The notes beneath the pieces were generated by a model. It was not told the DNA's origin. It saw only the letters and a list, made by a program, of their open reading frames with translations, and searched no databases. Both the position numbers and the translations under genes were made by a program. This document shows positions 1 to 32,935 of a stretch of DNA of 32,935 nucleotides, piece after piece. The stretch lies in the NCBI GenBank assembly GCA_019636285.1, contig JAHBXV010000053.1, positions 1-32,935 of the forward strand, written 5' to 3'. How positions within the stretch are numbered: position 1 is the first letter of the stretch; every line of letters starts with the position of its first letter. This DNA is from Planctomycetaceae bacterium (GTDB lineage: Bacteria; Planctomycetota; Planctomycetia; Planctomycetales; Planctomycetaceae).

Positions 1-862
1 TGGCGGAAGGCGCGGTGGCGGGAACATTGATCGACCCGTTCGTCGAGAACTCGGCGTCGCAGTTCAGCGACAGTCGCAGCGCGACCGGCGGAAGGCTGTC
101 CAGCGCCTCACCGGCACTCACCGGAAGCCGGAGAGGCGCGCGAATCAGTTGGGGTGAGCCACCCGAGGTGGTAATCGATATTTCCAGGACAGCCTGGAGG
201 ATTAGCGGGGCCGCGGGTTGATCGCGAGAAGGCGTGACGCTCGAGGAGTGCTTACCGTTTACGAGTTGAGTCTGGACCGTGTCGGCGGGACGATGACGAT
301 TCGATGGTTTCGAGGAGGGTGCATGAGCGCCATTGGTGGCGGTCCGCTTGCGGGGCGGCTTCTGCGTCGCTTGCGTCGGCCGAGGCCGGGGCTTCAGCAG
401 TGCGTCGCACAGGGCTTCAGCCTTGGTCCAGAGTTCCGGGAGTGAAGCGGCGGAGATCCATTCGGTCTCGTTGACCATACGGATCTGATCGCTCATGGAC
501 AGTTCCGTCGACTCGGCCATCTCTCGCAAAGTTTCAAGGGATACCGGGCCCAATTCTTCGCCCAGAATCCGGCAATGCCAAAGGCGGCCAGCGTTGTCGG
601 CGGTTCGGCCCGACGAGTGGACGACGGTTGGGGTGGGATGCCCATTTCGGGTGCGGGCCGTGGCGGGGATGGCCCGGATATCCGTCGTTTTGCACAGTCC
701 GGGAACTTCGCTCGCGCGAATCCAGTCACCATGATCGCCCTGCCGAACCTCCGACTCCGGCGACAGTTCCCCCATGCGGGCCATCGAGCGCAGACGTGGC
801 CAAGCCACCGGACCCGAGGAGGCGGAACCCTGACGGTAGTACCAATGCTGATGAATCATCAT
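1..862 (-). CDS. Tandem GYF_2-domain protein (3' end outside window)
   Basis: This minus-strand frame stays open from an ATG at 862 to the left edge, giving at least 287 residues. Two GYF_2-like domains are visible. The first (about residues 6-56) has W7-Y8-Y9, G17-P18, G31 and W47. The second (about 94-145) has W95, G105-P106 and W135. GYF_2 domains are known as small protein-interaction modules in bacterial membrane-associated proteins. A basic, Pro/Arg-rich linker follows (about 157-190), then a region of unknown fold continuing out of the window. The start overlaps the stop of the upstream TPR gene (ATGATG with TGA inside), and a G-rich ribosome-binding stretch precedes it, so translation is probably coupled. 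An adaptor role for the two membrane proteins encoded upstream is inferred. A second ATG at 859 is equally possible. Confidence 0.8.
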   Translation of the reverse strand, partial: MMIHQHWYYRQGSASSGPVAWPRLRSMARMGELSPESEVRQGDHGDWIRASEVPGLCKTTDIRAIPATARTRNGHPTPTVVHSSGRTADNAGRLWHCRILGEELGPVSLETLREMAESTELSMSDQIRMVNETEWISAASLPELWTKAEALCDALLKPRPRPTQATQKPPRKRTATNGAHAPSSKPSNRHRPADTVQTQLVNGKHSSSVTPSRDQPAAPLILQAVLEISITTSGGSPQLIRAPLRLPVSAGEALDSLPPVALRLSLNCDAEFSTNGSINVPATAPSA

Positions 863-2193
863 GGCTTGCCCCCCGCAATCCGGGGACGAGACAAAACACT
901 GACGTTGACATGGGAATCGTCGGGCCTGGTCCGATGTTTCAATCCGGCCAGACAGCCGAAGCCACCCTGCGAGACCTTACGAATCAAATCCGCCGCGGGA
1001 GCGTCATAGTTCGTCGGATCGAGCGTGGCGGCCTGCCGGGCATGCTCGATCGCGGTTGCCGAGCGCTCGGCTGACTCGTAAAACCGCGCGAGTAAGAAGT
1101 GGTTGGGAGCCGTCGGAGCGATAGCGATAAGTTGCTGGTAGGCGGCATCGGCCTCCCGCAATTGACCTTGCTTTCGCTGTGCGAACGCGATTCCCTTCCA
1201 GGCGGCAATTTGACCGGATTGGGCGTCCTCCGGACTTGGGCTTTCAGGCCAGAGTTCCGAGGCGGTTTGGTACGCCTGAAGGGCATCGACCCACTCTTCC
1301 CGATGCTCATGGACTGCTCCCAGGATTTGCCACGCCCGCGCGGATCGGGGTTGCCGCTCGATGGCCGCCGTGAGGCTCTCGATGGCAGCATCGTGCTCAC
1401 CCAGAATGGCGAGGATGCGGCCACATTCAATCCGACCGTCGATTGAGCGATCGGCGGACAGGTGACGTGCTTGCCGAGACAGGGTCTGGAGATGCTCTGT
1501 CAATTGGCGGGACAGAACCTTAATGGATTGCCCCGTGAGTTGTCGGTCGGGATCCGCCAGTTCGAGTTCACGTGCCAGTCGTCGAGCCTCGCTCAGTCGC
1601 GATTGTCCCAATAACTCCTGAAGTTCGGTCTGTCGCGCATGGACAAGGGCCTGAAACTGGGTCACGGCGGGGAGCGTGACCAATAGGAAGCCCAGCCCGA
1701 TTGTCGCGAATCTAAGATGATTTCGATCCGCAACCGCCCCGACTCCAAAGACGGCTGGTCGAAGGACGCGTACGGTCAGCATGACTCCGCACATGCCGCA
1801 AACGGCGATGGCGACGCGCGAGACAGCCATGAGGGGCAAGTCCCAGACGCGATCCGACTGCATGCGCGACACGACGGTCAGACCGATTGCGATTGCCCAG
1901 CCGATGCCAGCGAGGACCACGATTCGACGACGCGATGTCACGTTCCCCAAACTCCCAGCAATCTGCCAGGCCAACCATGCGGCCGTGGCCAGGCTGACAA
2001 GAGCGCTCGAGTGCCAGACAAACGGCAAACTTGGCACGCCGACCGGCCCAATAACCAGGTAGAGACCGGCGGACAACGCCAGCATCAGGAGCAGGCCGTA
2101 AATGTCGAGGCGGTCGATATTTCGCGGATCGCGCGAAAGTCCATCGGGCGTTGCTCTCGAAGTTTCACGTCGACGCTCGCGAGATCGGGACAT
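859..2193 (-). CDS. Polytopic membrane protein with C-terminal TPR repeats
   Basis: The protein has 444 residues. The N-terminal half holds about five hydrophobic segments, beginning near residues 32-52, 60-82, 90-110, 120-145 and 163-185. The C-terminal half (about 230-420) is a soluble TPR array, with clear helix pairs of the type AIESLTAAIERQPRSARAW and DALQAYQTASELWPES. TPRs normally bind partner proteins; no enzyme motif is visible. A TTG at 2196 would add one residue. I prefer the ATG at 2193 because it overlaps the upstream stop as TGATG and sits 5 nt after GGAGGG. Its own stop overlaps the start of the GYF_2 gene. The three genes therefore form a tight operon and may act in one membrane complex (inference). 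No named family was recognised. Confidence 0.85.
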   Translation of the reverse strand: MSRSRERRRETSRATPDGLSRDPRNIDRLDIYGLLLMLALSAGLYLVIGPVGVPSLPFVWHSSALVSLATAAWLAWQIAGSLGNVTSRRRIVVLAGIGWAIAIGLTVVSRMQSDRVWDLPLMAVSRVAIAVCGMCGVMLTVRVLRPAVFGVGAVADRNHLRFATIGLGFLLVTLPAVTQFQALVHARQTELQELLGQSRLSEARRLARELELADPDRQLTGQSIKVLSRQLTEHLQTLSRQARHLSADRSIDGRIECGRILAILGEHDAAIESLTAAIERQPRSARAWQILGAVHEHREEWVDALQAYQTASELWPESPSPEDAQSGQIAAWKGIAFAQRKQGQLREADAAYQQLIAIAPTAPNHFLLARFYESAERSATAIEHARQAATLDPTNYDAPAADLIRKVSQGGFGCLAGLKHRTRPDDSHVNVSVLSRPRIAGGKP

Positions 2194-3206
2194 CAATGCC
2201 CTCCCCCGCGCCGCCAGATCAAGCCGTCAAACGCGTAGTGAGTGAAGGCTGCCGCGACATTCAGAAACAGCCAGCCGCCACTCCAATAGTTCTCCATGAG
2301 CCAGGCACCACAGCCCAGCACCAGCGCGAAGGCGACCACGATTCCGCCCGCCTGCACCGCAAGGCGAGACAGCCAGCCGTGTTCCGTGCCGGATTTTTTC
2401 TGCAAAGACCAGGTCACCACGCCGAGGTACTCCAGCGCGTGGAACAGGGCCGCCGCGGTCGCGAACGCCAGAACAAGTGACGGGCGCTGCTGATTCACGG
2501 CGAGCAACATCCCACCGTACAGCGAGAAAACGCTGACGAGATACCCGAGAGACGTGGTCACCTGGAACCGTTGCCGCGCGATGACGCTAACAAGCAAGGC
2601 CGCGGCGACGCCAAGAACCATCCAATCGACCTGCCGCAACGCCTGATCAAGTTGAGGCCAGGCCCACGTACCTCCCGCCACGCGTGCCGACACGTATACG
2701 ACAATGCCCCGAAACGCCCATCGCTCGATCGAGAGGGTGATGCGGCTCGGCCGGTCCGCACCACGGGAGTAAATGCGATAGATGCCATGATGCTGGGCAG
2801 CGAAGTGCCACACATTCCAGAGATAGTCGACCGTCAGCAGGCACGTGAGGGTACCCGTCGCCCAGGTCGCCGCGCCGCAGGCCGCTAGCGCGGGCAGGAC
2901 AATACCGATTAGAAGCGGCCCTCGGGCGCGCATCTGCTGGCGATCCAGGAAGACATAAGCCAGCGTAATCCAGCGATGAGGCGTGGTGACAAAATAGACC
3001 TGCCAGAACAGTGTTTCCTGATGGATCGACATTCCGGCGAAGACCAGCAGCCAGACCACGAGCGGCCACGCCACATTCAGAATCAGGAGCAGGTCCGCGA
3101 CGGGAGAGAGCAACCATTTCCGACGCGGATGTTGCCCCTCGGATGCTGCCCCGATTGATGAGGCAACATCGGCTGGGACTGGCGTGGACAGCAGCAGCGT
3201 GGACAT
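2193..3206 (-). CDS. Conserved polytopic membrane protein with membrane histidines
   Basis: The product has 337 residues and about eight hydrophobic segments after a short polar N-terminus of about 32 residues. Histidines lie in or beside predicted helices: PHRW (H77), WHFAAQHHG (H134, H139, H140), FHALEY (H256) and THYAFDGLIWR (H323, D327). Such a pattern resembles integral-membrane metal or haem enzymes and Brp/Blh-like proteins, but I cannot place it in a named family. The start is preceded by GAAGG in a good ribosome-binding position. It is the first gene of the trio; its stop overlaps the start of the TPR membrane protein by one base. The coding call is firm; the function is unknown. Confidence 0.85.
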   Translation of the reverse strand: MSTLLLSTPVPADVASSIGAASEGQHPRRKWLLSPVADLLLILNVAWPLVVWLLVFAGMSIHQETLFWQVYFVTTPHRWITLAYVFLDRQQMRARGPLLIGIVLPALAACGAATWATGTLTCLLTVDYLWNVWHFAAQHHGIYRIYSRGADRPSRITLSIERWAFRGIVVYVSARVAGGTWAWPQLDQALRQVDWMVLGVAAALLVSVIARQRFQVTTSLGYLVSVFSLYGGMLLAVNQQRPSLVLAFATAAALFHALEYLGVVTWSLQKKSGTEHGWLSRLAVQAGGIVVAFALVLGCGAWLMENYWSGGWLFLNVAAAFTHYAFDGLIWRRGGGH

Positions 3207-3320
3207 CGGGCCTTCAGTTGCTCAATCGTTCGAATCGGAACGCGGTACTGGATACCCCGGGGCCTGCCCGCCCGCAGTACGCGAACATGACCGCCGGGAT
3301 ATCTGTTCCTGTCAGGGGTC

Positions 3321-4349
3321 TTAGAAATTCAGCTCGGTGGGTTCACCGGATCCATTGCTGATGGTGCCGATGGCCTGGTAGGTCGCGCTGTTTACGTTAT
3401 TCGAAATAAAGCGAACTGAACCATCGACCATCGCGGCATGGACACCGCCGCTGTGCATGCTGCGGGCGGCAGCAATCTGCGTGGTATCGTTCGCGGCAAC
3501 ACATGGCAGGTCCGTAGCCGTGACGCAACTCGACAATCGGTCCGAGTTAAAGGTGTTCGGATTCAGGCCGGTGCTGAAAGCCGACCCTCCCATGCCTCCG
3601 TAAGGCCAGGCGCCGCGTGCGTCCGCATTATTTCCCACCAGATACCGAACTTCGCTGATGGCAATCGTATTCGAGGTCCCATCGGCGATATCACGCATTG
3701 ACACGTTGGAGTTGATCGTAAATACGCCCTTTTTGGCTCCTGATAACGACTCGTTAATGTTTCCTGAGCCATACGATGCGGCATAGTTGCCACGCGACAG
3801 GTGCTCCATGGCACGGAACGCTACTGTCGAAGTCTGATCCAGCGGATGGCTGGGGCAGCGCATGGCCGGAGTGGCGTAATGACCATACGTGTTATTGAGT
3901 GCATCGATCGGGTCGAGCTTGGTGTCGAGAATCACCGCGGCTTTATTCCACAGGGCCGTCTCCTCAAGCATCGGCAGGAGAAACAACAGCCAATTTCCTC
4001 CTGAAGCGATATTCCCCCCGCTCGAACCGCACTCCTGAATCCCGGAGATATTCCAGATGTTCGGACAGGCGCTGGGCTGGACATGACCCGGAGCGAACAC
4101 CAGGTGCATGTCGTGATAGTTGTGTAGAGCCAGGCCGAACTGCTTGAGGTTATTGCGACATTGCGTCCGACGAGCAGCCTCGCGTGCCTGCTGAACGGCC
4201 GGGAGGAGCAGCGCGATCAAAATCGCAATGATCGCGATAACGACGAGAAGCTCGATCAGCGTAAATGCTGATCGCTGATGGCGGCGGCGCGAGTGAAACC
4301 GCTCGGGTAGACAGCTAGCGCTCATGTTCAGTGTCGGGCGTGGGTTCAT
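3321..4349 (-). CDS. DUF1559 type IV pilin-like protein
   Basis: The protein has 342 residues. After a basic leader comes the prepilin signature [20 protein letters not shown] (from about residue 29), then the conserved [21 protein letters not shown] region with its N-terminal helix. Near the C-terminus is the family's H-x9-DG motif ([17 protein letters not shown]). DUF1559 proteins are greatly expanded in planctomycetes and are thought to be pseudopilin-like surface or periplasmic proteins; their exact role is not known. The open frame reaches back to 4421, but the ATG at 4349 has AGGA about 8 nt upstream and gives a normal short leader. The residue before the cleavage-site Phe is Ala, not the usual Gly. 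No hairpin like those near the two DUF1559 genes at the right end is seen here. Confidence 0.92.
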
Positions 4350-4723
4350 CAACAGGATCCTGGGAATGTGTGTAAGGCGCATTGTGAGACAGATAGACAA
4401 TAAACATTCGTGAAGCGGCACGGCCCGTCGCGCGCAATCGTCAATAGAAGTCGAGAACGGTCCAGGGCGTGGGCCTCATTCGTGTTTGCAAATGGGCGGA
4501 ATCAATTTCGGAGAGTCTGCGGGGAGTCAGGCAGGCATCTGGCAATGGAGCATTGTTTTACCGGTAACTGACAACGACGTCATGTCGCTCACTCTAGCCG
4601 CAAATTGTGAAAGATGTATGAACTCTTAGTGGATTTTGCGCTAGAAGCGGGAGCAAGCGTGGCTCAAGACTGTGCGTCAGACTCGTGAGCGCAATCACAT
4701 GGAGGCGAGTTTATGTGGAAGGT
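4350..4723. other. Intergenic region between lipoprotein and DUF1559 genes
   Basis: This 374-bp gap separates the stop of the small lipoprotein from the start of the DUF1559 gene. It is less GC-rich than the flanks and presumably holds the leader and promoter of the DUF1559 gene. I could not find a -35/-10 pair good enough to call. An imperfect GACGTC-centred palindrome lies near 4571-4586. No convincing coding frame is present. Confidence 0.4.
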
Positions 4724-4957
4724 CTATTGCGGCGTCGAAGCAGCGTCTGGGGGAGTCGCCTCGTGCCGCTGCATTTCAGCGTTCTCGGCTGCCTGAATTT
4801 GCTTCTTCGCGGCTGCTTCGCTCTCGCTGCTGATGTTGCCGTCGGAGGAGCCGTTCGAACAGCCAACGAGTGCTGGGGCTGCGGCCAGTCCAACGAACAG
4901 TGTGAAGATGCATCGCGAAAGGAACGACTTCGCCGTGTGGGAATTGATATTCGGCAT
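4724..4957 (-). CDS. Small lipoprotein, 77 aa
   Basis: The start is the ATG at 4957 with AGAAG upstream; a longer open frame back to 5083 would bury the signal peptide. The N-terminus has basic residues, a hydrophobic core and the lipobox LVGC (Cys near residue 33), followed by a short Ser/Gly stretch and an Ala/Glu/Lys-rich segment likely to be helical. The protein is presumably lipid-anchored in the cell envelope. It lies 64 bp after the stop of a DUF1559 gene and ahead of another. Small lipoproteins beside DUF1559 genes are a recurrent planctomycete arrangement, which suggests a joint function that is not known. No enzymatic motif is seen. Confidence 0.75.
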   Translation of the reverse strand: MPNINSHTAKSFLSRCIFTLFVGLAAAPALVGCSNGSSDGNISSESEAAAKKQIQAAENAEMQRHEATPPDAASTPQ

Positions 4958-5021
4958 CGTGGCTTCTGATTGATTCGGTTCGAGTCGGGGAGTGCGACAG
5001 AGAGGCAGTGGCTGTGGCAGG

Positions 5022-5882
5022 CTACAGCTCATTAATGGAGAGCCCATCATTTCGCGTGCAGATACGCTCCCAGAGCTCGCCATTGATGTTGTAGGAAAAA
5101 CTGCGAACCGATCCGTCGACCATCACGCCCTGGAACACGCCAGCGTGGGCGGAGCCAAAGCGACCGCTCCAGTACGTGGGAGGTTCGGCGGGGTGGGCCG
5201 TATCGGGGGCGGGCGTGTTCGTGGGGGAACCCCAGCGGATTTCATCCTGATCCCAGCCGGAGTTCACGTACGGTTCGTTGTCCCCGCCGCTTTGCCCGTA
5301 GTAGCGTGGATTGGTCTGCTTTTCGCCGACGAGGAGCGTGTTGGTCGTACCATCGGTAATGTCACGGAAGGAAAGCGGGCCGCGACAGCTTCGGCGCGAC
5401 ATGGCACCGTTGTAGGCATGCTGGGCGTTGCCGACATTGCCGGCATAGTCTGTCTTGGCCAGTGAGTTGTAGAGGCTGGGCGCTCGACGCGTGGGGCAGT
5501 AATAGGTCTTCACCGGGGTCTGGTAGATTTGCGTATCGCTTGTCTGGTTGTAGAGCGCCGCTTGTTCGATCTCAGGCATGATCTGGTACATCCAGTTCCA
5601 CTCGCCCCGATTGTCGGCGGCGCAGCAAGCGCTGCAGGGCCAGCCGGTACCGCTGTCGTTTCCGCCGTCAGGCATCACCAGCGTCTTGTCGTGATAATTG
5701 TGAAAAGCCAGTCCAATCTGTTTGAGATGATTGCGGCACTCCGTGCGGCGGGCCGCTTCGCGGGCCTGTTGGACGGCCGGCAGCAACAACGCAATCAGGA
5801 TTGCGATGATGGCAATCACCACGAGCAACTCGATGAGGGTGAATCCGTGTCGGCGTTGGGCGGCCGTGCTGGTCGCTCGCAT
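5022..5882 (-). CDS. DUF1559 type IV pilin-like protein
   Basis: From the ATG at 5882 the product has 286 residues. It begins with a 13-residue basic leader ending in Gly, then [20 protein letters not shown] and the [21 protein letters not shown] block. The C-terminal motif is [18 protein letters not shown] (H-x9-DG). Four Cys residues around position 80-130, one in a CSACC cluster, could form disulphides or bind metal. The frame is open up to 6104, but the upstream part has no signal features and the ATG at 5882 fits the family leader; a GAGAG stretch precedes it. This copy has the canonical Gly before the cleavage-site Phe, unlike the other complete DUF1559 proteins here. It is probably co-transcribed with the small lipoprotein downstream. 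Confidence 0.92.
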
Positions 5883-6181
5883 GGATGCTCTCTTGGTGGG
5901 CTGGCGTAGGCGGGAAATCGACACTTCTTCGGTCGGGTGGGGAATCGTTTCCGGACTTGTTTCGTCCGATCGATTTGGTCGGCAGTTGACAGAGGATCGA
6001 CAAAGTTCCAATGAATGAAGCGTGAATTTCCCGTGAACTCCCCGTCCGTGCGCGCGAAGATCTCTCGGCCTGGAAGCAAGGTACAGGCCTGTGCAAATAG
6101 CCACGCGATCAGTTTGTGAGCGAGTGTCGAAACAAGATGCGGCGCGTGATCGACGCCGAGCCGTATAAGAGGTAGGAAATC

Positions 6182-6658
6182 TTGGAAGTGTCCGCCTATC
6201 ACGAGGCAGGTCATGCGTTCATGGCTGCTTATGTCGGCGCTCGTGTTCAGTCGGTTACCATCGACCCGGATTGGGACGATGGACCCGCGCGAACAGGGGA
6301 TATTCGAGTCGAATGGCCGCGCGAGCGGTTCTCGGCTCGCGAGTTCGCCGAGAAATCCGTTCTCGTTGCCCTGGCCGGACCCGTCGCCGAGATGATTTAT
6401 CGCGACGAGCCCTTTCATCCGGGCTTGGTTGCCGAATGGGTTGTCGACTGGAACCTCGCGTGGGAAGCGGCCGCGCGACTGATCAAGACCGACCGAGAAC
6501 GACTGGCTTACCTGGAGCAGTCGACGCTGCGGCTTTACCGATTGCTCGGTCGTGAAGGGCATTGGGCGGCACTCGCGGCCATCGCCGATCATCTCCTCGC
6601 GCACGAAACTCTGGATGGCGAAGACGTGGAAGAGATTGTGCGGGAGTGGCTGGATTGA
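6182..6658 (+). CDS. Stand-alone FtsH-type (M41-like) peptidase domain protein
   Basis: The product has 158 residues. The zinc-peptidase motif HEAGH occurs at residues 7-11, right at the N-terminus, followed by a hydrophobic stretch and, about 55 residues on, [10 protein letters not shown], which matches the LAGRAAEE-type helix of FtsH peptidase domains. D89, in [11 protein letters not shown], is the best candidate for the third zinc ligand. FtsH normally has an N-terminal membrane segment and an AAA+ ATPase domain; both are absent. The TTG at 6182 is preceded by AGGTAGGA at good spacing; GTG at 6188 is an alternative that keeps the motif. It may be a regulatory or housekeeping protease, or a non-proteolytic relative. 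The permease gene 159 bp downstream is on the same strand. Confidence 0.8.
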
Positions 6659-6817
6659 AGCCGGCCATCCAGGCGGCGGACCTGGAACCGTCAAGCCAGG
6701 GGACAGGGGGTGTCATCGGTTGCCCGGCAGGTGGGCAACGCGAGGTGAATCGTGCATGCTGTCCCGGCGAATGAGAAACGAGAATGGCGCGGCGACAGCC
6801 GACGAATGGAATAAGCA

Positions 6818-8737
6818 ATGACCATGGAATTGGCGACGGTACTCGTCCTGCTGGCGGCAGTTGTCGTCATGTTCGCGCTGGATCGCCCGCGGATGGATGT
6901 CGTGGCGTTATTGGCGATCTGCGTTCTGCCGTTCACGGGAATCGTCAGTGTTCCCGAGACATTGGCTGGTTTCAGCGATCCCAACATTGTCTTGATCGCC
7001 GCGCTGTTCGTGGTGGGCGATGGCCTGGTGCGCACCGGGGTGACGCAGCAGTTGGGCGACTGGCTTGTTCTCCGCGCGGGAAAGAGTCAGGCGCGGTTGA
7101 CGGCGCTCTTGATGGTCGTCGTCTGCACGCTCGGAGCGACGATGAGCTCCACGGCCGTCACGGCGATCTTCATTCCCGTCGTGATGCGAATCTGCCGGCG
7201 AACGGAGATCGCGCCGGGGCAGTTGATGATGCCGCTCAGCTTCGCGGCCCTGATCAGCGGTATGACCACGCTCGTGGCGACCGCGCCCAATCTTGTGGTG
7301 AACAGCGAACTGGCCCGACACGGCGAACAGACTTTTCGATTCTTCAGCTTCACTCCATTCGGATTGCCAATTCTGGGACTCTGCATTGTCTACATGCTGG
7401 CGGTTCGCAAGTGGTTGCCCAATCGCGAGAGCAATCCCCATGCTGCGTCGACGAGGCGTCCGACGATGGCCGAGTGGGTTCAGCGATACCATCTGGCGAA
7501 GCGGGAACACCGCGTTCGAGTTGCCTATGGGTCGCCATTGATTGGTCGGAAACTGGATTCGTTGAATCTTCGCGATACGTCCGGCGCCAATCTGATCGCC
7601 ATCCAGCGCAACGGCGTGCTGATGCAACCGTCGGCATCGTCCGAATTGCGTCTGGGCGACATTCTGTTCGTCGACCAGTTCGACACGGGATCGGATTTCG
7701 ATCGGGTTCGACAGGAACTCCACCTGGAACCGCTGGCTCTCACGGGTGGACACTTCATCGACCATGCCCAAACGATCGGCATGGCGGAGGTATTCGTGCC
7801 CGCTGATTCGGACCTGCTCGGAAAGTCGATCGTCGACGCCGGTATCCGATCGCGGTTTGGATTCTCCGTCATTGGAATTCGTCGAGGCAGTCAGGCGATC
7901 GAGCGCGAAGTGGTGAACGAAGATCTGCGCGTCGGCGACACCCTGCTCGTGATCGGTCCGTGGAAGTCCCTCCGGAAACTTCAGTTGCCCGGAAGTCGCG
8001 ATCTCGTCGCGCTCAATCTTCCGGCCGAGTTCGAAGATGTTCTTCCGGCTGGCGGAAAAGGGCTCCGCGCGGTGGCCGTGCTGCTTTTGGTCGTGGGCCT
8101 GATGATCTCGGGTTTATTGCCGAATGTTCAGGCCGCGCTCATCGGGTGCGTTCTTCTCGGCGCCTTGCGATGCATTGATCTCGAAAGCGCCTATCGCTCG
8201 ATTGACTGGAAGACCATCGTCCTGATTGTCGGCATGCTGCCATTTTCCGTGGCCCTGGAGCGAACCGGCGGTGTCGCGCTGGCATCCGACGCGCTCGTGG
8301 CTGCTACAAGCGGACTTGGACCGCGCGGTGTTCTGGCGGCAATTTTCGTCATGACGGCCGTGCTGGGACTGTTCATTTCGAACACCGCCACGGCGGTGCT
8401 GATGGCGCCGGTCGCCATCGCGGTGGCGAGACAGTTCGACGCTTCACCGATGCCGTTCGCGATGATTGTCGCGTTGGCGTCGTCGACCGCGTTCATGACA
8501 CCGGTATCTTCCCCGGTCAATCTTCTGGTCGTGACGCCGGGCGGCTATCGATTTGGGGACTTCGTCCGAATTGGCGTGCCGCTCTCGGGGCTCGTGATGA
8601 TTGTCTGCGTGGTCATGGTCCCTTGGCTGATGCCGCTCGACCGTGACAATGCTCGCATGCCACGGAGTCAAAACCCGTGGAGCGATCAACCTTCCCCTGC
8701 ACTCTCGACGGTGGTGACGTCACTTGCCGGATCTTGA
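6818..8737 (+). CDS. SLC13/DASS-type permease with two RCK_C (TrkA_C) domains
   Basis: This 639-residue inner-membrane transporter has the bipartite layout of SLC13-family permeases. An N-terminal helical block carries the ATAPN signature (about residues 153-157), and a C-terminal helical block carries the matching TPVSSPVNLLV signature (about 565-575). Between them lie two RCK_C/TrkA_C regulatory domains (about 226-290 and 322-388), each with the pattern of an L-G-K/R-L region followed by LRVGDTLLVIG or LRLGDILFVDQ. The family moves sulfate, dicarboxylates or related anions with a cation; the substrate cannot be read from sequence. GGA precedes the ATG. The gene converges on the outer-membrane factor gene; the gap between them holds an inverted-repeat element. 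Confidence 0.9.
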   Translation: MTMELATVLVLLAAVVVMFALDRPRMDVVALLAICVLPFTGIVSVPETLAGFSDPNIVLIAALFVVGDGLVRTGVTQQLGDWLVLRAGKSQARLTALLMVVVCTLGATMSSTAVTAIFIPVVMRICRRTEIAPGQLMMPLSFAALISGMTTLVATAPNLVVNSELARHGEQTFRFFSFTPFGLPILGLCIVYMLAVRKWLPNRESNPHAASTRRPTMAEWVQRYHLAKREHRVRVAYGSPLIGRKLDSLNLRDTSGANLIAIQRNGVLMQPSASSELRLGDILFVDQFDTGSDFDRVRQELHLEPLALTGGHFIDHAQTIGMAEVFVPADSDLLGKSIVDAGIRSRFGFSVIGIRRGSQAIEREVVNEDLRVGDTLLVIGPWKSLRKLQLPGSRDLVALNLPAEFEDVLPAGGKGLRAVAVLLLVVGLMISGLLPNVQAALIGCVLLGALRCIDLESAYRSIDWKTIVLIVGMLPFSVALERTGGVALASDALVAATSGLGPRGVLAAIFVMTAVLGLFISNTATAVLMAPVAIAVARQFDASPMPFAMIVALASSTAFMTPVSSPVNLLVVTPGGYRFGDFVRIGVPLSGLVMIVCVVMVPWLMPLDRDNARMPRSQNPWSDQPSPALSTVVTSLAGS

Positions 8738-8868
8738 ATCGACAATCGTTCAACACCAAAGTGACGGGCACAGAAAGAGGTCATCGAGCGCGGCCATAAG
8801 ATCGCGGCGCGAAATCACTCTTGGAATTCCTGACACAACCTCTGTGCAGTGAGGCTTTTGCTTGAGAC

Positions 8869-8948
8869 ACCGTCAAAACCCGGTTGGCGGCTCGGAAACC
8901 TCCAAAAATTCAGGAACATTTTGGACGTCCAGAGGGTTTTGACGGTAC
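8869..8948 (+). repeat. Inverted-repeat element, copy A
   Basis: Perfect 13-nt arms ACCGTCAAAACCC (8869-8881) and GGGTTTTGACGGT (8934-8946) enclose about 52 nt. The right half contains the palindrome GGACGTCC (8923-8930). A second copy with the same ends, length and orientation occurs at 14527-14603. This copy lies between the convergent stops of the SLC13 permease and the outer-membrane factor, so it could act as a bidirectional terminator. Its reappearance inside an operon argues for a dispersed REP- or MITE-like element instead. Confidence 0.75.
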
Positions 8949-8977
8949 TACTTGGAGTTTTTCAGGTTTCCGACAGG

Positions 8978-8991
8978 CACAACCGGTTGTG
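8978..8991. repeat. 14-bp perfect palindrome
   Basis: CACAACCGGTTGTG is a perfect palindrome lying 10 bp beyond the outer-membrane factor stop codon. It could be part of a terminator hairpin (no loop or T-tract is seen) or a dyad protein-binding site. Confidence 0.4.
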
Positions 8992-9001
8992 TTAGGATCT
9001 C

Positions 9002-10627
9002 TTAGAGTTTGGCCTCTCCAGCCTCATCGGCTTTGGCGGGAGGTTGCTTGTCCTGGGTCTCCTTGGGGAGATCGTTCACGGCCGCCGGTGCTGGCGGAAC
9101 CATCAAATCGGTTGGCTCGTCTTCCAGGACTCCCGGAATGCTCATGTCGCCGGTTGACATGAGATATCCGCCTCCGAGTGCCTGGTACGCGGCGACAATC
9201 GCCGAGAGCTGCTGCTGCTTGGTTTCGATCAAAACCGTCCGCGCTTCCAGCAGATCGCGCTGCGAAAAGAGGACGTCGATGTAGTCGGCTTCCGGGCGCG
9301 CGTTCTGGAACAGTTGCGTAGCGACGTCCACGGATGATTCGAGCGCCTGGACCTGTTCGTGTTTGATGGCGACGCTGGTTCGGAAGTTTTCGACCTTGTT
9401 CAGGCTGTTCACGACCTCGGTGAACGCGTTCAGGACGGTTCGCTGATAGTTGTAGATGGCCTGCAACTGGCGGGCATTCGCGTTTTTGTACTCGGCCTGA
9501 ATCGCCCTCTTGTTAATCAGCGGAGCGGCCAGTTCTCCGGCCGTCCCGGCGATGAAGGCGCCCGGATCAAAGAGATAACGCGGATTGAACGCCTCGAAGC
9601 CGACACCCGCGTTGATTGAAAGCCGGGGATAGAAGTTCGCCTTGGCGACCAGGACATCGAGTCCGGACGCGGCGACCTCGTACTCGGCCGCGATGATATC
9701 GCGTCGATTTCGCAGGAGGTCCGACGGAATGCCGGCTTGCAGCGGCTGGGAATCGAGTCGAATGAAGTCCCATTGTTCCCGGTCGACATGCTGCGGGTAG
9801 CGACCAGTCAGAAAGTTGATCCGGTTCTCGGTCTCGATAATCTGTTGCCGGACGATCAGCCGCTGACTCTCGTTGCGGCGGACCTCGGCGAGGAATCGCT
9901 GAACGGGGAGTTCGGTGGCACGGCCCGCGTCTTTTTGGGCGCGAGACACTTCCAGGCTCTTCTGCTGAAGCGCGATCGTCTGGTCAAGGTAGACGAGCCG
10001 CTGATCGAGGGCCGCCAGTTCATAATAGTTGGTCGCAATCTCCGCGACAATTTGCGTGATGAGGTAGTTTCTGGCCTCGACAGCCTCGCAATAGCGCTGA
10101 ATGGCCGCGTCCCGAGCGTTTCGCAATCGTCGCCAGATATCGATTTCCCAGAACAGATTGGCGGACAGGTTGACATTGCCAAGCGGGTCCGGAAAGCGTC
10201 CGCCGCCGGGATAGGTCAACTGATCTTCGGCGGCTCCCAGCGGAGTGAAGCGGCTGGTGCGGTCGAAGCCCCCGCGAAGACCGCCGGTCACGAATGGAAG
10301 ATAGGCACCGCGACGTGAGAGAATCTCGTTGCTGGCGATCATCACTTCCTGGTTCCGGATCTTCAGCTCCTGGTTCTGCATCAATCCTTCGGAAATCAGT
10401 TGCACGAGGATCGCGTCGTCGAAGAACTCCTGAATTCCCAGGTGGCCGGAATTCTCGGCGCTCGAAACGCCGTTGTAGCTGGCAGGCGTCACCGGACCCG
10501 AATCGGCGCAGCGCAGACCCGGAATGTGGCAGCCGGAAACGGCCGCGAGGCAGGCGGACAGAAGTGCCGTCAGTCGCCAGGTCTGGCGTCCTGGCAACGA
10601 ACTTGCCCAGGTGCGTTCGAGTGGCAT
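9002..10627 (-). CDS. Outer-membrane factor (TolC/NodT family) lipoprotein of RND exporter
   Basis: The 541-residue protein begins with a signal peptide ending in the lipobox VSGC (Cys near residue 33), as in NodT/OprM-type factors. Two repeats of the outer-membrane efflux family follow. They contain long alpha-helical, coiled-coil-like stretches rich in Ala, Gln, Glu and Arg (about 170-265 and 370-470), alternating with short segments expected to be beta-barrel strands. The factor would trimerise and form the exit duct for the adaptor and pump encoded upstream. The C-terminal ~45 residues are Pro-, Asp- and Lys-rich and probably disordered. AGGA lies 6 nt before the ATG. A 429-bp gap to the pump gene suggests either a long intercistronic region or its own promoter. 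It is the only such factor in the window. Confidence 0.93.
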   Translation of the reverse strand: MPLERTWASSLPGRQTWRLTALLSACLAAVSGCHIPGLRCADSGPVTPASYNGVSSAENSGHLGIQEFFDDAILVQLISEGLMQNQELKIRNQEVMIASNEILSRRGAYLPFVTGGLRGGFDRTSRFTPLGAAEDQLTYPGGGRFPDPLGNVNLSANLFWEIDIWRRLRNARDAAIQRYCEAVEARNYLITQIVAEIATNYYELAALDQRLVYLDQTIALQQKSLEVSRAQKDAGRATELPVQRFLAEVRRNESQRLIVRQQIIETENRINFLTGRYPQHVDREQWDFIRLDSQPLQAGIPSDLLRNRRDIIAAEYEVAASGLDVLVAKANFYPRLSINAGVGFEAFNPRYLFDPGAFIAGTAGELAAPLINKRAIQAEYKNANARQLQAIYNYQRTVLNAFTEVVNSLNKVENFRTSVAIKHEQVQALESSVDVATQLFQNARPEADYIDVLFSQRDLLEARTVLIETKQQQLSAIVAAYQALGGGYLMSTGDMSIPGVLEDEPTDLMVPPAPAAVNDLPKETQDKQPPAKADEAGEAKL

Positions 10628-11056
10628 GGTGCATCCTGCATGGGTCGCCAGACCTCGAACCAGGGGTGCCGAATCCCGATTCGGTCGGTACGTGGCGGCT
10701 AAGGCCGATCCAATCCTTGCATCGGCAACGGCCAGGCGGGCTACGCCTGATGGACGGTCCAGGAACGAACATTCGAGCTTCCGGACGCGCCCGAACCGTC
10801 ATGTCTGATATCGGACAATTCGTTCGTAAGAAACCCGTAAGATTCGGCACGACGGGAGAATTGGGCGCGATGACCAGAGTCAGACTGAACTTGGGGCCGG
10901 AGACGCGAAAAATGATGCCATCGCAACGTACGTATTACGTCAACTTGGCAAACCTTGCCGTCTTTAACGGCGCGCTTCGCTCAACACAAAAGAGATGTGA
11001 TCGAGGCGCGAAAAGTCCTGTGTCTGCGAGCGGTCGAGCTTAAGGATGATGGCAGA
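10628..11056. other. Intergenic gap between RND pump and outer-membrane factor
   Basis: This 429-bp stretch has no credible gene; the open frames in it look random in composition. It contains a near-perfect 16-bp dyad, TGTCTGATATCGGACA, at 10802-10817 (one G-T pair), about 175 bp upstream of the outer-membrane factor start. An ACGTACGTATTACGT stretch occurs near 10927-10941. A separate promoter for the outer-membrane factor could lie here, but no -35/-10 pair is convincing. Confidence 0.4.
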
Positions 11057-14000
11057 TCAGCGGGCTTCGGGGGCCGCGTGCCGCTCAAAGAGTTCGGTCA
11101 CCGGCTCGTCATGCTCGTCCTGAATCAGCTTGCGGCCATCCGAGATCTTCGCGAACAGATAGTAGAGTCCCGGAATGACCAGCACGCCGACCAGCGTCCC
11201 GACCAGCATGCCGCCGACGGCTGTCGACCCGATCGTCCGATTGCCGATCGCGCCGGGACCAGTCGCGCGGACCAGCGGAATGAGTCCGGCGATGAATGCG
11301 AACGATGTCATCACGATGGGCCGGAAGCGCAGCTTGGCCCCTTCGATGGCCGCGTCCTTGATGGTTTCTCCTTCATGGCGTCGCTGGACCGCGAACTCGA
11401 CGATCAGGATGGCGTTCTTGCCCAGGAGGCCAACCAGCATGACGAGGCCGATCTGACAGTAAACATCGTTGGACAACCCCATCGCCTTGAGCATCCAGAA
11501 CGAACCGAACAGACCAACGGGAAGCGAGAGGATGACCGCGAGCGGGAGGACGAAACTCTCGTACTGGCCCGACAGAACGAGATAGACGAACAGAATCACG
11601 ATCAGGAAAATATAGATGGCCGTGTTGCCTTTGCTGGCTTCGTCGTAGGACAGGCCCTGCCAGCCGATTCCGTAGCCATACGGCAGCATCTCCTTGGCGA
11701 CTTCCTGGATAGCCGCGATGGCCTGCCCGCTGCTGTACCCGGCGGCCGGGGCACCCTGGATAATGGCTGTCGTGTAGAGGTTGTAGCGGTTGATTTCATT
11801 CATCCCCTGTCGCTTTTCCAGCTTCATGAACGCGGAATAGGGGACCATCTCTCCTTCGTCATTTTTGACGAACATGTTCTCGAGATCTTCCGGATACCGC
11901 CGGAACTCCGGAGCCGACTGAACGTAGACCTTGTAGAACTGACCGAAGCGGATGAATCCCTGCTCCCAGGTGCTGCCGACCACGATCGACAGATTCTCCA
12001 TCGCGTCCTCGATCGAGACGCCTTTCTGCATGGCGACATCGTTATCGATGATGATCTCGTACTGGGGATAATTACTGGCAAAGAAGGTGAAAATGCCTTT
12101 GAGTTCTTTGCGCTTTTCCAGCGCGGCGAGAAAATCCTCGGTGATCTTGGCGAATGCCTCGTAGTCGTCGCTGTTTGTCTGATCGAGCAGACACAGCGAA
12201 AATCCCCCTGCCGCGCCGAAACCTGGAACGGCTGGCGGCTCGAAGAATTCAAGCTTCACGTTCGAGATCGCACGGCCCTTCTCTTCGAGCTTTTCGATGA
12301 TTTCCCGTGACGTGAGCTCGCGGTCGGCCCAGGGTTTCAGGTTGATGAGGCAGGTGCCCGCGTTCGATCCGCGGCCTTCGGTCAGAATTTCATAACCGGC
12401 CAGCGACGTGACAGACGTGATCTCATCGAACTCCTTGCAGATTTTCTGCAACTCATGGGCTTTGGCGTTGGTGTACTCCAGAGTCGACCCCGGCGGCGTC
12501 TGAATGATTCCATAGATGACCCCTTGGTCCTCCAGCGGAATAAAGCCGGCCGGCAAAACTTTGTTAACCAACAGAATTCCATAGCCAAACGCGCCGACAA
12601 TCAGAATCGTCAGTATGCGCCGCGCGACAATGTGCCGCACGAGGATGACGAACAGTCCGGTCACTTTTTCAACCCCGCGATCGAAGACGTGCAGGAACAT
12701 CCCAATGGGCCCCCGCAGCTTCTTCTCGCCCGGCTCGCTGCCGGAGAGGACAGAACGGAACGTCAGAGCGAACAAAATCGACATGACGACGCCGATGATG
12801 ACCATGCGATCGTGGGTGAGCTCGATCTGCTCGGACAGAACTTCGTGCACGATCTCGACGTGCAGGATTTCGTAGACGCCATAGCCCGTAGCACAGCCGA
12901 GGGCGACCGCGAGCACAAAGCGGGGGACGTACGCATACCTGCCGGCAACGAATTTCAGAGTGCGGTTGGTCAATCCCACGATGCCGCGCTGTTGCACCTC
13001 TCCGCCATGCGGCTTCAGAATCATCGCGCATAGCACGGGTGTCAGCGTGAGCGCGACGACGCCGGAAAGAACGATCGACATCGCCATCGTGAGGGCGAAC
13101 TCCCGGTAGAAAACGCCAACCGGGCCCGGCACGAAGGTGACGGGAATAAACACCGATGTCATGACGAGGGTGATGGCAATGATCGCTCCGCTGATCTCGT
13201 TGACCACTTCTTTCGTGGCCGCGTACGGCGAGAGGTGCTTCTCGTGCATCTTGGCGTGAACCGCCTCCACAACCACGATCGCGTCATCGACGACGACGCC
13301 GATCGCCAGCACGAGGGCGAAAAGCGTGATCAGGTTGATCGACATGCCGAACATGCTCATGAAGAAGAACGTCCCGATGAGAGACACCGGGACGGCTAGC
13401 GTCGGAATAAGCGTGCTGCGGAAGTCTCCCAGGAACAGATAGACGACGAGAGAGACGAGTATGAACGCCTCGAACAGGGTGTGCAGCACCTTTTCGATCG
13501 AAGCGTCCAGAAAACTCGAAACGTCGTAGCTGATCGCGTAGTCCATGCCCGGCGGAAAACTCTTCTCCTTGAATTCCTTGAGCTGCTCCTTGACCTTCTC
13601 GATCACCTCCTGCGCGTTGGATCCGGGAATCTGCTTCAGAACGATCGACGCGGCCGGATAGCCGTCGATGTCCGAATAGAGATCGTAGAACGAAGACCCG
13701 AGCGTCACCTTGGCGACGTCACGGATGCGCAGGATCTCGCCCTTCGAATTGGATCGCAGAATGATATTCTCGTACTGCTCCGGCTTGTCGTACCGACCGA
13801 CCCAGGTCAAGACATACTCGATGGTCTGGGAAGTCGTTCCAGTCGCCTGTCCTAACCGTCCGGGCGAACCGATGAGGCTCTGCTCCTTGATCGCCTCCAT
13901 GACGTCGGCCGAAGAGATGCTGTAGGCGCGCATGCGGTCGAGATCGAGTTCGACGCGCATGGCGTACGCGCGGTTGCCCAGAATCTGGGCACGGCCGACG

Positions 14001-14512
14001 CCGCGGGTTCGCTGAATTTCCGGAAGCAGTTTCGAACTGACGAAGTTGTACAGAAAGTTTTGATCGACGTTCGGATCTTTGCTGTAGACGTTCACGTACA
14101 TGAGCATGCTCGTCATGTTCTGCATGACGATGATGCCTTCGCGTTCAACGATGGGAGGAAGCTGGTTCTTCACCATTTGAATGCGGTTGTTGACGTTCAG
14201 TACCGCCACGTTCGGGTCGGTGCCGGGCTCGAACGTGATCGTAATGGCCGCTTCACCGGCGCTGGTGGCCGCCGACGTCATATACCGCATGTCGGGCACG
14301 CCGTTGATCGCGCGCTCCAGGATCACCAGCGTTGAATCAACGAGAATACGGGCGCTGGAGCCCGGAAAGGAGAGGGCCACCACCACGCTAGGAGGTGCCA
14401 CGGAGGGAAACTGCGAAATCGGTAGAGCGATGATGGAGAGGAACCCCATCAGCAGGATGAGCAGCGAGATGACGATGGCGAGGGCGGGCCGGTGTAGAAA
14501 CTTCGAGAACAT
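11057..14512 (-). CDS. RND multidrug efflux pump, HAE1/AcrB type, with inserted helices
   Basis: This 1151-residue inner-membrane proton-driven pump is longer than the usual 1030-1070. The N-terminus (FLHRPALAIVISLLILLMG, then LPISQFPSVAPPSV) matches AcrB. The proton-relay pair is present as VVVDDAIVVVE (Asp-Asp near residue 408), and the matching Lys occurs as LLGKNAILIVEF. A block at about residues 525-605, between the sixth helix and the amphipathic segment before helix 7, contains two further predicted membrane segments (FVLAVALGCATGYGVYEIL and MVIIGVVMSILFALTF) joined by an acidic/His loop. This block accounts for the extra length. GAAGG lies 9 nt upstream of the ATG and directly abuts repeat copy B. 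The gene follows the adaptor and precedes the outer-membrane factor. The substrate cannot be inferred. Confidence 0.95.
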   Translation of the reverse strand: MFSKFLHRPALAIVISLLILLMGFLSIIALPISQFPSVAPPSVVVALSFPGSSARILVDSTLVILERAINGVPDMRYMTSAATSAGEAAITITFEPGTDPNVAVLNVNNRIQMVKNQLPPIVEREGIIVMQNMTSMLMYVNVYSKDPNVDQNFLYNFVSSKLLPEIQRTRGVGRAQILGNRAYAMRVELDLDRMRAYSISSADVMEAIKEQSLIGSPGRLGQATGTTSQTIEYVLTWVGRYDKPEQYENIILRSNSKGEILRIRDVAKVTLGSSFYDLYSDIDGYPAASIVLKQIPGSNAQEVIEKVKEQLKEFKEKSFPPGMDYAISYDVSSFLDASIEKVLHTLFEAFILVSLVVYLFLGDFRSTLIPTLAVPVSLIGTFFFMSMFGMSINLITLFALVLAIGVVVDDAIVVVEAVHAKMHEKHLSPYAATKEVVNEISGAIIAITLVMTSVFIPVTFVPGPVGVFYREFALTMAMSIVLSGVVALTLTPVLCAMILKPHGGEVQQRGIVGLTNRTLKFVAGRYAYVPRFVLAVALGCATGYGVYEILHVEIVHEVLSEQIELTHDRMVIIGVVMSILFALTFRSVLSGSEPGEKKLRGPIGMFLHVFDRGVEKVTGLFVILVRHIVARRILTILIVGAFGYGILLVNKVLPAGFIPLEDQGVIYGIIQTPPGSTLEYTNAKAHELQKICKEFDEITSVTSLAGYEILTEGRGSNAGTCLINLKPWADRELTSREIIEKLEEKGRAISNVKLEFFEPPAVPGFGAAGGFSLCLLDQTNSDDYEAFAKITEDFLAALEKRKELKGIFTFFASNYPQYEIIIDNDVAMQKGVSIEDAMENLSIVVGSTWEQGFIRFGQFYKVYVQSAPEFRRYPEDLENMFVKNDEGEMVPYSAFMKLEKRQGMNEINRYNLYTTAIIQGAPAAGYSSGQAIAAIQEVAKEMLPYGYGIGWQGLSYDEASKGNTAIYIFLIVILFVYLVLSGQYESFVLPLAVILSLPVGLFGSFWMLKAMGLSNDVYCQIGLVMLVGLLGKNAILIVEFAVQRRHEGETIKDAAIEGAKLRFRPIVMTSFAFIAGLIPLVRATGPGAIGNRTIGSTAVGGMLVGTLVGVLVIPGLYYLFAKISDGRKLIQDEHDEPVTELFERHAAPEAR

Positions 14513-14526
14513 GTGGGTGAACCTTC

Positions 14527-14603
14527 GTCAAAACCCGGTCCGCGCCTCGGAGTCCCAACAAATTGAGGTGGGTTTCGGACGTCCAGAGAGTTTTGACGGT
14601 ACG
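14527..14603 (+). repeat. Inverted-repeat element, copy B
   Basis: This is the second copy of the element at 8869-8948. Arms CGTCAAAAC (14527-14535) and GTTTTGACG (14591-14599) enclose a diverged centre. The first 14 bases and most of the last 26, including GGACGTCC at 14578-14585, are shared with copy A. It lies in the leader of the RND pump gene, ending about 14 bp from the start codon just before the ribosome-binding site, where a hairpin could affect translation or transcription read-through from the adaptor. Confidence 0.7.
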
Positions 14604-14794
14604 ACAGTGGCTACCTGGCTGGCTGGACGACGCGCGACTGGTCCGCCCATGGGCGAACAGGTCGTTGACGTCCGTGGGCCGTGGGTCGATTCACGCGACC
14701 GAAGTTCGCGCTATCCGGCATGGGTATTCGGGGAGCGCCCTCTGCCCGAATGCCATCAGGTGGGTTACCGGGAACTCGCGATGGTTTGGGTTGC

Positions 14795-15946
14795 TTATTC
14801 GGCGTGAAACTTCTGGTTTGAGAGAATTTCGGCGGCGTCGCGGAACTCGTACTCGATGTGCTCGCCGTCGCGGACCTGTCTGACTCCCTCGAAGACGATC
14901 TTCTCGCCTTCCGCGAGACCGTTTTTGAGCACGAAGATGTCGTCCTGTTCGGTCGCGATTTCAATGTCGCGCTGGTGAACGATGCCAGCTTCGTTGACAA
15001 CGTAGGCATAGCGCTTGTCGAGAATTTCGAAAGTGGCCCGCTGGGGAATCACCAGCGCCCCGTGCAGGGTCCGGTGGATCAGGATGGTTCCCGTCTGACC
15101 ATTCCGCAGAATCCCGGTGGAGTTCGGGAAGTCGGCGCGGAAAGCGATATTCCCGGTGGTGTTGTTGAAGTCGGCTTCGATGGCGCCGATCTTTCCGGGC
15201 TCGGGAAAAATCTGGCCATTCGCCAGCTTCAGTTCGATTTGCAGGTGGTCCGTTCGGCCATCCGACTGGTCAAGTTCCGCCTTGTATTCCAGGTAGCGGG
15301 CCTCGGGGACGTTGAAATAGACCCACATCACGCTGTTGTCGGACAGCGTGGTGAGAACTTCGCCTTCTTCGATCAGGCTCCCCAACTGGTGAATCTGCCG
15401 GTCGACAATTCCATCAAAAGGAGCTCGGATGCTGGCAAATTCGAGTTCGGCATTGGCGAGCGACACCTTGGCCTGAGCTTTCGCGAGTTCGGCTTTCCGG
15501 ATCGCGATTTCCTGCGGGGAGACGATCCCCTGGTTTTGCAGCGACTGAGCGTTCTTCAGCTCAATCTCGATCCGCTGAGCTTCCGCGATTTCGGTATCGA
15601 GTTTTGCCTGATACAGGGTGGCGAGAATCTGAAACATCAAGTCACCCTTGCGAACGGCCTGGCCTTCGTTCACGCCGATCTCTTCGAGATATCCCCCATC
15701 CAGAGAGCGGACTTCAATGTGCTTGCAGGATCGAATCTGGCAGACGTAAGGTTGCGTGCTGACGACATCCCGGACGACGGGACTGGTCACGATGACTTTA
15801 TGGACGGGATGCCCGCCCCCGTCGCCATGAGACGATGCATGAGCCTCCGCAGCCGACTCTTCGTGTGACAGTGCCTCCGATTCGCAACCCGAAGTCGCCA
15901 CGAGCACGAGAGATGAAAACATCAGCAAAAGAACGGGTTGGTTCAT
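14795..15946 (-). CDS. RND periplasmic adaptor (membrane fusion protein), lipoprotein
   Basis: The 383-residue product begins with a lipoprotein signal ending at ATSGC (Cys21). A 30-residue linker with several His residues follows, then the AcrA/HlyD order of domains. A split lipoyl/barrel-sandwich domain (IEVRSLDGGYLEEIGVNEGQ and ASIRAPFDGIVD) surrounds an alpha-helical hairpin (about 110-165, rich in Ala, Gln and Glu). A beta-barrel and a membrane-proximal domain (GLAEGEKIVFEG) complete it. It bridges the pump encoded next to the outer-membrane factor in the periplasm. It is the first gene of this exporter operon. The His-rich linker is unusual for a drug-export adaptor and might bind metal. 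The 282-bp gap to the pump gene contains repeat copy B and a 12-bp palindrome CGCCCATGGGCG (14644-14655). Confidence 0.93.
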   Translation of the reverse strand: MNQPVLLLMFSSLVLVATSGCESEALSHEESAAEAHASSHGDGGGHPVHKVIVTSPVVRDVVSTQPYVCQIRSCKHIEVRSLDGGYLEEIGVNEGQAVRKGDLMFQILATLYQAKLDTEIAEAQRIEIELKNAQSLQNQGIVSPQEIAIRKAELAKAQAKVSLANAELEFASIRAPFDGIVDRQIHQLGSLIEEGEVLTTLSDNSVMWVYFNVPEARYLEYKAELDQSDGRTDHLQIELKLANGQIFPEPGKIGAIEADFNNTTGNIAFRADFPNSTGILRNGQTGTILIHRTLHGALVIPQRATFEILDKRYAYVVNEAGIVHQRDIEIATEQDDIFVLKNGLAEGEKIVFEGVRQVRDGEHIEYEFRDAAEILSNQKFHAE

Positions 15947-16721
15947 GATCTCAATCCGTCATGACGCCTGGGAGAAATCGCTTTTCAAGAGATACGCCAT
16001 CGGGGAGGTCTGAAGGCAGTGGTCGCCATTCGGTCGAACTTCCGGCGGGTCAATCGGCGGGAGAGACTGGCTGCTGACGACCGGCTTTTTCGGGCTGTCC
16101 GAAGCTGCCCGTCTCTGAAGGCAGTGCTATTCCGGACGCTGGGGCTTAACGCCGTCCGGATCTTGAACCTCAACAGTTTTCTGACAAAAATGCGACATGC
16201 GTTTCGCTTATGTCTAAGTCGATTTTCGGAGGTTGTCAACAATTTGAGAACGGCAAACCCCTTCTTCTTAAGGACTTGTCAGGAAGTGTTGCGTGCGGGA
16301 GAGACTTCGTCACGATACCTGTCGAGATTGTTAGCCGCGACGAGGAATTGCACCCGGCGTATCGAGCGATTCGCGTCGGTGAGCGGTAAGATCTGAATGC
16401 CTGCCTACCGTTCGATCACACCCGCGGCCATATCTGAAACGGACAATGGACTCGACGTCATGAACCCCTGCTGAAAGTCGCCGCGAGAATTCCGATTGAC
16501 GGCCATTCGAGAGCGGTGAATCCTTCGCCGCTCCGGGGAGTTTCTGAGCAAGTCGAGTCTTCGGACGAGGTTGAGGCTGTCGTCAATGCGGCAAAACGAC
16601 GCGAACTTCAAACGCTTGCATGATACGATCTGGAAGGCGCGCGATTTGCGTCGATGCTGGAAGAGGGGCGGGAGTCTTGTTGATCCATCTCCCGGTCAAC
16701 TCGCGAAAGGTTTTTGTGCCA
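15947..16721. other. Divergent intergenic region
   Basis: This 775-bp region separates the minus-strand RND operon from the plus-strand gene at 16722. Several open frames cross it, but none has a credible start or a recognisable product. An AT-richer patch at about 16190-16290 looks like promoter DNA; a candidate minus-strand promoter is listed separately. Leaders for both directions probably lie here. Confidence 0.5.
16211..16239 (-). promoter_or_regulatory. Candidate sigma-70-type promoter for the first RND operon
   Basis: Read on the minus strand there is a perfect TTGACA (16239-16234), a 17-nt spacer, then TAGACA (16216-16211), within an AT-richer patch. The -35 box is ideal and the -10 box matches only 3 of 6 bases. 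It would give a leader of about 260 nt for the adaptor gene. Confidence 0.35.
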
Positions 16722-18311
16722 ATGTCAACGGACCTGGCGAGCTGGTGGCAGGGAACGCTGGAGCGATTGGCCGACCTCTCGAATGGGTCCGCGGCCTCCG
16801 TTCTGCTACGGATCTTTCTGGTGGGCTGTTCTCTGTTCGTCATGGTGCAATGGTTCGCACTGTGGGGAACCCGATGGGGGGACCACGGCTCGCTGGCCAA
16901 ATCGTTCAGCCTGTCGCTGCTCATTCATCTGTGCCTCGGCTTGGGGTGGGTCAGCGTCGTGCAGTTCCGCTCGATGCCGGGAGACTCGGTAGCGGCCGGA
17001 GAGCCGATCGTCATTCGGCAGGTCTTCATCGACGAGGCAGACTTGCCCACTGAGTCCTCGTTGAATCCCGCTGGCGGGTTGCAAGTGGACCTGGACCTGT
17101 TCAGACCAGAGCGGTCGCGTTCACAACCCGCTGACGCGGTGTACGAAGTGGCGTCCATCCCGCGAACCGAGCCTGTTTCTCCGTCGAACCGGCAACTCGA
17201 TGTCAACCCGTTGCCGGTGCCATCAAGGGCCGAAACGACGGAACCGGTGAGGCGAGCCGCGGCTGTCGAGGCGCTGCCTGTTCCGGTTCCGGATGCGACA
17301 TCCCTGCCCGAAGAACGAGCAGGGGCAGAGGCGCGGGACGAGTCTCGCCCGACGAGTTTTTCGCGACGAACAATCGCCTCGGTCTCGGAGTCGCCATCGA
17401 CCGAGCTAACGGAACCAACTCGCCTGCCGAACGAACCGCGGCGGAGATTGGCCGATGTTTCCGCGATTGACCCTCGCGCGAGGGAGTTGCCTGCCCCGCG
17501 ACTTCCCACCGATGACCTGTCGATCCCCGATTTGCGGACCGGGATGCCGCGAGGTTCGTCGTCATTTCCAAAACAGGCCATGGCTCCGCCGGCGGCGGCA
17601 TCCGGGGCGCGAGATCCCCTCGCGAAAAATTCAGGAAGCGACGGAACATTGCGCGGCAGGGTTCGCGATGCAAAATCCGGGCAACCGCTTGCCGGAACCG
17701 TGATTCGCGTCGACCTCGCCGATGGCCGACCGGTTCTCACACGGACCAACGACGACGGAACCTACGAATTGTCGCTCCCGAAAGTTCCGGACAATGTGGC
17801 CGTGAGTGCCGCGCGAGCCGGGTATTTACCCGAGTCGAAGAACCTGCGGGTTTTTCGCGGTGATGGGAACATCCATCGGCTCGATTTTGAACTGGGAGTG
17901 AATACCGAGCGCGTTATTGCAATCGAGAGCACTCCCGTCGTTCATCATCTGGGGAATGACAAGTTCGAAGGCTCCGTCAACAGCCAGTTTCAGCGTCCGT
18001 CCGAAGGGATCCTGTTTCGTGCCGACTTTGACGTCGCCGGCGATCAGTATCCCGATCGGGCCAGCGTTGCCGTTGTTACGTTTCTGGCCAAGGGGATTCA
18101 GTGCGAGCCACAGGTTCGCCTCAACGGTCACCTGCTCACGGAGGGGCTGGCTCCTTCCCCGACCGATGGTTCGTTCGGCCCCGTGACCGTGGCGTTTGAA
18201 CCCGCCTGGCTGCGGGTTGGCCGGAACGTCATCACCATCACGGCTGTCGTCTGTGCGAATGACCTCGACGACTTCGAGTTTGTGAATTTGCAGGTGCGCC
18301 TGTCACCGTGA
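16722..18311 (+). CDS. Membrane-anchored protein with carboxypeptidase-regulatory-like domain
   Basis: From the ATG at 16722 (GAAAGG upstream) the product has 529 residues. Two hydrophobic helices (about 26-48 and 58-78) are joined by a short polar loop; the second, SFSLSLLIHLCLGL, resembles the start of TonB-like or other envelope-anchored proteins. A long Pro/Arg/Glu/Ser-rich, probably disordered linker follows (about 90-305). Next comes a carboxypeptidase-regulatory-like beta-sandwich (about 308-385: GTLRGRVRDAKSGQPLAGT, then TNDDGTYELSLP). A C-terminal beta-rich region (about 410-528) may be a carbohydrate-binding-like fold. It would sit in the inner membrane with its domains in the periplasm. 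It lies between two RND systems, but nothing in the sequence ties it to efflux. A start at 16620 would add an unconvincing N-terminus. Confidence 0.85.
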   Translation: MSTDLASWWQGTLERLADLSNGSAASVLLRIFLVGCSLFVMVQWFALWGTRWGDHGSLAKSFSLSLLIHLCLGLGWVSVVQFRSMPGDSVAAGEPIVIRQVFIDEADLPTESSLNPAGGLQVDLDLFRPERSRSQPADAVYEVASIPRTEPVSPSNRQLDVNPLPVPSRAETTEPVRRAAAVEALPVPVPDATSLPEERAGAEARDESRPTSFSRRTIASVSESPSTELTEPTRLPNEPRRRLADVSAIDPRARELPAPRLPTDDLSIPDLRTGMPRGSSSFPKQAMAPPAAASGARDPLAKNSGSDGTLRGRVRDAKSGQPLAGTVIRVDLADGRPVLTRTNDDGTYELSLPKVPDNVAVSAARAGYLPESKNLRVFRGDGNIHRLDFELGVNTERVIAIESTPVVHHLGNDKFEGSVNSQFQRPSEGILFRADFDVAGDQYPDRASVAVVTFLAKGIQCEPQVRLNGHLLTEGLAPSPTDGSFGPVTVAFEPAWLRVGRNVITITAVVCANDLDDFEFVNLQVRLSP

Positions 18312-18741
18312 TCGGGACTAACGGCTGGTTGCACTTTGTTCAGGTTTGCCCACTCCGATGCGAGCGAGTAGAATTCTGTTGACCGATTGGTCAGCACGAT
18401 GGACCGATCGGTCAACGGGATCCAGCCGGCCATGAACTCCCCGCGTTTCCGAAAGGCCGGCGCCCACGCTCCGCGTGAACCTGCCCTGACCCTGCCTTGA
18501 TCGCAGCCGCATCGTTTTGACGCGGTCCGCGGCGCCCTGCCGATGTTATCGCATAAAGCTCATCCAAATGGCCGACTTCCATAAAACGCGAACCGTCCCA
18601 TTCGTGGAAATCTCCGGTAGCCAACGATTTGTACTCGGGCGTGATGCCCAAACTGGCGCGTTGAACGACCGGAGCGCGAACCCGCAATGGGACTTCTGGT
18701 TCCAGAATTTATCGGGGCAAATCTCGCGCGTCGTAACGGGA
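18312..18741. other. Intergenic region upstream of second RND operon
   Basis: This 430-bp region holds the tandem TetR-type palindromes listed separately. The adaptor frame is open back to 18517, but the upstream part lacks signal-peptide features, so it is treated as leader DNA. No other gene was recognised, and no regulator gene is present. Confidence 0.5.
18379..18415. promoter_or_regulatory. Tandem TetR-type operator palindromes
   Basis: Two near-identical dyads, GACCGATTGGTC (18381-18392) and GACCGATCGGTC (18402-18413), are both flanked by TTGA/TCAA-like bases and spaced 21 bp centre to centre, about two helical turns. TetR-family repressors commonly bind such GACCG-type inverted repeats. 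The site lies about 330 bp before the adaptor ATG and after the stop at 18311, so it probably controls the second RND operon. No TetR gene is in the window. Confidence 0.65.
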
Positions 18742-20211
18742 ATGCAAATGATTTCGAATGTTCTCATGCCGACAGCCGGCTGCAAGGTGGTTGCGGCGTT
18801 GGGGCTCTTCTGTGGCACGCTGCTGCTGGTCAGTGGCTGTGGGCATTCCAAAGCGGTCGCGTCGACCAAGTCGAGTGTAAAGAGCCTTCCCAAGGTGGAG
18901 GTCGCCCGCCCAGTCACGATGCCGATCGTCGAATGGGACGAATTCATCGGGCGCCTGGCCGCCATCGAGACCGTGGAAGTTCGCGCTCGCGTGAGCGGTT
19001 ACCTGGCGACATCGAATTTCCAGGAAGGCCAGTTGGTGCAGGCCGGCGATGTGCTGGTCGTGATCGATCAGCGGCCCTTCCAGGCGGAAATCAGTCGAAG
19101 CCGGGCGGCCCTGCTCACCGCGCAAGCTCAACTGGGCGAGGCACAGGCGGAAGTCGCCCGTACGCAGGCCGACAAAGTGGGCCGCGTGGTGCGCGTCGAT
19201 TTAGCGCTCAAGCAGCTTCAGCGCATGCGGCAGTTGCGGGAACGGAACACCGCGACCCAGGAAGAACTCGAGGTTCGAGAGGCCGAGCACGAGCAGGCCG
19301 TGGCTGAACGGGAAGTCGGCGATACGCTCATCAAGGCGGCCGAGGCATCCGTCGTTGCCGCCGAAGCCGCCGTTGGAACGGCGAAGGCAAATCTGGAACT
19401 GGCCGAGTTGAATCTTCAATACACGGAAGTTCGCGCGCCCATCACGGGCCGCATCAGTCGATTGTACGTGACGGAAGGAAACCTCGTCAGTGGCGGCACC
19501 GCCGATTCGACGCTCCTCACCACGATCGTCTCGACCGATCCCATCCACTGTTATTTCGACGCGGATGAGCAGACGTTCCTCAAGTACATGAAGCTCGCGA
19601 GGGATGGCAAACGTCCCAGCAGTCGCGATGTGCGAAACCCCGTGTATCTCGCGCTAGCCAACGAGAAGGGCGGTTTTCCGCGCTGGGGCCATATGGACTT
19701 CGTCGAGAACCGCTTCGACGAAACCACCGCGACCATCCGCGGTCGGGCCATTCTTCCGAACCCCAATGGGGAACTCGCTCCCGGCCTGTTTGCCCGGGTC
19801 CGTCTTCCCGGAAGCCCCCGGTACGAGGCCGTCCTGATTCCCGATCGGGCAATCAGCACCGACCAGGCTGAGAAGTACGTCATGATCGTTGAAGAGGGAG
19901 CCGCCCAGCGACGGCGGGTGGAACTGGGGCCGATCTCGCATGGGTTGCGAGTCATTCGCGAAGGGCTGACGGGAACCGAGCAGCTCATCATCAGCGGATT
20001 GCAGCGCGTGAAACCAGGGACCGAAGTCGCCATCGAGGAAAAGTCCATTTCGCTCGGGACGGAATCTCTGCCGGACGAGTATGAACCGGTTCCCGAAGAC
20101 AAGTGGTTGACGCCCAAACGCGGCGCCGCCGCGAACGTCACGCTGCCGGACTCGCGGCCTGGTGTGTTGAAGTCGACATCCCTGCCTGAGAAGGGTGGTC
20201 TCTTGCCGTGA
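18742..20211 (+). CDS. RND periplasmic adaptor (membrane fusion protein), lipoprotein
   Basis: The ATG at 18742 gives 489 residues with a lipoprotein signal ending LLLVSGC (Cys33); an ATG at 18748 with GGGA upstream is also possible. The domain order is that of AcrA/MexA. The barrel-sandwich halves are VEVRARVSGYLATSNFQEGQ and YTEVRAPITGRISRLYVTEG. Between them lies a long Ala/Glu/Gln/Arg-rich coiled-coil hairpin (about 115-215), and a beta-barrel and membrane-proximal domain follow. The hairpin is longer than in the adaptor of the first exporter. The C-terminal ~45 residues are Pro/Lys-rich and probably disordered. The stop overlaps the pump start (GTGA), so the two are translationally coupled. 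Expression is probably controlled by the TetR-type sites upstream. Confidence 0.93.
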   Translation: MQMISNVLMPTAGCKVVAALGLFCGTLLLVSGCGHSKAVASTKSSVKSLPKVEVARPVTMPIVEWDEFIGRLAAIETVEVRARVSGYLATSNFQEGQLVQAGDVLVVIDQRPFQAEISRSRAALLTAQAQLGEAQAEVARTQADKVGRVVRVDLALKQLQRMRQLRERNTATQEELEVREAEHEQAVAEREVGDTLIKAAEASVVAAEAAVGTAKANLELAELNLQYTEVRAPITGRISRLYVTEGNLVSGGTADSTLLTTIVSTDPIHCYFDADEQTFLKYMKLARDGKRPSSRDVRNPVYLALANEKGGFPRWGHMDFVENRFDETTATIRGRAILPNPNGELAPGLFARVRLPGSPRYEAVLIPDRAISTDQAEKYVMIVEEGAAQRRRVELGPISHGLRVIREGLTGTEQLIISGLQRVKPGTEVAIEEKSISLGTESLPDEYEPVPEDKWLTPKRGAAANVTLPDSRPGVLKSTSLPEKGGLLP

Positions 20212-23200
20212 AGATTGCCCATTTCTTTATCGATCGGCCGATTTTCGCGTCCGTCGTCTCGATTGTGATTGTCATTCTGGGCGCGATCGCGGCCTATTCG
20301 CTGCCGGTCTCGCAATATCCGGACGTGGTTCCGCCGACCGTCGTAGTTCGCGCGAATTATCCCGGCGCCTCTCCCGAAGTGATCGCCGACTCGGTCGCCA
20401 CGCCGCTCGAGCAGGAGATAAACGGCGTCGAAGATATGCTCTACATGTCTTCGCAATGCACGACCGACGGTGCGATGGCCCTGACGATCACGTTTCGCCT
20501 GGGAACCGACCTCAATCAGGCGCAGGTTCTCGTGCAGAACCGCGTCGCGACCGCGCTTCCCCGCCTGCCGGAGGAAGTCCGCCGCCAGGGCGTGACAACG
20601 ATCAAGGCGTCGCCCGACCTGCTCCTGGTGGTGCACCTCACCTCACCGTCCGGTAAGTATGACCAGGTCTATGTCGGCAACTATGGATTTATCCGGTTGC
20701 GCGATGCCCTGGCGCGGATTGAAGGTGTTGGGGATATCAACATTGTCGGACTGCGCGAATACAGCATGCGCATCTGGCTCGATCCTGAACGGCTGTCACA
20801 CCTGTCGATGACCCCCGGCGACGTCGTTCGGAGTTTGCAGGAGCAGAACGTCCAGGTCGCCTCTGGCGTGATCGGGCAACCGCCCGTTCCCAACGGCAGC
20901 GATTTTCAACTGACGGTCAATACTCTTGGTCGGCTTTCGGACCCGGAGCAGTTCGGCAATGTCGTGGTCCGCAGTGGGGAAAACGGGCGGGTCGTTCGCG
21001 TGAAGGACGTCGCGCGGATTGAACTCGGCGCGCGCGACTACGCGACAATCGGCGCGCTCGACAACCAACCCGCCGTCTCCATCGTCGTGGCGCAGCGGCC
21101 GGGGTCGAACTCGCTGGCCACCGCCGAGGCCGTCGAAGCGGCCATGGAGCGACTCTCGAAAGATTTTCCCGAAGGTGTCGAATACCGGATCATCTACAAT
21201 CCAACCGTTTTCGTCCGGGAATCAATCGATTCCGTGGTTCACACGCTCTACGAAGCCATCATCCTGGTGGTGATCGTGGTGCTGGTCTTTTTGCAGAACT
21301 GGCGAGCCAGCCTGATCCCGCTTCTGGCCATTCCCGTGTCGCTGATTGGCACGTTCGTCGCGATGGCGGCTTTTGGCTTTTCGCTGAACATGCTGTCTCT
21401 ATTCGGCCTCGTGCTGGCGATAGGCATCGTGGTGGACGACGCAATCGTCGTGGTCGAAAACGTCGAGCGGCATATCGCACACGGGCTTTCGCCGCGCGAG
21501 GCGTCGTATAAAGCCATGGATGAAGTGACGGCGGCGGTCATCGCGATTGCCGTTGGTTTGTCCGCGGTCTTTATTCCGACCGCCTTTCTGTCCGGCTTGA
21601 CCGGTCGGTTCTACCAGCAATTCGCGCTCACGATCGCGGTCTCTACGCTGTTGTCGGCCTTCAATTCGCTCACGCTGGCCCCCGCGATGTGTGCCATCCT
21701 GCTCCAGCCCCATGGCGCGAAGAAAGACTGGTTCGCGAAGATCTGGGATTTTCTGTTCGGCTGGTTTTTCCGCCTGTTCAATATCGGCTTTTATTATAGC
21801 AGTTGTGTCTACGCGCGAGCAGTCGGATGGACCGTCCGCCGAGCCGCGCTTCCGCTGCTGCTCTATGTCGGTTTGGTTGTACTCACTGGTTGGGGCTTCC
21901 AGAAGGTTCCCACGGGCTTCATTCCTTCACAGGACATGGGGTACCTCATCACGATGATTCAGTTGCCGGACGGCGCTTCGGTCGAACGAACGAACGCGGT
22001 CGTTCGCGAGGCCGTCGATCGGATTCTGAAGCATCCCGGAGTGAGCCACGCGATTTCGTACGCCGGGTATTCGGGAACGACCCGCAGTGCCAGCCCCAAC
22101 TACGGCTCCGTGTTCGTTATCCCCAAGCCGTTTGAAGAGCGGATGCACCACGGCCCGACGGCCACGAAGATTCAACAGGATTTGCAGGCTCAACTGCGAG
22201 ACATCACCGAAGCACAAATCTTCGTGATCGCGCCGCCGCCAGTTCGCGGAATCGGGACGGCCGGTGGCTATAAATTCCTTGTGCAGGATACCGGCGGGCA
22301 TGGTTACCAGGAGCTTCAAAAGGCCACTGACGAACTGATTGCCGCGGCCAATACCGATCCCGCGCTCTCGAATGTCTTTACCACCTACCGCGCGACGACG
22401 CCTCAGTTGTATGCCAACGTCGATCGCGTGAAAGCCAGCATGTTGCGCGTGCCGATCGCCAACGTATTTGAAACGTTGCAGGTCAACCTGGGCTCGTCCT
22501 ACGTCAACGACCTGAACCTCTTCGGCCGCACGTTCCAGGTCCGCGCCCAGTCGGAAGGCGAATTTCGAATTGCCGAGGAGGATATTACGCGGCTGAAAGT
22601 CCGCAACGCCGATGGAAACATGGTGCCGCTGGGCTCGGTTGTCGACGTGGAGTGGAAGAGCGGCCCCGATCGCGTGGTGCGTTACAACATGTTTCCCTCC
22701 GCGGAAGTTCAGGGGGATACCGCGCCCGGTCGCAGTTCGGGCGAGGCGATCTCGGCGATCGAGCGTCTGGCGGAAGAAGTTCTGCCACCCGGCATGACCG
22801 TTGCGTGGACCGATATCGCCTATCAGCAGCAGCTCGCGGGAAATACGGCGATTTATATCTTTCCGCTCTGCGTGCTGTTCGTGTTTCTGGTTCACTCGGC
22901 GGAATACGAAAGTTGGACGCTGCCGCTCGCCATCATTCTTATCGCGCCGATGTGTCTGCCCTTCGCGTTGGGGGGCGTGGTCGCGCGGGGAATGGACAAC
23001 AACCTGATTACGCAGATCGGTTTTATCGTGCTCATTGGCCTCGCGGCCAAGAACGCGGTGCTCATCGTCGAATTCTCGAAACAACTCGAGGAAGAACAGG
23101 GACTCGACCGCTTTCAGGCCACCGTCGAGGCCTGCCGGCTTCGGTTGCGACCCATTATGATGACATCATTCGCGTTCATCCTCGGCGTGCTCCCGATGGC

Positions 23201-23429
23201 CACGGCCCATGGGCCGGGCTCGGAAATGAGGCAAGTTCTGGGAACAGCGGTTTTCGCCGGCATGCTCGGCGTCACGATTCTTGGCCTCTTTCTGACGCCG
23301 ACGTTCTACGTTCTGCTGCGAGGCATCTCGCTCTGGTTCTGGAAAAACCACGAAGAGTCCGCGAGCGAAGAGACAGCGAACAAAGAGACCCGGCGAAGTC
23401 AGCGTCAGGAATCGATTACACCTGCGTAA
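20208..23429 (+). CDS. RND multidrug efflux pump, HAE1/AcrB type
   Basis: This 1073-residue proton-driven inner-membrane pump starts at a GTG that overlaps the adaptor stop. The N-terminus (FFIDRPIFASVVSIVIVILG, then LPVSQYPDVVPPTVVV) is typical of AcrB/MexB. The paired Asp of the proton relay occurs in IVVDDAIVVVENV (near residue 411), and the Lys in LAAKNAVLIVEFSKQ. Twelve membrane segments and two large periplasmic loops fit the family. Unlike the first pump there is no extra helical block. The C-terminal tail is charged. No outer-membrane factor follows; the next gene is convergent, 28 bp away. It probably works with a factor encoded elsewhere, possibly the one at 9002-10627. The substrate is unknown. 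Confidence 0.95.
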   Translation: MKIAHFFIDRPIFASVVSIVIVILGAIAAYSLPVSQYPDVVPPTVVVRANYPGASPEVIADSVATPLEQEINGVEDMLYMSSQCTTDGAMALTITFRLGTDLNQAQVLVQNRVATALPRLPEEVRRQGVTTIKASPDLLLVVHLTSPSGKYDQVYVGNYGFIRLRDALARIEGVGDINIVGLREYSMRIWLDPERLSHLSMTPGDVVRSLQEQNVQVASGVIGQPPVPNGSDFQLTVNTLGRLSDPEQFGNVVVRSGENGRVVRVKDVARIELGARDYATIGALDNQPAVSIVVAQRPGSNSLATAEAVEAAMERLSKDFPEGVEYRIIYNPTVFVRESIDSVVHTLYEAIILVVIVVLVFLQNWRASLIPLLAIPVSLIGTFVAMAAFGFSLNMLSLFGLVLAIGIVVDDAIVVVENVERHIAHGLSPREASYKAMDEVTAAVIAIAVGLSAVFIPTAFLSGLTGRFYQQFALTIAVSTLLSAFNSLTLAPAMCAILLQPHGAKKDWFAKIWDFLFGWFFRLFNIGFYYSSCVYARAVGWTVRRAALPLLLYVGLVVLTGWGFQKVPTGFIPSQDMGYLITMIQLPDGASVERTNAVVREAVDRILKHPGVSHAISYAGYSGTTRSASPNYGSVFVIPKPFEERMHHGPTATKIQQDLQAQLRDITEAQIFVIAPPPVRGIGTAGGYKFLVQDTGGHGYQELQKATDELIAAANTDPALSNVFTTYRATTPQLYANVDRVKASMLRVPIANVFETLQVNLGSSYVNDLNLFGRTFQVRAQSEGEFRIAEEDITRLKVRNADGNMVPLGSVVDVEWKSGPDRVVRYNMFPSAEVQGDTAPGRSSGEAISAIERLAEEVLPPGMTVAWTDIAYQQQLAGNTAIYIFPLCVLFVFLVHSAEYESWTLPLAIILIAPMCLPFALGGVVARGMDNNLITQIGFIVLIGLAAKNAVLIVEFSKQLEEEQGLDRFQATVEACRLRLRPIMMTSFAFILGVLPMATAHGPGSEMRQVLGTAVFAGMLGVTILGLFLTPTFYVLLRGISLWFWKNHEESASEETANKETRRSQRQESITPA

Positions 23430-23457
23430 CGACGGCTTGCATCGGCTCAGCCGGTGT

Positions 23458-23850
23458 TCACTCATCAACGGGCATGTCGGATCGCGGTTCCGTTCCCAGC
23501 CAGAGCACGTTTCCGTCCGGATCCTCGAATTTCATTTCATAGGCCCACGGACGGTTTTGCGGTTCCTGTCGAACTTTGACTCCCCGCGAGCGGAGGAGAT
23601 CGAAATAGGAATCGTCCTTCAGTCCGATCCAGACCCACGCGGGTTCGGCAATGTCCGCGCGCTGCATCAGCATAAGGCAGTGACCATCCCGCGAGACCGA
23701 AGCAATTCGCGAACCCGATTCCTCGCCCCAATCGATCCGAAAGTTGAGTTGTTCCGTATAGAACGCAAGACTTCGCTGGAGATCACGAACCGGAAGGATG
23801 GGAATTGTGCACTCGATCTGCCCGTGCGCATCGTTACCAATTGGCGTCAT
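23458..23850 (-). CDS. Glyoxalase/bleomycin-resistance (VOC) fold protein
   Basis: The ATG at 23850 gives 130 residues, a normal single-chain VOC length; a longer frame to 23934 overlaps the upstream gene and is unlikely. The first beta-alpha-beta unit begins CTIPILPVRDLQRSLAFYTEQL, a hallmark of the fold. The chain closes with YEMKFEDPDGNVLWLGTE, where the Glu is a usual metal or ligand position. VOC proteins include glyoxalases, dioxygenases and drug-binding resistance proteins, and the substrate cannot be told from sequence; the ILPVRD-to-DPDGN form is closest to bleomycin-resistance-like members. It is 49 bp downstream of the Amt-like gene on the same strand and could be the last gene of that operon, but the functional link is unclear. 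Confidence 0.88.
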   Translation of the reverse strand: MTPIGNDAHGQIECTIPILPVRDLQRSLAFYTEQLNFRIDWGEESGSRIASVSRDGHCLMLMQRADIAEPAWVWIGLKDDSYFDLLRSRGVKVRQEPQNRPWAYEMKFEDPDGNVLWLGTEPRSDMPVDE

Positions 23851-23899
23851 GTTTCGTCTCGCAGCTTTGGGACAAAGACCATGGAGTCTTGATGCCAGA

Positions 23900-25267
23900 T
23901 CAGGCGCTTGCGTGATCGTTCCAGCGGTCGCCACTCTTCATCAACCGCCATCCCGCAAGGAAGCCAGCGACATATGATCCCACGATTGCCCACACGGAAG
24001 CTGCCAGAATACCCAGCAACTGCGTGACCAGCGAGGCAGTGTATCCAGTTTCAAGCAGACCGGCGAACTCCCGTTCGCCGGCGCCGCGACTGCTGATCGC
24101 TGAAACACCAAACACAGCCGTCGCGAGCAGTCCGAGCGACGTAGCCAGGAGTTGAATGAAGGCGAGTCGCCGCACGTCGTCAAACCGCATTGCCTTCACG
24201 TCTCGAATCACCCATGCTGCGATCGTCCCGGCAAAGACACCAACGACGATCGCGGAATTCGGCGTCATGACGGCGGAGCCGGAAGCGATCGCCATGAGAC
24301 CCGCGAAGAGGCCGATTGGAGCGTGCGTGGCTCGAACTGGCCAGTCAAGCCATCGCGCGGTAACAACCGCCATGAGTCCTCCACAACAGGCGGCAATGAG
24401 CGTATTACACCAGACAACGCTCGTAAAAGGCGTTGGCTTCAGGCTCGGTGTGTCCTGGCTTGCCAGGCTGCCCACCAGGAAGAGGCCAGCCCCCAAAACG
24501 ACCACGTGGTGAGATCGATTTTCATCCGCAGTCGACGCTGGCTCGACTGAGTCTTCGGGCTCGCTCGAAGTGGGGCGGCGGAATAATACAAGGATGGTCC
24601 AGGCCGAAGCGAGGTAGAGCATACTCCCTCCTCCATCAAAGCCGCCTTGATGGACAAACCAGCCATTTCCCCAGATCCAGTGGACGAGTGGTGAATAAAC
24701 GAGGACCAGCCAGATGAGTGCAAAAACGGCGACGCGCGCCGGTGGTAGGATGTAAGGAGCGGCGAATATCCAGGTGACGGAAACCGTCAGCATTATTGCG
24801 AGCTGATAGACAAACACCTGCGCATGTGGCAGATGCTCAAAGACCGGACCGACGGAGAACCCGGCGCGGATTTGATCGCCCGATGGGACGAACTGACTGA
24901 AGAATAAATAGTCAAGGTTTCCGATCACACCACCTCGACCCATCGAAGAGGTCAGGTCCGTGCGAGTTTCCTGATTCTTCAGCTCATTGAGCAAATTGGA
25001 CGAAACCGTTGCCGACGGTTCATTTGGTGGTAAAGTTCCCAGAGACGGCCCGAAGGACAGGCTGTAGCCCGCAATACCCCATGCCAATGTCAGTACCAGC
25101 AGAGCCGGAAAGCCCGCCGATACGACGCCATGGGAGTGCGGGCGCCTCAAAAGTGCGCCGTAGAACAATGCGATTCCGGGAAGTGCACAGGCAAGAAGGA
25201 TAAACGTGCAGAGACTGGCCCACCCGATGGCCGCTGAATCGAAGGAGTTGACCCACTGAACCGGCAT
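23900..25267 (-). CDS. Ammonium-transporter-like membrane protein lacking pore histidines
   Basis: The 455-residue protein has about eleven hydrophobic segments and clear Amt/MEP landmarks. These are PGIALFYGALLRR (30-42), WGIAGYSLSFG (63-73), SPLVHWIWGNGWFVHQGGFDGGG (from 192), WCNTLIAACCGGL (286-298) and a final FDDVRRLAFIQLLATSLGLLATAVFG (362-387). Aligned without gaps to the E. coli AmtB stretches around His168 and His318, the two positions are Tyr218 and Gln372. No His lies at either position, so the twin-His pore that conducts ammonium is missing. A polar insertion of about 55 residues (75-130) also sets it apart. It may sense or bind a ligand, or carry something else. It starts 13 bp after the stop of the anchored CRTAC1 gene, so it is probably co-transcribed with it. 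The start lacks a strong ribosome-binding site. Confidence 0.8.
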   Translation of the reverse strand: MPVQWVNSFDSAAIGWASLCTFILLACALPGIALFYGALLRRPHSHGVVSAGFPALLVLTLAWGIAGYSLSFGPSLGTLPPNEPSATVSSNLLNELKNQETRTDLTSSMGRGGVIGNLDYLFFSQFVPSGDQIRAGFSVGPVFEHLPHAQVFVYQLAIMLTVSVTWIFAAPYILPPARVAVFALIWLVLVYSPLVHWIWGNGWFVHQGGFDGGGSMLYLASAWTILVLFRRPTSSEPEDSVEPASTADENRSHHVVVLGAGLFLVGSLASQDTPSLKPTPFTSVVWCNTLIAACCGGLMAVVTARWLDWPVRATHAPIGLFAGLMAIASGSAVMTPNSAIVVGVFAGTIAAWVIRDVKAMRFDDVRRLAFIQLLATSLGLLATAVFGVSAISSRGAGEREFAGLLETGYTASLVTQLLGILAASVWAIVGSYVAGFLAGWRLMKSGDRWNDHASA

Positions 25268-25280
25268 CGGAGACTTTCTA

Positions 25281-27230
25281 CTATTGGTGATTGTTCGAAT
25301 TGATTTGCGGCGACATCTTAGAGTCTTTTACCATCCTCCCCTCGCCACGCCTCAATTCGAGAAATCGATCTGTCTCTCCACCAGAAAAGACTTCAGTGGC
25401 CGTTTCAACCGGACCGTCCGGCCAGCGAACACGAATTTCCTCATAGCTGCCGCTGTCGCCCATGCCGAAGTGCAGTCGCGGGTCGTTGCTGGCAAGATAG
25501 CTACTTGCCGGGTTGGCGACCTGCCGTCGACTCACTTTCGAGGCGATGACTGTCACTTCGGCGCCAAGCGCGTCGCGGGAGCGAGCCGGGTCGAACAAAC
25601 GTACCGAGAGCCAGTGACCGGCGCGGCGAAAGTCATTTCGATAGAGGCGTGCCCGGCCTCCGCAGTTCGTGACAATGAGGTCGACATCGCCGTCATTATC
25701 AAGATCGCCATGCAATAACGCTCGTCCCGACGCAGTTACCGCGAGAAAATCCCCGCCGCGCTGGGGAGCCGCAACAAAACGATCGTCGGGCGTTCCCATC
25801 AAAAGTTGATTGACGTCCGCGTAGTCGAGCCAGAAGGCCGCCGGATTATCGATCGTGTCGTTCCGGACTTGGAATTCGTCCTCCCCATGGAATGGAAATC
25901 CAGAATGGCAAGGAATGACCAGTCCATTGACCATTGGCACGTCGAGGCGTCCGTCAAGATCGAGATCGATCAGGGCGATCCCCCATCCCGTGTGTCGCAT
26001 GGTTGGAGCGTCGACACCCTTCGCGGCGGTCGCGTCCGTGAACTGCCCATCGTCTTCACGAAGATAAAGAGTGGTCGATTCGGTAGTCAGATGCGAAACG
26101 ATGAGGTCCGTTCGATCGTCTCGGTCCACATCGCCGCTGGCGACTCCCATTCCCGCTTCGGCGATTCCCCGGACATTGAAGGCGACGCCTCGCGCGGCGG
26201 CTTCCTCACGAAATGTTCCGTCGCGTTGATTAATCCACAGTCGGTTGGGCTGACCATCATTGGCCACAAACAGATCGGGCCAACCGTCGTCCGAAAAATC
26301 GGCGGCCAATACCCCCATCCCGTAAGTTTTAGAGGCCGCGAGACCGGCTTCCTCGGTGACGTCCTTGAACCGTATGATCGACGTACCGTCTTCCCGGACT
26401 TCGACACCTTCATTGTGATAGAGGCGATCAACCGTGGGTTGAAACTTGTGTGGGCCGCAATAGCTGACGAGGCCATGATGAAATCCGCAGGCAACCGAAT
26501 GATCGTATCGAGGGTCAACGGTGTAGTTCACCACGAACAGATCCAGCCATCCGTCGCGATCATAGTCGCAGAATGCCGCGCTCAGGCCCCAATCCGAATC
26601 GTCGATTCCCGAGTCGGCGGTGATATTGATGAACGTCGCATCACCGCGATTCAGGAAGAGTTGGTCGCAACCGTAGTTCGTGATCAGTACGTCGATATGG
26701 CCGTCGTTGTTGATATCGCCAGCGGCACACCCGCACCCGTAGCCATGGTTTTTCAGCCCAGAGGTCGCGGAGACATCCTGAAAGTGGCCGGCCGACTTTT
26801 GCAGCCAGAGCCCGCAACCGTCCGGCAACGGCTCGCTAAGCGTGCCGGTCGCACGCGGCGATTTGCCAGCGTTGACGAGCAGCAGATCCAGTCGTCCGTC
26901 GCCGTCGAAATCCGCAAGAGCTCCACCCGTGCCGATCGACTCGGGCATGAAATAAGTGCCCAGTGGGCCCACGACATGACGAAAGTCGAGTTTCCACTCG
27001 TCAGTCACGTCCACTAGCTCTCGTTCGGCGTCTGCCGATATAGGAACCGGAACCATGGACGGCGTCTCCGTCGGGCAATCGACAAAACCGCGACGGTCCG
27101 TGGCGGTCGTTGCTCGCACTGCCGGTCGACGCGAAAACTCCAGCACCTGCCAGGCGACGAGTCCACACAATCCCACCACTAGCATGGCCGTTCGCAGCCA
27201 GGGATGTCGTACTAGCGATCCAGGGGCCAT
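25281..27230 (-). CDS. Membrane-anchored CRTAC1-type FG-GAP/ASPIC-UnbV protein
   Basis: The ATG at 27230, with GAAGG 5 nt upstream, gives 649 residues; an in-frame ATG at 27401 would overlap the upstream TPR gene by 80 bp. A single membrane anchor lies at about residues 12-30. Then come seven FG-GAP/VCBS-like calcium-binding repeats (for example DFDGDGRLDLLLVN, DINNDGHIDVLITN, DYDRDGWLDLFVVN, DLDNDGDVDLIVTN), expected to form a seven-bladed beta-propeller. A C-terminal UnbV_ASPIC domain follows (HWLSVRLFD, then YEEIRVRWPDG). The first repeats include Cys pairs that may form disulphides. The protein would face the periplasm or outside. One repeat reads DVDRDDRTDLIVSH, lacking the usual Gly. 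Propellers of this kind commonly bind ligands or proteins; the partner is unknown. It is the fourth gene of a probable operon. Confidence 0.93.
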   Translation of the reverse strand: MAPGSLVRHPWLRTAMLVVGLCGLVAWQVLEFSRRPAVRATTATDRRGFVDCPTETPSMVPVPISADAERELVDVTDEWKLDFRHVVGPLGTYFMPESIGTGGALADFDGDGRLDLLLVNAGKSPRATGTLSEPLPDGCGLWLQKSAGHFQDVSATSGLKNHGYGCGCAAGDINNDGHIDVLITNYGCDQLFLNRGDATFINITADSGIDDSDWGLSAAFCDYDRDGWLDLFVVNYTVDPRYDHSVACGFHHGLVSYCGPHKFQPTVDRLYHNEGVEVREDGTSIIRFKDVTEEAGLAASKTYGMGVLAADFSDDGWPDLFVANDGQPNRLWINQRDGTFREEAAARGVAFNVRGIAEAGMGVASGDVDRDDRTDLIVSHLTTESTTLYLREDDGQFTDATAAKGVDAPTMRHTGWGIALIDLDLDGRLDVPMVNGLVIPCHSGFPFHGEDEFQVRNDTIDNPAAFWLDYADVNQLLMGTPDDRFVAAPQRGGDFLAVTASGRALLHGDLDNDGDVDLIVTNCGGRARLYRNDFRRAGHWLSVRLFDPARSRDALGAEVTVIASKVSRRQVANPASSYLASNDPRLHFGMGDSGSYEEIRVRWPDGPVETATEVFSGGETDRFLELRRGEGRMVKDSKMSPQINSNNHQ

Positions 27231-27321
27231 GCGACCTTCATTCCAGACGGGAGTTGGAAACTTGCCAACCGAGACTCGCCGGGTGGCCGATTCCAATTCA
27301 ACGAATCGAGGTAACTGTTGC

Positions 27322-28683
27322 TTAGTTTTGTTCCACGGCTGGCGGAGTTTGTATACGTCCGGAGGCGGCATTTTTCTTGGAAGATTCCCTGGCTTGCTCA
27401 AGATACCTCAGCGGCACCGGGTCGCCCGGCACGAGGGCTGCGGCTTCTTCCAGGTGCTGCCGCGCCTCCAGCGCGTTTCCTTGCTTGAGGAGGGCAACCC
27501 CCAATGCCAGCCGGACCTGTGGGAAACGGGGATCCAAAGCAATCGCCGATCGGTACGATCGCAGGGCGTTTTCAAGGTCTCCCGACGCTTCCTGCTGCAT
27601 TCCCAGGAGAAACCACGCCTGCTCGTCATCGGATTTAATTTCGAGAATCCGTCGGTAGGTCTCCATGGCGAGTGGGACGCGACTGGTTTGCTCATAGACG
27701 CCTGCCAGACCGAACAGGGCGGGGACGTTCGGACCAAAGCGATCCAGGACGTCCGTGTATACAGACTCGGCGGATTCAAGCTCCCCGAGAAATCGATAGG
27801 CGTTCGCGAGATTGACGTGAGCAGTCGGGATATCGGGACGCTGCTGGACGAACTCCCGGTACTTGGCGACCGCCGTTTGCAAGTCGCCGCGAGCCAGAGC
27901 CAGGTCCGCTTGTTCGGCCAGACTTTTTCCCAATCCTTCATGGCGACGCAAATCCTGCTGTAGGATCGGGTCGGGAAGTTCGATGCGGGCCGTCTCGGGG
28001 TATCGGGAAACTTCCTGCTGCCAGTGCCGAAGTTCCTCGAGTTCGCCACGGCGCTGGGCAATCTTCGCGAGCTCGCGATAGGCCGGTCCAGCCATCCACT
28101 CCTTTTGCTCGATGGCCTCGCGAAAATACACCTTGGCGGCATTCACCTGGTTTCTGGCAAGTTCCATCTGTCCCAGCAGCATGAGCAGATACGGATTCTT
28201 GGGCTCGAGTTGCTTGGCTCGCAACAGGGTCGCTTCACAATCCGAGAAAGAGCCGAGTCGCAATTGAATCGATGCGATTCGCAACAGCAGCGGAAGGTAG
28301 CGTGGCCTTAGTGCCAAAGCGCTCTCATAGGCAGACAAAGCCGCGTCGTAGTCGGTCTGCTCGAATGAGTAACCGAGGAAATACGGCCAACGAAAGTTCG
28401 CCGGATCCAGCTCCTTGGCCCGGACAAAACTTTCGCGAGCCGGCTCGGTGTAGTCATGAGCGAGAAAGACCAGGCCAAGCCGTCCCCAGGCATCGCTAGA
28501 ATCGGGCCGGATGAGGACTTCCGTTCGTGCCGACTCGATCGCTTTCACAACGAGAGGATGTGCCCATGCGAGGTCGACCTCGGGAGGCTTCGTATTCTCG
28601 CTTGCCGAGTGACCACATCCACCGGCCGCGAGTGCGAAGAGTGGGAATAGAAATGCGGCTACGAGCCAGCGACGTTCCGGCAT
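27322..28683 (-). CDS. TPR-repeat lipoprotein
   Basis: The product has 453 residues. The signal peptide ends at the lipobox AAGGC (Cys23). The rest is a nearly continuous TPR solenoid of about ten helix pairs, such as AWGRLGLVFLAHDYTEPARE, LLMLLGQMELARNQVNAAKV, AHVNLANAYRFLGELESAES and AWFLLGMQQEASGDLENALR. The last ~25 residues are polar and Pro-rich. TPR lipoproteins usually scaffold envelope protein complexes. A strong GGGAGG lies inside the end of the upstream CRTAC1 gene, and only one base separates the two genes, so translation is coupled. The gene sits between two CRTAC1 genes. A TPR-CRTAC1 complex is inferred. Confidence 0.93.
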   Translation of the reverse strand: MPERRWLVAAFLFPLFALAAGGCGHSASENTKPPEVDLAWAHPLVVKAIESARTEVLIRPDSSDAWGRLGLVFLAHDYTEPARESFVRAKELDPANFRWPYFLGYSFEQTDYDAALSAYESALALRPRYLPLLLRIASIQLRLGSFSDCEATLLRAKQLEPKNPYLLMLLGQMELARNQVNAAKVYFREAIEQKEWMAGPAYRELAKIAQRRGELEELRHWQQEVSRYPETARIELPDPILQQDLRRHEGLGKSLAEQADLALARGDLQTAVAKYREFVQQRPDIPTAHVNLANAYRFLGELESAESVYTDVLDRFGPNVPALFGLAGVYEQTSRVPLAMETYRRILEIKSDDEQAWFLLGMQQEASGDLENALRSYRSAIALDPRFPQVRLALGVALLKQGNALEARQHLEEAAALVPGDPVPLRYLEQARESSKKNAASGRIQTPPAVEQN

Positions 28684-28684
28684 C

Positions 28685-30460
28685 TCATCCTCCCGATGTC
28701 TTGAAAGGAGGAGTCAACGAGACTATCCGCCCGCCACGGAAGAGAAGAATGCGTTGATTGGCCGTCGGGCCCGAAAACTCCTCCAACGTGCCATCGGGCC
28801 ATCGCACTTCGATCGCGTCACAGCTCGCCGTCTTCCCCAGCCCGAAGGAAAGCCAGATATCGTTTTGTGTCAGATACCCTTCCTGAGGATGCACCGATCC
28901 TTCAAGCAGGCGATCGCCGATACGCACTCGCACATTCGCCCCTATTGCCTCGCGCTGTGAGGTTGCGTCGATCAGCCGCACGCTGAGCCAGTTTCCGCTT
29001 GTTTCGGTCTGGCTGGTAAACAATCGCGCGGGGCCGCTGTTGTTCACCACCAGTAGGTCGACATCACCGTCACCCTCCAGATCCCCACCCGCGATCGAAC
29101 GGCCTATGTCTTGGTGACGAGCGAACTCTCCCGCGAGGTCAGTGCTCACGGTGAAGCGAAGTTCGGAGCCTTGGCGGAAAAAGAGTTGATTGCGCTGCCG
29201 GTAGGCATCGGTTGGACTCTCGCCGGAGATCGACGAGGTGAATCGACGAACACCGCCATTCACGATGAGCAGTTCTTCCGTTCCATCATGGTCGAGGTCG
29301 ACGGACGCGATTCCGAAGCCGGTGTTGGGCAGGCTTGGCGGCCCAAGTCCGGATGTTGGCGTGGCGTCGTTCCAGAAGCCCGCCCCCTCGGAGAGATAGA
29401 GCGTATTCGTTTCACCGGTAAGATGGGTCAGCAGAATGTCCCAGACGCCGTCGCCATTCCAGTCGCGCGACAGAACGCCCATGCTTGCTTCGGATTCGCC
29501 TAGAAAGTTTCTCGCGACGCCCCGCGCCGTGGCTTCGTCGCGAAAAGTCCCATCCTCCTGCTGAATCCAGAGGCGGTTTTCTTCCATGTCGTTGGCGACG
29601 TACACGTCAATCCGTCCGTCGCCACTGAAGTCTCTCGCAGCGACGCCAAGTCCTTTGCCGCGAATAGCTCCCACGCCGAGATCCTGAGCGCGATCGATCA
29701 TCGGGCTGGATGACGCGTCAGCAAATTCTCCGGAATTCATCAGAACCTGGTCGACCGTTCCGCGGTAGGTCGAAGGGCCGCAGAAGTCCCGGCGGCCGTC
29801 GGCGCCGTCACAGTATTGCCCGGGAACAAAGTCGACGTAGCGGACTACGAAAAGATCCAGCCAGCCGTCACCATTCAGGTCCGACCAGCAGGCTGCCGTA
29901 CTCCACGAGGGAAGGTCGTCTCCCGGTCTGGCGGCGAGTTCACGAAAAGTCCCGTCTCCCAGATTCTGAAAAAGCTGATCACGTCCATAGTTTGTCAGGA
30001 ACACGTCGGGAAAACCGTCGGCGTCGAAGTCGGCCCAGTACGCCCCCATCCCGAATCCAGTCGCAGCGATCCCGGCATGATGCTCAATCAACTCGAATGT
30101 TCCGTCGGCCCTTTGACGGAAGAATCCGTCCGCTCGACTTGACGCGAACTTGTTGACGTTCGCTCCATTGACAAGGTAAATGTCGAGTCGACCATCCTGA
30201 TCGAAGTCCACCAGAGCGCCGCCCGATCCCATGATCGAGGGCATTTCGTAGTGCGTGAAATCTCCTGCATCGTGCTCGAATTCCAGGCGCCGCTCGTGCG
30301 TCACTTCGCTAAGCCAGCCTGCGGATTGCGGAGTGGCTTCCGTTTCTGGCTGATGGTGTTCTTGCGAAGGATTGATGGGAGACTTCGCGCAGCTCGCAAT
30401 TGTCAGAATGAACAACGGCAATCCGAGACACGCCCAGATTGCCGTCGATCGGATGTCCAC
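28685..30460 (-). CDS. CRTAC1-type FG-GAP/ASPIC-UnbV lipoprotein
   Basis: The 591-residue protein starts at a GTG at 30460 with a G-rich ribosome-binding stretch. A lipoprotein signal ends TIASC (Cys24). Seven FG-GAP/VCBS-like blades follow (DFDQDGRLDIYLVN, DFDADGFPDVFLTNYG, DLNGDGWLDLFVVRYV, DFSGDGRIDVYVAND, DWNGDGVWDILLTHL, DLDHDGTEELLIVNGG and DLEGDGDVDLLVVNNSG), with Asp-rich calcium loops. The C-terminal UnbV_ASPIC domain (NWLSVRLIDATSQREAIGAN, then DAIEVRWPDGTLEEFSG) completes the CRTAC1 layout. It is a paralogue of the anchored protein at 25281-27230 but has a lipid anchor, so the two probably occupy different membrane surfaces. Only one base separates its stop from the TPR start. Confidence 0.93.
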   Translation of the reverse strand: MDIRSTAIWACLGLPLFILTIASCAKSPINPSQEHHQPETEATPQSAGWLSEVTHERRLEFEHDAGDFTHYEMPSIMGSGGALVDFDQDGRLDIYLVNGANVNKFASSRADGFFRQRADGTFELIEHHAGIAATGFGMGAYWADFDADGFPDVFLTNYGRDQLFQNLGDGTFRELAARPGDDLPSWSTAACWSDLNGDGWLDLFVVRYVDFVPGQYCDGADGRRDFCGPSTYRGTVDQVLMNSGEFADASSSPMIDRAQDLGVGAIRGKGLGVAARDFSGDGRIDVYVANDMEENRLWIQQEDGTFRDEATARGVARNFLGESEASMGVLSRDWNGDGVWDILLTHLTGETNTLYLSEGAGFWNDATPTSGLGPPSLPNTGFGIASVDLDHDGTEELLIVNGGVRRFTSSISGESPTDAYRQRNQLFFRQGSELRFTVSTDLAGEFARHQDIGRSIAGGDLEGDGDVDLLVVNNSGPARLFTSQTETSGNWLSVRLIDATSQREAIGANVRVRIGDRLLEGSVHPQEGYLTQNDIWLSFGLGKTASCDAIEVRWPDGTLEEFSGPTANQRILLFRGGRIVSLTPPFKTSGG

Positions 30461-30601
30461 AATTGCCCCCGTCCGCTATTGACGCTGCCACGCCAGCAAC
30501 GTGGCGGAGCGACCCGACTGCTGAGTAACCTGGCCAGTGCATCGCAGACTTCCGAATGCGAGTCGGAGTTCCTGGCAACCGACCAGTTTCCAGGCCTGCT
30601 G

Positions 30602-31099
30602 TTATTTTGTTTGCGTTGCTCCAAGAGGGGCATTCTTCGGTTGGGGCTTACCTGCCGAGCCGGTTGACGAGAATTTCATCGCGAGTGTTTCCGTCCCGCC
30701 GTCCGGGACAGTCACTTTGATGGTGTCGGTCTTGCTGCCACCGCCAGAAATGGCCGCCATCATTTCCGCCGGATCGGTTGAGCCGGCCTTGGGGGCTTCA
30801 CCAGAACCGAGGACGGCGGAATATTCGCCGACCGGAGCCCCATCTCCCGTGTTGTAGGTCGTCAACACGTAGCTGCCGTCCGCCTTGATCGTGCCACCGA
30901 TAATCGGCCGTAGATCCTGTTCCCCGCCGTTCTGAGGAGTCAGCGTCAATTGTCCCGGCCCAAAGGGCTTGTCATCGACGAAAACCGTCCCTTTGACGGT
31001 CACGACGGGTAATTGTTTCGAACCCCCACCGCCGCATCCGATCGAGAACCATGCTGTCGAAACAACAACCCATCCAAGCACCATAGAGCTGCGAATCAT
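30602..31099 (-). CDS. Small lipoprotein, carboxypeptidase-regulatory-like
   Basis: The 165-residue product starts at 31099 after a strong GAAGGG. A signal peptide ends SIGC (Cys22), followed by a Gly-rich spacer. A beta-rich region then follows, with VTVKGTVFVDDKPFGPGQLTLTP and ADGSYVLTTYNTGDGAPVGEY, the pattern of the small planctomycete lipoproteins with a carboxypeptidase-regulatory-like or transthyretin-like fold. The C-terminus is Gly/Lys-rich and polar. Such lipoproteins often lie next to DUF1559 genes, as here (DUF1559 gene upstream at 31522). It is probably the first gene of the CRTAC1 operon; a 141-bp gap separates it from the CRTAC1 lipoprotein. Function is unknown. Confidence 0.85.
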   Translation of the reverse strand: MIRSSMVLGWVVVSTAWFSIGCGGGGSKQLPVVTVKGTVFVDDKPFGPGQLTLTPQNGGEQDLRPIIGGTIKADGSYVLTTYNTGDGAPVGEYSAVLGSGEAPKAGSTDPAEMMAAISGGGSKTDTIKVTVPDGGTETLAMKFSSTGSAGKPQPKNAPLGATQTK

Positions 31100-31217
31100 C
31101 GAAGTCCCTTCCCCGTGTTGTCAAACAATTGTCGTGTGAAGACCTCTCGACGATGCTGATTCGCAATCAGGACGGACGCGACATCCAGAGCGAAGCAACT
31201 TTCGGCGAGCAAACATT

Positions 31218-31261
31218 GTCGTATCGAAATGATAATCGAGTCGTATCGGAATGATAATCGA
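31218..31261. repeat. Tandem 22-bp direct repeat upstream of lipoprotein operon
   Basis: Two adjacent 22-bp units (31218-31239 and 31240-31261) differ at one base. Each contains GTCGTATCG and AATGATAATCGA. They lie about 120-160 bp upstream of the small lipoprotein start. The AATGATAAT core has a partial resemblance to GATAAT-type Fur half-sites. Two units 22 bp apart (about two helical turns) suit binding of a dimeric or cooperative regulator. No function is shown. Confidence 0.6.
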
Positions 31262-31397
31262 TATGAGGCTGCGGAGCGGCAATGCACAGTTGCAGCGAAT
31301 TGCAGTTGAGAAAAGAAGTCCGAACCATCCAGAATATTTGGCGAAGGCTACGAGACAGGCGCGTCGCAGCGAACCGTGAAGGAGTTGAAGCACCAAG

Positions 31398-31439
31398 ACG
31401 ACAACGCCGCATCCCGAATCGAGAAAGCGGCGTCGTCGT
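31398..31439 (-). terminator. Stem-loop 3' of DUF1559 gene
   Basis: A 13-bp stem with one G-U pair (31398-31410 and 31427-31439) closes a 16-nt loop, 83 bp beyond the DUF1559 stop. No T-tract follows, so it may be an RNA-stabilising hairpin rather than an intrinsic terminator. A related stem-loop occurs in the same place after the next DUF1559 gene. Confidence 0.55.
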
Positions 31440-31521
31440 ATTAATCAGTCGAGACTGCTAGCCAGCGGGAACGGAAGTTGGCCAGCTCTCGCCGACGTCA
31501 AGCAGGAACGATACCGGGCTT

Positions 31522-32568
31522 CTAGAACTCACTCGGAATGATCATGCCCGGCTGCAGCGAGCAACTGTTGAGTGACTGCCAAAGGCTGTTGGTGTCCCAC
31601 GCACCCGAGTGCTGAATGCTGTCGTTGATGAAACGAACGGCACCATCAGCCATCAGATAGTGAGCACCACCAGCATGCACACTGCTCGGACCCGGCCAGT
31701 TGTTGTTCATGCCAAAACACGACAGGTAGGTCGGCTGGCAGACATAAGGGCCCCCTCGCCACCAGAAGCCAGTCCTAGCGCCGTCTGGGTTCGTCCAGCC
31801 GTAGGCGTCCATGATCCCTTGTTCTGATTGCGGTGCAATCAGTGCCGCGCGGAAAACAGCATTACCGGCACCGCCGCCACGAATGCGGCCTCCGCCGCTA
31901 CGAAGGTGGCCGGGAACGCCTGCTGGAGGTTCAAAGCCCTGTGTCGAGACTTCACCGACCATGATCGTCGACGACGTACCCTTGGTGATGTCGCGAATGC
32001 GGGTGTTGCCCCCGTTCTGAAATACTCCCGACACAGGATGGGAAGCGCGATACCACCAGTCCCACCCCATCGACCCGGCATAGTTCGTTTGTGAAATTCC
32101 GTGAGACAGAGCGGTATTTCCACTGAAACCGGGATCGGACGGACACATGAGCGCCGTCAACTGCTGCGACACAATCGGCTGTCCGTTCGACCCGAGTTGG
32201 AACTGAGTCGTCGTCGAGTTCCACATCGGTGCGGAGAAATTGATCTGGTTGTAGAGCGGAGCTTGATCAATATACGGCAGAATCATGGAAATCCAGGAGT
32301 GATTTCGCGGAAGGCCAGAGGTGCCCGCGGCTCCGGGGAAATATGTGAAGACTTGCGTGAGGGGGAAGGTCTGGTGGGTATCGTGATAATTGTGGAGGGC
32401 AAGGCCCAACTGCTTCATGTTGTTGCGGCATTGTGTTCGGCGGGCGGCTTCCCGCGCCTGTTGGACGGCAGGTAGCAGCAGCGCGATCAGGATCGCGATG
32501 ATCGCGATGACCACCAGCAATTCAATCAGGGTGAAGGCTATGCGCCTACGAAGCAATTGAATACTCAT
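31522..32568 (-). CDS. DUF1559 type IV pilin-like protein
   Basis: The 348-residue protein starts at 32568 with AAAGG upstream. An 11-residue basic leader precedes the [20 protein letters not shown] segment. Then come [21 protein letters not shown] and, near the C-terminus, HAGGAHYLMADGAVRFI (H-x9-DG). The tail ends GMIIPSEF, shared with the partial copy at the right edge, so the two are recent paralogues. The residue before the cleavage-site Phe is Ala rather than Gly. The product is probably a pseudopilin-like surface or periplasmic protein. It is followed by a stem-loop and a 422-bp gap, so it is probably its own transcription unit. Confidence 0.93.
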   Translation of the reverse strand: MSIQLLRRRIAFTLIELLVVIAIIAILIALLLPAVQQAREAARRTQCRNNMKQLGLALHNYHDTHQTFPLTQVFTYFPGAAGTSGLPRNHSWISMILPYIDQAPLYNQINFSAPMWNSTTTQFQLGSNGQPIVSQQLTALMCPSDPGFSGNTALSHGISQTNYAGSMGWDWWYRASHPVSGVFQNGGNTRIRDITKGTSSTIMVGEVSTQGFEPPAGVPGHLRSGGGRIRGGGAGNAVFRAALIAPQSEQGIMDAYGWTNPDGARTGFWWRGGPYVCQPTYLSCFGMNNNWPGPSSVHAGGAHYLMADGAVRFINDSIQHSGAWDTNSLWQSLNSCSLQPGMIIPSEF

Positions 32569-32907
32569 GAGTTGCCTTTCAAGAAGAACGAAGAAGATAA
32601 GCGCGAAATTGAGAAAATCGGCAAGCAGTTGCCCGGTGATCTGCTTCCCAGAATTGAATGAAACTTGGCCGAAGATAGGTAACCATTAAACCTAATGTCG
32701 GAGAATGTCTCCGTTAATCGGGTCCGACGCGGGGCTCAGAGAGTTTTGTCGCAATTTCCAGTAACAATACGAAAACGCCGCATCCCGTTTTCGAGTCTGC
32801 GGCGTCGTCGTGAATCAGTCCTGCCGGATGGCCGGCGTGAATGTTGGGGGACAATTCTCGCCGTCACCGCCCACGGGCTGTTCCAGAACGGAAGTCTTGC
32901 CAGAACT
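32569..32907. other. Intergenic region between tandem DUF1559 genes
   Basis: This 339-bp gap contains the leader of the DUF1559 gene, a small perfect hairpin CGGAGAATGTCTCCG (32699-32713), and the stem-loop after the partial DUF1559 gene (32769-32811). A GGTAACC-centred, AT-rich stretch near 32678-32694 may be part of a promoter. No coding frame is convincing. Confidence 0.4.
32769..32811 (-). terminator. Stem-loop 3' of partial DUF1559 gene
   Basis: The arms (32769-32781 and 32799-32811) match at 11 of 13 positions around a 17-nt loop. The right arm GCGGCGTCGTCGT and loop start ATCCCG are identical to those of the stem-loop at 31398-31439. It lies 97 bp beyond the stop of the DUF1559 gene that enters from the right edge. 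Confidence 0.5.
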
Positions 32908-32935
32908 CTAGAACTCGCTCGGAATGATCATGCCT
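32908..32935 (-). CDS. DUF1559 protein, last eight residues (5' part outside window)
   Basis: Read on the minus strand, the final bases encode GMIIPSEF and a TAG stop, identical to the C-terminus of the DUF1559 protein at 31522-32568. The following stem-loop is also related. The rest of the gene lies beyond the right edge. The short span limits certainty, but the match of ending, stop codon and downstream hairpin makes a tandem DUF1559 paralogue very likely. Confidence 0.75.

Follow-up and report, generated by a model that had tools for sequence, protein, structure and literature searches.

The twin-His pair of the Amt pore is described as characteristic of the entire Amt/Mep/Rh superfamily (PMC10433425, PMC10794816). 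What, then, is the role of a protein that keeps the fold and lacks the pair? This question is raised by a gene in the window, i.e. the whole stretch of 32,935 nucleotides from a Planctomycetaceae bacterium that was analysed here. The gene and the parts of it that matter for the argument are the following:

23900 to 25267, (-) strand: Amt-fold protein without the twin-His pair, 455 residues, ATG start, open frame
24152 to 24154, (-) strand: Gln372, codon CAA, at the site of AmtB His318
24614 to 24616, (-) strand: Tyr218, codon TAC, at the site of AmtB His168
24827 to 25051, (-) strand: residues 73-147, the lengthened TM2-TM3 loop on the outer side, which carries the family motif D-x5-G-R-G-G-x2-G

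Fold and pore residues of the window protein

The sole Pfam match of the protein is PF00909, which covers residues 16-439 (E 8.6e-30, 104.2 bits at a gathering score of 23.2). The score obtained with TIGR00836, 113.1 bits, lies far below the NCBIfam cut-off of 343.3. An AlphaFold2 single-chain model built from 18 relatives (pLDDT 76, pTM 0.79) was superposed on E. coli AmtB (1u77), as the initial annotation had proposed, and the predicted structure is the 11-helix Amt fold (Z 45.9, rmsd 2.3, 352 residues aligned). The PF00909 match and the AmtB-like model therefore point to an Amt-fold protein that is not a standard Amt: by profile and predicted fold it is a member of the Amt/Mep/Rh superfamily, and the defining features tested place it outside the ammonium-transporter subfamily (TIGR00836).

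The initial annotation had put Tyr218 and Gln372 at the positions of AmtB His168 and His318, with no histidine nearby. Three alignments agree on this pairing, namely phmmer against PDB chains, MAFFT with the canonical Amts of the bacterium's own genome and a comparison of the 18 relatives with canonical Amts by HMM-HMM alignment (probability 100, E 2.1e-49). Histidines occur only at residues 44, 46, 145, 148, 196, 206, 253, 254, 315 and 452; none is within ten residues of either site, the closest being His206, twelve residues from Tyr218. The agreement of the three alignments, together with this spacing, rules out an ordinary Amt with a misaligned pore. In the alignment, each of the 18 members is one residue short between D160 and H168.

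Further pore residues have changed as well. The Phe gate is absent, AmtB F107 and F215 being replaced by Ile158 and Ser270, and in the MAFFT alignment S219 and W212 correspond to Pro274 and Ser267. W148 and D160 are kept as Trp199 and Asp211. Consequently, the outer ammonium site F107/W148/S219 reads Ile158/Trp199/Pro274, with one of three residues retained. Thus, the window protein has the predicted fold, the near full-length profile and the D160 and W148 positions in common with AmtB-type channels (PF00909; TIGR00836), but differs from them in the loss of the twin-His pair, the Phe gate, W212 and S219 and in a TM2-TM3 loop that is longer by about 44 residues.

As judged from these residues, the pore most likely no longer conducts ammonium, because the Phe gate and the outer ammonium site are changed in addition to the twin-His pair. 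The loss of the pair by itself is not proof of a dead pore, since AmtB and Mep2 with an altered pair can let K+ or NH4+ through (PMC9040831). AmtB H168A/H318A showed no conduction in vivo and no growth on ammonium in yeast, where single Ala variants grow (PMC3647058), and the Mep2 double variants may fail partly through trafficking (PMC9040831). The window protein might accordingly still conduct ammonium or K+ by a channel-like route that dispenses with the two histidines, given that AmtB and Mep2 variants pass K+ and that AmtB H168D/H318E passes hydrated NH4+ (PMC9040831). However, these variants keep the rest of the pathway, whereas F107, F215, W212 and S219 are replaced here, and double-Ala variants fail to support growth on ammonium (PMC3647058, PMC9040831). 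We therefore regard residual conduction as improbable.

A receptor role, or transceptor, would mean that ammonium binds in the outer vestibule and that the signal passes to CRTAC_B, the CRTAC1-like propeller encoded upstream, and not through the pore. Sensing by an Amt with a blocked pore is reported for Ks-Amt5 (PMC5764959), and W148 is kept in the window protein, which shares with the sensor Amts the fold, a probably closed pore and perhaps a role other than uptake. Yet Ks-Amt5 has a fused kinase and retains selectivity filter, Phe gate and His pair (PMC5764959), none of which is found intact in the window protein; the other residues of its outer (S1) site are Ile158 and Pro274, and with 18 residues after the last helix there is no cytoplasmic output domain. 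Lacking a fused output domain, the protein was not assigned to the sensor Amts. Moreover, its own genome encodes four further Amts, each with both histidines. One of them (L004) heads a protein of 1289 residues (L191:745-4614, (+) strand, on contig G000:C18) that by eye resembles a hybrid sensor kinase with PAS, kinase, receiver and Hpt regions. Uptake and sensing can thus be served elsewhere in this genome, and the presence of a kinase-like fused Amt with an intact pair likewise makes it rather doubtful that the window protein is the ammonium receptor. A further Amt-family match at E 1e-20 is present in 15 of the 18 genomes that encode the window protein or one of its relatives, G122, G123 and G127 having none at this threshold.

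A clade of relatives with variable histidine sites

The window protein is one of a clade of 18 and not a singleton. A single-query search of the 170 genomes of its own family, one per species, gave matches in 17 other genomes (E 2.0e-50 to 9.7e-26), the next match following at E 4.8e-21. When the profile of the 18 was run over the same 170 genomes, its members, which match it by construction, all had E values no higher than 2e-138, compared with 5e-64 for the match that came next. In an even phylum sample of 392 genomes, the A1 profile found two at E 1e-58, the own genome and G014. The A3 profile, made from three intermediate proteins, found none of the 392 at E 1e-70, an empty result that is informative only with a known positive in the sample. 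Identity between the window protein and the 17 relatives, one of which (L006) stems from the MAG Planctomycetaceae bacterium HKST-UBA58, is 22-29%, and all 18 members match PF00909 at E <= 0.001.

In a maximum-likelihood tree of 38 hand-chosen rows, the 18 members form one side of a branch (support 100/99), another group (100/100) comprises 17 canonical rows, of which two are identical, and the three intermediates are placed between the two (99/96). The window protein and L006 are long branches that meet, and their sister relation is unsure.

The state of the two histidine sites differs within the clade. Site 168 is Leu in ten members, His in two (L102 and L103), Gln in two, and Tyr, Phe, Met and Pro in one each; site 318 is Leu in eight, Gln in five, Met in three, and Phe and Ile in one each. 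Hence, no member has His at site 318, and none has both histidines. At 2.10 and 1.93 bits, both columns have an entropy close to that of the average column (1.98 bits), compared with 0 at D160, which is kept in 18/18 members, and 0.99 bits at W148, kept in 14/18. The intermediates G117b and G130b are His/His and G058 is His/Gln, with W212, F215 and S219 already changed in these proteins. Since L102 and L103 belong to different subclades, a hand count on the tree gives five losses of the first His if it was never regained, or three changes with regain. The partly intact pores of Amts that are likewise linked to CRTAC1-like genes suggest a stepwise dismantling, the order of which we infer.

These columns also bear on whether the eroded pore was re-specialised, i.e. 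whether it passes another small solute or a gas while the propeller gates or feeds it. The retained fold, the invariant D160 and largely kept W148, the conserved outer vestibule and the mostly hydrophobic residues at the former histidine sites are compatible with such a channel. However, the clade has no common new pore signature, the two sites being occupied by Y/L/F/Q/H/M/P and Q/L/M/F/I at average-column entropies. A conserved new pore would be expected of a carrier for another small molecule, yet both sites vary, which weakens this reading; we consider it unlikely, albeit worth keeping in mind.

Pairing with a CRTAC1-like propeller gene

The Amt-like gene lies at the downstream end of a group of genes on the same strand, in which the initial annotation had noted beta-propeller and TPR genes; Pfam and reading of the neighbours confirm this:

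25281 to 27401, (-) strand: CRTAC_B, CRTAC1-like beta-propeller with FG-GAP and UnbV_ASPIC (Pfam); by eye, the true start is likely near 27221
27322 to 28683, (-) strand: TPR protein (TPR families), by eye and from its N-terminus a probable lipoprotein
28685 to 30460, (-) strand: CRTAC_A, second FG-GAP/UnbV protein (Pfam), by eye and from its N-terminus a probable lipoprotein
30602 to 31099, (-) strand: small probable lipoprotein; no Pfam match
31522 to 32568, (-) strand: DUF1559 pilin-like protein with an H-X9-DG C-terminus (PF07596, E 1.8e-55; TIGR04294)

CRTAC_B contains the FG-GAP propeller and UnbV_ASPIC (profile match E 1.3e-29), and its AlphaFold2 model superposes on murine CRTAC1 (9etn; Z 39.6, rmsd 2.4, 461 aligned). 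While sharing this predicted fold, it differs from CRTAC1 by an N-terminal helix at residues 67-99, a probable membrane anchor, and by the pairing of its gene with that of an Amt-fold protein.

A CRTAC_B gene is located directly upstream of the Amt-like gene on the same strand in 18/18 members, in L107 and L111 as a fragment at the contig end. The two open reading frames overlap by four bases in 12 members and by 23-112 bases in four, where some of the mechanically assigned starts are probably too early; they are separated by 58 bases in L006 and by 13 bases in the window. Conversely, each of the 19 CRTAC_B matches that score more than 900 bits in the 170 genomes adjoins a gene of the Amt-like clade or an intermediate form. 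The three intermediates also adjoin CRTAC_B-like genes, the one in G058 being a fragment at a contig end. The order second CRTAC, TPR, CRTAC_B, Amt was found in 10/18 members including the window, the second CRTAC gene of L106 and L109 being as similar to CRTAC_B as to CRTAC_A; in the other members the cassette is separated from the pair, is encoded on the opposite strand or falls outside the sequenced stretch examined. As the pairing is found in 18/18 and the full cassette order in only 10/18, the Amt-like gene and CRTAC_B are the core of the locus. Thus, among the homologues the operon link suggested by the initial annotation is conserved, whereas the Tyr/Gln state is not. Homologues of the small probable lipoprotein occur in the L006 operon and near the Amt-CRTAC_B pair in L099, L102 and L114.

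CRTAC_B is better conserved than the Amt-like protein, with 46-57% identity to the window copy versus 22-29%. Distances within the two proteins are correlated (r 0.89, 0/5000 permutations, 16/18 members), although shared descent alone predicts as much; the pairing is genetic linkage and not proof of contact. In the even phylum sample, CRTAC_B matched 6/392 genomes at E 1e-150, two of which are the known pairs of G000 and G014. Weaker CRTAC_B homologues (740-758 bits) are present in G023 and G167-G169, on contigs with no Amt match. Directly upstream of the homologues in L166, L168 and L169 (G023, G169 and G167, respectively) lies a gene for a protein of about 400 residues with membrane segments apparent by eye; it was rejected as a candidate distant Amt, because hhalign gave a probability of 0.1 and hmmsearch no match that reached the inclusion threshold.

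Two loci, L112:7850-14917 and L108:9300-16464, contain two adjoining, divergently transcribed CRTAC_B-Amt pairs, one with His/His and one with neither, and are a natural before-and-after comparison. In the window, genes for a carboxypeptidase-regulatory-domain protein, an RND adaptor and an RND permease (16620-23429, (+) strand) converge on the operon.

In titles and abstract openings of the open-licence literature, none of the matches listed describes an Amt paired with a CRTAC1-like or FG-GAP propeller. A paper of 2011 described what integrin-type propellers do in bacteria as unknown (PMC3192720), and a genetic partner is now on offer for a CRTAC1-like one.

The outer face and the proposed function

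The initial annotation had described a polar insertion of about 55 residues. The TM2-TM3 loop is indeed lengthened, but by about 44 residues: it comprises 75 residues in the window protein and 74-77 in 18/18 members, whereas the loops of 61 other Amts span 0-41 residues with a median of 31, the shortest including those of partial reading frames. Of the protein's columns, 31 are conserved at 90%. According to the model topology, 28 of them fall in the outer half, where 18.3 are expected (P 8.5e-5), and 13 in the loop alone, where 5.1 are expected (P 4e-4), columns being treated as independent in these tests. Without the loop, 15/18 conserved columns are still outer (P 0.004), a bias that does not clearly exceed that of 59 canonical Amts (15:3 vs 33:24, Fisher P 0.089). 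Like the loop, the outer vestibule is conserved across the clade while the pore columns vary. Residues 97-140 have a pLDDT under 50 in the single-chain model, though the stretch contains invariant residues, as expected of a loop that depends on a partner.

Purifying selection is seen in close pairs of relatives, with dN/dS values of 0.08-0.18 for six pairs of the Amt-like proteins and 0.09-0.18 for CRTAC_B. Members recur among the pairs, four of the six have a dS above 1, and a seventh, saturated pair was dropped. The pair of intermediates gave 0.29. The high divergence of the window protein from its 17 relatives might be taken as a sign of a decaying gene with no function, but the open frame, the invariant loop motif, the pairing in 18/18 members and the low dN/dS of the relatives make this most improbable. 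These dN/dS values speak against a pseudogene at the level of the clade, the window copy being without a close pair.

Taken together, the clade with its lost pore residues, the 18/18 linkage, purifying selection and the separate canonical Amts argue for the re-purposed Amt fold envisaged in the initial annotation. Both roles it suggested have lost ground, the carrier through the varied pore sites and the sensor through the missing output domain. Since selection appears to act on the outer side of the protein and on its linkage to CRTAC_B, a membrane partner or anchor fits better than a sensor or another carrier. We give about an even chance to the view that the protein is a divergent Amt/Mep/Rh member which probably no longer conducts ammonium and has become a many-helix membrane partner of the upstream CRTAC1-like propeller. 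The protein would still be a trimer, its lengthened outer loop and vestibule would dock the propeller, and the two may join the lipoproteins of the operon in an assembly at the cell surface. That such an assembly acts in capture or attachment at the cell surface is a guess prompted by the pilin-like and TPR neighbours.

A more specific evolutionary scenario, which we put forward tentatively, is that in one family of Planctomycetota a CRTAC1-like propeller gene captured an Amt, that the pore of this Amt was dismantled stepwise and that the pore-dead trimer became a transmembrane docking platform for an integrin-like propeller, in the manner of Rh proteins. The first losses would have been those of the outer ammonium site and of half the Phe gate, as in the still His/His G117b and G130b; the second His would then have changed to Gln, as in the His/Gln proteins of G058, G013 and G136; finally, the first His would have been lost, more than once, and the new outer loop would have become the conserved part. 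The human RhD and RhCE proteins, which are generally described as lacking the twin-His pair and are not known to transport ammonium, serve in a membrane complex and are thus the best functional parallel, although they belong to the eukaryotic Rh branch and have no known propeller partner. Both form trimers with RhAG (PMC10985258).

If this scenario is true, the blood-group Rh proteins would have a bacterial counterpart in a pore-dead Amt docking platform. The natural series in these bacteria, with His/His at one end, His/Gln as a middle state and neither histidine at the other end, is linked to a single partner gene and makes it possible to ask what in the fold is needed for conduction and what for assembly. 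It is also a warning for annotation, as PF00909 alone would label the proteins of the clade ammonium transporters.

The loss of the twin-His pair among Amt relatives is uncommon, not unique. The control alignment comprised 62 Amt relatives drawn from the genome collection, of which 59 are His/His, a 63rd locus (L067) with no usable reading frame having been left out; the exceptions are L006, a clade member, and two further Amts. The Amt of a Sphingomonadales MAG (L043:6515-8407, (+) strand) has Phe/Gly at the two sites, with F215 and S219 changed and F107, W148, D160 and W212 kept. In Clostridium cibarium (L048:7512-8861, (+) strand), Tyr is found at both sites and the other six pore residues checked are intact; by eye, the gene is located between sensor-kinase-like and PII-like genes, and its product is possibly an ammonium sensor with a twin-Tyr pore.
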